Assembly (NCBI GenBank): GCA_017552435.1
Contig: JAFZPZ010000075.1
Coordinates: forward strand, 22,616 to 86,615
DNA length: 64,000 bases
Direction of reading: 5' to 3'
DNA from: Bacteroidaceae bacterium
GTDB lineage: Bacteria; Bacteroidota; Bacteroidia; Bacteroidales; Bacteroidaceae
Program-made: the position numbers and the translations under genes
Part shown: positions 1 to 64,000 of the stretch, piece after piece
Layout: each line of letters starts with the position of its first letter
Numbering within the stretch: the first letter of the stretch is position 1
The notes under the pieces: generated by a model
The model's database searches: none
The model's input: only the letters and a program-made list of their open reading frames with translations
Told to the model about the DNA's origin: nothing

Positions 1-1029
1 GATGCCACAATAAGCTTGGCCCTGACGTCAGTACCGCCGGGTTTTGTCCTGAGCAGCCTCTTTCTGGCCTCATGTTTCATCTCGCTCGCTACAGGTACCT
101 CTGTCGGTACCATTGCAGCCCTCGTCCCTATTGCCGGCAGTATGGCCGAACAGACGGGAGCCAGCACTGCGATGATGGTGGCGATTGTGGTTGGCGGAGC
201 ATACTTCGGAGACAACCTGAGCTTCATTTCCGACACGACGATTGTGGCGACACAGACGCAAGGATGCGAGATGAAGGACAAGTTCCGCGCCAACATCTGG
301 ATTGCCATGCCTGCTGCTCTCATCTGTCTGGCACTCTACGCCTGTTTGCCCGGCGTCAATGTGGAGCAGGGACATCCGGGCGAGGTTTCCTATCCTGCCA
401 TCATACCATATATATATATTATAGTGGCGGCGCTCTGCGGCATGAATGTGATGCTGGTGCTGGCTTCGGCAACGGTTCTGGCCGGTGCGATAGGCATAGT
501 TTCCGGTGCCCTGACACCTTTCGGTTGGCTGCGGGCGATGAACGACGGCATCATGGGTATGAGCGAACTCATCATCGTGACGCTCCTGGCAGCAGGCCTG
601 ATGCAGGTTATCCGTCGAGCAGGTGGTATCGACTGGCTCATGCAACTGTTCAACCGTCGCAAGGGCAGCCGCAGGAAAGCTGAATTGAGTATGGCGACGA
701 TGGTGGTGCTGACGGACTTCTGCACGGCAAACAATACGATTGCCATCCTGAGTGTCGGCCCCTTGGCGAAGCAGTTGGCCGAGCGCTACGGGATTCCTGC
801 AAAGCGGGCAGCCAGCATCCTCGATACCTTCAGCTGCTTGGCTCAGGGCATCATTCCCTACGGCGCACAGATGCTCATCGCCAGCGGACTGGCAGCCGTC
901 AATCCCCTCGACATCATCCCCTACCTCTATTATCCCTACATATTAGGAGCAGTGGCAATAGTGTATATAATAGTGGACCCCCTAACCCCCTTTAGGGGGA
1001 ATAACGTGAAAATGAAAAATGAAAAATGA
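1..1029 (+). CDS. NhaC-family Na+/H+ antiporter (5' partial)
   Basis: Inner-membrane cation antiporter, C-terminal part. The frame is open from base 1 with no convincing start (the first candidate is a TTG at 16), so the gene begins outside the window; about 340 codons are visible, whereas NhaC proteins usually have 430-460. The protein is almost entirely hydrophobic helices, with the NhaC-like segments GTSVGTIAALVPIA and GGAYFGDNLSFISDTTI near the beginning and TDFCTANNTIAI in the middle. The last dozen codons read through a GC-rich palindrome (976-999) and a heptamer repeat, so the natural C-terminus has been replaced or extended by repeat sequence. The stop overlaps the rsmG start by 11 bases. 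Family assignment is from sequence motifs and is fairly secure; ion specificity is inferred. Confidence 0.85.
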   Translation, partial: DATISLALTSVPPGFVLSSLFLASCFISLATGTSVGTIAALVPIAGSMAEQTGASTAMMVAIVVGGAYFGDNLSFISDTTIVATQTQGCEMKDKFRANIWIAMPAALICLALYACLPGVNVEQGHPGEVSYPAIIPYIYIIVAALCGMNVMLVLASATVLAGAIGIVSGALTPFGWLRAMNDGIMGMSELIIVTLLAAGLMQVIRRAGGIDWLMQLFNRRKGSRRKAELSMATMVVLTDFCTANNTIAILSVGPLAKQLAERYGIPAKRAASILDTFSCLAQGIIPYGAQMLIASGLAAVNPLDIIPYLYYPYILGAVAIVYIIVDPLTPFRGNNVKMKNEK

Positions 1030-1077
1030 AAAATTGAATGATGAAACCTATCTCCCCCTAAAGGGGGGTGGGGGGTC
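976..1077. repeat. Inverted pair of GC-rich palindromes (REPIN-like)
   Basis: Two copies of the same roughly 24-nt module, GACCCCCTAACCCCC followed by TTTAGGGGG at 976-999 and its inverted copy at 1054-1077, flank about 54 bp. Each copy is itself a short palindrome around TTTA/TAAA. The pair covers the end of the antiporter gene and the first 20 codons of rsmG, and so is translated in both. Confidence 0.85.
1012..1035. repeat. Heptamer tandem repeat (ATGAAAA)n
   Basis: About three and a half copies of ATGAAAA with exact 7-nt period. The rsmG start codon (1019) and the antiporter stop codon (1027-1029) both lie inside it. Confidence 0.85.
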
Positions 1078-1711
1078 TTTAATACTTAAGTATTTCCCCG
1101 CTCTGACGGAGCGGCAGCAGGAGCAGTTTGCTGCCCTCGATGCGCTCTATCGCGACTGGAACAGCAAGATAAACGTCATCTCGCGCCGTGACATCGACAA
1201 CCTCTACGAGCACCATGTCCTGCACTCCCTCGCCATTGCCGAATTGATTCGCTTCAAGCCCGGCACCAGCATCATGGATCTTGGCACTGGCGGCGGTTTC
1301 CCAGGAATCCCCCTTGCCATCATGTTCCCCGAGGCGAGGTTCCACCTCGTCGATTCCATCGGCAAGAAGATTCGCGTCTGCGAGGAGGTCTGCCGGGCAC
1401 TCGGACTGGAGAACGTCACTACCCAGTGGTGTCGTGCAGAGGAGGTCAAGCAGCAGTTCCATTTCGTGGTCTCCAGGGCCGTCATGCCTCTTCCCGACCT
1501 CGTGAAGATAGTTCGGGTGAAAATCAGCAAGGAGCAGTTCAATGGGCTGCCCAATGGGCTCATCTGCCTCAAGGGCGGAGAACTTGAACAGGAGGCAAAG
1601 CCCTTCGGCCATGCTGCCCAAATCACATCCCTCAGCGAATACTTCCAGGAGGAATTCTTCCAAACAAAGAAACTCATCTATTTGCCCATAGGGCAAAACA
1701 ATTCAAAATAA
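1019..1711 (+). CDS. rsmG: 16S rRNA (guanine527-N7)-methyltransferase RsmG
   Basis: Methylates N7 of G527 in 16S rRNA using S-adenosylmethionine; cytosolic. The Rossmann SAM-binding loop DLGTGGGFPGIPL is at residues 87-99, preceded by the family segment INVISRRDIDNLYEHHVLHS (residues 51-70) and followed by the SRAV motif. The normal family N-terminus corresponds to about residue 21 (LILKYFPALT); the first 20 residues, including LPLKGGGGSL, come from a heptamer repeat and a GC-rich palindrome. Hence 230 residues against the usual 205-210. The start at 1019 overlaps the antiporter gene by 11 bases; I see no better in-frame start. Downstream spacing of 46 bp to the hydrolase suggests co-transcription. 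Confidence 0.93.
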   Translation: MKNEKLNDETYLPLKGGGGSLILKYFPALTERQQEQFAALDALYRDWNSKINVISRRDIDNLYEHHVLHSLAIAELIRFKPGTSIMDLGTGGGFPGIPLAIMFPEARFHLVDSIGKKIRVCEEVCRALGLENVTTQWCRAEEVKQQFHFVVSRAVMPLPDLVKIVRVKISKEQFNGLPNGLICLKGGELEQEAKPFGHAAQITSLSEYFQEEFFQTKKLIYLPIGQNNSK

Positions 1712-1729
1712 CTTAATTCAAAACCTATT

Positions 1730-1753
1730 CCCCTTAAAGGGGGTTAGGGGGTC
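1730..1753. repeat. GC-rich palindrome, single copy
   Basis: Copy of the CCCCTTAAAGGGGG plus TTAGGGGGTC module. It ends 4 nt before the ATG at 1758, so it occupies the ribosome-binding region of the next gene. Confidence 0.85.
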
Positions 1754-1757
1754 GCTT

Positions 1758-2393
1758 ATGAAATACCAATCATTCACATTCAATCCTATTCAAGAGAACA
1801 CCTACCTGCTTTGGGACGAAGAGACGCTCGAAGCAGCAATCATAGACACCGGTACATGGAACAGACAGGAGGAACAAATGCTGGAAGGCAGCATCAAGGC
1901 GCTCGGACTGAAGATGAAGTACGCCCTACAGACGCACGCCCACTTCGACCACACCTTCGGCCTGCCCTTCATCTATCGCACTTACGGGCTGAAGCCCATC
2001 TTCCATGTGGATGATGCCGAGACCTACCGCGATATGCCGAAACTGGGCGTTCGCTTCGGCCTCACGATATCGGGCATGCCCCCCATCGGTCAGCTCCTGA
2101 ACGATGGTGCCGAACTGATTCTCGGAACCACCGTTATCCGCCTCATACACACGCCCGGCCACACCCCAGGCTCCGCTGCATTCTACGTTCCCGCAGATGG
2201 ACTAGTGTTTAGCGGCGACACATTGTTCCGGCAGAGCATCGGGCGAACCGACCTCCCCGGCGGCAACTACGAGACCGAGTTGAACAGCATCCACGACAAG
2301 CTCTTCGCCCTGCCCGATGACACCGTTGTCCTCTCCGGCCACGGTCCCGCCACCACCATCGGTTGGGAAAAGAAGCACAACTACTGCGTGTAA
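1758..2393 (+). CDS. MBL-fold metallo-hydrolase (glyoxalase II-like)
   Basis: Single-domain metallo-beta-lactamase-fold hydrolase of 211 residues, probably a thioester hydrolase of the hydroxyacylglutathione hydrolase-like (GloB-type) group. The di-metal motif THAHFDH is at residues 59-65, the third metal ligand is in HTPGH at about 131-135, the bridging Asp in SGDTLF near 152, and the final His in GHGP near 194. The substrate cannot be read from the sequence; Bacteroidales lack glutathione, so a different thiol ester is likely. It follows rsmG on the same strand, and its upstream region is made of a palindromic repeat. It converges with the epimerase gene on the other strand, 22 bp away. Confidence 0.88.
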   Translation: MKYQSFTFNPIQENTYLLWDEETLEAAIIDTGTWNRQEEQMLEGSIKALGLKMKYALQTHAHFDHTFGLPFIYRTYGLKPIFHVDDAETYRDMPKLGVRFGLTISGMPPIGQLLNDGAELILGTTVIRLIHTPGHTPGSAAFYVPADGLVFSGDTLFRQSIGRTDLPGGNYETELNSIHDKLFALPDDTVVLSGHGPATTIGWEKKHNYCV

Positions 2394-2415
2394 GGTAGCT
2401 TTCGATAACTGGCAG

Positions 2416-3591
2416 CTATTGCTTGGCGGCGATGCGCTCCAGGGCCTGGTACACTTGCATCAGGCCACGAGGAACGTGGAAACATCCCTTCCATTTACCG
2501 CCCTTCAAGGTGAGCAGCACTTCACCTCTGCGGTTCAGGTAGCCGTACCATTCGGGATATTCGGGGTCCATGAAGTGGCTCCAGACATATTCGTGAACCT
2601 TCATGAACCAGTCGAGACATTCCTGGCTACCGGTCAGTTCGTAGCCTTTTATCATGGTGATGAGCGTCTCGATGTGAACCCACCAAAGCTTTTGATCCCA
2701 TTCCAGTTGTTGCAAAGGGCGTCCCAGACGGTCCATGAAGTAGAAGATGCCACCGTACTCCTTGTCCCAGCCATATTCAGCTTCGCGCAAGGCGATATGA
2801 ACAGCTTTCTCGATGAGGTCCTTGCGACCTAAACGCTTGCCCAAATCCATAATGAACCACATGGCTTCGATGGCGTGGCCGGGATTCAGCAGACGGCCTT
2901 CGTGACAATCGACGAGCTTACCGTCCTTGCTCACGTTCTCGACAATCAGGTCGAGCTCGGGACGATAGAAAACGTCGAGTACTTCGTGGAGGCAGATGTC
3001 GATGGTCTCCTTCAGGAAGTCGGCGGGGAGCAGGTCCTCAATCTCCAGAGCTACGTTACAGAGAATCATAGGCAGGGCGAAGTCCTTCAGGGCGCGTGCT
3101 CCGGGTGCGGCTTTGCTCCATTTGCCTTTGGGGTTCTGGCGCTTGGAAAGCACGATGTCGAAGGTCTTCTTGGCGATGTCGGCATATTCCTGGATGCCCG
3201 TTGCCTTGTATAGTTGTCCGAAGGCGATGACGGCAAAGGTGTAGGAGAAGATGTTATAAGGCTCAACGAGAGGACGGCCCTGTCGGTCGAGCGAGAAGTA
3301 CCAATTGAGGTTGCCGTCGTGACCGTACTTCTTCAGGAACTCGGCTCCCTGTATGGCGGCGTCGAGCCATTCCTGCCGCTTCTCTACCTTATTATATAGT
3401 GTAGCGAGCATCCATACCTCGCGGCCCTGGAGCCAGATGAACTTGTCGGTGTCATAGACCTCTCCGTTGCGTTCGATGCAGGTGAAGTACCCGCCGTATT
3501 CCATGTCTATACTGTTCTGCATCCAGAAGGGCATCACCCTGTCCAGCAGCTCGCTCTTGTACTGAGCAGCAAGAAGATTGAAATCAACCAT
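2416..3591 (-). CDS. N-acylglucosamine 2-epimerase family protein
   Basis: 391-residue (alpha/alpha)6-barrel sugar epimerase. Family segments include FWMQNSIDMEYGGYFTCI near the N-terminus, KFIWLQGREVWM around residue 50, NPGHAIEAMWF with its catalytic-type His in the middle, and WWVHIETLITM near residue 320. Known members interconvert N-acetylglucosamine and N-acetylmannosamine, or epimerise cellobiose or mannose. The gene lies 24 bp downstream of a kelch-sodium symporter fusion of the type found in sialic-acid loci, so an amino-sugar 2-epimerase in sialic-acid use is the best guess. Start ATG at 3591 follows heptamer repeats (3597-3626). Cytosolic; no signal peptide. Confidence 0.85.
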   Translation of the reverse strand: MVDFNLLAAQYKSELLDRVMPFWMQNSIDMEYGGYFTCIERNGEVYDTDKFIWLQGREVWMLATLYNKVEKRQEWLDAAIQGAEFLKKYGHDGNLNWYFSLDRQGRPLVEPYNIFSYTFAVIAFGQLYKATGIQEYADIAKKTFDIVLSKRQNPKGKWSKAAPGARALKDFALPMILCNVALEIEDLLPADFLKETIDICLHEVLDVFYRPELDLIVENVSKDGKLVDCHEGRLLNPGHAIEAMWFIMDLGKRLGRKDLIEKAVHIALREAEYGWDKEYGGIFYFMDRLGRPLQQLEWDQKLWWVHIETLITMIKGYELTGSQECLDWFMKVHEYVWSHFMDPEYPEWYGYLNRRGEVLLTLKGGKWKGCFHVPRGLMQVYQALERIAAKQ

Positions 3592-3596
3592 ATTTA

Positions 3597-3626
3597 TTTT
3601 GAATTTTGAATTTAGTTATTTTGAAT
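3597..3626. repeat. Heptamer tandem repeat (TTTTGAA)n
   Basis: Three copies of TTTTGAA, two adjacent and one after a short degenerate unit, between the symporter stop codon and the epimerase start. Confidence 0.8.
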
Positions 3627-6120
3627 TGTTGAGGCTCAAAAGCCATGCTGTGATGACACTTACCACGATTCCTGTGGCGCCGAAGAGGAAGAAGTTGGCG
3701 TCGGTGAAGAGGTACATCAGGAGCACTACTACCTCGCCTGCGATGAAGCCAGTCAGAGCCGACCAGCCCTTGATGCGCGGGATGAAGACTGCCATCACGA
3801 AGAGGCCACCCAGGCCGCTGGTCAGCAAGCCCAGTATGGTGTTGAAGTAATCCAGCAGCGAGGTGATGTCCCACGTTGCCATCAGCAGGGCAATGCCCAG
3901 ACCTATCAAACCGCTGACGATACACGTCCAGCGGGCCACACGAAGGAGTGCAGCGTCCTTGATGCTTGGGCGGAATCGTTGTATAAAATCGACGCTGAAG
4001 GCGGTGCTGACGCTGTTGATGTTGCTGGAGATGGTACTCATTGTGGCAGCGAAGATGGCGGCAATGAGGAGACCCGCTATGCCTGCGGGCATCTGGCTCA
4101 TCATGAAGAAGGGGAAGATGGCATCGCCCTGTTGCATCGTGATGTCCAGGCTTTGTGGATGCGTCTTGTAGAAGGTGTAGAGACCTGTGCCGATGAAGTA
4201 GAAGGCTACGGAGATGAAGACGCTCATGAAGCCGTTCACCAGGATGCTGCGGCCTGCACTCTTCTCATCTTTTGTCGTCATGTAGCGCTGGATGACGGTC
4301 TGGTCGCTGGTGTAGGAGATGAGGTTATTGGCAATGCCGCCGCCCAGGATGGCAACCCAGAAGGTGACGCGCCGGTAGTCCCAGCTCCAAACGAAGAGGC
4401 GCAACTTGTCGTTATCCACTGCCAGTTGCCAGGCTCCGGAGAAACCACCCTCGGTGTTGCTCCACAGGTACAAGGCTGCGAAGATGGCACCGCCCACCAG
4501 GATGCAACCCTGTACCACGTCGCCCCAGATGACGGCCTCCACACCGCCCATCGTACAATAGATGATGGTGACGAGGCCCATCAGCACGATGCATAGGTAG
4601 ATGTCGATGCCCGTGACGGCTGTCAGAGCCAGCGAAGGCAGGTAGAGCACCAGTGCCATACGTGCCACCATGAAGATGCAGAACAATGCCGATGCCATCA
4701 GACGGGTGGCCGTGTTGAAGCGCTCCTCCAGTATGGCGTAGGCTGATGCTGCCTTGCTCCGGCGGAAGTAGGGTAGGTAGTACCAGATGACAGGAAAGCC
4801 CACAATCGGTATCATCCAGAGCATCGGGTAGTAGGTCCAGTCGGTGGCGTAGGCTTTGGCGGGAATTGCCATATAGGTGATGGCGCTGAGCATCGTGGCA
4901 TAGATGCTGATACCTGCTGCCCACCAAGGCACACGACCGCCGCCCTTGAAGAAATCCTCTGCTCCGTTCTCGCGACGCATGAAGTAGATGCCCATTCCCA
5001 GCATCGCCATCAGGTAGAAAGCTAGCACCGTCCAGTTGAGCCAACCGAAGTGGGTGTCGCGCTTCGTTTCGATGCGAGAAACCTGTGCCGACCTGATGCC
5101 TGGCATCGTCTCGCCGCCGCTGTAGAACCAGCCTCCGTCATAGGGCGTGAGGGCTGCTCCGGCCCGCGCCAATGCACTATCCCCCGGGATGGTCATCCAC
5201 GAGTCGGTGATGGTATGATAGGCCAGCACATCCTGGCGGAACTTGTACCAGGCCGGTTCGTGGCGCAGGTATAGGCTGTCCTGCTTGCCCTGTATGGCAG
5301 AAAGGAAGATATCGTAATCCACGCCTCCGAAGAAGAGGATATGGCTGTAGCCGCAGGTCGTGGCGCAGGAGCCGACGAGAGCAAGATGCCCGGCACCGGA
5401 CCCTCTCCCAACCTCTCCCTTGTAGGGAGAGGAGTATATAGTTGAGGGAGTTGTTTCTTTCCATTCGAGGGTTTTTAGGTTAAGCTTTAAGCCTTTTGTG
5501 TAAACAACTCCCTCTCCTTTGGAGAGGGTTGGGGTGAGGCTGCCTCCGAATATGTACAGCGCCTTCCCTTCCGGCGCGTTCTGTACCGCCATGCAGGGTT
5601 GCAGCCGGCCTTCGTCGGGAATCTCACAGAGCTTCACCCATTCCTTGCCGTCTGGCCAGTCGAGGGCATAGACATCCTTGTTTAGAACGCCGTTGCTCTG
5701 ACCTCCAGCCACGAAGATCCTGTCCGTCCCATAGCAGGCAGCAAAGTTGTCGAGTCCTTTGGGCAGGTTTGGGAGAGAGCTTTTGAATTTTGAATTTATT
5801 GATTTTGAATTCTCGAAAGTGGTTTCGGTTTCCGAACCATTTTCGGAAGTACCTCCAATATACACCGTCCCCTCCGGCACTGTCACGCTGGCTCCGTAGG
5901 CTTTGGGATAGAACACTTTCTGCCCGCCGTCGGCACAGGGGACATCGGGGAAGTTGCAGCCTCCCCAGGTCACAAGCTGCCCGTCCTGGATGCTGGCAAA
6001 GTGGCCCGAGACAGCGCGGGGCATGTCCGGCGCTCTCGTGACAACAATATTGTTTTGTGCGTGGCAAAGTCCGACCGACAGAGTGAGGAGAACGGAGAAA
6101 AGATAGAGTCGTATTTTCAT
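3616..6120 (-). CDS. Cyclically permuted mutarotase (kelch) domain fused to a sodium:solute symporter
   Basis: An 834-residue two-part protein. Residues 1-20 are a signal peptide (MKIRLYLFSVLLTLSVGLCH, cleaved about AQ). Residues 25-335 contain kelch motifs (VTWGGCN, IFVAGGQS, YIFGGS, ILFFGG, FYSGGE) of the NanM-like sialic-acid mutarotase type. From about 345 the protein is an SSS-family transporter with some 13 membrane segments, starting LNWTVLAFYLMAMLGMGIYF and including GGRVPWWAAGISI. The periplasmic beta-propeller probably anomerises the sugar next to the transporter. I chose ATG 6120 over an upstream in-frame ATG (6174) because it begins the signal peptide. A palindrome pair and a heptamer repeat are inserted in the propeller (about residues 104-113 and 194-241). 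Probably co-transcribed with the epimerase. Confidence 0.87.
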   Translation of the reverse strand: MKIRLYLFSVLLTLSVGLCHAQNNIVVTRAPDMPRAVSGHFASIQDGQLVTWGGCNFPDVPCADGGQKVFYPKAYGASVTVPEGTVYIGGTSENGSETETTFENSKSINSKFKSSLPNLPKGLDNFAACYGTDRIFVAGGQSNGVLNKDVYALDWPDGKEWVKLCEIPDEGRLQPCMAVQNAPEGKALYIFGGSLTPTLSKGEGVVYTKGLKLNLKTLEWKETTPSTIYSSPYKGEVGRGSGAGHLALVGSCATTCGYSHILFFGGVDYDIFLSAIQGKQDSLYLRHEPAWYKFRQDVLAYHTITDSWMTIPGDSALARAGAALTPYDGGWFYSGGETMPGIRSAQVSRIETKRDTHFGWLNWTVLAFYLMAMLGMGIYFMRRENGAEDFFKGGGRVPWWAAGISIYATMLSAITYMAIPAKAYATDWTYYPMLWMIPIVGFPVIWYYLPYFRRSKAASAYAILEERFNTATRLMASALFCIFMVARMALVLYLPSLALTAVTGIDIYLCIVLMGLVTIIYCTMGGVEAVIWGDVVQGCILVGGAIFAALYLWSNTEGGFSGAWQLAVDNDKLRLFVWSWDYRRVTFWVAILGGGIANNLISYTSDQTVIQRYMTTKDEKSAGRSILVNGFMSVFISVAFYFIGTGLYTFYKTHPQSLDITMQQGDAIFPFFMMSQMPAGIAGLLIAAIFAATMSTISSNINSVSTAFSVDFIQRFRPSIKDAALLRVARWTCIVSGLIGLGIALLMATWDITSLLDYFNTILGLLTSGLGGLFVMAVFIPRIKGWSALTGFIAGEVVVLLMYLFTDANFFLFGATGIVVSVITAWLLSLNNSK
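5399..5540. repeat. Inverted pair of GC-rich palindromes inside a gene
   Basis: Arms at 5399-5434 (CCCTCTCCCAACCTCTCCC then GGGAGAGG) and 5509-5540 (CCCTCTCCTTTGGAGAGGG), in inverted orientation. Between them is a further perfect 13-bp inverted repeat, GAGGGAGTTGTTT at 5444-5456 and its complement at 5502-5514. The whole is translated in frame in the kelch domain. Confidence 0.8.
5781..5811. repeat. Heptamer tandem repeat (TTTTGAA)n inside a gene
   Basis: Three copies of TTTTGAA, read on the minus strand as NSKSINSKFKS in the kelch domain. Same unit as at 3597-3626 and as the repeat that breaks ileS. Confidence 0.75.
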
Positions 6121-6290
6121 GGGATTATCCGTTTTGCAGTACAAAAATACAAATAATTTCTGAAATATCAACATGTTTTATGGGAAGTATATCCCACATG
6201 CTTGTTTTTTGCAACTTTAATGCCGGGAATTGCATGAATCTTCATTGAAAATAGCAGGAATAGCACCCACATCGCAATACAATAAACAAA

Positions 6291-6331
6291 AAAGTCCCCG
6301 CCGCAGAACGCATGTTTCCGCAGCGAGGACT
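6291..6331 (-). terminator. Probable terminator hairpin
   Basis: On the minus strand AAAGTCCTCGCTGCGG pairs imperfectly with CTGCGGCGGGGACTTT, followed by a T-run. No intact minus-strand gene lies immediately upstream, so it may terminate a lost gene or antisense transcription. Confidence 0.5.
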
Positions 6332-6387
6332 TTCATTTCTAATTTTTTTATTTTCTAATTTCTCATTTAGCGAAGCACTTTAGAGCA

Positions 6388-6424
6388 GTCCTTCTTCGCA
6401 AGTTCCCCACTTGCGAAGAAGGAC
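6388..6424. repeat. Perfect 16-bp hairpin with 5-nt loop
   Basis: GTCCTTCTTCGCAAGT (6388-6403) and its exact reverse complement (6409-6424) enclose TCCCC. There is no T-run on either side, so it is not a classic terminator. No other copy was seen in the window. Confidence 0.8.
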
Positions 6425-6470
6425 CGGGTAGGTCTGGGTTAATAATAAGTTTTGTTTTCTCTATTTTGCA

Positions 6471-6512
6471 CCGCGCCTTAGCAGCGCGCCTTGGTGCAAG
6501 AGCATCCAAGAA
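6471..6512. repeat. Bulged-T hairpin element, copy A
   Basis: A first stem CGCGC/GCGCG with a 7-nt loop is followed by a second stem CTTGG-TGC / GCA-T-CCAAG with loop AAGA and a single bulged T. Matching copies lie at 54473-54514 and 59913-59944; two base pairs of the second stem change in a compensatory way in the 54473 copy. Confidence 0.75.
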
Positions 6513-6549
6513 CCGGTACTTTTCTGCTTTTGTAAAGATATTTCTATAT

Positions 6550-6578
6550 CCCCCCCCTAAAGGGGGCTGGGGGGGCTC
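6550..6578. repeat. GC-rich palindrome, single copy
   Basis: Module of the CCCCCTAAAGGGGG family followed by CTGGGGGGGCTC, just upstream of the truncated AlbA/RecG-like remnant. Confidence 0.8.
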
Positions 6579-6590
6579 ACTTCTCCGTAG

Positions 6591-7349
6591 GAGAATTTAA
6601 TCTCTTCCGCAGACGGTCGTTGGGAGAACAACCTGTATCAGTTCCTGCATTTAGTCATCCCCAAACTTACAATGGACCTGCCACGTCCGTTCCGTATGCC
6701 AAAGTTGAAGCGCGAGGAGGACACACCGCAGATGAAAGCAGTTCGCGAGGCTTTTGCCAATGCCATCATTCATTCGGATGTATTTTTGTCAGGGGGAGTT
6801 CTGCGTATCGACAAATATGACGATAGGCTTTGTCTGCGAAATCCAGGTACGCTGAAACTGCCTATCGAGCAGATATACGAAGGAGGCACATCGAGGGCAC
6901 GTAACCCCAGAATGCAGATGATAGGCTATGGAGAAAACTTGGGTTCTGGCTTCCCGCTGATACTCACCGCTTGGAAAGATGCCGGCTGGGGAAAGCCTGT
7001 GTTGAAGAACAAGGTGGAGATAGATGAGGTAGAGCAGGAATTGCCAATAAAGAAACTCATTGAGAATCCAAAGAAAATTAATGAGGAGAACAAAGGTGAT
7101 TTGTCAGATGTCCTAAAGAATGTCCTAAAAGATGACCTAAAAAATGTCCTAAAAGAACTGTCTGAACGTCAGCTTCTTATATTGTACTATATAAAAGGTA
7201 ATGACCGAATAACCATTCAGCAAATGAGCCAAAAGGTTAAATTGTCTGAGAAAACAGTAAGGCGCGAAGTAGAAATCCTCAAGGAAAAGGGTGTCCTCCT
7301 TCGTGAAGGTGGTCGCAAAGAGGGCCGTTGGGTCATAGTGACTAAGTAG
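6591..7349 (+). pseudogene. AlbA/RecG-like helicase-related protein, N-terminally truncated remnant
   Basis: The open frame starts after a stop at 6588-6590 and encodes the C-terminal half of a putative DNA-binding protein of the AlbA_2/ATP-dependent helicase RecG-like family. Visible are WENNLYQFLHLVIPKL, the segment AVREAFANAIIHSD (normally an HATPase-like helix with NAIIHRDY), RNPGTL, SRARNPRMQMIGYGENLGSG, then a charged linker and a C-terminal winged helix (ISEKTVRREVEIL-like: LSEKTVRREVEILKEKGVL). Intact relatives have about 200 more N-terminal residues. A downstream ATG at 6672 could start a 225-residue protein. The missing 5' end, directly preceded by repeats, indicates a deletion remnant. 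Confidence 0.7.
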
Positions 7350-7518
7350 ATAGGAAATATTGGCAATATTACACAAGAACTGCTGCAATAACAAACAATA
7401 ACAATTGGGATTATGTGGCCATTTACAGTTACATGTATGTCCCTGAGATTGACAAGAAGTCAACCCAGAGGCATATAAACATTGCCCATCTGTTGCTGAA
7501 AAACAAAAATGATAAGGG
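7350..7518 (+). other. Possible short reading-frame remnant before the lipoprotein gene
   Basis: A frame open from 7346 ends at a TGA (7520-7522) that overlaps the next ATG (7519) in an ATGA arrangement; it would read ...WDYVAIYSYMYVPEI...KNKNDKG. There is no start codon with a recognisable RBS and I do not recognise the product. It may be the tail of a deleted gene that was once in operon with the lipoprotein. Confidence 0.3.
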
Positions 7519-8154
7519 ATGAAATACATTTGGCCAATATGTTATATAGTTATAAGCTGCCTTACGTCTTGTTCCAATCAAGGTGGCAGAGGATGCACTT
7601 GGACTGACCCCCATAATAAACTGTTTCGATTAGAGCAAATGAAGCAAAACTTGACGAATTGCTTAGACTCGGCAGAAATAATATCTTATATAGACACGAC
7701 ATATAATGTAAAGGTGTTATATCCAGATTGTTTTCATGCTGGCAAAAACAAACCTGGGAAAGCAACTTTCTATGCATATTTTCCAGAACATACGTCGTTG
7801 TCCTTATGTCTGACAGTAGGCACAAACAATGAGGGATGGGATATAAAGAAAGCTATAGAGTATCAATTGTTCATATCAGCCGATTCTGCAACGATGTGCA
7901 TCACTGAAGGCAAAGACTTTTTTATAGTTTCAGGAAATCATTATGTTAAGAAAATATATCTTTATAATAACCATTGGATTGAATACAAATTCAGTTATAA
8001 TGAAAATGCCTCGGAGGTTGTAGACAGAATAGCTAATCTGGTGAGAGAATGGAATCCAAAAATTGGTTTCTTTGGCGTATTGCTCTGTAACTATCCCTTC
8101 TATTTGCAGGTTGTTTGCATGGTTTTCGCCATCTCGAAGTTGTGCTTCATATAA
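7519..8154 (+). CDS. Hypothetical lipoprotein
   Basis: Up to 211 residues with a type II signal peptide: MKYIWPICYIVISC then lipobox LTSC, lipidated Cys about residue 18. No recognised domain; the body has alternating hydrophobic and polar stretches typical of a small beta-rich periplasmic or surface lipoprotein. The last 20 or so residues (CNYPFYLQVVCMVFAISKLCFI region) run antisense into a possible minus-strand ORF and look unlike the rest, so the natural C-terminus may have been lost by a frameshift near 8090. The local sequence is more AT-rich than neighbouring housekeeping genes, in keeping with an accessory gene. Confidence 0.55.
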   Translation: MKYIWPICYIVISCLTSCSNQGGRGCTWTDPHNKLFRLEQMKQNLTNCLDSAEIISYIDTTYNVKVLYPDCFHAGKNKPGKATFYAYFPEHTSLSLCLTVGTNNEGWDIKKAIEYQLFISADSATMCITEGKDFFIVSGNHYVKKIYLYNNHWIEYKFSYNENASEVVDRIANLVREWNPKIGFFGVLLCNYPFYLQVVCMVFAISKLCFI

Positions 8155-8255
8155 TTGGCAGCGTCTTCGGAGCTCATTGGCGATTGCTGCGATGCGGCTA
8201 TTTTCCGCATCTTGCGCTCCGTCACTTCCTTGTGGAACTGGTTGAGAAATGTCAT
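8100..8255 (-). CDS. Small hypothetical ORF (51 aa)
   Basis: Predicted mostly helical, basic then neutral: NQFHKEVTERKMRKI, then SSEDAANYMKHNFEMAK. It overlaps the 3' end of the plus-strand lipoprotein by 55 bp. The residue composition looks coding, but I recognise no family. An upstream extension in the same frame to 8432 is Arg/Pro-rich and antisense-like, so I use the ATG at 8255. Low certainty. Confidence 0.3.
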   Translation of the reverse strand: MTFLNQFHKEVTERKMRKIAASQQSPMSSEDAANYMKHNFEMAKTMQTTCK

Positions 8256-8298
8256 GACTCGTAGATGGCTGAGGTATGAAGTAGGATGGCTGATAAGT

Positions 8299-8505
8299 CT
8301 ATAATATGTAGGTACCGCCAATCCACTCGGTCTGGGGTTCTTCGGTGCTCGAGCACCAAATGCCCGGCACCTCAGGCGCAGGCGGTGCTTCTTCCTCGAG
8401 GAGATGCCATCCGAGGAAACGGCCGTCGCCATCGGTCTCTACAACGACGGGGCCGTGCTGCAGGGTTCCGTCGGGCAGGAGAATGTCGTGGTAGGCGCGC
8501 TTCAT
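8299..8505 (-). CDS. Small conserved-looking protein (68 aa) after DUF4296 gene
   Basis: 68 residues starting ATG 8505, immediately after the stop of the DUF4296 lipoprotein (no gap), so translationally coupled. Sequence features: HDILLPDGTLQHGPVVVETDG, then WHLLEEEAP, ending WIGGTYIL. The pattern resembles the short N-terminal beta-strand lid found before amidohydrolase domains (a strand with an acid-rich turn and a final WxGGT), but no catalytic domain follows. Function unknown; possibly a stand-alone or truncated domain. Confidence 0.55.
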   Translation of the reverse strand: MKRAYHDILLPDGTLQHGPVVVETDGDGRFLGWHLLEEEAPPAPEVPGIWCSSTEEPQTEWIGGTYIL

Positions 8506-9498
8506 CTATTTTTTGTTTCTCCTGATTCGCTGAGGAATGCCGCGCTGCGGATGGATGGGGTTCGGGTTCTCCTTTACGACGTTTATCTTGCGCTCGCGAG
8601 GCTGATTCTCGCGCATCTGTTGCGGTGTGAGGCGTTGATTGGGAGCAAAAGGCAAGGAATCGAGGTCGAGTGAGTCGGCAGCGAGAGAGTCACTTTTAAT
8701 TTTTAATTCTTCCTTTTTAACTTCCTTGTGCATGCGAACGAGCTTTATCTCGCTGACCAAGAGGGGCTTTGGCGGGTCGGCGTTGTTGACCATCGGCAGA
8801 TAGATGAAGCCTGTGATGGAGCGCAGGTTTAGGGTGTCGAGCCCTTTTCCGGGAGTGTGCTTCATCTCGTTCTTCAGACTGTTGCGAAGGAGGTCGGTTA
8901 CTGCAGCAACGGTGTCTTTGTCGTAGTAGAAGTTGAGCAGAGCGATGGCTTCGTTGTTCATGGAACGTCCCACAAACTGCGTCTTGAAGCGCCAAATGAA
9001 GCTGTCGCCTGGTCGGAACGTGGTGTCGGCCTTCATTTGGAAAGAATAGACACACCCGACGCGGTTGGGTAAAACACAAGCGAAGTCCTTGCCCAGCCAG
9101 ATATTGGCGGTGTCGCCTTCGTTGGTGAGGGTTGCGAAACGGTCCCGGTTGGCCGCTGCTGCCTCCAGTCCCATGCGTTCGGCCTGCGCTTGTACGCGAT
9201 TTACCACATTATTGTATATGAACGTGAATTGCTCTGCGCGACCAGAATAATAAATCATCGACGAGTCGAACTCCGCTTCCGTGATGCGGTGCTTCTTGAA
9301 TACCGCCTGAATGTATTTGTAGCGTGTGATATCAGGGTTTTCGCCCTGTGCCTCGGCCATTCCCTGAGCCAGATGGAAATCTACGAGCACATCCGTCATC
9401 TTGTCCTCGTCCAGAATGCCACTCGGCAAAGACGGAGAACAGGCCTGTAGGCATAGGATTAAGGAAAAGAGAATAAGGATTAGATGGGCTTTCTTCAT
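8506..9498 (-). CDS. DUF4296 lipoprotein
   Basis: 330 residues starting ATG 9498, which overlaps the lspA stop (ATGA). Signal peptide MKKAHLILILFSLILC with lipobox LQAC, so it is exported and lipidated. DUF4296 occupies about residues 25-115 (LDEDKMTDVLVDFHLAQGMAE, then FKKHRITEAEFDSSMIYY). The C-terminal half is a beta-rich region ending in a Pro/Arg/Gln-rich basic tail. Placing a lipoprotein directly after lspA, which processes lipoproteins, is the normal Bacteroidetes order. Function unknown. An in-frame ATG at 9546 would add 16 residues before the signal peptide and is rejected. Confidence 0.85.
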   Translation of the reverse strand: MKKAHLILILFSLILCLQACSPSLPSGILDEDKMTDVLVDFHLAQGMAEAQGENPDITRYKYIQAVFKKHRITEAEFDSSMIYYSGRAEQFTFIYNNVVNRVQAQAERMGLEAAAANRDRFATLTNEGDTANIWLGKDFACVLPNRVGCVYSFQMKADTTFRPGDSFIWRFKTQFVGRSMNNEAIALLNFYYDKDTVAAVTDLLRNSLKNEMKHTPGKGLDTLNLRSITGFIYLPMVNNADPPKPLLVSEIKLVRMHKEVKKEELKIKSDSLAADSLDLDSLPFAPNQRLTPQQMRENQPRERKINVVKENPNPIHPQRGIPQRIRRNKK

Positions 9499-10100
9499 CT
9501 GAGCACCTTCTGGTTGTAGAAGAGGATGAGTGCAATCACACCGCATGAGATGCTGGCGTCGGCAAAATTAAAGATGGGGCTGAAGAAGATGAAATGCTCG
9601 CCGCCGATATAGGGCAGGCTTGCCGGCCAGTCCCATTCAACAAGGGGGAAGTAGAACATGTCCACCACACGGCCCAGCATCAGCTGCCCATAGCCTGTGC
9701 CCCAAGGCACGAGTTCGGCTATTATGGGAGCTGGCGGGTTGTTGAATATCATACCGTAGAACATGCAGTCGAAGATGTTGCCTGCAGCTCCGGCCGTTAT
9801 CATCGTCATGCAGATGAGGTAGCCCCAGTCCATGCCCCTCTTGATCTGGCGACAGATGTACCAGACGAGGAAAGCGACTGCAACGATGCGGAACGAAGTG
9901 AGGAACCATTTGTTGAAAACCTCCATGCCGAAAGCCATTCCATCGTTCTCGGTAAATAGAATCTGGAACCAGTCGGTGACACGTATGCTCTGGTGCAAGT
10001 ACATGCCGGTCTTGACGGCCACCTTGATGGCTTGGTCGATAGCAATAATACCAAGCCCAAGGACAGCGGAGGCTAATGCCTGCTTGCTCTTAGTATTCAA
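9495..10100 (-). CDS. lspA: Lipoprotein signal peptidase LspA
   Basis: Inner-membrane aspartyl protease that removes signal peptides from prolipoproteins. 201 residues with four membrane helices; family signatures are DQAIKVAVK near residue 22, FTENDGMAFG near 50, GAAGNIFD around 105 and the second catalytic Asp in FNFADASIS near 178. The first catalytic Asp is probably in GRVVDMFYFP. Bacteroidetes LspA is longer than the E. coli protein (164 aa), as here. It sits between the DksA-like gene (7 bp upstream) and a lipoprotein (4-nt overlap), forming the conserved ileS-dksA-lspA-DUF4296 cluster. Confidence 0.95.
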   Translation of the reverse strand: MNTKSKQALASAVLGLGIIAIDQAIKVAVKTGMYLHQSIRVTDWFQILFTENDGMAFGMEVFNKWFLTSFRIVAVAFLVWYICRQIKRGMDWGYLICMTMITAGAAGNIFDCMFYGMIFNNPPAPIIAELVPWGTGYGQLMLGRVVDMFYFPLVEWDWPASLPYIGGEHFIFFSPIFNFADASISCGVIALILFYNQKVLR

Positions 10101-10106
10101 ATCCTT

Positions 10107-10493
10107 TTATTTTTTCTTGTCGCGTGCTTGCTTGGCTTCGATGGAAAGTGTGGCATGTGGCACAGCGCGCAGGCGTTCCTTGGGAATCAGCTTGCCTGTC
10201 TCGCGGCAGATGCCGTAGGTCTTGTTCTGGATGCGCACCAAAGCGGCCTGCAGACCGGTGATGAACTTTTGGGCACGCTGGCACTCGTTCATGAGCGATT
10301 CCTTGGAAAGTGTCTCCGAGCCTTCCTCCAGGGTGTGATAGGTGGAGTGGGTTTCATCATCGTTCACACCGTCCCCATTGATTTTTTTAATGAGGATCTC
10401 GTAATCGCTCTGGGCGGTAGCGAGTTTCTCGTTGATGAGTTGGCGGAACTCCTCGAGCTCTTCGTCGGAGTACCTGACTTTGTTTTCTTCCAT
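10107..10493 (-). CDS. DksA/TraR-type transcription factor
   Basis: 128 residues, DksA/TraR C4-type zinc-finger family; in relatives it binds in the RNA polymerase secondary channel. N-terminal coiled coil residues 8-95 (DEELEEFRQLINEKLA and following), then the finger region YGICRETGKLIPKERLRAVP. Only one Cys remains of the four zinc ligands, as is common in Bacteroidetes homologues, so a metal-free fold is likely. Start ATG 10493 lies 12 bp after the ileS stop. Placed in the ileS-lspA operon. Confidence 0.9.
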   Translation of the reverse strand: MEENKVRYSDEELEEFRQLINEKLATAQSDYEILIKKINGDGVNDDETHSTYHTLEEGSETLSKESLMNECQRAQKFITGLQAALVRIQNKTYGICRETGKLIPKERLRAVPHATLSIEAKQARDKKK

Positions 10494-10505
10494 ATTTTTA
10501 TTTAA

Positions 10506-13500
10506 TTAGTTTTTGCTGACGGAAAGTTCTGTGCCGAGGCTGATGCTGTCGGCCAATACTTGTGATGCGATATAGTCGCGGAACTTGCTGAGGCAAGTGC
10601 GGTTGTCGTCGCTGTCGGGCAGCGTGACGCTGATGCGGTCGGTTATCTCGAAGCCGCTGTCCTTGCGAAGCGTCTGAATGCTGCGGATGAGTTCGCGGGC
10701 AATGCCTTCCAGGCGCAGGTCCTCGGTGATGGTCAGGTCGAGGGCAACGGTCAGCGTGCCTTCGTTGGCAACACTCCATCCCGGGATGTCCTGGCTGAAG
10801 ATTTCGATGTCCTCGTGGTCAACGGTCACCTGTTCGCCTGTGTCGAGTGTGAGAGGCAGGTGCTCCTTGGCCTCCAGCTCGGCAATCTGCTCTTGACTCA
10901 TGGCCAGAACTGCGGCATTGACGCTCTTCATCAGTTTGCCGAACTTCTTGCCCATCGTGCGGAAGTTGCACTTCACCTGCTTGACGAGCATTCCCTGTGC
11001 TTCTACAAACTCCATCTCCTTGACGTTCACTTCGTCCAGAATGAGTTGTTGCATGGCCTGGATGCGCTGCTGCTGTTCGGCGCTGGTGGCGGGGATGGCG
11101 ATGCGCTGCAAGGGTTGCTTCACGACGATCTGCTCCTTCTTGCGGAGCGAGAGAATCATACTTGTCACCTGCTGAGCAAGTGCCATCCGCTGTTCCTGCT
11201 CCTGGTCGATCTTGGCATCGTCGTAAGTGGGGAACTTGGCCAGATGTACGCTCTTGCCGTCGCCTCTGCCGGTTGCCTCACAAAGGTCGCGCCAAAGGCG
11301 GTCGGCATAGTAGGGAGCGATGGGAGCCATGAGGCGAGCCACCGTCTCCAGGCAGGTATATAGTGTCTGGTAGGCACTCAGTTTGTCGAGGCTCATAGCA
11401 GAACCCCAGAAACGCTTCTTGCTGAGGCGCACAAACCAGTTGCTGACGTTATCTACCACGAAGGTCTGAATGAGACGACCGGCCCGTGTGGGCTCGTAGT
11501 CCTCGTAGCACTGATCCACCTCGCGGATGAGACTGTTCAGGCAAGAGAGAATCCAGCGGTCCATCTCCGGGCGCTCGTTCATCGGCACGTCCGGCTCTTC
11601 GTAGCACCAGCCATCCACGTTGGCGTACATCGTCAGGAAGGAATAGGTCTGGAAGAGCTTGCCGAAGAAGGTGCGGGTCACCTCCTGCACGCCTTCTACG
11701 TCGAATTTCAGGTTGTCCCAAGGTGCGCTGTTCGTAATCATGTACCAACGTACTGCATCGCTGCCGTACTGTTCGATGGCACCAAAGGGATCAACGGCAT
11801 TACCCAGACGCTTCGACATCTTCATGCCGTTCTTGTCCAATACGAGTCCGTTGCTGATGACTGCCTTGTAGGAAACGCTATCGAAGACCATTGTGGCAAT
11901 AGCATGCAATGTATAGAACCAGCCGCGTGTCTGGTCAACACCTTCCGCGATAAAGTCGGCGGGAAATGCTATGCCCTTGTCGAGCAGTTCCTTATTTTCG
12001 AAAGGATAATGTATCTGAGCGTATGGCATAGCGCCCGAGTCGAACCAAACGTCAATGAGGTCGAGTTCGCGCTTCAAAACGGCTCCGCTTTCACCCACGA
12101 GCCAAATCTGGTCAACGTATGGGCGGTGCAGGTCGATGCGGTCGTAGTTCTCCTGGCTCATATCGCCAGGCACGAAGCCACGTTCCTTTAATGGGTTGCT
12201 TGGCATCACGCCGGCTGCAACAGCCTTTTCTATTTCATTGTAAAGTTCCTCTACGGAACCGATGCATATCTCTTCACGAGTGTCTTTGTTGCGCCAAATT
12301 GGCAACGGAGTGCCCCAATAGCGGGAACGTGAGAGGTTCCAGTCGTTGAGGTTCTCGAGCCACTTGCCAAAGCGACCTGTACCGGTACTCTCGGGCTTCC
12401 ATAGAATAGTGTTATTGAGTTCCATCATGCGCTCCTTAGCCGCCGAAGAACGGATGAACCAGGAGTCGAGGGGATAGTAGAGGACGGGCTTGTCGGTACG
12501 CCAGCAATGGGGATAATTGTGGACGTGCTTCTCGATGCGGAAGGCTGTGCCTTCGTCTTTCATCTCGATACACATCTTCACATTGAGGTCCATCTCCTTG
12601 TTCGCTGCCTTCTCATCGTACTTTCCACCCACGTTGAACTTGGGGTCGTATGCATTCTTGACGAAGTCGCCGGAATGATGCCAATAGCTTTCATTCACGG
12701 AGGTCTGCACGAATTCGGCATCCATATCGTCCTTCACAAAATACTTGCCTGTGAAGTCAACCATAGGACGTGTATCACCAGCCTTGTCGATGATGAAGAG
12801 GCTTGGGATGCCAGCATCTTTAGCCACCTTGGCATCGTCTGCACCAAAGGTTGGAGCGATGTGTACGATGCCCGTACCGTCCTCGGTGGTAACATAGTCG
12901 CCGGGAATAACACGGAAAGCTTCTGCACTCTTATCAACAACCTTTCCGTCCTCCAAAGCACAGGGTTTTACCCAAGGGAAGAGTTGTTCGTACTTCATGC
13001 CGACAAGGTCAGTACCCTTTCCTCGCCACAGAATCTCAAGCTCCTTGCCTTCCTCTGCTTGGAAGTATGCAGAGAGGCGAGCCTCTGCCAAGATGTAGAT
13101 AGCCTCCTCGCCACTATAGGGATTGTTGCCCTTAATGGCAACATAGTCAATCTTTGGCCCAACGCAAAGGGCAGTATTCGAGGGCAAAGTCCAAGGGGTT
13201 GTCGTCCAAGCCAAAATGTAGACAGGCAGAGCCTCGGAATTTTGAATTTTGAATTTTGAATTGTTTTGAACTGTGCCGTTACCGTCGTGTCCTTCACATC
13301 GCGATAGCAGCCGGGCTGGTTCAGCTCATGACTGGAGAGGCCTGTTCCGGCAGCAGGAGAATAGGGCTGGATGGTGTAACCCTTATAAAGGAGGTCTTTC
13401 TGGTAGAGTTGCTTCAGCAGCCACCAGAGTGTCTCGATGTATTTGTTATCGTAGGTGATGTAGGGGTGTTCCATATCCACCCAATAGCCCATCTTGTGGC

Positions 13501-13909
13501 TGAGGTCGGCCCACTCGCTGGTGTACATCATCACATTCTCGCGGCACTTGCGGTTATATTCCTCGATACTGATGCTCTTGCCGATGTCTTCCTTCGTGAT
13601 GCCGAGTTCCTTCTCTACACCAAGTTCTACAGGGAGTCCATGTGTGTCCCAACCGGCTTTACGCTTCACTAGGAAGCCCTTCATCGTCTTGAAGCGGCAG
13701 AAGGTGTCCTTGATGCTGCGTGCCAGGACATGATGAATGCCTGGGTGACCGTTTGCAGATGGGGGACCTTCGTAGAAGATGAACGAGGGACATCCCTCTC
13801 GTTCGGACATGCTCAGATGGAATACATCTTCGGCATCCCATTGCTGCAGCACTTCCTTGTTGACATCGCTTAGGTTGAGCTTGTCGCGTTCGGTGAATTT
13901 TATGCTCAT
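10506..13909 (-). CDS. ileS: Isoleucyl-tRNA synthetase IleS, reading frame broken by a heptamer repeat
   Basis: Charges tRNA-Ile; essential in bacteria. The N-terminal part (start ATG 13909, MSIKFTERDKLNLSDV) carries the class I HIGH-type motif NGHPGIHH; the C-terminal part carries the editing domain (AWTTTPWTLPSNTALCVG), KMSKR (MKMSKRLGN) and the anticodon-binding domain (RLSKKRFWG). The two parts are in different frames: the N-terminal frame is correct up to about TVTAQFK (13272) and the C-terminal frame from about ALPVYILAWTTT (13235). Between them lies a (GAATTTT)n repeat, 13237-13264. One more 7-nt unit (or two fewer) would rejoin the frames. Either an assembly or population copy-number variant, or a real frameshift. 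No second ileS is visible in the window. Confidence 0.9.
13237..13270. repeat. Heptamer tandem repeat (GAATTTT)n inside ileS
   Basis: Three perfect GAATTTT units (13237-13257) followed by a degenerate GAATTGT unit. It lies in the variable loop between the catalytic core and the editing domain, exactly where the ileS frame changes. Confidence 0.9.
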
Positions 13910-13946
13910 ATTGCGTGTTTTGTTATGTTCTTTTCTATTTGGGCTG

Positions 13947-13954
13947 CAAAGGTA
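13947..13954 (-). promoter_or_regulatory. Bacteroidetes -7 promoter element of ileS operon
   Basis: TACCTTTG on the minus strand, followed by CAGCCC, 38 bp upstream of the ileS ATG. Confidence 0.65.
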
Positions 13955-13986
13955 CGAAAAAGCAATCAATTAACCAAATAAAGACG

Positions 13987-14022
13987 AAAAAAAACGCCGT
14001 TCGAGTTTTTTCTCGAGCGGCG
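13987..14022 (-). terminator. Rho-independent terminator of the FadL-type porin gene
   Basis: Minus strand: CGCCGCTCGAG, loop AAAAAA, CTCGAACGGCG, then eight T. One mismatch in an 11-bp stem. It lies 29 bp after the porin stop. Confidence 0.85.
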
Positions 14023-14050
14023 CGCTTTGTTATTGTGGTTAGGTTATTTC

Positions 14051-15490
14051 TTAAAAGTCGAAGTTGACACCGATACCGAAGGTATGATTCTTGCGGGTGT
14101 AGAGATCTGTCTTCGGGCCTGCTGCTGTCTGTTTTGTAACTTCCCTGCTATTGTAGAAGGTACACATGTAGCCGAGGTCGATGTTAAAGCGCTTTGTAGC
14201 GTGAATACGCACACCGCCACCAACCATGTTGTTGGAAAGGCTGTATGAAAGGTCGTTCATGAAATCATCACTCAGACCATAGTTGGTATATTCCCACGAG
14301 CCGGAAATGGTGATGAGTTTGCAGATGTCGTACTCGGCACCAAGGATGAACTCATGGGTGTTATGGTCGATATAGTTCTGCTTGTCACCATATTTCTTGG
14401 AGGCTTTGTCGAAGAACTGATGGTAAGCTGCGTCAATGCGTACCTTTTCAATGGGAGAGTACTCTGCGCCCAGAGCCAAAAGGGCAGGAGAATCCTCGCG
14501 AACCTTGTTGCCGTCCTCAAACTGGCCGATGATGGGGGCAGCCTGTGCCTTGACAACATTGTCTGCGATGTTAATCTCGCTTTTGTTCTTTAGATTAAGC
14601 TTTGTTCGGAACTCATATTTGGCTGACACGTTCCAGTGCTTGTTAATCTTCCAGTCTACACCGATGATGGGGCTAACTCCGAAGCCTGTCTGGTCGCAAT
14701 TCATGTCAATGCCGTAATTGTTCAGAGCTTGCGTGTTGTTGACGACTCCTGCTGGGGTAGTAAGGCTGTAATTAATGTAGGGGTTGACATAGCCATTATA
14801 GTTACAGTTGGCGTAAAGGGCACGAAGTCCAAGATAGCCGGAAAGATTGTCTAAGAACTTGTAAGTACCACCGAGTTGCAGGCCGAAGTAGTATGAGCGA
14901 CCCTTCATGAAACTATTGAGGTAATAACCCTTGAACTGCCCTGTAGCTGCGAGACCAGAAGCGGTCGTAGCATCATATCCTTTTGCTAAGAGTCCTTGTG
15001 TCAGCAAGACTTTCAAGACTTCGGGAGTACTCATCTTCGGGACAATCATTCCAGAATATGCAGCCTCGAAGGAACCGATGCCATTGTCGAACTCACACTT
15101 ACCGCCACCGCCACTGATAGCGAAGTGAGCTGAAACGCTCCACTTGTCTTTGTTGTAAGAAACGGTAAAGGAGGGAACTAACGGAGCAACAGCATCACCT
15201 TCGAACTTGTGCGTCTCGTTGGGGTTTTGTGTATTGTACTTGAAAAGTGGGAAAGTTGTGGTGATGTCTCGTGACTGAAATGCTGTCTGGACGTTAAGGC
15301 TCAGATGCCATCCGTTGTTTAGGAATGCACCGCCTGCAGGATTGGCGTAAATGCTTGTCAAGTCGATTTTACCTTCCTGGGCAAAGTTGCGAACGAAGGC
15401 TGCGTTTTGATTGGTGTTGGTCAGGAGACCACCGGCAAATGCGTTACATACTGCGGCAAATGCCATTAAACTAAGGATTTTTTTCTTCAT
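14051..15490 (-). CDS. Outer-membrane transport protein, OMPP1/FadL/TodX family
   Basis: 479-residue outer-membrane beta-barrel for hydrophobic substrates. Signal peptide MKKKILSLMAFAAVCNAFAG; the mature N-terminus GLLTNTNQNAAFVRNFAQEG and the NPAGGAFL segment (about residue 50) are the FadL family hatch and signature. Many alternating strands follow, ending in the aromatic C-terminal strand GIGVNFDF, whose final Phe is the BAM recognition signal. I use ATG 15490, which starts the signal peptide, not the in-frame ATG 42 bp upstream. It has its own promoter (15521-15528) and terminator, so it is monocistronic. Confidence 0.9.
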   Translation of the reverse strand: MKKKILSLMAFAAVCNAFAGGLLTNTNQNAAFVRNFAQEGKIDLTSIYANPAGGAFLNNGWHLSLNVQTAFQSRDITTTFPLFKYNTQNPNETHKFEGDAVAPLVPSFTVSYNKDKWSVSAHFAISGGGGKCEFDNGIGSFEAAYSGMIVPKMSTPEVLKVLLTQGLLAKGYDATTASGLAATGQFKGYYLNSFMKGRSYYFGLQLGGTYKFLDNLSGYLGLRALYANCNYNGYVNPYINYSLTTPAGVVNNTQALNNYGIDMNCDQTGFGVSPIIGVDWKINKHWNVSAKYEFRTKLNLKNKSEINIADNVVKAQAAPIIGQFEDGNKVREDSPALLALGAEYSPIEKVRIDAAYHQFFDKASKKYGDKQNYIDHNTHEFILGAEYDICKLITISGSWEYTNYGLSDDFMNDLSYSLSNNMVGGGVRIHATKRFNIDLGYMCTFYNSREVTKQTAAGPKTDLYTRKNHTFGIGVNFDF

Positions 15491-15520
15491 TTTTTTACCT
15501 GTATTGGTTAAAATCGGCCG

Positions 15521-15528
15521 CAAAGGTA
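15521..15528 (-). promoter_or_regulatory. -7 promoter element of the porin gene
   Basis: TACCTTTG on the minus strand, 31 bp before the ATG at 15490. Confidence 0.6.
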
Positions 15529-15597
15529 ACACAATTTCACATTTTGTGCAAGTTTTTTAAAGAAAAATGCACACAAAACCCCGAATTTGTGCAATAA

Positions 15598-16932
15598 TTA
15601 GTGCCCGGCGATAGCATAGATTGTCTTCTGACCCTTAATTTTGAGCCCTTTTATGCGACCGAGCAGAGCACTTGCAGAGGCTCTTTCTACAGCTACATAT
15701 GACCAATGAGGCAACACATCTATCCTGCCTATCTGATTGCTCTCCAATCCGCCTTGTTTTGTGAGGAAGCCCACGATGTCACCGCGACTGATTTTGTCCT
15801 TCTTTCCCTTACCTATATATAATGTAACCCAAAGCGGTTTTGTTGGGGGTGGAACTTTCGCGGGTAGGGAATAGAGCTCAACCTCGTTCGCGGGAATGTA
15901 GTCGGGCAGTTGTTCCTCGGGACCGAGGATGAAGTAGGCGCTGCCCTGCATGTCCCATCTGGCGGTTCGGCCGTTGCGGTGCGTACAGGCCTCTTGGCTC
16001 GATGGTAAATGATAGTGGATGATGTTATCGACGGCAGTGATGTCGAGGCCCCGGGAAGCGAGGTCGGTACTGACGAATACGTTGCACGAGGAATTCATGA
16101 AGCGGTAGAGTGCCCTTTCGCGGTCGCGTTGCTCCATGCCACCGTGGAAGATGTCTGCCATCACACCCTGTTGCTCCAGGAAGTTGCCTACGCGCTCTAC
16201 ACTCTCGCGGTAACCCACAAAGACCAGGCTTTTCTGTGTACCCAGCGTACAAAGCAGGCGATATAGTGTCTGCAACTTGTCTTTCTCGGGCGACTTGACC
16301 AGGCGGAGGCTGATGCGGTCGTCGCTTTCTTCTTTGTCGAGAAAGTCGAGGCGCACGTAGTTGTTGCTCCCTACGAAGGCAGGAATCTCGTCTGTATCTG
16401 TGGCGGAAAGCAGGATGCGTTGCTGCAAAGAGGGTAGGAGAGTGATGATGCCCTGCATCTGTTCGCGGAAACCCAGTTCGAGCGACTTGTCGAACTCGTC
16501 GATAACAAGCGTGCTGACATTATCCGTCAACAGATTGCCTTTCTGCAGGTGGTCGAGCAGCCGGCCGGGGGTAGCTGCCACAACATGCGGACGAAGACCT
16601 CGCATCTGCTGGTGTTCCTCCATGGCAGGCCGACCTCCATAACAGGCTGCAATTCGCAACTCAGAGCAGATTCGGCGCGCCACATCGACCGTCTGTATGG
16701 CTAGTTCACGAGAAGGAACAATAACAAGTGCCTGTAGATTGTCGTTTGCAGGATCAAGCTTTTGAAGCAATGGTAAAAGGTACGCCAGTGTCTTGCCCGA
16801 GCCTGTCGGGCTGAGAAGCACTACAGATGTACCCTTGCGAACCGTCTGCAGCGTATCTTGCTGCATCGCATTGAGAACGAACGACCCCCCATCCCCCTTT
16901 AGGAGGAGCATTTTACTTAAGTCTATTACCAT
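15598..16932 (-). CDS. DEAD-box RNA helicase, DbpA-like
   Basis: 444-residue ATP-dependent RNA helicase. Motifs in order: Q-motif region NAMQQDTLQ (residues 21-29), motif I PTGSGKT (42-48), Ia PSRELA, Ib TPGRLL, motif II DEFD (in place of DEAD) near 150, III SAT, then in RecA domain 2 FVGYRESVERV, STDLASRGLD (V) and HRNGRTAR (VI). The C-terminal 75 residues (KKDKISRGDIVGFLTKQGGL, IGRIDVLPHWSYVAV) match the DbpA RNA-binding domain, suggesting a role in 50S ribosome assembly. The first 18 residues (LLLKGDGGSF) come from a palindrome; the annotated start is therefore uncertain. Lies 53 bp downstream of nhaD. Confidence 0.9.
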   Translation of the reverse strand: MVIDLSKMLLLKGDGGSFVLNAMQQDTLQTVRKGTSVVLLSPTGSGKTLAYLLPLLQKLDPANDNLQALVIVPSRELAIQTVDVARRICSELRIAACYGGRPAMEEHQQMRGLRPHVVAATPGRLLDHLQKGNLLTDNVSTLVIDEFDKSLELGFREQMQGIITLLPSLQQRILLSATDTDEIPAFVGSNNYVRLDFLDKEESDDRISLRLVKSPEKDKLQTLYRLLCTLGTQKSLVFVGYRESVERVGNFLEQQGVMADIFHGGMEQRDRERALYRFMNSSCNVFVSTDLASRGLDITAVDNIIHYHLPSSQEACTHRNGRTARWDMQGSAYFILGPEEQLPDYIPANEVELYSLPAKVPPPTKPLWVTLYIGKGKKDKISRGDIVGFLTKQGGLESNQIGRIDVLPHWSYVAVERASASALLGRIKGLKIKGQKTIYAIAGH

Positions 16933-16984
16933 CGTGCCGCTATCATAATTATTTAATATTCCCCCTAAAGGGGGTTAGGGGGTC
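16883..16984. repeat. Inverted pair of GC-rich palindromes around a start codon
   Basis: Arms at 16883-16908 (GACCCCCCATCCCCCTTTAGG) and 16961-16984 (CCCCCTAAAGGGGG then TTAGGGGGTC), inverted, 52 bp apart. The pair spans the helicase start codon and abuts the NhaD stop codon. Confidence 0.85.
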
Positions 16985-16985
16985 T

Positions 16986-18383
16986 TTATCTCAGAAAGTA
17001 ATCCACCAGAAAGTAGATGATGAGAGCGCAGAACCAGCCGAAGAGTACCTTCACGGTGATGTGCTTGAAGTACCACCAGATGCTAACGTCCTCCGCTTTC
17101 ATCAGTGCGTAGCCGGCTGTGTTGCCGATGGGCAGTAGACAACCGCCTACGCATCCACTCAGAGTGATGAGATGCCAGTACTGGCCGTTCTGTACGAAAC
17201 TCTGCATATAGTCGGTCATAGCGCCCACGTTGTCCAGGACGGGATAAATGGAGATGCCGCTCATGACTAGGGCGATATTGTCCATTGCCGCGCTGACGGC
17301 TCCCAAGGCGAGCGAAAGGGCGTATATGTTGTGGATGTATTGGTCGCACCAGTTGGCGACGCTGTCCATTGCCCCGACCTCAATGAGGATATCTACGCTG
17401 AGCCCTACGCCGAGGAAGAACATAATCATCTGTATCACTTCATATTGCAAGCTGCGGTTGGTCCGTGTGGTGATGGGCTGGTCGGAGAGGATGCGCTTGC
17501 GGTTGATGACCTCGTTCACTACCCAAAGAACGCCGAGCACGCACAGGGCACCGAGGAACGGGGGCAGGTTCGTGAGGCGGTAGAAGGTGGGGACGAACCA
17601 GAGTCCGGCCATACCGAGGAAGAACATGAGCAGTTGCTGCCAGAGCTTGATGTCGGCATCGTATCCGCGGAACATCACGCTGCTGCGCTTCAGGTCGAGA
17701 TGGCTAGGGAGTTTCCGGCCGATGAGGTAGGTCGGGATGGCTGTGGCGAAAAGAGCTGGCAGGACGAGAGCCGCGGTGTAGTTTGTCGGGGTCACGGCAC
17801 CGCGTGTCCATACGAGCAACGAGGTGACGTCGCCGATGACGGTGAAGCAGCCACCGCAGTTGGTGGCGATGACAATGATGGCGCCCAACAGCATCCTTTG
17901 CCGGTGGTTCACCACGAGGCGGTTCATAACCATAAGCATTACTACCGCTGACGTCAGGTTGTCCAGGTTGGCGCTGAGCAGGAAGCTGCACAAAGCCAGC
18001 ATCCATATCGTCACCCACGAGCTGCGCGACCGGCAAATTTTGGCCACCAGATCAAAGCAGCCGTTGTTCTCCAGGACCTCCACGATTGCCATTGTTGCGA
18101 GGAGGTACATCACGATACTGGTGAGTTGGGCGATGTGGCTGGCGAAGACATTCTGGCGGATGTATTCGTTCACAGCCTGGATGCTGTAGTCCTTACTGCC
18201 CAGAAACTCATGAAAACCGCTGTCATGGAGCGTCTCAATGTAATAAGGTCCTACGCAGACGTACAGAACCCATCCCCAGACACCACAGAACAGTGCTACA
18301 GTAGCCTTGTTGATGCGGGTCATGTGCTCTGTGCAGATGAGCACATAGCCGAGCAACATCAGAATAACAATCGCAATGGTCAT
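16986..18383 (-). CDS. nhaD: NhaD-type sodium:proton antiporter
   Basis: 465-residue inner-membrane antiporter of the ArsB/NhaD ion transporter superfamily with about 12 membrane segments. Family segments: LLATMAIVEVLENNG around residue 95, LSANLDNLTSAVVMLMV (the conserved NLT motif) near 140, ATNCGGCFTVIGDVTS near 175, and AAMDNIALVMSG in the second half. Probable role is Na+ extrusion and pH control, as for the NhaC antiporter at the window start. Promoter at 18455-18462; five heptamer repeats occupy the leader right up to the start codon. Confidence 0.88.
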   Translation of the reverse strand: MTIAIVILMLLGYVLICTEHMTRINKATVALFCGVWGWVLYVCVGPYYIETLHDSGFHEFLGSKDYSIQAVNEYIRQNVFASHIAQLTSIVMYLLATMAIVEVLENNGCFDLVAKICRSRSSWVTIWMLALCSFLLSANLDNLTSAVVMLMVMNRLVVNHRQRMLLGAIIVIATNCGGCFTVIGDVTSLLVWTRGAVTPTNYTAALVLPALFATAIPTYLIGRKLPSHLDLKRSSVMFRGYDADIKLWQQLLMFFLGMAGLWFVPTFYRLTNLPPFLGALCVLGVLWVVNEVINRKRILSDQPITTRTNRSLQYEVIQMIMFFLGVGLSVDILIEVGAMDSVANWCDQYIHNIYALSLALGAVSAAMDNIALVMSGISIYPVLDNVGAMTDYMQSFVQNGQYWHLITLSGCVGGCLLPIGNTAGYALMKAEDVSIWWYFKHITVKVLFGWFCALIIYFLVDYFLR

Positions 18384-18389
18384 AGCTTT

Positions 18390-18424
18390 GAGTTAAGAGT
18401 TAAGAATTAAGAGTTAAGAATTAA
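18390..18424. repeat. Heptamer tandem repeat, five units (GARTTAA)
   Basis: GAGTTAA, GAGTTAA, GAATTAA, GAGTTAA, GAATTAA: exactly five units in the nhaD 5' leader, ending 6 nt from the start codon. Copy number sets the promoter-to-start distance. Confidence 0.9.
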
Positions 18425-18454
18425 ATTCCTGCTCTTAGGCCTTCATTTTGAGGA

Positions 18455-18462
18455 CAAAATTA
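18455..18462 (-). promoter_or_regulatory. -7 promoter element of nhaD
   Basis: TAATTTTG on the minus strand, about 70 bp upstream of the nhaD ATG; divergent with the element at 18516-18523. Confidence 0.5.
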
Positions 18463-18515
18463 GTTAAAAAACATCAAAACCACAAAGAATTCATTGCTAT
18501 TTCTCACAAAAGTCC

Positions 18516-18523
18516 TAATTTTG
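18516..18523 (+). promoter_or_regulatory. -7 promoter element with almost no leader
   Basis: TAATTTTG, only 7 nt before the ATG at 18531. Transcription would be expected to start at or within a few nt of the start codon, giving a nearly leaderless mRNA. Confidence 0.5.
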
Positions 18524-18530
18524 TGCCGTT

Positions 18531-19049
18531 ATGAAGAAGATATTGAGTCTTTTCCTGTTCCTCGTTCCATTTTCAATATCCCATATTTGGGCACAAAAGG
18601 TCGAGATGCTTGTTGCCGGCACTTGGGTGGATATTCCCACCCAGCAGACACAGAGTGAACTGAAGCCTGGGTGGAAAATAGTGGATTATCAGATGAAGAG
18701 CCGCCTCGTGCATTACCTGTCTGGAGGTCGGGCCACCCAGTTAGCGGATGACAACTGCCCCGCGTTGCGCGTTACCCCAGGTCCCGACGAAGTGCTGGTG
18801 GACTATGCTCTGATTCGCCTCAAGCGTTATACTGATTATCGTAAGTTGCCCAAGGCGAAGCTGACGGACAACGAATACCGGCGTCTGGAACTTGACGGAT
18901 TTCATGTCCGTGCCGAGGGCGATGCCTTTGTCTGCCAGTCCCGCCAACCGCTTCAGCCCGGCGAATACATCTTGGTTCACCTCTTGCAGAAACCCATCGG
19001 CGAACTCCAGGACTTTCTTGTCTATCCGTTTTGTGTGATAAGAGAGTAG
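18531..19049 (+). CDS. Small secreted protein of unknown function
   Basis: 172 residues with a Sec signal peptide (MKKILSLFLFLVPFSISHIWA, cleaved before QKVEM). The mature part is a compact beta-rich domain with VAGTWVDIPTQQTQSELKPG, DYALIRLKRYTDYRKLP in the centre and LQPGEYILVHLL near the end, similar in style to periplasmic beta-sandwich proteins. No Cys pattern, lipobox or sorting tail. I do not recognise the family. It stands alone, divergent from nhaD and convergent with sprA, with a -7 element immediately before the start codon. Confidence 0.75.
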   Translation: MKKILSLFLFLVPFSISHIWAQKVEMLVAGTWVDIPTQQTQSELKPGWKIVDYQMKSRLVHYLSGGRATQLADDNCPALRVTPGPDEVLVDYALIRLKRYTDYRKLPKAKLTDNEYRRLELDGFHVRAEGDAFVCQSRQPLQPGEYILVHLLQKPIGELQDFLVYPFCVIRE

Positions 19050-19086
19050 TCGGTTAGAGAGTAGGGCGGAAGACTTCTGTTATACC

Positions 19087-22000
19087 TTATCTTGTCAGCG
19101 AGAACTTCATTGTCATACCGAAGTCCTGCGTAATCGTAGGATAGCTGCTGCTGGAAAGAAGGGGCTCTGAACGCTGACGGTCGTAGAAAAGGCTCAGGGT
19201 AACCATTCGGCTCATGGTGTAATCTACTTGAGCACTTGTCTTGATGGCCATATTACCGCTGGTAGCTTCGCAAAGGTTTGTCTGCAGGTCACGCTTGATG
19301 GCGCTTTGGTTGCGGATGCTGAAGTCGAAGCGAAGATTCAGGTCGTGGGCTATCTTTTGCTTGGAACCACTTCTTCCACTCTGTGTGGCAGCATTGCTGT
19401 TTTCCCTTTCATTGGAGTTAGGAGTTTTACCCTTTGCTTTAGTGTTTTTTGCTACTTGCTCGCTGGCTTTCTTGCTACGTAAAAGGCTGGATAGGTTGAA
19501 ATCATTGATCTTATAGCCCCAACCGATGACGAAATCCTTGGAGCCTGTCTCGGTAAGTTGTGCACTGGTCATGCTCAGGTTGAGCACACGTGTAGTCTTG
19601 TACTCCAACTTGAACGTCATGTTGTTGTTGAGGGTGGCGTTGAGGCCGATGAGGGGCGAGAAGCTTTCGTTGATGCTGACGGTGCTGACATCATACAGGC
19701 TGTTGGGCGAGTAGGAACCGGAGGTGGTGTTCTGTATGAAACCTAATCCGCCTGTGCCCATGCACTCTACCCAAGAACTGTAGGAATTGTAGGAGCCTAC
19801 AGCGTAAATGCTCTTGTAGGCGTGTGTTAGGTTGACACTCTTGAAGTGGTCACGAACCCAGGGCAGGGTACTCAGACCTTTGTAGTTGATACTCCAGTTA
19901 GGCAGCATTTTGAGGAGTGAAGGGAAGATGTCGAGCGATCCGCTTGTGCCGCCACCGGTATAGGCGGCAAGGAATGCAGGAACCATGACATCGGCGCTGT
20001 ATTTGTTGACGGTGCCGTTCTCCGGGTTGAACGTGCCGTTTATGCCGGTTCCGGCGGGATACTGCACACCTTGGTAGCGGCTTTCTACGCGCTGCTGGTA
20101 GACGTCTAGATATTCGCGGAACTTTTGGAATGTCTTGTTGTAATAGCCGTCGCTGGCTGAACCCGGGCTGGCGAAGGCAGAGCCGATACTGATGGTTGTC
20201 ATGTTGAAAGAACCACTATGTGTGGGTGGTGTGCCGTACATGTATTGGATGCTCTTGTTGCGGTTGTCGGTACGACTCATATTGAGATCGATCTTGAAGT
20301 CGGAGAAGGGCTCCAATGTCATTTTTACCTGCACGTCTTCTGTTTGGGCAATCGTTGCTGGTGTGGCAACACTATCGCTGCCGATGAGCCATCCGCGTTC
20401 TTTTGCGTGATCCAGATATGAGTCGCCCACAAAACCGAATGCAAAGTCAACGCCTGGGGTGAACATTCCGTTCATCCGTTTCTGACCGAGCATGTCGCCG
20501 ATTTCAGGCAGGAATCCGGGAACAGAGAGGTTGTAGGTGTTGCGGTAGCTGATGCTGACGTTGCGTACCATCATCAGGAAGCGTGCTGCAGTTTGTGCCA
20601 GGCCGTACCAATTCTGCTCCGACAACTTTGGAAGGGCCACTACATTCAGGCGCACATTGGTCGTGTCAACTGGTGTCTTGACAATGCGGATGTTGTTCTC
20701 GTCCACCTTCTTGAATTTGATGTTGTATGCAAAGCCGCTACTGTCGCGCGCAGTAACTCGGATGCGCTTGGATTTCTGTCCGTGGGCGATGACGAGGTCG
20801 GAGTCGGGATAAAGCGTAATCTCCTGCACGAAACCCTTGTTTTCGGGTTTTTTCTTCGTGCTGATGCCAGCAGCGTTGCTTTGCTTGCCTGGCAGGTTCT
20901 GTCCCTTACCCTTAGCCAGGATGCTATCCACGGGCTCGCCCGTTTCCATCGACTCCTGTTCCGCTTTCTTGCGGTTATCTTTTTCCTTCTCCTTGGCCGC
21001 CTTCTTGGCCTTGTTCTCATTCTCCTTTTCTGTACGTTTCTGGTTGGCTCCGGCACGGGCATTGGCAGCAGAGAATCGTTTGTTTGCTTCCCGTAGGAAA
21101 GGACTGTGGTTGTAGAGCTTCTCCAAGTCGAGCTTACCGTTTACGTTGATATTGCGTTGCGTACCGATGGTGTTGCCGAGTGAAGGACGGCCAACTCTTT
21201 CTGCGCCACGTTTCCACGTATAGTTGGAAGTATAGGAGATGTCACTGGAAGTCCAGTCGAGAGCTGGAATCTTCTCCAATGGAATCTTGTAACTGATTTG
21301 TACATTTTGGCTGTAATCGAGGGGACGCCCAAAGTGGAGCAGGCTATGTTTCACGGAGTCCTTCCAGGCCTGGTAATGATCTGGATAGAGGTCTTTGTTG
21401 ATTTGCGTGTATGGCTCTTCTATCTCGGCCCTAGTACCGCTCTGGAAAGAGAAGTGCAGCGCCTTGAAGATATCCCACTTGAGCGAGAAGTTACGGTTCC
21501 ATGTCCAGTTCTGGCTGAATGTGGCGGGCAGAGAGGAGAGGTCGTCCGGATTCTCCAAGTCGCGTTCCTGCAATTCGTAGTAGTTGCGGTTCATGTCGGT
21601 AGAGAACGTAATGCTCTGCGGCGCGAATGCGAGGTTCTGTGCCTTGATGATGTCCAGCCATTTGCTTTTGCCTTTGAGGTTCTTGAAAGGCTCCCAGGCT
21701 TTCCAATTGGGGCTCCATGAGTAGTTTATATTGGCCTTCCAATTCAACTCATGCTCATAGACGGTTGTCTCGCCTTCAGTGGATTGTGTGGAGCGGCTAT
21801 ATCCAAAGGTGAAGTTGGCGGGGTCGTAGGGCATCGGGTGCTTAGGTGTGCTGATGTTGAGCCGAACACCGCTGAAAGAGAGGTTCTTGCTGGTCTCGGT
21901 GTGTGTGGTGAGGCTGCGCAAAGAGTCGCGCTGATGATCGTCGGCCAGAGCATCGAATGCATCGTCCAGAAGCATGTCTGTATCGAAGGGATTGTACTTG

Positions 22001-25000
22001 GGCGAGATCTTCTCCTTGCTGTAGCTGTAGTACATTGGGAAGGTAAGCTTTGCTTTCTCGGGAAGGAGACGTCCAAGGTCGAAGTTTGTGGTGATGGAGT
22101 AATTGAGATTGTCTTCGTTCTTGCGTTGTTCCACGCTCTGTTCGATGCCGCCAAAGCCAGCGGTGATGATCTTGGCCGAAGCATTGACCGAACCTAGGTC
22201 GGAGAGCTGAACCTGCAGGTTGCCTTGTGCTGCCCAACCGCCGCTGTTGCTGAATTCCTGCAGTCGGAGCTCGTTGGCCCAAACTTCCACGCTCTTTGTC
22301 TTACCGCTGTTATTGCGTATGCCTATCATGATGGTCTTTACCTCGCCCAACGTGGGATTACCCATGATGGAAATGCGGTTGTTGGGGTGGTTGTCATCGT
22401 AGGTCGAGAAGAGGCGGTTCATTGCGGCAACACCGATGCTTGCTTGGGAATTGCGTTGCTTCTTGAGCGACGTGAAGATGTCGAAGTTGATGTCGATCAT
22501 GTTCTCCGAGGGCCATACAGCCAGACAGCCGTTTGCGCTGTATGTGTCGTAGTATCCTTCCGGCGTGAGTTTCAAGGGCACCTCGTACTCGTAGTAATTG
22601 CTCTTGTAGTCCGATCCAAGTCGGATGAAGACGCTGCATTCACCGTCGGTGGTCGATGTGATGTTCTCGGCGAGGGCATTGGCGTGGACGTACATCTGCA
22701 GGTGCTTGTACTGTCGCATGTCATAGTTGCAGTTCTTATAGACGGCCTTTGATTCGTTCCCGGAGAGGTTGCGAGCCACCATGCACATGGCCTGTTCGTT
22801 GGCTTCCACAAGTTGAGCCTGCGACGGGTCTGTGATACGGGTGATTCCAGGAGGCAGGACGTAGTTGACGGGTTTCTTGTCGTTGTTTTCCTCGATGCAG
22901 ACGGTGCTTACTTCCAGCGTTCCGCTCTCGCCAGTATGTGCTTCGCCCGAGTAAAGGGGCTGCTGGTAGGTGCGCCAGTTGCCTTGTACCAGGTCGAGTG
23001 TGGCAAGTCGTAGGACGGTCTCTTCGCGGAAGCCAGTCATGAAGATACGCATGAAGCGGATACTCGTAAAGTCACGGATATTGCCTTCCTTGCTCTCATA
23101 TTCTTCCAGGGGGATGCGGAAGAGATACCAAGTACACTCTTCGGTGTTTCCGTTGCGCAGTTTGACGCTTGCCGTTCGCATATCGGCGATGTGGTTGCGG
23201 CCGACAACCATGTCCTCCGGACGGATGCTGACGTGATACTGGTAGTATTTCTCGTATTCGTTCAGGGTGTAGTCCTGATTGATGTCCTCGACGTCTGGTG
23301 TTACCTTCCAGGCGGTCTCGTAGGCTTCCGGTCTGGTGTCGGAGTCGGCGCTGTTGCCCTGAGGCATGTTGATGCGCTTGTAGCGGTTCAGAATCGACAT
23401 CTGAAGATTGTCGAAGTCTGTGCCCCGATAGTAGTGGTAGTTGTCGTTGGCAGGGTCGTTGTAAATGCTGTCGAAAACGGTTTGCGAAACCTTTCCCTGC
23501 ATCTGCTGTATGTAGTTGGCATAAAGCCCGAAGTTACGTTCTTCTTCGTCATTGAGGCCGTTCAGGCCGACGTCTTGTTTTGCGCGCGCGCCTCCTTCGT
23601 TATTGAAGGCGTAGGTCACGCTGCTACTGTTAGGAATGCGGCCCCAGTATCCCTCGGTGTAGTATTGTGGGTTGCCGTCCACAGGCATTCCGCTTTCGAA
23701 GAATTTCTTGCCGTCCTTGAGGATATCTTCCGACACTTCACCCAGATTGAAGTAGAGGTCGCCGCCGTGATCGCCTGGCTGGTTATGCTTGTAGATGAAT
23801 GGGTCCATCATCCAGAACTCGATATACTCGATGTTCTGTGCTTCGAAGTCCGTGTTGTCGAGTTTGCGCATCATGCCGCCCCACGATTCTTCGGGGTGCA
23901 GGAGGTGACCGTTTTGGTCAACGTCTGTCGTGAGGTTGTAGGGACCTCGTTCCTGCGGATAGAAGGCGAGGTTCAGTACATTAAGTCCGCTCGTGCTTGT
24001 GTAGGTGTTCAGAGACTTTTGCGGGTAGAGCTCGCGTTCATATACTTCACGTACGTAGTGGCTGGAGAGTTGTTCTAGGTCGCTTTTGATGTGTGAAGGC
24101 GTAAGGGTACTGCTGCGGCGTGTAAAGATGGGGTCAACATAGTACCACGCCAGCAACGAGCGGTTGTATCCGTATGTGGCATCTGCTGTCAATTTGCTTT
24201 CGGCAAACATGCTCGGCGTGCTGGAGATGCTCCAGTAGGTGGGCTGTGTCAGGCTGCTCTTGATGCTGCTGCTCTCGAAATCGTCCAGATAGGAGGCATC
24301 TCCCTGAACGCTATGATTCTGTCCTGCAACCAGTTGTGCAAACTCGCCGTTAAAGGAGATAAAGCTGGGCTGTGTGCATTGGATGAGGGGTAATTTGTCA
24401 ATGATGTTGGTGAGCCATTGACTTTCCTTTTTCCAGCTGATATGGAGGCCCCACAGCGTGTTCTTCAGCGGTTCGTTGCCCATGCTGACCTTTGTGGTGA
24501 GCGGTTGTTCGCTCAGGTACATGAGTGTTCCGCCGATGGTGAAGTTCTTGTTGATTTCGTAATCCACATTAAAACCGAGCATCGTCTTGCGTTGCATGCC
24601 GTAGGTATCGTTGCTTTCTACGGAGGCGCTGATGTTGGTGCCGGCATCCAGTAGGCTCTGGTTGATGATGGTCACGCGCCCCATGTTGTAGTCTACGGTG
24701 TAATCGGTGTTTTCTGTGAGCGTTGTTCCGCCGGCGGTGACGATGACGGAGCCTCTTGCTACGTTTGTGACACCCAGGTCGATTTCGCCGGCATTGGTAC
24801 CCTTGTAGCGTCCCGTCAGCATGAATTTGTCGTGCTCTGCAATCTGTTTTGCGACCGTCTTGGTGCTGTCGTAGAGTTCACGGAAGCAGTATTTGTCGGC
24901 CAGAACGGGGTCGCCAATCCATTTCGCCAGGTGTTCGCCGAAGGGTTCGACTACGGGGAAGATGATGCGTCCTTTGCTGATGGTGTATCCTTCCACGAAG

Positions 25001-26922
25001 TCAAACTGACCGTTCGGGTGCTCATTATTCTTTGCATCCAGGCGGTCCAGGTTCATGGCTCTCAGGAGTATGGTGTTCTTGAGGCTCTCTTCGGGCAGGT
25101 AGCTCAGGTAAACGCCTGTCGAGTCGCTTTGGTACTTGATGTCGAGGCGGAATTTGTCGCTCATCACTCTCTGCGTGCCCAGATAATAGACATTCTTCAT
25201 CATCAGGCGCCATGTTGGCAGAATCGGACTGCCGGAAGTGCCCTTCAACAGTTTGACGAAGAGTGCTTTCGAGTTGTCTGTGAGGTCGCTGGCGAATTCA
25301 CCCACCTGATAGGTCGTTCCCATGTAGGTGTATTCGTAGGCAACGGCCAGGACATCATCGACTTGCAGGGTGCTGGAGAGGCTGACATAACCTAGGGCGT
25401 TGTTGACGGTATATTCGCTGGTGGCGAGCTTTCGTGCAGACTGCAGTTTCTCATAGTCAATGCTACCGTGGAATTCATCTCCGCCTCCGATACCGTCCAG
25501 GACGGTTGTGGCCTGTGAGATGTCACGCGCATCGGGATAACTGTTGACGAGGGTCTCGTACTCGTCGTTCGAGCGGTTGCTGGGCACGTTGATGCCATTG
25601 TTTATCCATAGGCCATTGTAGATGTAGGTCGGTTCGCCCAGGTCGGCCAAAGCGATGAGGTTGCGGTTGTTGTCGGTCTTGCCGCTCTTGTTGGTGACCC
25701 AGATCTCGACGCGCTTGATGTTGATACCGCTGGAGATTGTAGGTAGCGTCTCCATGTTCTTGTCGTACTTCTCGCGGAAGAAGTGCGAGAGGAAGAAGTG
25801 CCGGTTCTCTTCGTAGTTCGTTGCGCTGAATTCGTAGTTGGTGGTTTGCGCGCCGCCTTTGCTGTTGACGCTGCTGGTGGCACTCTTCTTCTGGCTGACA
25901 ACCGACTGGATCTTCAGCTTTCCGAACTGCACGTCTGTACGCAAGCCGAAAAGGCTGCTGACGCCTGGCACGAGGCTGATGTTACTGGGGAAGGAGACAT
26001 TGCCGGCCTCGATGAGCTTGACGATTTCGTCCTCTTTACCGTCGTATTTGAGCTTGAGGTTCTGTTGGTCGTAGTTGAAGGTGGCCTGGGTGTTATAGTT
26101 CAGGTTCAGGTTGATCTTGTCGCCCACTTTACCGTTCAGGCTGAGGTTGATTTTTTCGTCGAAGTCGAATCCGACGGTCTTGCGGCGCGAAGCGGCCAGG
26201 GCAGGGTTGTTTACCTTTTTTGAGTTGATGCCTATTTTGAGTTCGGCACTGCCCTGTGTCTTGATTTGTACACCGCCAGGACCGAAAATCTTCTCTGCCG
26301 GTCCCAGGTCGAAGTGCATGTCGGTAAAGTCGAACTTGTTCTTTCCCGATGTCTCGAAGGCCTCCTCGTTCTTTTGCTTCCAGTACTGTTGCATACTGTT
26401 TTGCAACGACCATTTCTGGTATTCCTCGGGTGTCATCAGTACCGGAGCATTCAGGAAGCTGGTTGCTGTACCCAGGGTGTAGCCGGACCTGCCCGGCAGA
26501 AGGCTGCCGGAGGTGGCTCCTGCTGCGCCAGTCGAAGAGGCTTGTCCCGTTGTGCTTTGGTTCCGGGTGCCGGTATTTCTGTTGGTGCTTGCGCTCTTGC
26601 TGGCACCTTGACCTTTTCCGGTGGTTTCACCGGAATTGGAAAACGAAGTGCCGATTGTGTAGGTGTTGTCCTTCTCGTCGTAGATGACTTCGGTCTTCAG
26701 GTTGTCCGGGTCATTCAGGTCGGCTGTCTTCTTGCGAACGGACTTCTCGTCCGGAGTACCGGTCTTGCGAACCGAGTAGCGAGGCTTACCGTTAGTGACA
26801 GTATCAGCCGGAGCAACAGACTCATTTGCCATTGATCGTTGACCATTGACCATTCCCATTGCTCCCAGCATATTGATGGCCAGCAGAATCGCTAGAACTA
26901 ATATGACTTTTCGCGCGCTCAT
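19087..26922 (-). CDS. sprA: T9SS outer-membrane translocon SprA (Sov)
   Basis: 2611 residues, the giant 36-strand outer-membrane barrel that forms the type IX secretion pore. Characteristic segments: SLLPGRSGYTLGTATSFLNAPV, TPEEYQKWSLQNSM, FDLGPAEKIFGPGGVQIKTQGSAELKIGIN, LNLNYNTQATFNYDQQNLK, and the C-terminal RMVTLSLFYDRQRSEPLLSSSSYPT ending in an aromatic/basic strand. An internal Lys/Glu-rich stretch near residues 1950-2010 is a surface or periplasmic insert. N-terminal signal anchor MSARKVILVLAILLAINMLG is followed by residues MVNGQRSMAN encoded by heptamer repeats. It lies next to ruvA, as in other Bacteroidetes. It is needed to export the sorting-domain proteins seen elsewhere in this window. 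Confidence 0.97.
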   Translation of the reverse strand: MSARKVILVLAILLAINMLGAMGMVNGQRSMANESVAPADTVTNGKPRYSVRKTGTPDEKSVRKKTADLNDPDNLKTEVIYDEKDNTYTIGTSFSNSGETTGKGQGASKSASTNRNTGTRNQSTTGQASSTGAAGATSGSLLPGRSGYTLGTATSFLNAPVLMTPEEYQKWSLQNSMQQYWKQKNEEAFETSGKNKFDFTDMHFDLGPAEKIFGPGGVQIKTQGSAELKIGINSKKVNNPALAASRRKTVGFDFDEKINLSLNGKVGDKINLNLNYNTQATFNYDQQNLKLKYDGKEDEIVKLIEAGNVSFPSNISLVPGVSSLFGLRTDVQFGKLKIQSVVSQKKSATSSVNSKGGAQTTNYEFSATNYEENRHFFLSHFFREKYDKNMETLPTISSGINIKRVEIWVTNKSGKTDNNRNLIALADLGEPTYIYNGLWINNGINVPSNRSNDEYETLVNSYPDARDISQATTVLDGIGGGDEFHGSIDYEKLQSARKLATSEYTVNNALGYVSLSSTLQVDDVLAVAYEYTYMGTTYQVGEFASDLTDNSKALFVKLLKGTSGSPILPTWRLMMKNVYYLGTQRVMSDKFRLDIKYQSDSTGVYLSYLPEESLKNTILLRAMNLDRLDAKNNEHPNGQFDFVEGYTISKGRIIFPVVEPFGEHLAKWIGDPVLADKYCFRELYDSTKTVAKQIAEHDKFMLTGRYKGTNAGEIDLGVTNVARGSVIVTAGGTTLTENTDYTVDYNMGRVTIINQSLLDAGTNISASVESNDTYGMQRKTMLGFNVDYEINKNFTIGGTLMYLSEQPLTTKVSMGNEPLKNTLWGLHISWKKESQWLTNIIDKLPLIQCTQPSFISFNGEFAQLVAGQNHSVQGDASYLDDFESSSIKSSLTQPTYWSISSTPSMFAESKLTADATYGYNRSLLAWYYVDPIFTRRSSTLTPSHIKSDLEQLSSHYVREVYERELYPQKSLNTYTSTSGLNVLNLAFYPQERGPYNLTTDVDQNGHLLHPEESWGGMMRKLDNTDFEAQNIEYIEFWMMDPFIYKHNQPGDHGGDLYFNLGEVSEDILKDGKKFFESGMPVDGNPQYYTEGYWGRIPNSSSVTYAFNNEGGARAKQDVGLNGLNDEEERNFGLYANYIQQMQGKVSQTVFDSIYNDPANDNYHYYRGTDFDNLQMSILNRYKRINMPQGNSADSDTRPEAYETAWKVTPDVEDINQDYTLNEYEKYYQYHVSIRPEDMVVGRNHIADMRTASVKLRNGNTEECTWYLFRIPLEEYESKEGNIRDFTSIRFMRIFMTGFREETVLRLATLDLVQGNWRTYQQPLYSGEAHTGESGTLEVSTVCIEENNDKKPVNYVLPPGITRITDPSQAQLVEANEQAMCMVARNLSGNESKAVYKNCNYDMRQYKHLQMYVHANALAENITSTTDGECSVFIRLGSDYKSNYYEYEVPLKLTPEGYYDTYSANGCLAVWPSENMIDINFDIFTSLKKQRNSQASIGVAAMNRLFSTYDDNHPNNRISIMGNPTLGEVKTIMIGIRNNSGKTKSVEVWANELRLQEFSNSGGWAAQGNLQVQLSDLGSVNASAKIITAGFGGIEQSVEQRKNEDNLNYSITTNFDLGRLLPEKAKLTFPMYYSYSKEKISPKYNPFDTDMLLDDAFDALADDHQRDSLRSLTTHTETSKNLSFSGVRLNISTPKHPMPYDPANFTFGYSRSTQSTEGETTVYEHELNWKANINYSWSPNWKAWEPFKNLKGKSKWLDIIKAQNLAFAPQSITFSTDMNRNYYELQERDLENPDDLSSLPATFSQNWTWNRNFSLKWDIFKALHFSFQSGTRAEIEEPYTQINKDLYPDHYQAWKDSVKHSLLHFGRPLDYSQNVQISYKIPLEKIPALDWTSSDISYTSNYTWKRGAERVGRPSLGNTIGTQRNINVNGKLDLEKLYNHSPFLREANKRFSAANARAGANQKRTEKENENKAKKAAKEKEKDNRKKAEQESMETGEPVDSILAKGKGQNLPGKQSNAAGISTKKKPENKGFVQEITLYPDSDLVIAHGQKSKRIRVTARDSSGFAYNIKFKKVDENNIRIVKTPVDTTNVRLNVVALPKLSEQNWYGLAQTAARFLMMVRNVSISYRNTYNLSVPGFLPEIGDMLGQKRMNGMFTPGVDFAFGFVGDSYLDHAKERGWLIGSDSVATPATIAQTEDVQVKMTLEPFSDFKIDLNMSRTDNRNKSIQYMYGTPPTHSGSFNMTTISIGSAFASPGSASDGYYNKTFQKFREYLDVYQQRVESRYQGVQYPAGTGINGTFNPENGTVNKYSADVMVPAFLAAYTGGGTSGSLDIFPSLLKMLPNWSINYKGLSTLPWVRDHFKSVNLTHAYKSIYAVGSYNSYSSWVECMGTGGLGFIQNTTSGSYSPNSLYDVSTVSINESFSPLIGLNATLNNNMTFKLEYKTTRVLNLSMTSAQLTETGSKDFVIGWGYKINDFNLSSLLRSKKASEQVAKNTKAKGKTPNSNERENSNAATQSGRSGSKQKIAHDLNLRFDFSIRNQSAIKRDLQTNLCEATSGNMAIKTSAQVDYTMSRMVTLSLFYDRQRSEPLLSSSSYPTITQDFGMTMKFSLTR
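26829..26860. repeat. Heptamer tandem repeat in the sprA N-terminus
   Basis: CCATTGA, TCGTTGA, CCATTGA, CCATTCC: four degenerate units translated just after the signal segment of SprA. Confidence 0.75.
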
Positions 26923-27006
26923 GTCTTAATATTAACGTATGCGCCACATAATTTATTGTATTAATAGCAGTATTTCTGCATGTTTTTGTCGATTTTGCCA
27001 AATCTT

Positions 27007-27034
27007 TAACCATTAACCATTAACCATTAACCAT
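27007..27034. repeat. Heptamer tandem repeat (TAACCAT)4
   Basis: Four perfect units in the 178-bp divergent interval between sprA and ruvA, directly upstream of the ruvA -7 element. Confidence 0.9.
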
Positions 27035-27041
27035 TATTTCG

Positions 27042-27049
27042 TACCTTTG
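27042..27049 (+). promoter_or_regulatory. -7 promoter element of ruvA
   Basis: TACCTTTG followed by CAAAAATA, 51 bp before the ruvA ATG. It lies between two heptamer arrays. Confidence 0.65.
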
Positions 27050-27060
27050 CAAAAATATTT

Positions 27061-27096
27061 CTTAACTCTTAATTCTTAATTTTAATTCTTAATTCA
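27061..27096. repeat. Heptamer tandem repeat (CTTAATT)n
   Basis: CTTAACT, CTTAATT, CTTAATT, TTAATT, CTTAATT: five units, one shortened by a base, forming most of the ruvA leader. Confidence 0.8.
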
Positions 27097-27100
27097 ATAC

Positions 27101-27703
27101 ATGATTGAATATCTCAAAGGAACTCTTGCCGACCTCACGCCCACTCTTGCTGTTGTCGAGTGTCATGGGGTAGGGTATGGCGTAAATATCTCCCTGAATA
27201 CTTTTTCTGCCATCCAGGGCAAACAGGAGGTGAAACTGTGGATTAGCGAGTCGATTCGTGAGGATGCCTACCAGCTCTGGGGCTTCAGCACTCGGGCCGA
27301 GCGCGAGCTTTTCGTGCTCCTTACGAGTGTGAGCGGCATCGGCGCAAGTACCAGCCGCGTGATTCTCTCATCTATGACTGTTTCTGAACTGGCGGGCGTT
27401 ATCAGCGAGGGAAACGACAAGATGCTCAAGTCGGTAAAAGGTATAGGTCCGAAAGCCGCACAGCGCATTATTGTTGACCTCCGCGACAAGATTGGCTCTC
27501 TTGGCATCCAGGCAGCATCGCCTTCAATGGTCAATGGTCAATGTTCAATGATTAATAAGGAAGTGATGGACGAAGCTGTCGCAGCTCTCACGATGCTTGG
27601 ATTCAGCCCTGCTCCTGTCCACAAAGCCGTTCAGCATATACTTACCGAAGAGCCCGATGCACCCGTCGAGCGCGTCATCAAACTGGGCTTGAAAATGCTG
27701 TAA
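27101..27703 (+). CDS. ruvA: Holliday junction branch migration protein RuvA
   Basis: 200 residues; tetramer that binds Holliday junctions and loads the RuvB motor. Domain I (OB fold) begins [28 protein letters not shown]; domain II has the helix-hairpin-helix segments [18 protein letters not shown] and [21 protein letters not shown]; domain III (RuvB contact) ends [17 protein letters not shown]. The flexible linker between domains II and III (about residues 141-152, [12 protein letters not shown]) is encoded by five heptamer units, a place where extra residues are tolerated. Divergent from sprA, and followed by cysQ on the same strand. Confidence 0.96.
27523..27557. repeat. Heptamer tandem repeat inside ruvA
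   Basis: TTCAATG, GTCAATG, GTCAATG, TTCAATG, ATTAATA: five units. Related units occur on the opposite strand in sprA (26829) and before cysQ (27740). Confidence 0.85.
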
Positions 27704-27704
27704 G

Positions 27705-27730
27705 GACCCTCCAACGCCCTTTAGGGGGAG
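27705..27730. repeat. GC-rich palindrome, single copy
   Basis: GACCCTCCAACGCCC then TTTAGGGGGAG, starting 2 nt after the ruvA stop. Same family and orientation as the copy at 976-999. Confidence 0.75.
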
Positions 27731-27739
27731 TTTTCTGAT

Positions 27740-27774
27740 TTTTCAATTTTCAATTCTCAATGTTCAATGTTCAA
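27740..27774. repeat. Heptamer tandem repeat containing the cysQ start codon
   Basis: TTTTCAA, TTTTCAA, TTCTCAA, TGTTCAA, TGTTCAA: five units. The ATG at 27767 is formed at the junction of the last two units. Confidence 0.9.
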
Positions 27775-28576
27775 TCTCCTAAATCTTGCCGTCGCTGCTG
27801 CTCTTGAAGCCGGAGCCGAGATTATGCGCATTTATCTCGACCCCAAGCAGGATTTTGGAATAGAGAAAAAAGCTGACAATAGTCCTCTGACGCTTGCCGA
27901 CAAGGCTGCACATAACTGCATCGTTCGTCACCTCGCTCCGACCAATATTCCCATCCTGAGCGAGGAGGGTGCTCATCTGCCCTACGAAGAGCGGCGGAAG
28001 TGGCATCGGCTTTGGGTGGTTGACCCGCTCGACGGCACCAAAGAGTTTATCAAGAAGAATGGCGAGTTTACCGTCAATATTGCCCTTGTGGAAGACGGTT
28101 CGCCCATCCTAGGCGTCATCTATGTCCCTGCAACCGAAGTCCTTTATACCGCCATCGTAGGAGAAGGAGCCTGGAAAGCCCCCTTCCCGCTCCCCCCCTT
28201 GGGGAGTGATTCAAAGAGTGAGTGCCGTGAAGAGAATATAATGGCACTCCCCAAAAGGGGGAGCGGGGAGGGGGCTTTTACTGTTGTTGCCAGCCGTTCC
28301 CATATGAATCCCGAGACTGAAGAATTTGTTGAAAATCTACGAAAAATCCACGACAATGTCGAACTCATCAGCAGCGGTAGCAGCCTGAAGATCTGTCTCG
28401 TTGCAGAAGGTACCGCCGATGTCTATCCACGTTTTGCTCCCACGATGGAGTGGGATACCGCAGCCGGTGATGCCATTGCCCGCGCAGCCGGCCGGAAAGT
28501 CACCGATGCCCAAACAGGACAACCCCTTACCTACAACAAACCCGACCTCCACAACCCCTGGTTCATCGTAAGTTGA
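27767..28576 (+). CDS. cysQ: 3'(2'),5'-bisphosphate nucleotidase CysQ
   Basis: 269-residue inositol-monophosphatase-fold enzyme that hydrolyses 3'-phosphoadenosine 5'-phosphate to AMP in sulfate assimilation. Metal-binding motifs: KADNSPLTLADKAAH (about 36-50), LSEEGAH with the catalytic Glu (65-72), VVDPLDGTKEF (84-94) and the C-terminal MEWDTAAGDAI. Li+/Mg2+-dependent in relatives. Residues about 138-170 (PLPPLGSDSKSE... LPKRGSGEGAF) are an in-frame palindrome pair inserted in a surface loop, making the protein slightly longer than usual. The start codon lies inside a heptamer repeat. Confidence 0.92.
   Translation: MFNLLNLAVAAALEAGAEIMRIYLDPKQDFGIEKKADNSPLTLADKAAHNCIVRHLAPTNIPILSEEGAHLPYEERRKWHRLWVVDPLDGTKEFIKKNGEFTVNIALVEDGSPILGVIYVPATEVLYTAIVGEGAWKAPFPLPPLGSDSKSECREENIMALPKRGSGEGAFTVVASRSHMNPETEEFVENLRKIHDNVELISSGSSLKICLVAEGTADVYPRFAPTMEWDTAAGDAIARAAGRKVTDAQTGQPLTYNKPDLHNPWFIVS
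28178..28275. repeat. Inverted pair of GC-rich palindromes inside cysQ
   Basis: Arms at 28178-28208 (CCCTTCCCGCTCCCCCC then TTGGGGAGTG) and 28245-28275 (CACTCCCCAAAAGGGGG then AGCGGGGAGGGGG), near-exact reverse complements about 36 bp apart. The reading frame is kept throughout. Confidence 0.85.
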
Positions 28577-28621
28577 ACCAGTTTATATTTGTTTTTGGGC
28601 GGTTACGGGTTACGGTTACGC

Positions 28622-28660
28622 AAAGGCGGCAACCATTCAGTATTGAGTGAATGCCGCCTT
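28622..28660 (+). terminator. Probable terminator after cysQ
   Basis: AAGGCGGC (28623-28630) pairs with GCCGCCTT (28653-28660), with an inner ATTCA/TGAAT stem. The T-run after it is weak (CATTATCAAGTTTT). Confidence 0.55.
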
Positions 28661-28674
28661 CATTATCAAGTTTT

Positions 28675-28700
28675 CCCCTTAAAGGGCGACTAGGGTTTGG
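28675..28700. repeat. GC-rich palindrome, degenerate copy
   Basis: CCCCTTAAAGGGCGACTAGG; diverged member of the CCCCTTTAGGGG family in the convergent interval after cysQ. Confidence 0.6.
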
Positions 28701-28742
28701 AATGATGAAATGAAATATAATATAATATAATCTGATTTCGCT

Positions 28743-28937
28743 TTACCAGTCATCACCCCATATATTATTCTCCTTTACAAGGGCATCATAGTCTGTGCTT
28801 GCCTTTTCCGATGTTGTATATACATCTGGAGCACCATCACTATTGGCAAGCATTCGGGCAGGTGCCAAACAGAGAATAAACATGCTCGGCGCTTCATAGG
28901 GCCGTTTCTGAATGGTTTTCATAATGTCTTGTTTCAT
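28743..28937 (-). CDS. Small peptide (64 aa) at the end of the surface-protein operon
   Basis: 64 residues starting MKQDIMKTIQKRPYEAPSMF (an internal ATG five codons later is equally possible). After a YEAPSMFILCL stretch come ARMLANSDG and an acidic, aromatic tail ending NNIWGDDW. No signal peptide and no known domain. It lies 18 bp after the dockerin-bearing gene and is the last gene of the four-gene operon. The build (short basic start, YxxP, hydrophobic strand, Ala-Asn-Ser, acidic Trp-rich tail) suggests a small precursor or adaptor-type peptide, but this is only a guess. Confidence 0.6.
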   Translation of the reverse strand: MKQDIMKTIQKRPYEAPSMFILCLAPARMLANSDGAPDVYTTSEKASTDYDALVKENNIWGDDW

Positions 28938-28955
28938 ATATTTTCCTATTTTATT

Positions 28956-29786
28956 TCAATTTGCATTTAGATACAGGTTGATGATAGCCACAGCGTCTGT
29001 GATGTCTATGACACCATCCTTGTTCACATCCGCCAAACTCACGTTGATACCACTTGTATCATTCGTCAGATAGGCATTGATAACCGCTACGGCATCCGTC
29101 ACATCCACACTTCCGTCTTCGTTGGCATCGCCTGTTGGGTGAGTCTGGGGATTGGCACCATCGGGTGATGATGGGTCATCTGGGTCTGCCGGGTCATAGA
29201 CAAAGCGGGTTGTAAGAGTGGTGTTCTCGTTTGGCATCAAGTAGCTAAATGATATGACATCACTTACCTTCGTTTCGCCGTTATACCAACCTCTGAATAC
29301 ATAACCCTGACTGGCATAAGCATTCAGGCTGACGTAGGTGTCATAATCTACCTTAGCACCGCTCGTACGATTGAAGGAGCAGGCTCCCTCTGGTGAACTG
29401 ACGAGGTACAAGCGATGCTGGTTGATGATCACGGGGTCAGCAGGGTCTTCGGGCGTGTAGGTATAGTACGCCACGAACGCCACATTCTCACTATCAATCG
29501 TATAGGTGAAGGTGGCGGGCTGATCGATACGCACGCCATTCTTCGTCCAGTAACTGAAGGTGTAGTCTGTCGATTTCGCCGAACTGCTGATGGTCACATT
29601 CGTACCAGTCACATACTGTCCTGTGCCACTGACATTACAAGCTGTGCTGTTTGCCGCCGTCACCGTCACCTTGTATTTCAGCCACGGTTCGGGCGGATCA
29701 ACCCCAGGATCCACAAGCGACTGTGCCTGTATACTGCCCACAACGAGCAGCAGCAGACCACAGAGCATATATTGTAAGCTTTTCAT
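28956..29786 (-). CDS. Secreted protein with two InlB-type beta repeats and a type I dockerin
   Basis: 276 residues. Signal peptide MKSLQYMLCGLLLLVVGSIQA. Residues about 37-205 hold two InlB/Flg_new-like beta repeats (FSYWTKNGVRI with TFTYTIDSENVAFVAYY, and YVFRGWYNGETKVS with SFSYLMPNENTTLTTRF). The C-terminal 60 residues are a dockerin: two Ca-binding loops, GDANEDGSVDVTDAVAVI and ADVNKDGVIDITDAVAII, each with the D-x-N-x-D-G pattern. Dockerins bind cohesins; the first gene of this operon has a cohesin-like domain, so the products may assemble on the surface. There is no separate T9SS tail. Confidence 0.82.
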   Translation of the reverse strand: MKSLQYMLCGLLLLVVGSIQAQSLVDPGVDPPEPWLKYKVTVTAANSTACNVSGTGQYVTGTNVTISSSAKSTDYTFSYWTKNGVRIDQPATFTYTIDSENVAFVAYYTYTPEDPADPVIINQHRLYLVSSPEGACSFNRTSGAKVDYDTYVSLNAYASQGYVFRGWYNGETKVSDVISFSYLMPNENTTLTTRFVYDPADPDDPSSPDGANPQTHPTGDANEDGSVDVTDAVAVINAYLTNDTSGINVSLADVNKDGVIDITDAVAIINLYLNAN

Positions 29787-29817
29787 AAGCTAAATTCCTT
29801 AAACGTTAAACGCTTAT

Positions 29818-32800
29818 TTACTTCACACTTACCTTTGCACTCTCGCCATCCACGCTAACCACATAGATGCCACGCTTCAGGGCGATGTATCCGTTGCCGC
29901 TGTGCTGGGCAACCTGTGCACCACTTGTGGTATAAACAACAACATTCTTGCCGTCAGCACCACCGACAGCGATACCTCCGTCCTGAGTACCTAAGCATAC
30001 GCCAGTCTTTGCCGTCAGGTTGTTGATGGCTGTAGCATCGCCACTGGGACGTAACATAAAGCGACCATCAAAGGTGCCTGCAGCAGTCTCGAAGTCATAC
30101 GAACCGAGCGTCAGGTCGAAGCTGATACCCAGTTGTGTATCTACCAGAATCATTGGCATATCCATACGAGAGGCAGAGATACTGAAGGTGCCAGCCTTAT
30201 TAGCCACATATCCCAGACGGATGTCACCTTCCTGCGGACGCTCATTGATAGCCATCTGTATGCCATTCTCCACAGAGTAGAGCTGTACAGCAGCTTCTGT
30301 AGAAAGGAACTTGGCGGCATCACATTCCAGTTCGTAGGCGTGTTTTGCTTTCTTATTTATTACTACGCGCGTGCGATCCACCGTTTCCTCGCCATTCATG
30401 ATTTCGAGATTGATGAGTCGGCGGGCAGGGTTGATGCCCTTTGCGCGACGAGCCTTGACACTTGCCACTTTCTTCTTCTCACTCTGCTGGTAGGTCTCGC
30501 GGCGCTCTGCTTCAAAACCGATACTGCTGACACCGTTCGGTTTCTGGACGAAGAAGGCCTCGTAGGGACGCAGGTGGTAATCATCATCGCCAGGGCTGTA
30601 GGCTGTGTAGCTACTTCCATTCCACACGGTGATAGGTGCCGTGAAGTCATCTTCGTTGAACTCATAGTAGGAGCTATAGGGATTACCCACGAAGTTCCAG
30701 CTGGCGTGCTGGGCATTCTCGCATACATGCTCTAATAGTGTCTTCGGACGGTCACCACCAAACTTAGGATGGTTAAAGGTGATTGTGAGTGTGCCTGCCG
30801 CGCTACAGCGGAAGGCATAACCCTCGTATGCAGACAGCGTCGCACTATCTACCGTTTTCCATCCCTTACCCAGTGTGGCACGCAGCAGCCCTTGATATTC
30901 CTTCCATACATAGTCGCCGGGATAGGTACAATTGGCGATAGTCACCTCATAGGGGAAGCAGAAGAAGTACCATGTGTTAGCACGTACGCTGATTTTTACA
31001 TTCAAGTTATTGATATCCAAGTTACCAATGGTTGAGCCATCATCCTTACCGATGATACTGGCACCCGTTCCATTGCCTGTAATATTCTGATTCACGTCAT
31101 CAAGGTTCTGCGTATCCTCCTCACCTTCCTTGATGAATCCACTTTCGGGTCGCAAGTCGGCATCAGGGTCGTTTCCGCCAACACCAGAGAACTGATCTTT
31201 TCCATCCCCCACTTCATAATCCTCAGTTAGGTAGAACTTATCGTATTCAGGATGATACTCTTCGTGTTTCAAGAAACCACTCCAACCATTTGCCCAATAG
31301 TATTTCTCTTTGCTGGTGGCGAGTTCGGGGACGTAGAGGGTTGCAGAAGAGATACTAGTGGGGAATGTTCCGTCGGTGATTGTTAGAGGTTCCGGTGTTT
31401 TGACGGTGACAGAAGTAATAGCAGGACAATAGGCAAATGCTGAAGAACCGATAGATTCTATACCTTCTGGGAATTCAACAGAATTTAACTTTGCATTGGA
31501 GTAAAAAGCATTCGAATCCAAAATCTTCAGGTTTTTGGGAAGAACAATTTCAGAAAGGGGACAAGCCTCGAACGCTCGAGCTCCGATAATTTGAACTGTG
31601 CTTGGCCAGTTAACCTCTTTTAGAGAATAATTCGCACCAAACGCATAGTTGCCTATACTTATTAAGCCTTCATTGAGTTGAACCTTTTTTAAGGAGCTTC
31701 CTCCCGTCTCACTACATGCACTACCATCGATTCTTGTTATCGTTTTTGGAACTATTAAAGAAATAAGCTTGGTTTTATATAACGCACATGCTCCTAATAC
31801 ATTATCTTCTGAATGGTATCCTGTGTAATAAACGAAGTCATTTGCTACAATACTTGTTTCTGATAAATCCAGATGTCTTAGATTGGGCATTTTTTGACGT
31901 AGAATTAAGAAGTCATAGCCATTAATACTACCTTTTACTCTTAATTTAACAACATATTTCAGATTGTCTTGGCCAATTGCGTCCTGAATGCCAGAACCAC
32001 TTTCTTTTGCATTAACTTCGATGGAAATATCATTCCATTCACATTCTGGAATGATGGCCGTTGAAATATCGGACCAATTTTCATCATTTAAATAATTGTC
32101 AAGAGCCGCTACGGGAACAATATTGACGGATTCTCCAAAACGATAACGCACTCTTTCTCCAATAGAAATAGGAGTAGTCGAAGCAAACACATTCACCGTA
32201 TTAGGTGTATTTTCCAAAGCGTAAATTGCGATGTTCGTGAGTGTTTTAGGGAATGATAGAGAAGTAAGATAGCTACAACTTTGAAAAGCATAATTATCAA
32301 TTGTAGTTACACCTTCTGGGATAATTAATTTTGTCAGGTTAGTACAACCACTAAAAGCAAATTGTCCGATTGATGTTAAACCTGTAAAGAACTGGAGCTC
32401 ATCAAAAGAAGTAATGGATTCATTATTTGTAAACAACTGGGCTAAAGAGGCCACAGCAGCTGCTTCTGCATAGCTCAGTTCGCCATCGCTATTGGTGTCC
32501 CAGTTGGCAACGCAAATTGCCTTTACTGCAGCATCTTCAAATGCTATGCTTTGCCCCATGTCAACTACAATTTCTTTGAACTCATTCCAGTAGTCTGCGG
32601 CCTCGTATGCTGCTTTGCAGCCGTAGGGTACATATAGCGTAGCGTTAGCACGATTAGAGAAGGTGTATTCAGAAATAGTGGGCGGTTGAGGGCACTCAAT
32701 TGTCACTGTTGTGAGATTATTGCAACCGTCAAAGGCCATATTGCCAATCTCCGTTACATTATGGGGAATCACTATCGAGGTCAGGCCGCATCGTCCGAAG

Positions 32801-33882
32801 GCACTTGAACCTATGGAGGTTACACTAGACGGAATGCTAATTTCTGTCAAACCTCCATAATAAGCAAATGCATACATGTGAATGACGGAAACCGTATTAG
32901 GGATAATAGTATTTGGGCAACCAGCAACTAAAGTGTTTGTGGCTGTTTCTATGATGGCGTTGCAATTTTCACGGGAATCGTAAACAGGGTTTTCGCTATC
33001 TATTATTATTGAAGAAAGGTTTGCGCATCCAGAAAAGGAGTCATGGTCTATTTTGGTCACGTTGGAGGGAATTGCGATGGAAGTAAGACCTGTAAACGAG
33101 AATGCAGCTTCACTTATATAAGTTAAACCATCGGGGAGAGTTATTGAAGTCAGATTCGATATTTCTTTAAAGGCGCCATAGCCACTAATCTTGGTTACGC
33201 TGTTAGGAATAACCGTATTCTTACAGCCAGCAATCAAAGAGTTGGTCACAGTCTCAATAATGGCGTTACAACCGTCACGTGAATCATAATTAGGATTGCC
33301 ATTTTCAACGACAATAGAAGCTAAATCATTACAGCCTGCAAAAAGGAAGTCATCTATTGATGTTACACTTTTGGGAATGGTTATGGAGGTTAAACCTGTA
33401 TGATTGAAAGCACCATAGCCAATATGTGTTAAATTACTAGGTAGAGTTATTGAAGTCAAACTCACATTCCACAGAAAAGTGAATCCACCTATTGATGTTA
33501 CACTATTAGGAATAGTAATTGAGGCTAACACTCCGCAACCATAGAATGCTTGGTCGGCTATTGTGGTTACAGTATTCGGTATAACAATGGATGTCAAACT
33601 AGATCCATGGAAAGCAGCAGAACCGATGGTAGTCAGGCCCGTGAAATACTGCAGTTCATCAAATGAGGTAATAGTTGTACCCCTGAACACCTCGACCAAA
33701 TCTGTAACAGCAGCTGCTTCTGCATAGCTTAGTTCGCCATCGCTATTGGTGTCCCAGTTGGAAACACAGATTGTTTTGACATTGGCATCAGCAAAGGTGA
33801 TATTGCCCTCGGGCACATCAGCCGATGATTTCACGCTAGCTAAAATGGCCAGTAAGGTAAATATAAAATGTTTTGGTTTCAT
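29818..33882 (-). CDS. BspA-type leucine-rich-repeat surface protein with EF-hand loops
   Basis: 1354 residues, signal peptide at 1-22 (MKPKHFIFTLLAILASVKSS). Most of residues 60-420 and 490-870 are LRR_5/BspA repeats of the type LTSIVIPNTVTTIADQAFYGC. Two near-identical segments, WDTNSDGELSYAEAAAV (near residues 43 and 463), match the 12-residue EF-hand loop with Glu at position 12. Residues about 950-1240 are a beta-rich domain. The end (GKNVVVYTTSGAQVAQ, then GIYVVSVDGESAKVSVK) is a T9SS type A sorting domain, so the protein should be exported by SprA and attached to the surface. BspA proteins bind host proteins or mediate co-aggregation. Middle gene of the operon, 36 bp after the cohesin-like gene. 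Confidence 0.87.
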   Translation of the reverse strand: MKPKHFIFTLLAILASVKSSADVPEGNITFADANVKTICVSNWDTNSDGELSYAEAAAVTDLVEVFRGTTITSFDELQYFTGLTTIGSAAFHGSSLTSIVIPNTVTTIADQAFYGCGVLASITIPNSVTSIGGFTFLWNVSLTSITLPSNLTHIGYGAFNHTGLTSITIPKSVTSIDDFLFAGCNDLASIVVENGNPNYDSRDGCNAIIETVTNSLIAGCKNTVIPNSVTKISGYGAFKEISNLTSITLPDGLTYISEAAFSFTGLTSIAIPSNVTKIDHDSFSGCANLSSIIIDSENPVYDSRENCNAIIETATNTLVAGCPNTIIPNTVSVIHMYAFAYYGGLTEISIPSSVTSIGSSAFGRCGLTSIVIPHNVTEIGNMAFDGCNNLTTVTIECPQPPTISEYTFSNRANATLYVPYGCKAAYEAADYWNEFKEIVVDMGQSIAFEDAAVKAICVANWDTNSDGELSYAEAAAVASLAQLFTNNESITSFDELQFFTGLTSIGQFAFSGCTNLTKLIIPEGVTTIDNYAFQSCSYLTSLSFPKTLTNIAIYALENTPNTVNVFASTTPISIGERVRYRFGESVNIVPVAALDNYLNDENWSDISTAIIPECEWNDISIEVNAKESGSGIQDAIGQDNLKYVVKLRVKGSINGYDFLILRQKMPNLRHLDLSETSIVANDFVYYTGYHSEDNVLGACALYKTKLISLIVPKTITRIDGSACSETGGSSLKKVQLNEGLISIGNYAFGANYSLKEVNWPSTVQIIGARAFEACPLSEIVLPKNLKILDSNAFYSNAKLNSVEFPEGIESIGSSAFAYCPAITSVTVKTPEPLTITDGTFPTSISSATLYVPELATSKEKYYWANGWSGFLKHEEYHPEYDKFYLTEDYEVGDGKDQFSGVGGNDPDADLRPESGFIKEGEEDTQNLDDVNQNITGNGTGASIIGKDDGSTIGNLDINNLNVKISVRANTWYFFCFPYEVTIANCTYPGDYVWKEYQGLLRATLGKGWKTVDSATLSAYEGYAFRCSAAGTLTITFNHPKFGGDRPKTLLEHVCENAQHASWNFVGNPYSSYYEFNEDDFTAPITVWNGSSYTAYSPGDDDYHLRPYEAFFVQKPNGVSSIGFEAERRETYQQSEKKKVASVKARRAKGINPARRLINLEIMNGEETVDRTRVVINKKAKHAYELECDAAKFLSTEAAVQLYSVENGIQMAINERPQEGDIRLGYVANKAGTFSISASRMDMPMILVDTQLGISFDLTLGSYDFETAAGTFDGRFMLRPSGDATAINNLTAKTGVCLGTQDGGIAVGGADGKNVVVYTTSGAQVAQHSGNGYIALKRGIYVVSVDGESAKVSVK

Positions 33883-33918
33883 AGTTGTTGTATTTTAATC
33901 CGTTTCTTTATACCAGAT

Positions 33919-35067
33919 TTATTTCACAATGACCTTTCGCGTACCTTTTATATATATACCGTTTGTTGGATTTGATACGCGACGACCACTTAAATCATAG
34001 ATTGCACCATCTTCGGACTCTCTTTTTACTATTTCGTCCATAATGCCTGTAGCATCGTCGAAACTGAAGTTGAAAGCTTTGACAGAACTGCCTGATGGCG
34101 TGAGATAGCAACGGCCGGCGGGGAGGCTGAAGGTGACACCTTCTGCATCGTAGAACAGCGGGCCGGCTCCGTTGTTCTTGTTCTGTAGGATATAACCTGT
34201 ATTTACTGTGGTGCCAGTTAGCACACCTGTTAAGTAGCCATCTGTGAAGATGTCCGTCACATTGCTGGCATTGGAAAGTACTGCTGTGCCGCTGAGGTTT
34301 CCAGAATAGCCACTTGGGGCATAAACAATATAGGGCTTGCAGGCTTCGATGCTGTTTGCCTTTGTCAGTACCAGCTGGTCGCCAGAAACGCTGTTGCATG
34401 AATAAGCCTTCAAGCCTGATGGCAGATCGGTATCAAACGGCACAATCAGTGTGCCAATCTTATTGGTAGCCGAAACATTGACAGGCAAAGTTCGTGAAGT
34501 TGGAATACCCGTGGTGAAAGGACGGCAGGAGAAATCGGCAGGAACATACTTTACAGCAGCTTTTGTTGTCAGATTGAGGCCAGAGAGCTTTACAATGGGT
34601 TTGGGAGAAAAACTGGCAGCAAGTGCAGAGTTATCAAGGGTGACATAAACGGTAAAGAGAATACCAGATGTTTGTGTAAGTTCAGTACTTTCGTTTGAAG
34701 AACATGCCACTCGCAAATTACCTGAATCATCTACTTGGCCTGTGACTGTGTGACTGAATGTTTTTTTGTGCGTGATAGGATTCTCTGTATATGGGTATAT
34801 TGTTCCGTCATCTTCATACATATAAGCATAGGCTACCTTTTTGCCACCAGATTCTTCATACATTACGTTTATACCTTGTGGAATTGCAATATCAAGATTA
34901 TACGCTGAGTATGTTCCTGCTCCACTAAGGCTTACAGTAAATCCATAAATGTCTCCACTTAGTAAAATCAAGTCACTCACTGTGAATGTGTCATCTGTTG
35001 GCGTTTGTGCCTGTGTTACTCTTGGCAGCAGCGCGCACATCATAAAGAGAAGTAGAATCTTTTTCAT
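33919..35067 (-). CDS. Secreted cohesin-like protein with T9SS sorting tail
   Basis: 382 residues, signal peptide MKKILLLFMMCALLPRVTQA. Residues about 28-175 look like a cohesin: strand pattern FTVSLSGAGTYSAYNLDIAIPQGI, then TVTGQVDDSGNLRVACSS and TSGILFTVYVTL, matching the way cohesin domains lay out their first and later strands. A second beta domain follows (LIVPFDTDLPSGLKAYSC). The last 30 residues (GAIYDLSGRRVSNPTNGIYI then KVIVK) are a clear T9SS type A sorting domain. As first gene of the operon it could be the scaffold on which the dockerin-bearing partner docks. The cohesin call is by eye and needs a profile search. Confidence 0.78.
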   Translation of the reverse strand: MKKILLLFMMCALLPRVTQAQTPTDDTFTVSDLILLSGDIYGFTVSLSGAGTYSAYNLDIAIPQGINVMYEESGGKKVAYAYMYEDDGTIYPYTENPITHKKTFSHTVTGQVDDSGNLRVACSSNESTELTQTSGILFTVYVTLDNSALAASFSPKPIVKLSGLNLTTKAAVKYVPADFSCRPFTTGIPTSRTLPVNVSATNKIGTLIVPFDTDLPSGLKAYSCNSVSGDQLVLTKANSIEACKPYIVYAPSGYSGNLSGTAVLSNASNVTDIFTDGYLTGVLTGTTVNTGYILQNKNNGAGPLFYDAEGVTFSLPAGRCYLTPSGSSVKAFNFSFDDATGIMDEIVKRESEDGAIYDLSGRRVSNPTNGIYIKGTRKVIVK

Positions 35068-35155
35068 TTTTTTTTGTTTATAAGGTTGATAAATGTTGGT
35101 TATTTAATATTTGAAATTAATCGATTTTTCAATCCGGCAATTCTGAAAATGATAC

Positions 35156-35183
35156 AAAAAAAACGTGGACTTTATCGTCTACG
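35156..35183 (-). terminator. Probable terminator after the DUF4160/DUF2442 pair
   Basis: Minus strand: CGTAGAC, loop GATAAA, GTCCACG, then eight T. One A-C mismatch. It directly follows the long palindrome at 35183-35306. Confidence 0.6.
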
Positions 35184-35306
35184 CTTTCTGAGGTATCGGC
35201 AAACACCATTGCAATCATATACGAGTAAAAGCCCACGCCGAAACGACGTGAGCATTAGTCTTTTACTCTTGATTGCTTCTTTAATTTTGCCGATTTTTCA
35301 GAAAGC
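35183..35306. repeat. 124-nt imperfect palindrome
   Basis: Nested inverted segments around a centre near 35242: GCTTTCTGA/TCAGAAAGC (9 bp), ATCGGCAAA/TTTGCCGAT (9), GCAATCA/TGATTGC (7), GAGTAAAAG/CTTTTACTC (9), CACG/CGTG (4), separated by internal loops. Transcribed from either strand it would fold as one long hairpin. It encodes no credible protein. Confidence 0.85.
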
Positions 35307-35420
35307 AAGAATATAAGCTAACGCTTCTTTATGTAAGTCTAAATTCTTTTGTTTATGCCATTGGCAAAATCTGGTTAAGGGTTAATGTTTAAAGGTAATG
35401 TTTCTTATTCTGTAATTAAT

Positions 35421-35678
35421 TTATGCGGCAATTCTCCCTTTATGGAGCTCGTCAATGGGGAAATACAGGTCTCTGTTCTTGCCCCATGCAATGTTACCCA
35501 TGTCATCAAGATAGAATTTCTTGAAGTTCTTTTCTTCAAGGTAACGGTTGTATTGAGGGTGAGGATGGGACGTAATCCAAGATCCAAAATCAATAGTCAC
35601 CACAGCACCATCATTGAAAGTCAGCTTTACAGTCAGTTTGCCCATGTAATCGGCTTTCTCTATTCTCAAGTATTTCAT
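35421..35678 (-). CDS. DUF2442 protein
   Basis: 85 residues. DUF2442 pattern: KYLRIEKADYMGKLTVKLTFNDGAVVTIDF, then NRYLEEKNFKKFYLDDMGNIAWGKNRDLYFPIDEL. Family members are small DNA-associated proteins found beside DUF4160, and the pair is widely regarded as toxin-antitoxin-like. The start ATG overlaps the stop of the DUF4160 gene (ATGA at 35675-35678), so the two are translationally coupled. Which partner would be toxic cannot be told from the sequence. Confidence 0.85.
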   Translation of the reverse strand: MKYLRIEKADYMGKLTVKLTFNDGAVVTIDFGSWITSHPHPQYNRYLEEKNFKKFYLDDMGNIAWGKNRDLYFPIDELHKGRIAA

Positions 35679-35980
35679 TTCAGTCTCTTTTTAATAGTCG
35701 TACAAACCACTCTTTTCTTCTTCACGAAATAGTTGGTCCATTTGTCTATGATGTTGTCGGCATATTCTCTAACGAACTGTTCTGCCACTCTCTGATCTTT
35801 TAATGACAAGGGCGGAACCCCTTTCTTTTCTCGTATATTGATTCCTTTGACCTTTCCACTTTCCATGATGATTTCGAACACAGATTCTTTGTGGTCATGC
35901 TGCACATGAACATGTATGGGATCATGCTCATTGGAATGGAAAAAGAATATGAATCCAAAATATCTATATATGTCAGGCAT
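35675..35980 (-). CDS. DUF4160 protein
   Basis: 101 residues from ATG 35980 (MPDIYRYFGFIFFFHSNEHD). The DUF4160 signature is the N-terminal MPDIYRYFG, then EHDPIHVHVQHD with a His-rich strand, KGVPPLSLKDQRVAEQFVREY and a basic tail. An ATG 10 codons upstream exists but lies outside the family start. First gene of a two-gene module with DUF2442; -7 element at 36008-36015. Composition is AT-rich relative to neighbours, in line with an acquired module. Confidence 0.85.
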   Translation of the reverse strand: MPDIYRYFGFIFFFHSNEHDPIHVHVQHDHKESVFEIIMESGKVKGINIREKKGVPPLSLKDQRVAEQFVREYADNIIDKWTNYFVKKKRVVCTTIKKRLK

Positions 35981-36007
35981 TGCAACACAGATTATGCTTT
36001 CTGCATG

Positions 36008-36015
36008 CAAAGTTA
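36008..36015 (-). promoter_or_regulatory. -7 promoter element of the DUF4160/DUF2442 module
   Basis: TAACTTTG on the minus strand, 28 bp upstream of the DUF4160 ATG. Confidence 0.6.
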
Positions 36016-36143
36016 CGAATTAAAGAGACACAAAGCAAGGATTTCGCAAAAAAGTTTGCCAGATTCTCTGAAAAACAGTGTTTTCACAAATAGACCTCAC
36101 ATATTACAAAAATGCTCCTCAGGGCCGATGGATAAAGGGATTG

Positions 36144-36200
36144 AGGACGGGAGGTCTCGTTTTCAGACCTCCCGTAAACCTCCCGTCAGACCTCCCGTGT
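36144..36200. repeat. Hairpin plus triple CCTCCCGT repeat
   Basis: CGGGAGGTCT and AGACCTCCCG form a perfect 10-bp stem with a 7-nt loop; the right arm is followed by two further CCTCCCGT copies at about 13-nt steps. Confidence 0.8.
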
Positions 36201-36340
36201 CACCTTACCTTTTTCAGAAGTGTACGCCAGAATTTGGATGTGGATAATTCGAGGGGATGCGAAAGAAATAATGTTATACTGGGGAAATAAACAATCTTGT
36301 CTTAGGGATAAAAGTCTTTTCTGCGTCAGATATAATTATT

Positions 36341-36430
36341 TTCAAGCCTTGAAAATATATAATCAAGGCTTGAAAATATATAACCAAGCCATGAAAATAA
36401 ATTTTCTAAGCTTGAAAATAGTTTTGTTCG
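36341..36430. repeat. Four-copy 21-nt repeat (CAAGCCTTGAAAATATATAA-like)
   Basis: Imperfect copies beginning CAAGCCTTG, CAAGGCTTG, CAAGCCATG and TAAGCTTG, each followed by AAAATA and A/T-rich spacer. Each core (CAAGCCTTGA/TCAAGGCTTG) is close to self-complementary. Confidence 0.85.
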
Positions 36431-36546
36431 CGGTATTAAGAACTTTTATATCGGGTATTAGAATGTTTTGTCCCAAGGTGTTTGTGATATTATTGGCGAG
36501 ATACTTTTGTGCTCAACAATAAAAATAAACGAATTTATTTTGTATT

Positions 36547-36643
36547 TCTCTCACTTATTCGTACCTTTGACGTTCGTCGAAGGTTCTCTCGTTCGGAAAA
36601 AATCAAATAAATTTGTTTATTCTCTCACTTATTCGTACCTTTG
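36547..36643 (+). promoter_or_regulatory. Duplicated promoter (two copies of a 23-nt block)
   Basis: The block TCTCTCACTTATTCGTACC plus TTTG occurs at 36547-36569 and 36621-36643, 74 bp apart. Each carries the -7 element TACCTTTG (36562-36569 and 36636-36643). The second is 23 bp before the ATG at 36666. Confidence 0.75.
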
Positions 36644-36665
36644 CAAAGCAAAATATGAAAAAAGA

Positions 36666-37733
36666 ATGAAAAAAGACATGAAATACGTTGTGAAATCTAT
36701 AGCTGCTTGCTTTTTGATGCAGGCTTTTATGCTGGTTCTGGGGTGCAATTCTGCGTCGGCTCAGGCACTCTATACAAATCCCGATACGATTCAGCAGTAC
36801 CTGAAAGACCGCATCAAGGAGGTCAAGGAGGAACAGCGCGACACACGCGCTAAACTCAAGGAAGAGGAAAAGACCCTGCGTACCCTGAATCGTGACCTTG
36901 CCAAATCGCGTGCCCAGGCTCAGAAAGACAAGGTGAAACTCAAGGAGGCCAAGCGCAACGGAAAATTCTATCAAGTGAAGCCTTACATCCCCGAAGAGCT
37001 CCAGGGAGATGTGGAAGCAAAGATTAAAGCAGCGAAAGAAGCAAAGGCTGCTAAGGAGCGGGAAATCAAGCAGAAAGCTGCAGAGAAAAAGGCCGAAGAG
37101 AAGGCTGCTATAGCCGAAAAGAAACAGCAGGCGAAAGAGGCTAAAGCTCAGGAGAAGGAACAGCTGAAGGCATCGGCCAAGAGTCAGTCGAAGCGCGCCA
37201 AAGAGAAGAAAGCCGAACAGAAACTGGCTCAGGAAAAGGAGCCGGATGCTGAGGGCAAGGAACCGGAGGCCACAGAGAAGCCGAAAGAAAATGCCTCCGA
37301 TAAAGCCGCAGAAAAGGCAAAGGATAAACCGGCTGATCCGAAGGAGAAACCCTCAGCCGATGCCAAGGAGAAGGCTGCTCCCGCAAAGGCCAAGGCTGGC
37401 GTAAAGAAGACACCCGAAGAGTTGCAGAAAGAGGCTGAACAGCAGGAAAAGGAGGCTCAACAGCAGGAAAAAGAGAAGCAGGCCGCTGTGAAAGCCGCTG
37501 TTAAAGATGCCGAAACCAAGGCCAAGGAGGCTGAACAGCGCGCCAAAGAGTCGGAAGCCAAAGCGAAAGCCAAGGTGAAAGAGCAAGAAGCGGAAAGCAA
37601 GGAGCAAAAAGAGGAAGCTGAGGCTGAGGTGGAAGAACAGGAAACCAAGCCCAAACGCAATTATAGCGTCCGTACCCAGCGCCAAAAGGCTACAAAGAAG
37701 ACCGAAGAAAAAACTGACGAAAAAAGCGAGTAA
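36666..37733 (+). CDS. Exported Lys/Ala/Glu-rich coiled-coil protein
   Basis: 355 residues from ATG 36666 (MKKDMKYVVKSIAACFLMQA); a long upstream extension of the frame lacks coding character. The signal peptide ends either at a weak lipobox (VLGC) or after SASAQ. Residues about 45-110 form one coiled coil (LKDRIKEVKEEQRDTRAKLKEEEK); the rest is low-complexity, highly charged Lys/Ala/Glu repeats (KAAKEAKAAKERE, EKEAQQQEKEKQAA) that resemble TolA-like helical linkers, ending in a basic SVRTQRQKATKK tail. It could span the periplasm, but no binding domain is visible. Two promoter copies precede it. Confidence 0.75.
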   Translation: MKKDMKYVVKSIAACFLMQAFMLVLGCNSASAQALYTNPDTIQQYLKDRIKEVKEEQRDTRAKLKEEEKTLRTLNRDLAKSRAQAQKDKVKLKEAKRNGKFYQVKPYIPEELQGDVEAKIKAAKEAKAAKEREIKQKAAEKKAEEKAAIAEKKQQAKEAKAQEKEQLKASAKSQSKRAKEKKAEQKLAQEKEPDAEGKEPEATEKPKENASDKAAEKAKDKPADPKEKPSADAKEKAAPAKAKAGVKKTPEELQKEAEQQEKEAQQQEKEKQAAVKAAVKDAETKAKEAEQRAKESEAKAKAKVKEQEAESKEQKEEAEAEVEEQETKPKRNYSVRTQRQKATKKTEEKTDEKSE

Positions 37734-37738
37734 CAGTT

Positions 37739-38392
37739 ATGCAGAAACTTATCATTTCCAAATTGAATCAGAAGGTTGCTCAGGCATCCGATATCCCATC
37801 TGCCCTTCTGGCAGCAGGTATTACCTATACGCCCATCAGTAATGTCAATTGGCCAGAGGCTTATCCCTATCTGCCAAAAGTGGAGTTTGCAGCTGCCCAC
37901 ACAGGTGATGCCCTGTTGCTGCACTATCGTGTGGAAGAGCAGAGTGTTCGCGCTGTGGCCAAAAAGGATCACGAACATATCTGGGAAGACGCCTGCGTCG
38001 AGTTCTTCTGCATGCCTGCCCAGGATGGCATATATTATAATGTGGAGTGCAACTGTACAGGCAAATTGCTTGTAGCAGCGGGTAAGGACCGCCATGTGCG
38101 CCAGCCAGCTCCTGCAGAGGTCATGCAACGCATCGACCGCTGGGCTTCACTCGGCACAGAACCGTTCGATACGCGGGTAGAATCCACAAAATGGGAACTT
38201 GCCCTGCGTCTGCCCATCACCACATTCTTCCAACACAAGTTCGCCGGTTTCTCGGGCCTGACGGCAACGGGTAATTTCTATAAGTGCGGTGACGGTCTGC
38301 CTGTGCCGCATTTCATCAGTTGGAACCCCATCGCAACGCCGACACCAGACTTCCATCGCCCCGACTTCTTCGGGGAGATTAAATTTGCATGA
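37739..38392 (+). CDS. CBM9-like carbohydrate-binding protein
   Basis: 217 residues, no signal peptide. Family features of the carbohydrate-binding family 9-like group: NWPEAYPYLPKVEFAAAHTGDALLLHYRVEE, then HIWEDACVEFFCMP (central strand), YYNVECNCTGKLL, and SWNPIATPTPDFHRPDFFGEIKF at the C-terminus. In relatives this fold is often cytosolic or attached to glycan enzymes; a ligand cannot be assigned. It starts 5 bp after the coiled-coil gene and overlaps the next start by 4 bp (ATGA), so it is part of a tight operon of at least four genes. Confidence 0.85.
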   Translation: MQKLIISKLNQKVAQASDIPSALLAAGITYTPISNVNWPEAYPYLPKVEFAAAHTGDALLLHYRVEEQSVRAVAKKDHEHIWEDACVEFFCMPAQDGIYYNVECNCTGKLLVAAGKDRHVRQPAPAEVMQRIDRWASLGTEPFDTRVESTKWELALRLPITTFFQHKFAGFSGLTATGNFYKCGDGLPVPHFISWNPIATPTPDFHRPDFFGEIKFA

Positions 38393-39300
38393 ACGATTTC
38401 AACCTCAAGCAGCGCGTCCTTGCTACGATGAAGTCGAGAGACGTGGAGAGCAACTTCGAGCTCTACGTCACCCGCACCCCGGGCTACCTGTGGGCGCTGC
38501 TCTTCCGTTGGCTGCATGTTCATCCCATCACGGTGACGGTGTTGAGCATCATCATCGGTGCTTCTTCCGCCATCTTCTTCGCATACGACGACCTCCGCTA
38601 CAATATCATCGGCATGCTGCTGCTCATCTGGGCGAACTGGTATGATTGTGCCGACGGACAACTGGCTCGCATGACGGGTCAGAAGACTCTGGTAGGCCGT
38701 GTCCTGGATGGCTTTGGCGGCGAGTTCTGGTTCATCTGTATCTACATCGGTATTGCTATTCGCCTCTATCCCGTCTGGGGAATCTACATCTTCCTGATAA
38801 TCCTGTGGGCCGGCTTCTATTGCCATTCGCGCCAATGCGGCATTGCCGATTACTATCGCAACATCCATCTATGGGTAACACAAGGGCAGGAGGGCAGCGA
38901 ACTGGATACCAGCGCGGAACAGCAGATGCGGATGGAGAGCCTCCATTGGAACAAAAAGGAGTGGTTCGAGAAGTTCTACCTCTTCTTCTATGTCCGATAC
39001 ATCCGAACCCAGGAACGACAGACGCCTGAGTTCCAGGCACTCCGGCCTCTAATCGAGAATCTGCCTGCCGACTCCCCTGTGAGACAACAGTTCCGCCAGG
39101 AGAGCCTGCCGCTCATGCCGCTCTGCAACATTCTGACTTTCGATACCCGGGTCGGTGTACTCTTCCTTTCCATGTTCATCGGTTATCCTTGGGTTTACTT
39201 CGTTTTCGAGATGACGGTACTCGAAGCCCTGCGCTTCTATACACTTCATCGCCACGAAGCCTTCTGCCATAAGTTACACCAAAGACTGTGCGCCATATGA
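38389..39300 (+). CDS. CDP-alcohol phosphatidyltransferase family protein
   Basis: 303-residue membrane enzyme, five or six helices. The catalytic motif is present as DCADGQLARMTGQKTLVGRVLDGFGGE (residues about 86-112): D-x2-D-G-x2-A-R-x8-G-x3-D, with Glu (GFGGE) where the final Asp is usually expected. It would join a CDP-activated alcohol to an acceptor alcohol. The C-terminal 150 residues are an extra, partly soluble extension with SLHWNKKEWFEKFYLFFYVRYI. The next gene is a cytidylyltransferase, which may make the CDP-alcohol. Start overlaps the upstream gene by 4 bp. Confidence 0.85.
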   Translation: MNDFNLKQRVLATMKSRDVESNFELYVTRTPGYLWALLFRWLHVHPITVTVLSIIIGASSAIFFAYDDLRYNIIGMLLLIWANWYDCADGQLARMTGQKTLVGRVLDGFGGEFWFICIYIGIAIRLYPVWGIYIFLIILWAGFYCHSRQCGIADYYRNIHLWVTQGQEGSELDTSAEQQMRMESLHWNKKEWFEKFYLFFYVRYIRTQERQTPEFQALRPLIENLPADSPVRQQFRQESLPLMPLCNILTFDTRVGVLFLSMFIGYPWVYFVFEMTVLEALRFYTLHRHEAFCHKLHQRLCAI

Positions 39301-40010
39301 AACAGAGCCATAACATAGCCTTGATTCTGGCAGGCGGTACAGGCGAACGAATGCACGCCGTAGTACCCAAGCAGTTTATGGAGATAGACGGCGAATCGGT
39401 ATTGCTGCATACGATGAAAGCCTTCCAGCAGCATCCGCTCATCCACGAGATTTACATCGTCTGCACGCCCGAATGGGAAGATTTCGTCCGCAGCGAAGCA
39501 AAGCTTGGTGAAATCAATAAGTTCAAAGCCATTGTGCCGGCAGGAGAGAGCAGTTACGCTTCTGCCCGTAACGGCATAGAACACCTGCTGGATACCGTAA
39601 AAGAGCCCAATACCATCGTCCTTGTGCACGATGCGGTCAGACCGCTCATCACCCAGGATATCATCAGTCGTAATATCGCCGTTTGTCTGACCCACGGCAA
39701 TGCCATCACGGCTCTGAATAGTCATGAGGCATATCTTGTGACGGCCGACGGGAACTCGGCAGATGGCTTTATGCCTCGCGAAGGCTTGATGCGTGCCCAG
39801 ACGCCACATACTTTCCCCCTTGCAGCTCTTCGACAGATGTTGCAGCTGGCCGAGGAACGCGGCATCCGGGAGTCGCAGTCCATTTTCACCCTCGCTGGCG
39901 AACTCGGTATTGCACCTCTGCACATCGCTCAAGGCGACCTGTGCAATTTCAAGATTACCGAACAGTCCGACATCCTCATCTATCGCGCCCTGAAGACGCT
40001 GGAAGAATAG
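39297..40010 (+). CDS. IspD/TarI-family cytidylyltransferase
   Basis: 237 residues from ATG 39297, which overlaps the preceding stop (ATGA); a GTG at 39288 is possible. CTP-binding signature ILAGGTGERMHAVVPKQFMEI, then HDAVRPLI and the C-terminal NFKITEQSDILI are shared by IspD (MEP cytidylyltransferase, isoprenoid pathway) and TarI (ribitol-5-phosphate cytidylyltransferase). The operon with a CDP-alcohol transferase favours a polyol-phosphate role, while the sequence could equally be the cell's IspD. I leave the symbol blank for that reason. Confidence 0.85.
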   Translation: MKQSHNIALILAGGTGERMHAVVPKQFMEIDGESVLLHTMKAFQQHPLIHEIYIVCTPEWEDFVRSEAKLGEINKFKAIVPAGESSYASARNGIEHLLDTVKEPNTIVLVHDAVRPLITQDIISRNIAVCLTHGNAITALNSHEAYLVTADGNSADGFMPREGLMRAQTPHTFPLAALRQMLQLAEERGIRESQSIFTLAGELGIAPLHIAQGDLCNFKITEQSDILIYRALKTLEE

Positions 40011-40021
40011 GGTCATGGTTT

Positions 40022-40858
40022 ATGATTTATTACTTCTCAGGAACAGGAAACAGCCTGCATGTAGCTCGGCATTTGGCCGACGAATTAGGGGAGCAGCTCT
40101 TCCCTATGACTTTAGCAGATTCAAGAAACCTCCCTCATGGGGGAGGAATGGAAGGGGCTGCTATTGGCCTCGTGTTCCCTGTTCATGCTTGGGGTATTCC
40201 GAATGTGGTGGAGAAGGTGGCCCCACTCCTGCTTCCCCGAGGGGAAGAGACTTATTTATATACTGTGATGACTTGCGGCGATGATATGGGTTATACGGAC
40301 CGGGTTCTGGACAAGGTTTTACACTCTGTTTGTGGTAAGACCCTCGATGCTGCTTTCTCCGTACAGATGCCCAATACGTACGTCTGTCTGCCTGGCTTTG
40401 ATGTGGATAGTGATGCGTTGTGCAGGGAAAAGCTAGCAAGGGAAGAAACTGCGGTGAAGGAGATTGCGGCCTGCGTGTCAGAGAGGAAGTCTGTCCGCCG
40501 CCTCACTCGTGGAGGTTTCCCTTGGGTAAAAACGTATGTTCTCAGACCCATGTTTAACCGTTTTCTCCTGACGGACAAATACTTCCATGTAGATGCTTCA
40601 AGGTGTATTTCATGTGGGAGATGCCAGAAGATGTGTCCAGTCGGCAACATCATATTAGCCTCTCCCAGACCTTCTCCTAAAGGAAAGGGCTTAAAGTCTC
40701 CCCATCGGGGAGATATAGAGGGGGCCTTGCCTCAATGGCAATCGCATTGTGCCGGTTGCCTGGCTTGTTTTCATGCCTGTCCATATCATGCCATCAATTT
40801 CGGCAGCATGACGCAAAAGAAGGGACAGTACAGCATCATGAAACAACTCTACGGATAA
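40022..40858 (+). CDS. EFR1-family flavodoxin-ferredoxin protein
   Basis: 278 residues from ATG 40022 (MIYYFSGTGNSLHVARHLA). N-terminal flavodoxin domain with the FMN phosphate loop FSGTGNS; C-terminal two-cluster ferredoxin, CISCGRCQKMCP and CAGCLACFHACP, each ligating a 4Fe-4S cluster. Probably an electron-transfer protein of anaerobic metabolism. Between the two ferredoxin motifs lies an insert of about 30 residues (SPRPSPKGKGL, SPHRGDIEGA) made by a GC-rich palindrome pair, and another (RNLPHGGGMEGA) near residue 40. Overlaps the convergent HAD gene by 23 bp. Confidence 0.9.
   Translation: MIYYFSGTGNSLHVARHLADELGEQLFPMTLADSRNLPHGGGMEGAAIGLVFPVHAWGIPNVVEKVAPLLLPRGEETYLYTVMTCGDDMGYTDRVLDKVLHSVCGKTLDAAFSVQMPNTYVCLPGFDVDSDALCREKLAREETAVKEIAACVSERKSVRRLTRGGFPWVKTYVLRPMFNRFLLTDKYFHVDASRCISCGRCQKMCPVGNIILASPRPSPKGKGLKSPHRGDIEGALPQWQSHCAGCLACFHACPYHAINFGSMTQKKGQYSIMKQLYG
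40128..40157. repeat. GC-rich palindrome inside the EFR1 gene
   Basis: CCTCCCTCATGGGGGAGG then AATGGAAGGGG, in frame near the N-terminus. Confidence 0.65.
40658..40734. repeat. Pair of GC-rich palindromes between the two ferredoxin motifs
   Basis: CCTCTCCCAGACCTTCTCC then TAAAGGAAAGGGC at 40658-40690, and TCTCCCCATCGGGGAGA then TATAGAGGGGGC at 40697-40734. In frame. Confidence 0.75.
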
Positions 40859-41495
40859 GCTCGCAAATCGTCTCCTTGCTAAGGTCGAGCCAAGCACCCT
40901 GGAGTCCTTCGCGCCTGGCAGCTTCTACATTAATCAGCGTGTCATCAACAAAAAGGCATTGTTCAGCGGGTCTCCCTATCTGCCGAATAGCAACATGATA
41001 TATCTCGGGATCGGGCTTTGCCAGATGCATTTCTTGTGAGAGAAAGATGTTGTCGAAGAGGTCGGCACAGGTATAGCCCTCTGTGGAGAAGTAGAGGCGC
41101 TTGATTTCTTCCCAGTGTAGGTCGTTTGTGTTGGAAAGCAGGTGCGTGTGGAATCCCCGACGGCGCAGATCCAGAATCATGTCCAGTCGCTCCTTCGGTA
41201 TTTCCCCGATGCAAGCGTTCCAGGCATCAGTCACCATTTCACGTGTGATGTTTTCGGCACAATGACTCAGGATTAGTGTGAGGAACTCATCGCTGGTCAT
41301 CTTGCCTACTTGATAGTATGTGATGGCTCTGCTAGCAGAGATACCCTGACAGACAGTCGAAGTATTGTCGGCATCCGACTTGACAAAGAATAGTTTGGGG
41401 TTGATGCCCAAGCGTTGGCAGGCGTCCCCAACACCTTGCATATTGAGGTCTAGCAGCACCCCGCCCAGGTCGAAGATAATGTCAGTCAGATTCAT
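40836..41495 (-). CDS. HAD-superfamily phosphatase (subfamily IA)
   Basis: 219 residues, cytosolic. HAD motif I FDLGGVLLDL (residues 8-17; nucleophile Asp, but the general acid position is Gly-Gly rather than DxD, as in FDLGGV-type members), motif II LLSNTN near 118, motif III Lys in AKPDPEIY near 165, motif IV FVDDTLINVEAA near 188. Similar proteins include YihX-like alpha-glucose-1-phosphate and nucleotide phosphatases. It lies just downstream of GH13 amylase on the same strand (60 bp), so sugar-phosphate activity is plausible. Confidence 0.88.
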   Translation of the reverse strand: MNLTDIIFDLGGVLLDLNMQGVGDACQRLGINPKLFFVKSDADNTSTVCQGISASRAITYYQVGKMTSDEFLTLILSHCAENITREMVTDAWNACIGEIPKERLDMILDLRRRGFHTHLLSNTNDLHWEEIKRLYFSTEGYTCADLFDNIFLSQEMHLAKPDPEIYHVAIRQIGRPAEQCLFVDDTLINVEAARREGLQGAWLDLSKETICELIRRVVS

Positions 41496-41554
41496 TTGCG
41501 AAGTATTTTATATCAGCAATCCTTAAATTCTGGGCAAAGTATTAATTTCGGCGT

Positions 41555-43228
41555 TCACTTTCCTGTACTTTGAAGTATCACGCCGCTGTGGGCGGGGAGT
41601 GTGACGGTCAGGGGAACGTCGTGTTTGAGGGGGGTCTTAAGCTTCTTGCCGCTCAGTATGTCTGTCAGTTGCGTCCTTGTCTGTTCCTTGATTCCCGTGT
41701 GCTCGAAGAAATGCCCGGGCAGGTTCAGCGAAATGGTTTCCTCGGTGCCGGAGAAATTGGCGATGATGATGGCAATGGACCCCCCAGTCGCCCCCTTTAG
41801 GGGGAGTTTTGAATGACGGACGAAGGCGTATTGGCGATGCAAATGCGGATTGGCATACATCAGGTCATAGAATCCTCCTTCCAGCCATTCGGCCTGCTCC
41901 CGAAGCTGCAGGATGCTCTGGTACTTATTGCGCAATTCTATTTCCTCGGGCGTCAGTTGTTCGTCGCCGAAATGCCCCTTGTTTCGCCAACGACGAATCG
42001 TGGAAACACTCCAGTAGTCGAAGATGGTGGTGCGTCCGTTCAGACCGCTGAATCCCTCTGCATCCATGCCGCGCTCGCCCAGTTCCTGTCCGAAGTAGAG
42101 CATGAAGGGGCTGGGCATGAGGCTGCTGACGAGCAGAGCCGGGATTGCAGCTTCTGCACCAGCAAGAAGGAAATCGCTTGCCAAACGTTGCTCGTCGTGG
42201 TTCTCCAGAAAATTGAGCATGTGGCTGCGTATGTCATCGACTGCCTGCCAACAGGCTGTGATGCTCTGTGCGCTATGCCCGCGGCAGACATTCAGGAGCG
42301 TGTCGTAGAGCCCGACCTTGTCGTAGAGGTAGTCGAAATGGCCGCGATGGATGTAGTCGCGATAGAGGGCTGGGTTATATACCTCGGCGATGAAGATGAT
42401 GCCGGGATAGGCGGTCTTGACCTGCGGCAAAGCCCATTCCCAGAACTCGACAGGCACCATCTCCGCCATATCGCAGCGGAAGCCGTCGATGCCCTTCGCA
42501 GCCCAATAGAGCAGGATGTGGAGCATCTTGTGCCAGGTGTCGGGGGTAGGGGAGAAGTGCTGCTGATGGCCGCCCAGATAGTCGATGCCGTAGTTCAGCT
42601 TTACCGTCTCGTACCAGTCGTTCTTTCCTGGCCACGAAGAGAAGTTGTCGTTGCCCGTTGCCTTGGCGGGAAACTCACAATACGAGCCTCCAGCCAGAAT
42701 GTTGTCCAGATGCAGCTGCTCGCTGGGGAAGTAGTAGAAATTGTTGTTGGGGGAGAAGGAACATGAGGTGTCGTCGTCCTCTCCGAGGTCGCGGACACTG
42801 GCCGGTTTGGCATCGGAATGGTACTGGCGGGCCACATGGTTGGGCACGAAGTCGATGATGACCTTCAGGCCTGCCCTGTGTGTCCGCTCGACCAGAAGCT
42901 CGAACTCGCGGATGCGCTTTGTCGGGTCTTTTGCGAGGTCGGGATCGACGTCATAGTAGTCGCGTATGGCATACGGGCTGCCAGCTTCGCCTTTCACGAC
43001 ATCGGGATTGTCCGCGGGAATGCCATAGGCGCTGTAGTCCGTTTTGCTGGCATGTTCGATGATGCCCGTGTACCAGATATGCGTACAGCCAAGACCTCGG
43101 ATTTGCTCCAGAGCCTTGGCTGTAAAATCTTGCATTGTTCCGCATCCGTTCTGTTTCTTGGAACCGGATGGAATGCAGGCCTCCTTGTCTGCACCGAAGA
43201 GACGTGTGAAGACCTGATAGATGGTCAT
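41555..43228 (-). CDS. GH13 alpha-amylase family glycosidase
   Basis: 557 residues, no signal peptide, so a cytosolic amylase or glucan hydrolase. The four conserved GH13 regions are present: DFVPNH (I, about residue 125), GFRCDMAE with the nucleophile Asp (II, about 248), IAEVY with the acid/base Glu (III, about 280) and NFLENHDEQ (IV, about 342). The C-terminal beta domain carries an in-frame palindrome (KLPLKGATGGS, about residues 475-485). The ATG overlaps the stop of fabD (ATGA), an odd pairing of fatty-acid and glycan genes but clearly coupled. Confidence 0.92.
   Translation of the reverse strand: MTIYQVFTRLFGADKEACIPSGSKKQNGCGTMQDFTAKALEQIRGLGCTHIWYTGIIEHASKTDYSAYGIPADNPDVVKGEAGSPYAIRDYYDVDPDLAKDPTKRIREFELLVERTHRAGLKVIIDFVPNHVARQYHSDAKPASVRDLGEDDDTSCSFSPNNNFYYFPSEQLHLDNILAGGSYCEFPAKATGNDNFSSWPGKNDWYETVKLNYGIDYLGGHQQHFSPTPDTWHKMLHILLYWAAKGIDGFRCDMAEMVPVEFWEWALPQVKTAYPGIIFIAEVYNPALYRDYIHRGHFDYLYDKVGLYDTLLNVCRGHSAQSITACWQAVDDIRSHMLNFLENHDEQRLASDFLLAGAEAAIPALLVSSLMPSPFMLYFGQELGERGMDAEGFSGLNGRTTIFDYWSVSTIRRWRNKGHFGDEQLTPEEIELRNKYQSILQLREQAEWLEGGFYDLMYANPHLHRQYAFVRHSKLPLKGATGGSIAIIIANFSGTEETISLNLPGHFFEHTGIKEQTRTQLTDILSGKKLKTPLKHDVPLTVTLPAHSGVILQSTGK
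41778..41805. repeat. GC-rich palindrome inside the amylase gene
   Basis: GACCCCCCAGTCGCCCCC then TTTAGGGGG, in frame on the minus strand as LPLKGATGG. Confidence 0.8.
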
Positions 43229-44124
43229 TGGATGCCGTCGATGGTGATGTTCTCGTTTCCTTTGGCAATTTTGACTATCATGCCCTGCAGTGCCTTACCG
43301 GGACCGCATTCTGTGAAATCCGTTGCACCGTCGGCAATCATGTTCTGCACCTCCTGAGTCCAGCGGACACTGGCGGTGAGCTGGGCAATGAGGTTCTGTT
43401 TGATTTCCGTAGCATCGGTGTGGGCCTTGGCATCGACATTCTGATAGACGGGACAGACGGGTGTGTGGAACTCGGTCTGCTCGATGGCAGCCTGCAGTTC
43501 GTCCTTTGCGGGCTGCATAAGAGGACTGTGGAAGGCGCCGCCTACAGGCAGCACGATTGCACGCTTGGCACCGGCAGCCTTCAGCTTCTCGCAGGCAGCG
43601 TTTACTTCTGCTACATCACCGCTGATGACCAGCTGGCCCGGGCAATTGTAGTTGGCAGGAACGACGTTGCCTTTTCCTTCAGCACTTACCTCTGCACAAA
43701 CCTGCTCGACTGTCTCGTCGGGGAGGGCAATGATGGCAGCCATCGTGCCGGGTGCAGCTTCACAAGCCTTCTGCATTGCCAGAGCACGGGCATGTACCAG
43801 ACGCAGGCCGTCCTCGAAAGAGAGTGCGCCGGCAGCTACGAGGGCGCTGAACTCGCCGAGGCTGTGTCCGCCTACCATATCGGGCTTGAACTCCTCGCCC
43901 AAGCAGATGGCGGTGATTACGCTGTGCAGGAATACTGCGGGTTGTGTTACCTTGGTCTGCTTCAGTTCCTCGGCATCGCCTTCGAACATGATGTCGGTGA
44001 TGCGGAAACCGAGTATTTCGTTTGCTTTCTCGAAAAGTTCCTTTGCCTTGGGATTGCTCTCATAGAGCTCTTTGCCCATACCTGTAAACTGTGCTCCCTG
44101 ACCGGGAAAAACAAATGCTTTCAT
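43225..44124 (-). CDS. fabD: Malonyl-CoA:ACP transacylase FabD
   Basis: 299 residues; transfers malonyl from CoA to acyl carrier protein to start fatty-acid elongation. Family motifs FPGQGAQFTGMGKELYES (N-terminus), GHSLGEFSAL with the nucleophile Ser (about residues 89-98) and the catalytic His in GGAFHSPLM (near 198), plus QNVDA and TDFTECGPG. Own promoter at 44150-44157, and the amylase gene is read from the same transcript. Typical length for the family. Confidence 0.96.
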   Translation of the reverse strand: MKAFVFPGQGAQFTGMGKELYESNPKAKELFEKANEILGFRITDIMFEGDAEELKQTKVTQPAVFLHSVITAICLGEEFKPDMVGGHSLGEFSALVAAGALSFEDGLRLVHARALAMQKACEAAPGTMAAIIALPDETVEQVCAEVSAEGKGNVVPANYNCPGQLVISGDVAEVNAACEKLKAAGAKRAIVLPVGGAFHSPLMQPAKDELQAAIEQTEFHTPVCPVYQNVDAKAHTDATEIKQNLIAQLTASVRWTQEVQNMIADGATDFTECGPGKALQGMIVKIAKGNENITIDGIQ

Positions 44125-44149
44125 CTTACTTTAAGTTTTTTTTGCGCGG

Positions 44150-44157
44150 CAAAGGTA
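44150..44157 (-). promoter_or_regulatory. -7 promoter element of fabD
   Basis: TACCTTTG on the minus strand, 26 bp before the fabD ATG. Confidence 0.65.
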
Positions 44158-44233
44158 CGAATTTTTATTCACATAACACGCTTTTATGCAACAAACTCTT
44201 CGCGTGTACATAAATTATTGACATAAGTCATGT

Positions 44234-44824
44234 CTATCCCACCAGGGAAATCTGCTTCTCCTGGATGAGTTTGCGCAGATTGATGAGTGCATAGTGCATG
44301 CGGCCGAGGGCGGTGTTGATGCTGACACCGGTCTGCTGAGCTATCTCCTTGAAAGTGAGGTCATCGTAGAAACGCATTATGATGACTTCGCGCTGAGGTG
44401 CTGGCAGATAGTCGAGCATACTGCGAATGTCTTTGCGAGTCTGGTTGTCGCAAATCTCGTCTTCGCGAGTCGATTCGCTCAGGCGCAGGCTATTCAAGAC
44501 TTGGGGCTTAACCTGAGCCTCGCGGACCGTGCAGGCCGTTTCGCATTCGCGGCTCTTATCGACAATGAGATTGTGTGCGATGCGCAAAAGCCATGCGCTG
44601 AACTTTCCGCTCGTCTGGTACTTGTGGGAACGAATGGCAATAATGGCACGCGAGAAGGTGTCCTGGAAGAAGTCGTTGGCAACGTCGGTATCCTTTACCA
44701 GAAAGAGTATATAGGAATATATATACGCCTGATGGCGTCCGAGCAAAATATCAAATGCACTATCGTTACCGTTTTCATACAATTCAACCAACTCATGGTC
44801 GGTCATTGCAGATAATTCATTCAT
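44234..44824 (-). CDS. RNA polymerase sigma factor, ECF (sigma-70 region 2 and 4)
   Basis: 196 residues. Region 2: YENGNDSAFDILLGRHQAYIYSYI and DVANDFFQDTFSRAII, SAWLLRIAHNLIVD; region 4: LDYLPAPQREVIIMRFYDDLTFKEIAQQ, SINTALGRMHYALINLRKLI, a helix-turn-helix for the -35 region. The linker (REAQVKPQVLNSLRLSEST) is longer than in minimal ECFs, as in the conserved single-copy Bacteroidetes SigW-like factor. No anti-sigma gene is adjacent. It stands alone, divergent from mazG. Confidence 0.92.
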   Translation of the reverse strand: MNELSAMTDHELVELYENGNDSAFDILLGRHQAYIYSYILFLVKDTDVANDFFQDTFSRAIIAIRSHKYQTSGKFSAWLLRIAHNLIVDKSRECETACTVREAQVKPQVLNSLRLSESTREDEICDNQTRKDIRSMLDYLPAPQREVIIMRFYDDLTFKEIAQQTGVSINTALGRMHYALINLRKLIQEKQISLVG

Positions 44825-45008
44825 TACGTCTCAAAGTATGGTTTTGGAGTAATGTCGGTCTATAGGCAAACGGTTTTTAGTGTGTTAATAATGATTTGAC
44901 GACGCAAAGTAATGGCTTTTTCTTCATATTTGCAAGCTTTTTTCATCTTTTTTTACACTTTCGGCATCGTTTAAGCCCTGTATTCGGCCTGTTCTGCACA
45001 AAAAGATA

Positions 45009-45016
45009 TAACTTTG
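45009..45016 (+). promoter_or_regulatory. -7 promoter element of mazG
   Basis: TAACTTTG, 27 bp before the mazG ATG at 45044. Confidence 0.55.
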
Positions 45017-45043
45017 TGCAAAATTATTCTTAATTTTCTCAAA

Positions 45044-45832
45044 ATGCATACAAAAGAAGAGAAGATGCAGGCATTCGGCCGATTGCTGGATGTTATGGAT
45101 GAACTGAGAGAGAAATGCCCATGGGACCACAAGCAGACCAACGAGAGCCTGCGCCCCAACACCATAGAAGAGACTTTCGAGCTCTGCGATGCGCTCTTGA
45201 AGAACGACGTTCCCAACATTGAGAAGGAGTTGGGCGATGTGTTGCTCCATATCGTTTTTTACGCCAAGATTGGAAGCGAGAAGGGACAGTTCGATATAGC
45301 GGATGTCTGCAACAAACTCTGCGAAAAACTTATCTTCCGTCATCCGCATGTCTATGGAGATGCTGTGGCCAATACTGCAGGAGATGTGGTGATGGCCTGG
45401 GAACAGATTAAGCAGCGCGAGAAAGACGGTAACAAGACTGTGCTTGGTGGCGTGCCCAATTCATTGCCCTCGCTCATAAAGGCCTATCGCATTCAGGACA
45501 AAGCCAGAGCCGTCGGTTTCGACTGGGACAAGAAAGAGGATGTCTGGGACAAGGTTCGCGAAGAGTTGGGTGAACTCCAGGCAGAACTTGTCGAGGAAGA
45601 CAATATCGAGAAGCAAACGGCAGAATATGGAGACTTCCTCTTCAGTCTTATTAATGCTGCGCGTCTCTATCATATCAATCCGGACAATGCCCTGGAGTAC
45701 ACGAACCAAAAGTTTATCCGGCGTTTCAATTATGTGGAGCAGAAGGCAAAAGAGCAAGGCTTGCAACTAAAAGAAATGACGCTTGCTCAGATGGATGCCC
45801 TTTGGAACGAAGCTAAAAAGAGCGAAGTATAA
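45044..45832 (+). CDS. mazG: Nucleoside triphosphate pyrophosphohydrolase MazG
   Basis: 262 residues from ATG 45044 (MHTKEEKMQAFGRLLDVMDE); an ATG 30 bp upstream overlaps the promoter region. Two tandem MazG domains: the first with CPWDHKQTNESLRPNTIEETFELCDAL and KELGDVLLHIVFYAKIG, the second with DKVREELGELQAELVEEDNIEKQTAEYGDFLFSLIN. The EExxE...ExxD pattern binds Mg2+. Hydrolyses non-canonical or excess NTPs to NMPs and PPi, with a role in cleaning the nucleotide pool. Not linked to a mazEF system here. Confidence 0.95.
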   Translation: MHTKEEKMQAFGRLLDVMDELREKCPWDHKQTNESLRPNTIEETFELCDALLKNDVPNIEKELGDVLLHIVFYAKIGSEKGQFDIADVCNKLCEKLIFRHPHVYGDAVANTAGDVVMAWEQIKQREKDGNKTVLGGVPNSLPSLIKAYRIQDKARAVGFDWDKKEDVWDKVREELGELQAELVEEDNIEKQTAEYGDFLFSLINAARLYHINPDNALEYTNQKFIRRFNYVEQKAKEQGLQLKEMTLAQMDALWNEAKKSEV

Positions 45833-45886
45833 TACAAAAAAAAGAAGAGTAGAAAGAAAAAAATACATGGCTGCTTTCTACTCTTC
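45832..45886 (-). terminator. Terminator of the minus-strand sigma operon
   Basis: Perfect 13-bp stem GAAGAGTAGAAAG (45844-45856) with CTTTCTACTCTTC (45874-45886); minus strand continues into eight T. It sits in a 76-bp convergent gap and may also stop mazG transcripts. Confidence 0.8.
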
Positions 45887-45908
45887 GACTGAAAATTATC
45901 CTTTTACC

Positions 45909-46385
45909 TTAAAGCTTGTCTTGTTTCGGTCTGTGCCCTTTTTGGCGGTTTTGACCGTGATCAAATTCTTCCAGCATCTTCCTGTGGAATTTGTCTTCGG
46001 CACACATTGCCTTATATACTTTTTGGGGTGATACCGCCTGGCACATCTTTTTGTAATAGTTGACTTCAAGCTGGGCCATTTCTACGCCCAGATCCTTTAT
46101 CTTCTGTATAGTGATGGCAAAGTCCTTGTCGCTGGCATCTTCTGCGGGAGCATTTTTCTTGAGCATAAAGATGTTGCGCTGCAACTGGCGTTGTTTGCCT
46201 TTCATCTCATGATAGATAGGGTAGAAGGCTTGTGCTTCGCTCTGTGTGAAACCGGCTTCGCTTGTGACATAGCTTTCCAGTTTTGCCCGGAATTCCTCGG
46301 GCTTGAACTTGCCTCGCTGTGGTTGCGCCATAACGAAGCAAACTGACATGAAGATACTGAAAAATAAAGTAATGTATTTCTTCAT
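45909..46385 (-). CDS. Periplasmic Spy/CpxP-like protein
   Basis: 158 residues with signal peptide MKKYITLFFSIFMSVCFVMA. The mature protein is helical and charged: FKPEEFRAKLESYVTSEAGFTQSEAQAFYPIYHEMKGKQRQLQRN, ending in a basic GQNRQKGHRPKQD tail. This matches the Spy/CpxP style of periplasmic helical sensor-chaperone proteins and the Bacteroidetes proteins found third in sigma/anti-sigma operons. Here it follows a sigma factor (47307-46768) and a membrane anti-sigma candidate (46735-46400), so it may be an effector or sensor of envelope stress. Assignment is by architecture and context. Confidence 0.75.
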   Translation of the reverse strand: MKKYITLFFSIFMSVCFVMAQPQRGKFKPEEFRAKLESYVTSEAGFTQSEAQAFYPIYHEMKGKQRQLQRNIFMLKKNAPAEDASDKDFAITIQKIKDLGVEMAQLEVNYYKKMCQAVSPQKVYKAMCAEDKFHRKMLEEFDHGQNRQKGHRPKQDKL

Positions 46386-46399
46386 AATCTTTCTGTAAT

Positions 46400-46735
46400 T
46401 TATTCTGCTTCAGTTAGGTATGATGCAATACTCATATTGTCGATCATTGAGTAGTCCAATGCGTCCTCGATGTATTGTATGTTCTCGGCTGTCTGTAGGT
46501 CAGCCTGTTGTTTGTACTCGAAGAGCATACCTCCAGTTGCTACGCAGCCAATGAGTACCGCAGCTGCTGCCCAACGCCACACTAACCTGCGACGCCTGCG
46601 CTGTTGGATGCGACTCATCACCCGTCCTGTCAAACCTTCAAAGTAACCTTCAGGAACACTGAATGGTCTTTCTGTGCCAAAGCGCGAAATCAACTTGGCT
46701 TCCAGTTCTTCTGTGTTATGGTAGTTTGTCTTCAT
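46400..46735 (-). CDS. Probable membrane anti-sigma factor
   Basis: 111 residues: a soluble N-terminus (KTNYHNTEELEAKLISRFG, PFSVPEGYFEGLTGRVMSRI, the VPxGYFE motif of small Bacteroidetes anti-sigma-like proteins), a basic stretch QQRRRRR, one membrane helix (WAAAAVLIGCVATGGMLF) and a short periplasmic tail. It lies directly between the ECF sigma gene and the Spy-like gene, so inhibition of that sigma factor is the natural inference. No zinc motif of the ZAS type is present. Confidence 0.75.
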   Translation of the reverse strand: MKTNYHNTEELEAKLISRFGTERPFSVPEGYFEGLTGRVMSRIQQRRRRRLVWRWAAAAVLIGCVATGGMLFEYKQQADLQTAENIQYIEDALDYSMIDNMSIASYLTEAE

Positions 46736-46767
46736 TTACTTGTTTGATTGTTTTTATTGCAAATGGT

Positions 46768-47307
46768 TTAATCATTATTTTCAAAAAAAGCAGAAATTTT
46801 TCTGACGGCATGATGATAGGAGGCCTTGAGCGCACCGATGCTTGTGCCGAGCAGTTCGCTCATATCCTCGTATTTCATCTCATCGAAGTATTTCATATTG
46901 AAGACGAGACGCTGTTTTTCGGGCAGGGTGCTGATGGCTGTCTGGAACTGCTGCTGGACTTCGTCTCCGTCGAAGTAACTGTCCGATGCGAGTGAATTGA
47001 CAATACCTCCCTCTTCCTGGTCAAGGCTGAGTGTTTGTTTCTTTTTGTTCAGATGGTTGAGCGACTCATTGATGGCAATACGGAAGAGCCAGGTCTGAAT
47101 GCGGGATTCCATGCGGAAACTGTCGATTGCTCCCCAAGCCTTGATGAAGGTGTTCTGCAGGACGTCGTCTGCATCATCATGCGAGAGTACCATACGGCGA
47201 ATCTGCCAATAGAGTGGTTCCTGGTATTCACGCACCAAACGCGTGAAAGCAGCCTCTTTGGTAGAAGGGTCATTCAGTTGCTTATAGAGTGCTTTCTCGT
47301 CTATCAT
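46768..47307 (-). CDS. ECF RNA polymerase sigma factor
   Basis: 179 residues. Region 2: AAFTRLVREYQEPLYWQIRRMVLSHDDADDVLQNTFIKAW, WLFRIAINESLNHL; region 4: LPEKQRLVFNMKYFDEMKYEDMSELLGTSIGALKASYHHAV. Three-gene operon on the minus strand with an anti-sigma candidate and a Spy-like periplasmic protein, a layout typical of envelope-stress responses in Bacteroidetes. The terminator hairpin upstream (47365-47386) separates it from the orphan sorting-domain gene. Start ATG 47307. Confidence 0.93.
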   Translation of the reverse strand: MIDEKALYKQLNDPSTKEAAFTRLVREYQEPLYWQIRRMVLSHDDADDVLQNTFIKAWGAIDSFRMESRIQTWLFRIAINESLNHLNKKKQTLSLDQEEGGIVNSLASDSYFDGDEVQQQFQTAISTLPEKQRLVFNMKYFDEMKYEDMSELLGTSIGALKASYHHAVRKISAFFENND

Positions 47308-47357
47308 TATATATATAAGACAAGAATAATAATGAAAAGTTTAAAAGTATAAGGGTA

Positions 47358-47386
47358 AAAAAATCCCTCTCCTTGGAGAGGGCTGA
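47358..47386 (-). terminator. Terminator of the orphan sorting-domain gene
   Basis: CCCTCTCC-TT-GGAGAGGG perfect palindrome; on the minus strand followed by ATTTTTTT. The stem is also a member of the GC-rich palindrome family, here with a terminator function. Confidence 0.75.
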
Positions 47387-47401
47387 AAAATAAGGCTGTC
47401 T

Positions 47402-47704
47402 TTATTGTAATGAGATTTTGCGTACAATCTTTCCCACCTTAATCAGGTAACAGCCTTTGGGAAGGTTCAGGGCAAAGGTCTTTTCGTTGCTATCAATACG
47501 GTGGGTTGCGACTTTTGCTCCTGTTAGGTTGAAGACTTCCAACACTTCGCCGTTTGCGCCAACGATATGAACATTGCCGCCGTTGATGCTTAGCGAGATG
47601 CCGGATAGACTCATTTCGATGCCATCACGTTCAGTCTCGGCCCGCATGGAAATGGGGGCAAAAGCCATCGCCAAAGTGAGGGATATGATAAATATCTTCT
47701 TCAT
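47402..47704 (-). CDS. Orphan T9SS type A sorting domain protein
   Basis: 100 residues from ATG 47704. Signal peptide MKKIFIISLTLAMAFAPISMRA, then only 75 residues: a short GIEMSLSGISLSINGGNVHI strand pair and the sorting-domain signature VLEVFNLTGAKVATHRID, ending GCYLIKVGKIVRKISLQ. There is no cargo domain. Either a stripped-down surface peptide, a competitor for the PorU sortase, or a remnant of a longer secreted protein. -7 element TATCTTTG at 47723-47730 suggests it is expressed. A frame upstream to 47815 lacks coding character. Confidence 0.8.
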   Translation of the reverse strand: MKKIFIISLTLAMAFAPISMRAETERDGIEMSLSGISLSINGGNVHIVGANGEVLEVFNLTGAKVATHRIDSNEKTFALNLPKGCYLIKVGKIVRKISLQ

Positions 47705-47722
47705 TCTGTATATAATCTGCTG

Positions 47723-47730
47723 CAAAGATA
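47723..47730 (-). promoter_or_regulatory. -7 promoter element of the orphan sorting-domain gene
   Basis: TATCTTTG on the minus strand, 19 bp before the ATG at 47704. Confidence 0.5.
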
Positions 47731-47840
47731 TGCTTTTTTCTTCATCCCTGCAAGAGTTTTCGGCTAAAATTGCCTTTTTCTTGAAGAAAAGTCCCGAAAA
47801 TATGTTGCAAAACATGCTTTGTGACGCAATAATCCAGATT

Positions 47841-48332
47841 TTATCTCGGGATCTCCATTACTTCAAGGTCTCCGAAGCTGCCATTGTCGATGTTGAACCT
47901 GACAAGCGTTCGTACTTGTTGCCAGCCCTGCAGCCCTGCAGCTCCGGGATTGATGTGCAGCAGGCCCAGTTTTTCATCATATTGTACTTTAAGTATGTGG
48001 CTGTGGCCCGAGATGAAGAGTTTGGGCGGATTGGCAATGATTTGCTGTCGGATGCTGGGATCGTAATGCCCAGGATAGCCCCCGATGTGTGTCATCAGAA
48101 CATCTGCACCTTCACAGGTCCATCGGAGCTTCTCCGTGAATAGTCTCCGCAAATCGCCTCCGTCGCAGTTGCCATAGACGGCTCTCAGAGGTCGAAACTC
48201 CTGCAGCCGCATTGCCAATTCAAGCGAACCTATATCGCCCGCATGCCAAATCTCGTCGCACGGTTCGAAGTATCCGAGATAGCGCTTGTCCCAATAAGCA
48301 TGGGTGTCACTCAGCAGGCCAATTCGCTTCAT
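47841..48332 (-). CDS. YfcE/MJ0936-type metallophosphoesterase
   Basis: 163 residues, cytosolic. Calcineurin-like motifs in order: GLLSDTHAY (D-x-H, residues 5-13), HAGDIGS (GD, near 30), VYGNCDGG (GN-D, near 52), LMTHIGG (H) near 79, and SGHSHILK (GHxH) near 108. Binds two metal ions; YfcE members hydrolyse phosphodiesters in vitro, natural substrate unknown. Overlaps the end of the MATE gene by 26 bp (48307-48332), so it is co-transcribed with it. Confidence 0.92.
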   Translation of the reverse strand: MKRIGLLSDTHAYWDKRYLGYFEPCDEIWHAGDIGSLELAMRLQEFRPLRAVYGNCDGGDLRRLFTEKLRWTCEGADVLMTHIGGYPGHYDPSIRQQIIANPPKLFISGHSHILKVQYDEKLGLLHINPGAAGLQGWQQVRTLVRFNIDNGSFGDLEVMEIPR

Positions 48333-49671
48333 TTCGTTTAATCTTACGAATCATATACGCAAGCATACCGGCGGCTGTAATAAAACTGAAGGCGTCACTA
48401 ATCGGCATAGAAAGCCACACGCCGTCCAGACCCCACCATTGTGGCAGGATAGCGAGCAGGGGAATGAGGAATAGCATCTGGCGTGTGACGCTGAGGAAGA
48501 TACTCTTTCCTGCGTGGCCTATGCTCTGGAAGAAATTGCCGATGACCATCTGTGCACCCACCAACGGGAAGGCTGCCACAACGTAGTGGAAGGCCCGGAC
48601 TGCTTTCTCGGTCAACTCGGGACCTGCTCCGAAGATGTGTATCACAGGAGCGGGTATCAGCTCGCCCGTCAGGAAAGCCAAGAAGGTGATGCTGGTTGCA
48701 CCTATGATGCCGTATCGCAGCACCCGGAAGACACGGTCGTTCTGTCGGGCACCCCAATTGTAGCCGATAATGGGCTGCATACCTTGGACCAGTCCGAAGA
48801 CGATAGTAGCGAAAAGGAAAACGACGCGATTGACGATACCGTAGGCTCCGATGGCCATATCCCCTCCGTATTGAAGCAGGCGATTGTTGCAAATCAGTAC
48901 CACCAGACAGGCGCAGCTGTTCATCAGGAACGGGCTGAGACCGATGGCTAGACATTGTCTTACGATGTCAAGTCGCAGTCGGTAGATGCCTCGGCGGAGG
49001 TGAAGGAGTTCGGTCGGGCGGTTGAAGAGCCTCATTTGCCAACAGAATGCGATGAATTGGGCAATAATTGTTGCCCAGGCCACCCCCTGAATACCCCATT
49101 TGAACACGAAGATAAAGAGCGGGTCAAGTATGCAGTTGATGATGATGGCGAGGAAAGTGCATCCCATAGCCGAGCGTGGATGACCGGCACTGCGCAATAC
49201 AGCGTTCAACCCGAAATACAGATGTGTCACCATATTGCCAAGCAGAATGATGAACATGTATTCGCGGGCGTAGGGTAGGGTGACGTCACTTGCTCCGAAG
49301 AGGTACAGGATGTTGTCCAGGAATGGCAGACAGGCGGCTGTGAAAAGCAGTCCGAGAAGGATATTCAGGCTGATGGTGTTACCCAAGATATGCTGTGCCT
49401 CGCTGTATCTCCCTTGCCCCAGACGGACGCTGATGACTGTGCTGGCACCCACTCCGACCATTGCTCCGAAGGCAGCCGACAGGTTCATGAAGGGACTTGC
49501 CACAGCCATTCCGCTGATGGCCTCATCACCCAATCCCTGACCCACAAAGATGCTGTCCACGATATTATAAACCGAGGAAGCCACCATCGCAATAATGGCC
49601 GGCAGGGAATACTGCCAGAGCAGCGCACCGATAGGCTTTGTGCCGAGTTCTGTTGGAACGTGTTGTTGCAT
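48307..49671 (-). CDS. MATE-family multidrug efflux transporter
   Basis: 454 residues from ATG 49671 (MQQHVPTELGTKPIGALL). Twelve membrane helices in two MatE halves: WQYSLPAIIAMVASSVYNIVDSIFVGQGLG at the start of the first, GLSPFLMNSCACLVVLICNNRLLQYGG at the start of the second. Uses the Na+ or H+ gradient for export; substrate not predictable. The frame extends upstream to 49758 but that part is the complement of a tRNA gene, so I reject it. It follows SRP RNA and tRNA-Thr on the same strand. Confidence 0.92.
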   Translation of the reverse strand: MQQHVPTELGTKPIGALLWQYSLPAIIAMVASSVYNIVDSIFVGQGLGDEAISGMAVASPFMNLSAAFGAMVGVGASTVISVRLGQGRYSEAQHILGNTISLNILLGLLFTAACLPFLDNILYLFGASDVTLPYAREYMFIILLGNMVTHLYFGLNAVLRSAGHPRSAMGCTFLAIIINCILDPLFIFVFKWGIQGVAWATIIAQFIAFCWQMRLFNRPTELLHLRRGIYRLRLDIVRQCLAIGLSPFLMNSCACLVVLICNNRLLQYGGDMAIGAYGIVNRVVFLFATIVFGLVQGMQPIIGYNWGARQNDRVFRVLRYGIIGATSITFLAFLTGELIPAPVIHIFGAGPELTEKAVRAFHYVVAAFPLVGAQMVIGNFFQSIGHAGKSIFLSVTRQMLFLIPLLAILPQWWGLDGVWLSMPISDAFSFITAAGMLAYMIRKIKRNEANWPAE

Positions 49672-49712
49672 AGCGCTGCAAAGAATGAGAGAACTACAAA
49701 AAAAACGGGAAG

Positions 49713-49786
49713 AGCCTCTTGTCGGATTCGAACCAACGACCCCGAGATTACAAATCACGTGCTCTGGCCAACTGAGCTAAAGAGGC
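49713..49786 (-). tRNA. tRNA-Thr (anticodon TGT)
   Basis: Cloverleaf on the minus strand: acceptor GCCTCTT/AAGAGGC perfect, D stem GCTC/GAGC, anticodon loop TTTGTAA, T arm GTTGG-TTCGAAT-CCGAC. The anticodon stem CGTGA/TCTCG has one T-T mismatch in the middle pair, where CGTGA/TCACG would be expected. CCA is not encoded. It lies 5 bp downstream of the SRP RNA gene and is probably processed from the same transcript. Confidence 0.9.
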
Positions 49787-49791
49787 AAGGT

Positions 49792-49887
49792 GGGAAAGCT
49801 TACTATATCGCGCCGCTACAACCTGCTGCCCTTGCTGCGGTCAAGCCCTGGGGGATTCACCGGGAGCATGCCGTATAGGACTTTCCC
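49792..49887 (-). ncRNA. ffs: Signal recognition particle RNA (small bacterial type)
   Basis: 96 nt on the minus strand. Ends GGGAAAG and CTTTCCC pair; the core reads GGTGAATCCCCCAGG, a 10-nt apical part GCTTGACCGC, then AGCAAGGGCAG, matching the conserved GTGAA-CCCCCAGG ... AGCAAGGG frame of SRP domain IV. The apical part is the same length as the usual GCCGGAAGGC but lacks the GGAA tetraloop. A -7 element (49902-49909) is placed correctly for transcription starting at 49887. The RNA binds Ffh and targets membrane proteins. Confidence 0.85.
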
Positions 49888-49901
49888 ATATTTTGCGGCT
49901 G

Positions 49902-49909
49902 CAAAGGTA
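49902..49909 (-). promoter_or_regulatory. -7 promoter element of the SRP RNA gene
   Basis: TACCTTTG on the minus strand; 14 nt (CAGCCGCAAAATAT) separate it from the GGGAAAG 5' end. Confidence 0.7.
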
Positions 49910-49917
49910 CGACTTTT

Positions 49918-49945
49918 AAGTGAAAAGTGAAAAGTGAAAAGTGAA
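49918..49945. repeat. Heptamer tandem repeat (AAGTGAA)4
   Basis: Four perfect units directly upstream of the SRP RNA promoter, between divergent transcription units. Confidence 0.9.
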
Positions 49946-50004
49946 AAATATTTGCTTTACGAGTTTTTTTGCCGTTAATACATTATTTATATGGCTTTTT
50001 TTCG

Positions 50005-50012
50005 TAACTTTG
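50005..50012 (+). promoter_or_regulatory. -7 promoter element of the DUF4199/glycosyltransferase operon
   Basis: TAACTTTG, 20 bp before the ATG at 50033. Confidence 0.6.
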
Positions 50013-50032
50013 CTCGCTCATTATAGGCGCTG

Positions 50033-50593
50033 ATGAAAGAAAAGAAAGAATTACCCACGTTGATGGATGCCGCAGGCTGGATGGCTTTGCCGCTCGGACT
50101 GATATGGTCGGCCAGTTTCCTCTGTACGATGTACGGCACAGAGCGTCCGTTCCTTTCGATGCTGAGTACGGCTCTGGGTATTATAAGCATTTACATGCTC
50201 TACAAGCAATTGACAAACTACCGCCGTTCCTATCCGTCGGTGAGTTGGCTGCATATCCTGCGTCTGTCGTTCGTTACTTGTCTGCTGGCTGGTTTGCTGA
50301 CTGATGCTGCGCAATATCTCTATTTTCTCCTGTTCGACAATGGACGTTTGCTTTCATTGTTGGGGAATGCCCTGCAAAGTGAGGAATACCGCCAAGCCTG
50401 GCAGCAAATGTTTCCAGATGCGAATTTGAAGGAGGTACAAAATTTGATACAGTCTATGACCATCCGAGACATCATGATGCAACTGGCACTATACAATGTC
50501 TTGCTGGCGTTTCCCATCTCCTTGGTTGCGGCCTTGCCGGTAAGATCTGCCCGTACCCCTTCAGGAGAAGAGAGAAGTAAAAATGAGAGTTAA
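50033..50593 (+). CDS. DUF4199 membrane protein
   Basis: 186 residues with four predicted membrane helices (AGWMALPLGLIWSASFLCTM, FLSMLSTALGIISIYMLY, ILRLSFVTCLLAGLLTDAAQYLYFLLF, LALYNVLLAFPISLVAAL). DUF4199 proteins are Bacteroidetes membrane proteins nearly always next to a dolichyl-phosphate-mannose-synthase-like glycosyltransferase, as here. They may act with it in transfer of sugars across the membrane; function not known. The 3' end overlaps the next frame by 11 bp. Confidence 0.88.
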   Translation: MKEKKELPTLMDAAGWMALPLGLIWSASFLCTMYGTERPFLSMLSTALGIISIYMLYKQLTNYRRSYPSVSWLHILRLSFVTCLLAGLLTDAAQYLYFLLFDNGRLLSLLGNALQSEEYRQAWQQMFPDANLKEVQNLIQSMTIRDIMMQLALYNVLLAFPISLVAALPVRSARTPSGEERSKNES

Positions 50594-51593
50594 AGAAGTT
50601 AATGAGTTAAAGAAATTAAATGACGATAAGATGGATATAAGTGTTGTTGTCCCACTATACAACGAAGAAGAATCCCTGCCAGAACTCTTCAGCTGGATTA
50701 AGCGTGTAATGGAAACGCACGGTTTCTCCTACGAGGTTATTTTTGTCAGCGACGGCAGTACGGACGGTTCTTGGGAAGTTATCGAACAGCTCAAAGCGGA
50801 GAACCCCGAGATAGTGCACGGCATCAAGTTCCGCCGCAATTATGGCAAGAGCCCTGCACTCTACTGTGGTTTTGGAGCTGCGAGGGGAAATGTCGTTATC
50901 ACAATGGATGCTGACTTGCAGGATTCGCCCGACGAGATTCCAGAACTCTACCGCATGATTACTCAGGAAGGATACGACCTTGTGAGCGGCTACAAAATGA
51001 ATCGCAGCAAAGGCGACCCGCTCTCGAAGACTATTCCTACAAAACTCTTCAATGCAACAGCCCGCCAGGTGAGTGGCATCCATAACTTGCACGATTTCAA
51101 CTGCGGACTGAAGGCCTATCGTCAGGAAGTCATCAAGAACATAGAAGTTTATGGAGAGATGCATCGCTATATTCCCTATCTTGCCAAGAACGCTGGGTTC
51201 TGCAAGATAGGAGAAAAACGCGTACACCATCAAGCCCGCAAGTTTGGCAAATCTAAGTTCATGGGGCTCAACCGTTTCGTTAACGGCTACCTGGACTTGC
51301 TTTCGCTCTGGTTTCTTAACAACTTCGGACTCAAGCCGATGCATGTGTTTGGCTTTATCGGAACATTAATGTTCATAATAGGCCTGATGGCTGTTATGGT
51401 TGTGGGCGGTACAAAACTTTATTGCCTGGCAAAAGGCATTCCTCATCCTCTAGTTACCAATAGTCCCTACTTCTATATTGCACTCACAATGATGATTCTG
51501 GGTACCCAGCTCTTTGTGGCGGGTTTCTTGGGAGAACTCATCAGTCGCAATGCTCCAGAGCGCAACAACTATCAGATAGAGAAGCAAATATGA
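50583..51593 (+). CDS. Family 2 glycosyltransferase (undecaprenyl-phosphate sugar transferase type)
   Basis: Up to 336 residues. GT2 domain: ISVVVPLYNEEESLPELFSWI, VSDGSTDGSWEVIEQL (nucleotide-binding Asp), TMDADLQDSPDEIP with the DxD motif, and HQARKFGKSKF (basic active-site strand). Two C-terminal membrane helices (PMHVFGFIGTLMFIIGLMAVMVV and YIALTMMILGTQLFVAGFLGELI) match GtrB/DPM-like enzymes that attach a sugar to undecaprenyl phosphate. The first 16 codons are repeat-like, so the true start may be the ATG at 50631 (MDISVVVPL). Pairs with DUF4199. Confidence 0.92.
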   Translation: MRVKEVNELKKLNDDKMDISVVVPLYNEEESLPELFSWIKRVMETHGFSYEVIFVSDGSTDGSWEVIEQLKAENPEIVHGIKFRRNYGKSPALYCGFGAARGNVVITMDADLQDSPDEIPELYRMITQEGYDLVSGYKMNRSKGDPLSKTIPTKLFNATARQVSGIHNLHDFNCGLKAYRQEVIKNIEVYGEMHRYIPYLAKNAGFCKIGEKRVHHQARKFGKSKFMGLNRFVNGYLDLLSLWFLNNFGLKPMHVFGFIGTLMFIIGLMAVMVVGGTKLYCLAKGIPHPLVTNSPYFYIALTMMILGTQLFVAGFLGELISRNAPERNNYQIEKQI

Positions 51594-52063
51594 GGCGTCG
51601 ACTCTTTTGTATATTGTCAGGCATTTTGTTGCTTGCTGCATGCGAATCGTATGACTGTACGCTCAACAATTATGTTGGGATGTACGGGGCATTCGATAGA
51701 GACGGGGTTGCTGTGAAGATCACCGACACACTCACTATCACTGCCTGCGGCACAAATGCAGTCCTGCTCAATCGATCCGTAAACACCTCTTCGCTCAATC
51801 TTCCGTTGAGCTACTGGCAACCAGAGGACACGCTTGTGCTCACCATTCAGGGAACAGATTATCTCCTTCGAGATACAATCTGGGTGACGAAGACCAATCA
51901 GGTACACTACGAATCGCCCGACTGCCCGACAACAGTCTTCCACACCATTCAAAACGTTCGCAATACCAACGAGTTTATTAAATCCATTACCGTCATACGC
52001 TCCTCCGTGAACTATGAAACGACTACCAACCTGCAGATTCATTTGCTCTCTGCTTCTGATTAG
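51590..52063 (+). CDS. DUF6452 lipoprotein
   Basis: 157 residues; signal peptide MRRRLFCILSGILL with lipobox LAAC (Cys about residue 18). The mature part matches DUF6452: CTLNNYVGMYGAFDRDGVAVKITDTLTITACG, then LSYWQPEDTLVLTI and HYESPDCPTTVFHTI. Overlaps the glycosyltransferase stop by 4 bp (ATGA) and the DUF6048 gene by 50 bp, an adjacency conserved in Bacteroidetes. Likely an outer-membrane-linked lipoprotein acting with the DUF6048 barrel. Confidence 0.88.
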   Translation: MRRRLFCILSGILLLAACESYDCTLNNYVGMYGAFDRDGVAVKITDTLTITACGTNAVLLNRSVNTSSLNLPLSYWQPEDTLVLTIQGTDYLLRDTIWVTKTNQVHYESPDCPTTVFHTIQNVRNTNEFIKSITVIRSSVNYETTTNLQIHLLSASD

Positions 52064-52733
52064 TTTGGCTTGTGCTTCTTTGGCCCAGCAAAAACCGAAG
52101 CAAAAGGATAAAGCACCTTTGCTTAGCGGTATTGCGGTCAGTGCCGACGTCGTTGGCTTTGCTATGAAAGCCGTTGGTGCCAAGTTCGCCAATATGGAGG
52201 TCGGGGCTCGAGTTAACTTACTCGATAAGTATTTCCCCGTAGCTGAGCTTGGCATCGGAGACTGTCAACGGGATGGCGCAGAAACGGGCAATACATTCAG
52301 TGCTACTGCTCCATACATGCGTTTTGGCATTGATTACAACTTCAATAAGAAGCACAACGGCAACCGCCTCTTCGGAATCTTCCGTTACGGTTTCAGCAGC
52401 TTCAAATACGACATCGGGAACGGGTCTTTCACCGATCCCGTCTATGGAACAACCATAGCGCTACAGGTAAACGGCGAAAAAGCGACAGGCCAGTGGATTG
52501 AACTTGGTGTCGGCCTCGAAACAAAACTCTGGAGTATTATCCGCCTCGGTTGGAGTATGCGTTACAAGAAGCGGGTCGGCATGAGCTGTCCCGACGGAGG
52601 GGAACCATACTTCGTTCCAGGCTTCGGAAAGAACAATGATAACGGATGGGGCGGCACAGTAACCCTTGTCTTCGATGTAGGCAAAGGCTCCTTCAATTCC
52701 TCTAAGGGAGGGAAGAAAAAAGGTAAATCGTAA
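52014..52733 (+). CDS. DUF6048 outer-membrane protein
   Basis: 239 residues with signal peptide MKRLPTCRFICSLLLISLACASLA. The mature part has amphipathic strands of a small outer-membrane barrel (ARVNLLDKYFPVAELGIG, YMRFGIDYNFNKKHNGNRLFGIFRYGF, WIELGVGLETKLWSIIRLGWSMRYKKR) and a Lys-rich end after TLVFDVGKG. It overlaps the DUF6452 gene out of frame by 50 bp, so it is translated from within it. Function unknown. Confidence 0.88.
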   Translation: MKRLPTCRFICSLLLISLACASLAQQKPKQKDKAPLLSGIAVSADVVGFAMKAVGAKFANMEVGARVNLLDKYFPVAELGIGDCQRDGAETGNTFSATAPYMRFGIDYNFNKKHNGNRLFGIFRYGFSSFKYDIGNGSFTDPVYGTTIALQVNGEKATGQWIELGVGLETKLWSIIRLGWSMRYKKRVGMSCPDGGEPYFVPGFGKNNDNGWGGTVTLVFDVGKGSFNSSKGGKKKGKS

Positions 52734-53759
52734 ATGGCAAAGAGAAAAATATACATAACATTACTGACAGTCATTGTCATCGTGGGATTGCTGGTACTCC
52801 TTCCTTCCCGAAGGGAAACCGGCAGCGGCACTTATCAGCACAACGAGGGCACCATTTTCGGTACGCTCTATCATGCTAAATACCTTTACGATAAAGATAT
52901 CAAGGCCGAAATAGAGGCAGCGTTGCAGCAAGTTGATGCTTCGCTTTCAATGTTCAATCCCCAAAGCACCATCAGCCGAATAAACAGAGGTGAAACGGAC
53001 AAGACCGACGAGATGTTGAGCGAAGTGCTGCAGCTTTCTTTCGCCATCAATACTGCTACCGACGGAGCCTTCGACCCGACAGTCGCACCGTTGGTCAATG
53101 CCTGGGGCTTTGGCTTCAAGAGTGGCCAGCTGCCAGACAGCGCACAGGTTGATAGCCTTCGTGCATTGGTCGGTCTCTCCGGTATCCATCTGCGGGAGAA
53201 CAAACTTACAAAGGATAATCCGCTCTCCATCCTAGATTTCAGTGCTATTGCAAAAGGTTATGGCGTAGATCGGGCTGCGCAGGTCCTTCGTGATCACCGC
53301 ATCCGGAATTTCATGGTGGAGATAGGCGGCGAGGTCGTTACGGAGGGCTTTAACGAAAAAGGCGAGCCTTGGCGCATCGGCATCAACAAGCCCGACGACG
53401 ATTCCACCTCCACAAATACCGAGTTGCAGGACATCATTGCTATCTCTGGGAAAGCGATTGCTACCAGCGGTAACTACCGCAACTACTATATAAGAGGCGG
53501 GCGGAAAATAGCACATACCATCAATCCCAGGACAGGCTATCCTGCCCAACAGGACATCCTGTCGAGCACCGTTTTGGCTCCTTCTTGCGCTGAAGCCGAT
53601 GCTTTTGCCACAGCCTTTATGGTACTGGGAATGGAGCAGTCAAAGCAAGTTCTCGAGAGGCAGCCGCAACTACAGGCATACTTCATCTATTCCGACGAAC
53701 AAGGCGCGTATCGCACCTGGTGTACGGATGGATTCTCTAATCTCATAATTAAGAATTAA
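52734..53759 (+). CDS. apbE: FAD:protein FMN transferase ApbE
   Basis: 341 residues, N-terminal membrane anchor (TLLTVIVIVGLLVLLPS) facing the periplasm. Family motifs: IFGTLYHAKYL, MFNPQSTISRINRG, TDGAFDPTVAPLVNAWGF, FSAIAKGYGVD, VEIGGEVV, and SGNYRNYYIRGGRKIAHTINPRTGYP. Attaches FMN covalently to Thr of target flavoproteins such as Rnf/Nqr subunits. It follows the DUF6048 gene without a gap (stop 52733, ATG 52734). The C-terminal IIKN is coded at heptamer-like AATTAAG copies (53748-53761). Confidence 0.92.
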   Translation: MAKRKIYITLLTVIVIVGLLVLLPSRRETGSGTYQHNEGTIFGTLYHAKYLYDKDIKAEIEAALQQVDASLSMFNPQSTISRINRGETDKTDEMLSEVLQLSFAINTATDGAFDPTVAPLVNAWGFGFKSGQLPDSAQVDSLRALVGLSGIHLRENKLTKDNPLSILDFSAIAKGYGVDRAAQVLRDHRIRNFMVEIGGEVVTEGFNEKGEPWRIGINKPDDDSTSTNTELQDIIAISGKAIATSGNYRNYYIRGGRKIAHTINPRTGYPAQQDILSSTVLAPSCAEADAFATAFMVLGMEQSKQVLERQPQLQAYFIYSDEQGAYRTWCTDGFSNLIIKN

Positions 53760-53763
53760 GTGA

Positions 53764-54450
53764 ATGCAGGACCTCAGCACACGATATGCGCTCCTTACCC
53801 GATTGCCGTTGCTTCAAGGCATTAGCAGCAGGGAACTGCTTGGCTGGGAGGAAACTTTGCGGCTCGACATAGACGAGTTTCCACCCTCTGACCTGCCGCT
53901 CATCCGACAAGGTGACAATTGTTCGCAGCTGATTTATCTCGTCGAAGGAGAATTGCAGCGCGAGCATCGTTCTGCAGACTGCATCTATACTACCCGCTCT
54001 CTGCTGAAAGCTCCAGCAGTTATCGAGGTGGATAGACTTTATGGCCTCACTCCCACATACGAATACACATATCGGGCCAGAACGGACGTCAAGATGTTGG
54101 GCATACGCAAGCATCTGCTTGGCAGCCATCTGATGAAGAGCGAGGTGTTCCGACTCAACCTGCTTAATACTCTTTCGGCCTGTTCGCAGAAAAGAGCTGC
54201 GGCGCTCCTGCCTTGCCAGCTGGATAATGCAGAAGAACGTTTGTGTCATTTCATCGGAACACTTTTTCCCGATTGCGAGGGTGAAGCGGAGCTCATTATC
54301 CACATGACAGAACTTGCGCGCTACATTGGCGAAAGACGCCTCACCGTTTCGCAGCTTCTCAACCGCTGGTCAGAAGAGGGAAGCATCCGTCTGGGCAGAG
54401 GACACTTCACCATATATGATATACAAACATTCCTTGAAATTAAGAAATAA
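53764..54450 (+). CDS. Crp/Fnr-family transcriptional regulator
   Basis: 228 residues. N-terminal cyclic-nucleotide-binding-like beta barrel (PLIRQGDNCSQLIYLVEGELQREHR, then LKAPAVIEVDRLYGLTPTYEYTYRARTDVKMLGIRK); central dimer helix; C-terminal winged helix (MTELARYIGERRLTVSQLLNRWSEEGSIRLGRGHFTI). No Fnr-type Cys cluster, so not a 4Fe-4S oxygen sensor. Begins 4 bp after apbE and may control redox or envelope genes; targets cannot be inferred. Confidence 0.87.
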   Translation: MQDLSTRYALLTRLPLLQGISSRELLGWEETLRLDIDEFPPSDLPLIRQGDNCSQLIYLVEGELQREHRSADCIYTTRSLLKAPAVIEVDRLYGLTPTYEYTYRARTDVKMLGIRKHLLGSHLMKSEVFRLNLLNTLSACSQKRAAALLPCQLDNAEERLCHFIGTLFPDCEGEAELIIHMTELARYIGERRLTVSQLLNRWSEEGSIRLGRGHFTIYDIQTFLEIKK

Positions 54451-54472
54451 GGTCCTCTTTTTGATTTTTGTT

Positions 54473-54514
54473 CCGCGCCTTAACAGCGCGCCTTAGTTCT
54501 AAAGAATCTAAGAA
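54473..54514. repeat. Bulged-T hairpin element, copy B
   Basis: Stem one CGCGC/GCGCG (54474-54478 with 54486-54490); stem two CTTAG-TTC / GAA-T-CTAAG with loop TAAA. Relative to copy A, pairs G-C to A-T and G-C to T-A are compensated, and the bulged T is kept. Confidence 0.75.
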
Positions 54515-54537
54515 TTTAGTTATCTTGAATTATAATA

Positions 54538-57012
54538 ATGAACATACTACTTGAACCGACCTTTCATACGCTGCACGGAACAGCACCTTTCTCGCAAATC
54601 AAACTTGAGGACTACGAACCTGCCATCCTCGAGGCGATGAAGCAAGAGGATGAGGCTGTGGAAACCATCATCAAAAACCCCGAGCCGCCAACCTTCCTGA
54701 ATACGATTGCTCCGCGAACAGGCGAGCTGCTGGAGCGTGTGACCAGTATTTTCTTCAACCTGGTAAATGCCGACACTTCCGACGAGATGGATGAACTGGC
54801 ACAAAAGCTCTCCCCGATGCTTACCGAACACTATGCCCGTATCATGCACAATGAGAAACTCTTTGAACGGGTTAAGCAGATTTGGGAGAATCCGGGGGAA
54901 CTGAACGACGAACAGCGAAAACTTTTGAGTGATACATACGATGCTTTTGTTCGCGGTGGAGCCCTACTCAGCAAAGAGGACAAAGAGAAGTTCGCAGCCA
55001 TAGAAACGGAGCTTGGGCAACTTGGGTTGCAGTTCAGCCAGAACGAGCTCAAGCAGACCAATGACTATGAGCTTCACGTCACCAATCCCGACGAGCTGGC
55101 TGGTCTTCCTGATACAGCGAAGGATGCTGCAGCTCTGGCAGCAAAGGAGAAAGGCAAGGAGGGTTGGCTTTTCACCCTGCATGCGCCAAGCTACGGGCCT
55201 TTCCTCACATACGCTGACAACCGCGAACTGCGCCGGCAGATGTATCTGGCCAAGAACACACTCTGCTGCAAAGGTGATGCATACGACAACAGGGAAATTG
55301 TCCGCAAGATAGTTAATCTCCGCCTTGAACTGGCGAAGCTGCTCGGTTACAAGTGCTTTGCCGACTATGCCCTCAAGGACCGGATGGCAAAGACAACCGG
55401 CCACGTCAACGAACTTATAGAAAAGCTCTACGCCGCATACATGCCTGTGGCGAAGGAAGAGGTAAAGACCCTCACAGCCACCCCCATCCCCTCCAAAGGA
55501 GGGGGGAACGGCGATGCAGGTGGACAATTCACCCCTCCTTTGGAGGGGACGGGGGAGGCTTGGGACTTTGCATACTATAGCCACAAGGAACAGCTCCGCA
55601 AATACAATATCGATAGTGAGATGCTCCGTCCCTACTTCCAGTTGCAGAAGGTCAAGGATGGTATCTTCGGACTTGCCACCAGGCTCTATGGCATCACGTT
55701 CCGCCTACAGCCCGACATCGAGGTCTATCATCCCGACGTGGAAGCCTACGAGGTTTTTGACGCAGACGGTAGTTTCCTCGCTGTTCTCTATGCCGACTTC
55801 TTTCCACGCGTCAGCAAGCAGAGCGGAGCATGGATGACAGACTTCAGCGAGCAGTTTGTTGACGAGGCAGGAACCGACCATCGCCCGCACGTCAGCATCG
55901 TAATGAACCTGACGAAACCTACAGAAGAGAAGCCTTCGCTGCTCACTCTGAGCGAGGTTGAGACCTTCCTCCACGAGTTCGGGCACGCGCTGCATAGCAT
56001 CTTCTCGAAGGTGCATTACAAAGCTCAGAGTGGCACGAATGTCCTGCGCGATTTCGTGGAACTTCCTTCGCAGCTGATGGAGAACTTCGCCGTTGAACCC
56101 GAGTTTCTGCATACCTTTGCCAATCACTACGAGACAGGAGAGCCGTTGCCCGACGAACTCATCGAGCGCATCCGCCAGAGCCGCAACTTCCATTGCGGTT
56201 ATGCCTGCATCCGCCAGCTCAGCTTCTGCATGCTCGATATGGCCTATCACACGCTGACGGAACCACTCACCGAGGACATCCTGGACTTCGAAAGTAAGGC
56301 TTGGAGCCGCACTCAGTTGCTGCCTGCTGTCCCAGATACAAATATGAGCGTACAGTTCTCGCATATCATGAGTGGCGGATATGCGGCGGGTTACTACAGC
56401 TACAAATGGGCCGAGGTGCTGGATGCCGATGCCTTCAGTCTCTTCCTCGAAAAGGGTATCTTCGACAAAGAGACGGCTAGTCGCTTCCGCCGTGAAATCC
56501 TTTCGAAGGGCGGTACTGCCGACCCCATGCGGCTCTATGTGAACTTCCGCGGCAAGGAGCCCGACATCCAGGCACTCCTGAAGCGAAACGGCATTGCCTC
56601 CGACAAGCAACGTGCCCTCGACCTCCGCTACCTCCGCATGGCTCGGATATGGAGCGAGAACAGCTACTGCCAGCGCCGTCAGGTAGGAGCACTTGTCGTC
56701 AAGGATAAGATGATTATCAGCGACGGCTACAATGGCACACCGTCGGGCTTCGAGAATATCTGTGAGGAGAATGGCGTGACCAAACCCTACGTCTTGCATG
56801 CCGAAGCCAATGCTATCACGAAGATTGCACGCAGCGGCAACAACAGCGACGGCAGTACGCTCTACGTCACCGACTCGCCTTGCATCGAATGTGCCAAGCT
56901 CATCATACAGGCCGGCATCAAGCGCGTCATCTACAGCCGCGAGTACCGCCTCACCGATGGCGTTGACCTCCTGCGCCGCGCCGGCATTGAAGTAAAGTAT
57001 ATTAAGGATTAG
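54538..57012 (+). CDS. M3 oligopeptidase fused to dCMP deaminase
   Basis: 824 residues joining two enzymes normally encoded by neighbouring genes. Residues 1-685: M3 peptidase (Dcp/oligopeptidase A type) with the zinc motif HEFGH in TFLHEFGHALHSIFSKVHYK (about residues 478-497), catalytic Glu within it. Residues 686-824: dCMP deaminase (LRYLRMARIWSENSYCQRRQVGALVV, HAEANAI with the zinc His and catalytic Glu, SPCIECA with two zinc Cys). At the junction the expected stop and ATG are absent (GIASDKQ, Ile codon ATT at 56593). A palindrome pair adds about 28 residues (TATPIPSKGGGNG, FTPPLEGTGEAW) near residue 315. All active-site residues of both parts are intact. Confidence 0.9.
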   Translation: MNILLEPTFHTLHGTAPFSQIKLEDYEPAILEAMKQEDEAVETIIKNPEPPTFLNTIAPRTGELLERVTSIFFNLVNADTSDEMDELAQKLSPMLTEHYARIMHNEKLFERVKQIWENPGELNDEQRKLLSDTYDAFVRGGALLSKEDKEKFAAIETELGQLGLQFSQNELKQTNDYELHVTNPDELAGLPDTAKDAAALAAKEKGKEGWLFTLHAPSYGPFLTYADNRELRRQMYLAKNTLCCKGDAYDNREIVRKIVNLRLELAKLLGYKCFADYALKDRMAKTTGHVNELIEKLYAAYMPVAKEEVKTLTATPIPSKGGGNGDAGGQFTPPLEGTGEAWDFAYYSHKEQLRKYNIDSEMLRPYFQLQKVKDGIFGLATRLYGITFRLQPDIEVYHPDVEAYEVFDADGSFLAVLYADFFPRVSKQSGAWMTDFSEQFVDEAGTDHRPHVSIVMNLTKPTEEKPSLLTLSEVETFLHEFGHALHSIFSKVHYKAQSGTNVLRDFVELPSQLMENFAVEPEFLHTFANHYETGEPLPDELIERIRQSRNFHCGYACIRQLSFCMLDMAYHTLTEPLTEDILDFESKAWSRTQLLPAVPDTNMSVQFSHIMSGGYAAGYYSYKWAEVLDADAFSLFLEKGIFDKETASRFRREILSKGGTADPMRLYVNFRGKEPDIQALLKRNGIASDKQRALDLRYLRMARIWSENSYCQRRQVGALVVKDKMIISDGYNGTPSGFENICEENGVTKPYVLHAEANAITKIARSGNNSDGSTLYVTDSPCIECAKLIIQAGIKRVIYSREYRLTDGVDLLRRAGIEVKYIKD
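55479..55558. repeat. Inverted pair of GC-rich palindromes inside the M3 peptidase part
   Basis: Arms at 55479-55507 (ACCCCCATCCCCTCC then AAAGGAGGGGGG) and 55530-55558 (CCCCTCCTTTGGAGGGGAC then GGGGGAGG), inverted, about 22 bp apart, in frame. Confidence 0.85.
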
Positions 57013-57038
57013 AGATTAAGGATTAGAGATTAGATTAG
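57001..57038. repeat. Heptamer tandem repeat (ATTARRG)n over a stop codon
   Basis: ATTAAGG, ATTAGAG, ATTAAGG, ATTAGAG, then two ATTAG: 7-nt period. The stop codon of the peptidase-deaminase fusion (57010-57012) is inside it. Confidence 0.85.
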
Positions 57039-57040
57039 TT

Positions 57041-58768
57041 ATGAACTCCGAAAGCAAACATCGTTTTACGCCCCTACTGATTGCCATCGGCACCATCGCT
57101 GGCATTTTCATCGGCACTTTCTATACCAGCCATTTCTCGGGTGGGCGCATCAACATCATCAACACCGGCACAAGCAAGGTCGGATATCTGTTGCAGCTCA
57201 TCGACAACAACTACGTCGATACGGTCGATATGAACACGCTTGTCGAGGATGCAATGCCGCAGATACTCAGCGAGCTCGACCCGCACAGCAGCTATTTTGG
57301 CCCGAAAGAAGCCGAGGAATCGGTCGAGGACCTGAAAGGCTCCTTCAGCGGTATCGGCGTTCAGTTCACGATGGAACGGGACACTGTCAACGTCATGTCT
57401 GTCATTCATGGCGGTCCTTCCGAGAAGGTGGGTATCCTGGCTGGCGACCGCATCGTTACAGCCGACACCATATCACTCGTCGGGATGGATTCTGAAAAAG
57501 TGATGAAGCAACTCCGGGGCGCGAAGGGTTCTAAGGTCAGGCTCGGCATCAAACGACACGGCTCGTCCGATTTGCAGTACTTCACTGTCGAGCGCGGCGA
57601 TATTCCCGTGGTCAGTGTCGATGCCTATTACATGATGAGCGAGAAGACGGGCTACATCCGTGTCAAGAACTTCGGTGAGCAAACCTACGCCGAGATGCTT
57701 GTTGCTCTGGCTAACCTCAATATGGAGGGCATGCGTCAGCTAATTGTTGACTTGCGCGGCAATCGTGGCGGCTATATGCACATCGCCATCCAGATGGTCA
57801 ACGAGTTCTTGCCATCTGGCAAGTTGATTGTCTATACCGAGGGCCGTAAGAGCCCACGCGAGGAGTTCCATAGCGACGGTCGCGGCACCTTCCAGAAACT
57901 TCCGATAGTCGTATTGGTGGATGAAGGCAGTGCCAGTGCCAGCGAAATCTTTGCCGGTGCTATCCAGGACAACGACCGCGGTACCATCGTGGGCCGACGC
58001 ACTTTCGGCAAGGGCCTCGTTCAGCAACCGATGGAGTTCCGCGACGGCAGCGTGGTGCGCCTTACCGTTGCACGTTACTACACGCCCAGCGGCCGTTGCA
58101 TCCAGAAACCTTATGAGAAGGGACATGGCGAGGAGTATGAGAACGACCTCATTATGCGCTACGAGCGTGGCGAGTTCTTCTCGCAGGACAGCATCCGTCA
58201 GGAGGGCGAGCAGTACCATACCAGCATCGGTCGCATCGTCTATGGCGGCGGCGGCATTACGCCCGATGTCTTCGTGCCCGAGGATACGACGGGTGTGACT
58301 TCCTACTACCGCGAGGCAGTCCTGACCGGCCTCATTCGCCAGTTCGCCTTTGCCTATTCCGACGAAAACCGTGCCAGGCTCACCTCGCTCCAGACGGCTG
58401 ACCGCATGGAGAAATTCCTGCGTCGCGAGAACCTGCTGGAGAAGTTCGCACAATTCGGCGAAAAGCACCAGTTGCGCCGCCGCAACCTCATGCTCCAGAA
58501 GAGCCGTCGCCTCTTCGAGCGCAACATCTATGGTACTATAATATATAATGTAGGGGAAATGAGGGACTACCTGATGTTCCTCGGAAAGGACGACCCCACC
58601 ATCCTCAAGGCCCAGGAGATACTGAACGAAGGGAAGTCCTTCCCGGAAGCTCCGAAACCGGAGGATGAACAGAGAAAAGACAACAAGACAACGGCAAACG
58701 CGCAAACAGACGGCAGATACCGAACGATATATTTCCACAATACTCCTGCTGCGTTCTTCAATGCCTGA
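57041..58768 (+). CDS. S41-family C-terminal processing peptidase
   Basis: 575 residues. N-terminal signal anchor (FTPLLIAIGTIAGIFIGTFY), then the S41 N-terminal helical region (YVDTVDMNTLVEDAMPQILSELDPHSSYF), a PDZ domain (about 105-190, GIGVQFTMERDTVNVMSVIHGGPSEKVG) and the catalytic core with SASASEIFAGAI (Ser nucleophile) and RRTFGKGLVQ (Lys). A helical C-terminal extension follows. Periplasmic serine protease that trims or degrades envelope proteins. Third member of the M3-deaminase-S41 order conserved in Bacteroidales, 28 bp after the fusion gene. Confidence 0.93.
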   Translation: MNSESKHRFTPLLIAIGTIAGIFIGTFYTSHFSGGRINIINTGTSKVGYLLQLIDNNYVDTVDMNTLVEDAMPQILSELDPHSSYFGPKEAEESVEDLKGSFSGIGVQFTMERDTVNVMSVIHGGPSEKVGILAGDRIVTADTISLVGMDSEKVMKQLRGAKGSKVRLGIKRHGSSDLQYFTVERGDIPVVSVDAYYMMSEKTGYIRVKNFGEQTYAEMLVALANLNMEGMRQLIVDLRGNRGGYMHIAIQMVNEFLPSGKLIVYTEGRKSPREEFHSDGRGTFQKLPIVVLVDEGSASASEIFAGAIQDNDRGTIVGRRTFGKGLVQQPMEFRDGSVVRLTVARYYTPSGRCIQKPYEKGHGEEYENDLIMRYERGEFFSQDSIRQEGEQYHTSIGRIVYGGGGITPDVFVPEDTTGVTSYYREAVLTGLIRQFAFAYSDENRARLTSLQTADRMEKFLRRENLLEKFAQFGEKHQLRRRNLMLQKSRRLFERNIYGTIIYNVGEMRDYLMFLGKDDPTILKAQEILNEGKSFPEAPKPEDEQRKDNKTTANAQTDGRYRTIYFHNTPAAFFNA

Positions 58769-58805
58769 GCCTACGTCGCGGAATATGCCACTTCGTCAAA
58801 TAATT

Positions 58806-58840
58806 GTGAATTATGAATTGTCAATTGTCAATTATCAATA
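58806..58840. repeat. Heptamer tandem repeat containing a start codon
   Basis: GTGAATT, ATGAATT, GTCAATT, GTCAATT, ATCAATA: five units. The ATG of the next gene is the start of the second unit, and its first nine codons are repeat sequence. Confidence 0.9.
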
Positions 58841-59838
58841 GTGAACTAATAGAGCGCAGCTCCCATGCCGTCATCTGCGCCCATGTCAATCCCGACGGCG
58901 ATGCCATCGGCTCCGCACTTGCCCTGAAGCATTACATTGAAAGGAAAGGCGGGCAGGCAACAGTCATCGTGCCCAACATCTTTCCTGATTTCCTGAAGTG
59001 GCTTCCGGGTGCCGAAACAATCCTGATTCAGACGAACCAGAATCACAAGGAACAGATAAAAGCCGCCATCGACGGGGCCGACCTCGTCATTGTCTGCGAC
59101 CTGAACCAACCCAACCGGCTTGCAGGACTCGAGGAGGCCATCATGCAGAGCACAGCGCCGCGTATCCTCATCGACCATCATCTCGACCCAGCAGACTTCT
59201 GCATGGTCACCGTCTCAGAGCCCGGGATGTGCGCGACTGGCGAAGTCATCTGCTGGCTGCTCTCGAAGGAAGGCGAACTCGATGACATCTCGCTTGATGA
59301 AGCCACTTGCCTCTATGCCGCCATGATGTGCGACACTGGGGCTTTCTCTTTCAACTCCAACCGCCCCGTCGTCTTCGAGTATATCAGCCGTCTGCTGGCT
59401 CGCGGTATCGACAAAGACCAGATCTATCGCAATGTCTTCTATACAGCTTCCGAGGCGCGTCTGCGCCTGCAGGGCTACCTGCTCTACGTCAACATGAAGG
59501 TGCTGCACGACCGCCACACCGCCATCATGACGCTCACCAACGAGGAACGGCGCCTCTTCAAGGTCAAGAACGGCGACACCGAGGGCCTTGTGAATATTCC
59601 TCTGACGATGCTTGGCCTGCGTCTCAGCGTCTTCATCAACGAGGATACCGAGCACCCGGGCACGATGAAGCTCAGCCTGCGCAGTGTCGATGACTTCCCC
59701 TGCGACCAGATGGCGTCGCGCTTCTTCGGCGGTGGCGGGCACAAGAACGCCAGCGGCGGTAAACTGCAATGCCCCATGGACGAGGCCGTGGAGCGTGTCA
59801 AGTCCGCCATCGAATTCTATGCCGACCTACTCAAGTAA
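58813..59838 (+). CDS. nrnA: DHH-family phosphoesterase, NrnA-like (nanoRNase/pAp phosphatase)
   Basis: 341 residues, cytosolic. Mn2+-binding DHH motifs: CAHVNPDGDAIGSALAL (residues about 22-38), VIVCDLNQPNR, RILIDHHLD with the DHH triad (near 120), MCDTGAF (near 172), and the C-terminal DHHA1 substrate motif FFGGGGHKNASGGKL. NrnA degrades 2-5-nt RNAs and hydrolyses pAp to AMP; the latter overlaps CysQ function seen in this window. The start codon and N-terminal residues NCQLSIINS derive from heptamer repeats; the core would begin at about ELIERSSHAV. Confidence 0.93.
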   Translation: MNCQLSIINSELIERSSHAVICAHVNPDGDAIGSALALKHYIERKGGQATVIVPNIFPDFLKWLPGAETILIQTNQNHKEQIKAAIDGADLVIVCDLNQPNRLAGLEEAIMQSTAPRILIDHHLDPADFCMVTVSEPGMCATGEVICWLLSKEGELDDISLDEATCLYAAMMCDTGAFSFNSNRPVVFEYISRLLARGIDKDQIYRNVFYTASEARLRLQGYLLYVNMKVLHDRHTAIMTLTNEERRLFKVKNGDTEGLVNIPLTMLGLRLSVFINEDTEHPGTMKLSLRSVDDFPCDQMASRFFGGGGHKNASGGKLQCPMDEAVERVKSAIEFYADLLK

Positions 59839-59891
59839 CCTCGGCCAGGCCTGATAGTAAACATATGGATAACATTTAAACATCAAATACA

Positions 59892-62231
59892 ATGAAAGAG
59901 TTCCACGACTTAGGGGCGTGCCTTGGTGCTAGAGCATCCAAGAACGCTAAACATCTAATTGCAAAATGCATTAGTTTATCATTAGGTATTCATCGTCCTA
60001 CCGTCCTGATGCTGACGATAGTGGCGCTGACAGTGACGCAATTCGTTTGGGCTGAGGATGTGACCCCGGAAGAGGCACTAAGGCAAGCCCAGGACTTCAT
60101 GCAGCAACGCCAGGCATCCGGTAGCAGGCAGCGCAAGGCACAGGGCACGCTGCAATTGACACCAACACAGCAAGTGAGCGGCCTCTATATCTTCAACGTG
60201 GCCGACGACGGAGGTTTTGTCATCGTCTCCAACGACGACCGCACCGTCCCTGTCCTGGGCTTCAGCGACAGCGGCTGCATCGATCCCGACAATATGCCCG
60301 AGAATATGAAGGCCTGGCTGCAAGGTTATGCCGACGAGATAGCATGGCTGGCCACCCGAAACGACCAGACGACTAATTCCCGAAACGACCAAACTCGCGT
60401 GGGTAATCACGATACGAGAGAAATCAAGCCTCTGCTCTCTACGATGTGGGACCAGACCGCGCCGTACAATAACCTTTGCCCCTTGGATGGTAGCTTGAAG
60501 AGTGTGACGGGCTGTCTCGCCACGGCTATGGCGCAGGTGATGAAATATCATGAATGGCCCGCTGGCCCGACAACAGAAATTCCCGGATACGAGTGTACAT
60601 CGCTGGGCAAAACGCTGGAAGATCTTCCTGCCACCACCTTCGACTGGGCAAACATGCTGAACGACTATAGTGGAAGATTTAATTCTACTCAGGCCAATGC
60701 CGTTGCCCAATTGATGCAGTATTGCGGCTGGTCTATTCAGATGTCGTACACCGCGTATGGCTCTACGGCATTTACCCCTGATGCGGTTGATGCCCTCCTA
60801 AACTATTTCGACTATAAAAGTACCATCCAATATGTAAGTCGAACCTACTATTCCTTCGCCAACTGGACGGACCTGATCTACCACGAACTGAGTGAGAAGC
60901 GTCCCGTCGTCTATTGTGGAGTGACAAAGGCTAGAAGTGTAGGTCACAGCTTCATTTGTGACGGCTACAAATGCGAGCTAGGCAACGACATGTTCCACAT
61001 GAATTGGGGATGGAGTGGCGATAGCGACGGCTACTTCGTGCTGACGGCGCTCGATCCCCAAGAGCAGGGCACCGGTGGCAGCGGATTAAACGAAGGTTTT
61101 AACACCGCACATCAAGCTATCATTGGCATACAGAAACCGAGCGACACGGGTACCGTTCTCGATGTAAAAGTCAACACTCTCGATTTCACGTTGAACAGCG
61201 CAACGCTATCCAGCGACAACATCATTCTGGGCGAGAGCGTGAATGTCACTCTCAGTATTACCAACGACAGTGAAGATGATTTCGACGGTGAACTCGCTAT
61301 TGTTGCCACTTTGAAAGGCAATATGTATTTGGCCGCCAGTGATATGTTCTTGATACCCTCCCAGGCTACCCAGGATTGTGTCTTAACCCTCACGCCCTCA
61401 TCCATCGGCATCTACACGATAGGGGTTGCATATCCACTGGGCAATGGTTGGTATGAAGGCAGTCCGGATTGTGTCGGAACGCTCGCCGTAGTCGATGCAA
61501 ACATCACGCTGCTCGATGACGATAGCTCGGCAGAGAAGAAGAATACCAGCCTGATAGATACCTGGAACCTTCGCTCAGCCAATGTCACGCTCTCTGGCCG
61601 AACGTTCTTGAAGAACGGCTCCTGGAACACGCTTTGTCTGCCCTTCAACGTGACGATTGAGGACAGCCCGTTGGCAGGTGCTACGGTGAAGAAACTCACC
61701 GCCTCGACCAGCGGACTGAGCGGTACTACGCTGACCCTGAACTTCGAGGACGAACCCACCATCATCAAGGCTGGCACACCTTATCTTATTAAGTGGACCA
61801 GCGGTGAAGATCTCATCGACCCGACCTTCTACTGCGTCACCATCAACAATATGGTGCACAACGTGAAGAGTTCAGACCGCACAGTGACATTCAAGGGCAC
61901 TTACAAGCCCATCTCGTTCGCAGAGGAGGACCGCAGCATCCTCTTCCTCGATACCGACAACACATTGTACTATCCGCAGCCCGGCGACAACATCAATGCC
62001 CTCCGCAGCTATTTCAGCATCGACACCAGTTCCCCTGTCGAGGAGTACAAGCTGAATTTCGGAGATGGCGAGGAATATGCCGACGGCATCATTGCAATTG
62101 ACAATGAAGATTCTTCACGCTTCACTCCTCACGCTTCACTTTCTGGCATCTATAACCTCGCTGGACAACGTCTCCAGAAGATGCAGAAAGGAATAAACAT
62201 CGTGGACGGAAACAAGATTGTGATTAAATAA
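59892..62231 (+). CDS. C10-family cysteine peptidase (streptopain/SpeB-like) with T9SS tail
   Basis: Up to 779 residues. The signal peptide is TVLMLTIVALTVTQFVWA; the 39 residues before it come partly from bulged-T element copy C, so the true start may be ATG 60009. Pro-domain about 55-165 (QDFMQQRQASGSRQ, GFVIVSNDDRTVPVLGFSDSG, the Spi-type inhibitor). Catalytic domain: VTGCLATAMAQVMKYHEWP (Cys) and GHSFICDGY (His), plus NWGWSGDSDGYF. Beta-sandwich domains follow (residues 420-725), ending in the T9SS sorting signature GIYNLAGQRLQKMQKGINIV then IVIK. Probably a secreted or surface protease exported by SprA; the domain order resembles periodontain-like C10 enzymes. Confidence 0.93.
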   Translation: MKEFHDLGACLGARASKNAKHLIAKCISLSLGIHRPTVLMLTIVALTVTQFVWAEDVTPEEALRQAQDFMQQRQASGSRQRKAQGTLQLTPTQQVSGLYIFNVADDGGFVIVSNDDRTVPVLGFSDSGCIDPDNMPENMKAWLQGYADEIAWLATRNDQTTNSRNDQTRVGNHDTREIKPLLSTMWDQTAPYNNLCPLDGSLKSVTGCLATAMAQVMKYHEWPAGPTTEIPGYECTSLGKTLEDLPATTFDWANMLNDYSGRFNSTQANAVAQLMQYCGWSIQMSYTAYGSTAFTPDAVDALLNYFDYKSTIQYVSRTYYSFANWTDLIYHELSEKRPVVYCGVTKARSVGHSFICDGYKCELGNDMFHMNWGWSGDSDGYFVLTALDPQEQGTGGSGLNEGFNTAHQAIIGIQKPSDTGTVLDVKVNTLDFTLNSATLSSDNIILGESVNVTLSITNDSEDDFDGELAIVATLKGNMYLAASDMFLIPSQATQDCVLTLTPSSIGIYTIGVAYPLGNGWYEGSPDCVGTLAVVDANITLLDDDSSAEKKNTSLIDTWNLRSANVTLSGRTFLKNGSWNTLCLPFNVTIEDSPLAGATVKKLTASTSGLSGTTLTLNFEDEPTIIKAGTPYLIKWTSGEDLIDPTFYCVTINNMVHNVKSSDRTVTFKGTYKPISFAEEDRSILFLDTDNTLYYPQPGDNINALRSYFSIDTSSPVEEYKLNFGDGEEYADGIIAIDNEDSSRFTPHASLSGIYNLAGQRLQKMQKGINIVDGNKIVIK
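59913..59944. repeat. Bulged-T hairpin element, copy C
   Basis: Second stem CTTGG-TGC / GCA-T-CCAAG with loop TAGA (59922-59942), identical in stem to copy A. The first stem is degenerate (GGGGCGTGC). It lies inside the 5' end of the C10 peptidase frame. Confidence 0.7.
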
Positions 62232-62252
62232 AAGAAGATAGATGGAGATAAA

Positions 62253-62303
62253 GGCTGGGCTCACGTCATGATGATGCGGGCCCAGCCGATTCATTTTTTT
62301 TTC
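62253..62303 (+). terminator. Terminator of the C10 peptidase gene
   Basis: GGCTGGGC (62253-62260) pairs with GCCCAGCC (62280-62287), followed by GATTCA and a nine-T run. Confidence 0.85.
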
Positions 62304-62396
62304 TTACGGATGTCACCTTTTGGCTTTCTGAACTGTTATATAAGCAGAAACCGGTTCAAAGAAACAAAAGTATAAACCATAAAATTAAACAAGATT

Positions 62397-62870
62397 ATGA
62401 ATTATGTTGTTTTAATGGAGACAATCGTTAAGATCATTTTTATCATTTGTGCTGTTGCGGTTCCCATCTTAATCGTATGGCTGAATAATCGCAAAAAAAT
62501 CAACGAGACGAATCAGCGTACTCAGATTGTGCTAGCTGCTATCGAGAAGAACCAGGAGACAGACGTGGAGGATTTGCTCAAAAAAATGGCTCCCACGCAG
62601 AAGACGAAACTGCTGAAGGAGAAACTGCTTGAGAAACTGCTGTGGGGGAGCACAATCACTGTTCTGGGTGTTTGTTTCTTCATCTATGCATTATGGATTG
62701 ATTCCGTAGGTGGAAGTAATCCAGATCTTCTTCACCTCATTTACTTTGTGGGAATAATTCTGTTTGGCATAGGCGTTGTCTTCCTTCTTAATTATTTCAT
62801 CAGCAAGAAGATGCTCGCTAAGGAGCTTGAGGCTGAGGAGAAGAAACTGACAGCAGAAGCAAATCTGTGA
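62397..62870 (+). CDS. Small membrane protein, DUF6249-like
   Basis: 157 residues with three predicted helices: IIFIICAVAVPILIVWL, ITVLGVCFFIYALWI and LIYFVGIILFGIGVVFLLNYF. The cytoplasmic part between helices 1 and 2 is charged (NNRKKINETNQRTQIVLAAIEKNQETDVEDLLKK), as in DUF6249 proteins that occur next to ECF sigma factors. ATG 62397 or 62415 (METIVKII) could start it. It overlaps the sigma gene (stop TGA within GTGA), so they are coupled. Confidence 0.75.
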   Translation: MNYVVLMETIVKIIFIICAVAVPILIVWLNNRKKINETNQRTQIVLAAIEKNQETDVEDLLKKMAPTQKTKLLKEKLLEKLLWGSTITVLGVCFFIYALWIDSVGGSNPDLLHLIYFVGIILFGIGVVFLLNYFISKKMLAKELEAEEKKLTAEANL

Positions 62871-63352
62871 CACGGGAGATATTCATAACCTACGTGGAGT
62901 GTGAGCAGGAGGCACTTCGGGGCTTCTTGCTCGCCCTCTGCTGTGGCAACAAGGACGAAGCCGACGACCTGGCGCAGGACGCGCTGGTCAAGGCCTACCT
63001 CTCCTCGTCGGGCTATCAGGAAAAGGGCCGCTTCCGCTCGTGGCTCTTCAAGATTGCCCACAACACGTTCCTCAACCACAAGGCAAGCCAGAAGACGACG
63101 ATAAGCATCGACGATGCTCGCGTCCAGTCACTCCCCCTCGGGGGAGACGAAGGGGGGCTTCATCAGGACCTCTACCTCGCACTGCGCACCCTGCCGCCCA
63201 AAGAACGCTCCGCCATCACGCTCTTCTATTTGAGTGGGTACAGCGTCAAAGAGATTGCCCAGATTACCGACATCTCAGAGGCTGCCGTCAAGCAGCAGCT
63301 CTCGCGGGGGCGCGACAAGCTACGAAAGCAATTGACAATTGATAATGGATAA
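62867..63352 (+). CDS. ECF RNA polymerase sigma factor
   Basis: 161 residues, GTG start at 62867 overlapping the preceding stop (GTGA). Region 2: EALRGFLLALCCGNKDEADDLAQDALVKAYLS, FRSWLFKIAHNTFLNHKA; region 4: LPPKERSAITLFYLSGYSVKEIAQITDISEAAVKQQLSRGRDKL. The linker between them contains a palindrome-derived insert (SLPLGGDEGGLHQ), a place where extra residues do no harm. The stop codon lies in a heptamer repeat (63329-63356). Flanked by two membrane proteins, one of which probably regulates it. Confidence 0.92.
   Translation: MTREIFITYVECEQEALRGFLLALCCGNKDEADDLAQDALVKAYLSSSGYQEKGRFRSWLFKIAHNTFLNHKASQKTTISIDDARVQSLPLGGDEGGLHQDLYLALRTLPPKERSAITLFYLSGYSVKEIAQITDISEAAVKQQLSRGRDKLRKQLTIDNG
63129..63158. 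repeat. GC-rich palindrome inside the sigma factor gene
   Basis: CACTCCCCCTCGGGGGAG then ACGAAGGGGGG, in frame between sigma regions 2 and 4. Confidence 0.75.
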
Positions 63353-63356
63353 TTGA
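63329..63356. repeat. Heptamer tandem repeat (CAATTGA)n over a stop codon
   Basis: CAATTGA, CAATTGA, TAATGGA, TAATTGA: four units; the sigma factor stop (63350-63352) is in the last one. Confidence 0.85.
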
Positions 63357-63363
63357 AATTGGT

Positions 63364-63807
63364 ATGACAAAAGATAAAGCCCTTGAGGAATTGTTCCTCG
63401 CTCAGACTCCGCATTTCACGGACGGTGACGCCTTCATGGCCTCGCTCACCAAACGGCTGGATGCCGTGGAGTACCTCAAACAGTATCAGGAACGGACCAT
63501 TCGTCGCTACAAGATGGCGATGGTGGTAGCCTTTGTCGTTGGCATCATCAGCGGTGCCGTCTCCATTGCGTTTATCCTGTCCACGCCTGCCGACGTACCT
63601 CTCTTCACTTTCTTGGACTCTTTAGAGCCAAGTCGCGTCCTTAAGCCGCGGAACCATGTGCAGACAGGCATCCTTGTGTGGTTTGCTCAGAACTCCCGTC
63701 TCTTTGTCGCCTCCGCTCTCTCCCTTCTGATGACTGTGGGTATTTGCAGCATTATCAGCAACATTCAGGACATCCTGCGCATGAGGGTGCGTCTGGAATC
63801 TTTGTAA
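63364..63807 (+). CDS. Membrane protein, possible anti-sigma factor
   Basis: 147 residues. Cytoplasmic N-terminus (DKALEELFLAQTPHFTDGDAFMASLTKRLDAVEYLKQYQERTIRRYK), then one membrane helix (MAMVVAFVVGIISGAVSIAFIL), a periplasmic loop and a second helix (LFVASALSLLMTVGICSII). The N-terminus with its FxDGDAFMAxLxxRL pattern resembles small anti-sigma-like regulators of Bacteroidetes. Directly after the sigma gene (11 bp), so regulation of that factor is inferred. No known domain. Confidence 0.7.
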   Translation: MTKDKALEELFLAQTPHFTDGDAFMASLTKRLDAVEYLKQYQERTIRRYKMAMVVAFVVGIISGAVSIAFILSTPADVPLFTFLDSLEPSRVLKPRNHVQTGILVWFAQNSRLFVASALSLLMTVGICSIISNIQDILRMRVRLESL

Positions 63808-63864
63808 CTAAATCATGCAGATTTTCGTAGGAACAAGTAATAGAAAAGGGGAACCATAACGAGA

Positions 63865-64000
63865 GGGCACTGAAAAAGTCCCGTTAGGCTCTTTTTAACA
63901 AATTAGTTCTGCACATAGTCACTTAAAAGTTTGGCTATGTGCAGATTTTTTTGTACCTTTACAGCATAAAGGAATCTATTTATGCTGTCACAACAACAAA
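63865..64000 (+). mobile_element. Left end of an IS1182-family insertion sequence (partial)
   Basis: From about 63865 the sequence GGGCACTGAAAAAGTC has the look of an IS terminal repeat. It contains a hairpin CTGCACATAG/CTATGTGCAG (63910-63948), a promoter-like TACCTTTA and the start of a transposase reading MLSQQQ at 63982, which matches the N-terminus of IS1182 transposases. The right part is outside the window, so copy integrity is unknown. Confidence 0.6.
63982..64000 (+). CDS. IS1182-type transposase, first codons only
   Basis: ATG CTG TCA CAA CAA CAA, cut by the window end. Only six residues are visible, so this rests on the MLSQQQ start and on the IS-like end upstream. Confidence 0.5.

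Follow-up and report, generated by a model that had tools for sequence, protein, structure and literature searches.

The Rickettsia palindromic elements (RPE; Ogata et al. 2000, as summarized in the review PMC10969869) are ∼150 bp long and encode a conserved peptide. The repeats described below resemble RPE, as the review presents them, in being short, dispersed and carried in frame by unrelated genes at tolerated positions (the hosts of RPE being metabolic genes). They differ from RPE in that the inserts are shorter and belong to several unrelated kinds (arrays of heptamers, arrays of nonamers and several palindromes), and in that the kind found in a given loop differs between species; RPE are compared here by description. 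A dispersed family with many copies is present, as judged by counts of the palindrome and of (AAAATTC)3, and in-frame inserts occur in conserved genes and are absent in homologues (the IleRS loop, a stretch of TilS and the RuvA linker). The size of ∼150 bp is not seen: whole ileS loops have 42–138 nt.

Another described group is that of heptanucleotide repeats, among them TAACTGA (PMC4679880, with five Bacteroidetes listed), the G-rich heptamers of Xanthomonas and Nostoc (PMC4692102) and GGACCGG of Geobacter (PMC2700814). According to a survey cited in PMC4679880, heptanucleotides outnumbered the other long repeats in most of the genomes it covered. In the accounts given there, the Xanthomonas and Nostoc heptamers are under-represented in ORFs (PMC4692102) and the Geobacter elements also occur within genes (PMC2700814). 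To the extent that these sources describe them, the known repeats share with ours the period of 7, a few units per site, many sites per genome and a sporadic distribution among phyla; a genome-wide excess of period 7 over other periods was observed here as well. By the same accounts, however, they are mostly intergenic, with one or a few unit sequences per genome, whereas the present genome combines many unit sequences, and ORFs contain 19 of the 45 arrays sampled, some of these in loops of housekeeping enzymes. Among the titles and abstract beginnings listed in searches of open-access literature, none reported such repeats inside IleRS, RuvA, TilS or coding genes of Bacteroidales. This silence is weak evidence of novelty; it looks as if heptamer arrays and palindromes combined in coding loops are new as a combination.

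Phase-variable contingency loci are usually dispensable genes. Like them, the ileS locus described here has within its coding region a repeat unit of a length not divisible by three, so that one unit more or less switches the frame. It is different in that ileS is essential; its off state, therefore, is not selectable as a switch.

The window (the whole stretch of 64,000 nt that was analyzed, from contig JAFZPZ010000075.1 of an uncultured gut bacterium of the Bacteroidaceae) contains an ileS gene in two parts that lie in different frames (Table 1). Codons upstream of the break read ...TAQF KTIQNSKFKI..., and the conserved continuation, ...EALPVYILAWTTTPWTLP..., is in a different frame. For the N-terminal ORF we placed the start at 13909, on the first codon of MSIKF; past the array this ORF continues out of frame to its stop at 12995. 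Both frames are open across 12998–13325. In the profile search of the genome the two TIGR00392 matches abut at the array (C97:35856-36503 and C97:33682-35871), with the C-terminal part matching profile positions 207–858 at 713.6 bits (window 11067–13256). The ORF-level scan by TIGR00392 also identified both ORFs as ileS, the C-terminal part at profile positions 226–858. Since the homology of both parts meets there, the frame change is located at the heptamer array, exactly where an earlier note on this DNA had put it.

Table 1. Features of the window (nt positions; +, forward strand; −, reverse strand)
Feature	Position	Strand	Details
Palindromic element GACCCCCTAACCCCCTTTAGGGGG...CCCCCTAAAGGGGG...GGGGTC with AAAATGA heptamer array inside	976..1077	.	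Na+/H+ antiporter-rsmG/gidB junction
ileS, C-terminal part, other frame	10506..13325	−	Open 10509-13325 plus stop; homology from ∼13256
ileS, N-terminal part	12995..13909	−	TIGR00392 profile 3-217, window 13241-13888
Heptamer array (GAATTTT)3.7	13237-13262	−	Tandem Repeats Finder: period 7, 26 nt, 100% matches
Sole A_AAA codon in the overlap permitting identical −1 re-pairing	13249	−	Inside the array; computed, use by the ribosome putative
7.8-kb open reading frame	19090-26925	−
More period-7 arrays, other units, some near or in genes	27006-27036, 27059-27095, 27740-27775, 49918-49947, 58802-58839, 63329-63361		Tandem Repeats Finder
ruvA	27101..27703	+	TIGR00084, 193 bits, cut-off 85
In-gene array TCAATGG, in frame	27524..27543	+	RuvA linker between HHH_5 and RuvA_C

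On the coding strand the unit of the ileS array is CAAAATT. By computation, its 21-nt superperiod holds no stop on this strand and one stop on the other; the array can therefore be read through in every phase, always as the heptapeptide QNSKFKI. Because 7 nt is not a multiple of three, one unit gained or lost throws the gene out of frame. The anchors flanking the array are 107 nt apart, i.e. 2 mod 3, and one additional unit or two fewer bring the spacing to 0 mod 3, in agreement with what the earlier note had calculated for restoring the frame. Each half is open without an additional stop. Values of omega (NG86, comparison with eight relatives) were 0.013–0.026 for the N-terminal part and 0.024–0.048 for the C-terminal part, at dS of 0.8–1.8, which is near saturation. 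The low omega after the break indicates that the C-terminal part is translated. Each half thus matches TIGR00392 and is under strong purifying selection. An old ileS pseudogene was ruled out, omega being too low in both halves for a long-broken gene.

The ileS locus was found in 129 of the 139 genomes of the genus, its own included. We retrieved 123 loci of relatives, leaving out five genomes with weak matches (G031, G095, G096, G124 and G129). All 122 readable loci were in frame (115 of 115 by anchors and seven by eye), and the sole unreadable one, L130, is interrupted by a contig end. Named loci gave the same picture, with 78 of 80 readable and all of these in frame, many being evidently contigs identical to those of the 123; these named relatives are metagenome-assembled genomes (MAGs), labelled mostly Bacteroidaceae, Prevotellaceae or Bacteroidales, and many, to judge by their titles, come from the ruminant gut. 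Among readable relatives of the genus, the window alone has ileS out of frame. Heptamer arrays as such are not exceptional in the gene, since two relatives carry perfect ones in frame (32 nt in L119 and 31 nt in L068).

The loop that holds the array comes directly ahead of the editing-domain motif WTTTPWTLP and tolerates long and unrelated sequence. Placed by sequence alignment to the solved IleRS 8c8w, whose version has few residues in total (about nine fewer than that of L131), it is probably a surface turn. Across the genus the loop measures 42–138 nt from TAQF to LAWTTTPW, and whole loops are unlike among species. The span of the matching fragment is near constant in several genera other than that of the window (627 in 12 of the 12 members of g20 listed and 624–630 in the 12 of g9 listed); among the matches listed it varies from 561 to 657 in the window's own genus, g14, g19 and g21.

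We parsed 120 loops, the window included (the in-frame L117, L121 and L128 fell outside the pattern of the script), and compared each with 300 Markov shuffles. At p ≤ 0.01, where ∼1.2 loops per category are expected by chance, period 7 was found in 20 loops, period 9 in 12 and inverted repeats in 13, with L039 and L078 counted in two categories; the weaker period-7 loops have exact runs of merely 12–13 nt. Neither period 6 nor period 8 was significant in any of the 120. A family of nonamer (NNL-type) arrays occupies the loops of L008, L010, L015, L016, L023, L027, L031 and L042; such arrays are frame-neutral, as 9 is a multiple of three.

A quick tree built from the flanks, in which 41 of the 117 inner branches are unresolved, requires 27 or more changes of loop type; shuffled labels gave a mean of 40.5. 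Well-supported branches alone force 10 heptamer, 6 palindrome and 4 nonamer changes. The clustering of the labels on the tree means that part of the loop content is inherited; the pairs L073/L088 and L059/L075 have retained their loops. L112 and L113 have flanks 97.1 and 95.7% identical, yet the loop holds a palindrome in one and a heptamer array in the other. Unlike loops were also seen in L027/L056 (flanks 93.8 and 93.8%) and L036/L054 (95.6 and 89.2%).

Period 7 stands out well beyond ileS. We counted exact arrays (at least 12 matched bases) in 371 kb of the genome's own sequence, a sample of 21 sequences of which five had been chosen for carrying an AAAATTC array. There were 45 arrays at period 7, 12 at period 14 and 13 at period 21; every other period from 2 to 20 had five or fewer. 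A single order-1 Markov simulation produced no array at period 7, and with at most five at unrelated periods the excess is not due to chance. Unselected sequence alone had 22 period-7 arrays in 214 kb (10.3 per 100 kb). Densities per 100 kb were 9.4 in the window, 10.6 in G103, 3.1 in G091 and 3.8 in G099; no period-7 array was present in 200 kb each (400 kb in total) of G143 and G292, which represent two other genera and have a lower G+C content (0.36–0.37 vs 0.50). Of the 45 arrays, 19, including that of ileS, lie within ORFs called by a simple greedy rule; as ORFs make up 92% of the sample, arrays are depleted in genes, though far from absent. The exact sequence (AAAATTC)3 has eight matches at seven places in the window's own genome, G000. 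It is found in 24 of 139 genomes (one of the 18 of best quality), with up to 33 matches per genome, and its reversed control had no match in any of the 139.

A palindrome is dispersed as well. The element near the start of the window forms the C-terminal tail of the Na+/H+ antiporter ORF, overlaps the start of the rsmG/gidB ORF and, judged by eye, belongs to the family of palindromes found in ileS loops of relatives. We searched with the 72-nt palindrome from the ileS loop of G090; matches numbered at least 68 in G000, at least 88 in G090 itself, at least 71 in G051, at least 21 in G021, at least 71 in G128 and at least 61 in G007, where one place may match on both strands and many of the matches listed are half-elements. 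There were none in G143 and G292, of other genera. Tandem half-palindromes, spaced at 30 and 44 bases, were observed at G090:C44:42-129, G051:C124:5203-5316 and G051:C11:63092-63205; such tandems may reveal how the element multiplies.

Eight other arrays of the same genome, five of them on loci chosen for carrying arrays, are spanned by a family-model match in one frame. Their hosts are FolC, an NtrC-like regulator (Pfam domains flank the array, and the NCBIfam score is under the ntrC cut-off), an RND membrane-fusion protein (score just under the model cut-off), TilS, Mfd, GH32, RuvA and an AcrB-like pump. In the RuvA linker, inspected by eye in the 30 best-matching genomes, the window has heptamers, L243 and L251 have heptamer-like repeats, and L250 and L265 have CCCCC...GGGG pieces; the repeat is a partial replacement of the linker at near-equal length. 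In the loop of TilS, inspected likewise in the 30 best, the window's genome, L301, L305, L310 and L313 have heptamers, whereas L311 has a palindrome. This loop is 36 nt or shorter in 14 of these 30 genomes (L320 and L326 were mis-parsed), and a stretch of ∼23 residues is missing from many of the TilS matches listed. One TilS fragment (G008:C53:70098-70427) has an internal TAG, the only such case among the matches listed.

Six pairs of close ORFs on the same strand were found at arrays. As a sign of general frame errors, other split genes at arrays were rejected for three of the six pairs, which are different genes by family (window 1009, L233 1742 and L225 9246). For the pairs at L231 8789 and L231 15731 the family match is missing for both members or for one, and the sixth, L234 12602, was outside the pairwise family scan. 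The earlier note had presented the split ileS as an isolated oddity; its array belongs to a set of heptamer arrays and palindromes that occupy coding loops throughout this genome and, to a varying degree, throughout the genus.

We tentatively suggest that in this genus coding loops are actively invaded by self-copying heptamer arrays and small palindromes. A few tolerant sites, such as those in IleRS, RuvA and TilS, would serve as landing pads, with their content exchanged among close species; owing to period 7, essential genes would constantly bear some load of one-unit frameshifts, ileS being one example. An array with a stop-free 21-nt superperiod could land in any phase, so that its length alone would have to fit. 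As a guess, repeats may arrive at new sites by microhomology-driven template switching.

It seems rather unlikely that the repeats of ileS loops are instead products of local slippage in unconstrained sequence, with no mobile or dispersed element involved. Local slippage would suit the differences in unit between period-7 arrays of the loops, many of which are imperfect, the restriction of exact (AAAATTC)3 to a minority of genomes, and the stronger clustering of loop types on the tree than of shuffled labels. It fits poorly with the recurrence of the same units at many sites (seven places for (AAAATTC)3, none for its reversed control) and with a palindrome that has from at least 21 to at least 88 matches in each of six genomes of the genus and none in two of other genera.

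As to the frame of ileS, we consider the assembled gene to be a one-unit length variant of the array, either real in the population or made by sequencing or assembly, with a probability of about 0.72. In a rough division, an artefact is a serious possibility, and a real minority or recent allele is a somewhat lesser one. A slip of one unit, in the population or in the data, would be the cause, and working cells would carry an in-frame number of units. With the same heptapeptide in every phase, only the total length of the array would have to fit the frame, and each one-unit slip would break the gene. Two considerations count against a length variant: an array of 26 nt fits within ordinary short reads, so that it should not simply collapse in assembly, and the allele that an assembler reports is normally that of the majority, which ought to be functional. 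On the same side stand the three ORF pairs at L231 8789, L231 15731 and L234 12602. One scan of viral_contigs for the junction found nothing, which says little. Among the three options raised by the earlier note, a variable or mis-assembled repeat number, whichever of the two applies, is best supported.

It is improbable that ileS is truly out of frame and that full-length IleRS is made by −1 frameshifting or transcriptional slippage, for example at the A_AAA inside the array. Conservation of both halves, the open overlap and this one A_AAA are compatible with such a route, and corrective slippage at long poly(A) runs, as reported from endosymbionts (PMC5009743), is a precedent for its transcriptional form. 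Still, no A run in the array exceeds 4, and the marks of programmed −1 frameshifting are absent, with no X_XXY_YYZ slippery heptamer in 12998–13325 and the break in none of the 122 readable relatives, none of which needs a frameshift; the eight other in-gene arrays with a family match are in frame as well. Production of the full-length enzyme by frameshifting, one of the options offered by the note, has no positive support.

Quite improbable, too, is an intact second ileS in an unassembled or unbinned part of the genome, with the present copy decaying. Room for one exists, as the assembly (3,502,846 bases in 129 contigs, 4.5% contamination) is only 87.9% complete. Profile searches with TIGR00392 and PF00133 in these 3.50 Mb, from which ∼12% of the genome may be missing, found no second ileS; the observation that no second copy is seen, made for the window, now extends to the whole assembly, and the existence of another ileS is unsupported. 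The remaining class-I matches are ValRS on C11, LeuRS on C52 and MetRS on C123, the latter two judged from truncated ORFs. Across the genus, each genome has one full ileS locus among the matches listed in the DNA search, at times in two pieces, and the other matches listed are short repeat matches. Moreover, omega in both halves is as low as for a working gene, with no further stop.

A two-polypeptide IleRS with a re-initiated C-terminal part, as in naturally split synthetases such as the LeuRS of Aquifex, would place its break in a tolerant loop just before the editing-domain motif, as found, but is highly improbable and was ruled out: the downstream piece has no ATG at its start (the first start listed is TTG, the Leu codon of ILAW), the upstream stop at 12995 is ∼220 nt past that TTG, which means no translational coupling, and no readable relative is split.

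The out-of-frame ileS is of low interest by itself; the landing-pad pattern is what raises it. One-unit errors in such arrays could create false pseudogenes in MAGs, which calls for caution. An essential gene whose frame is broken by a repeat offers a natural test of the rate at which arrays slip and of the way in which cells survive this. Loop repeats that are kept in frame provide comparative data, from more than 120 species for ileS and from several genes, on the entry of short repeats into proteins, a question that was raised by the Rickettsia palindromic elements.
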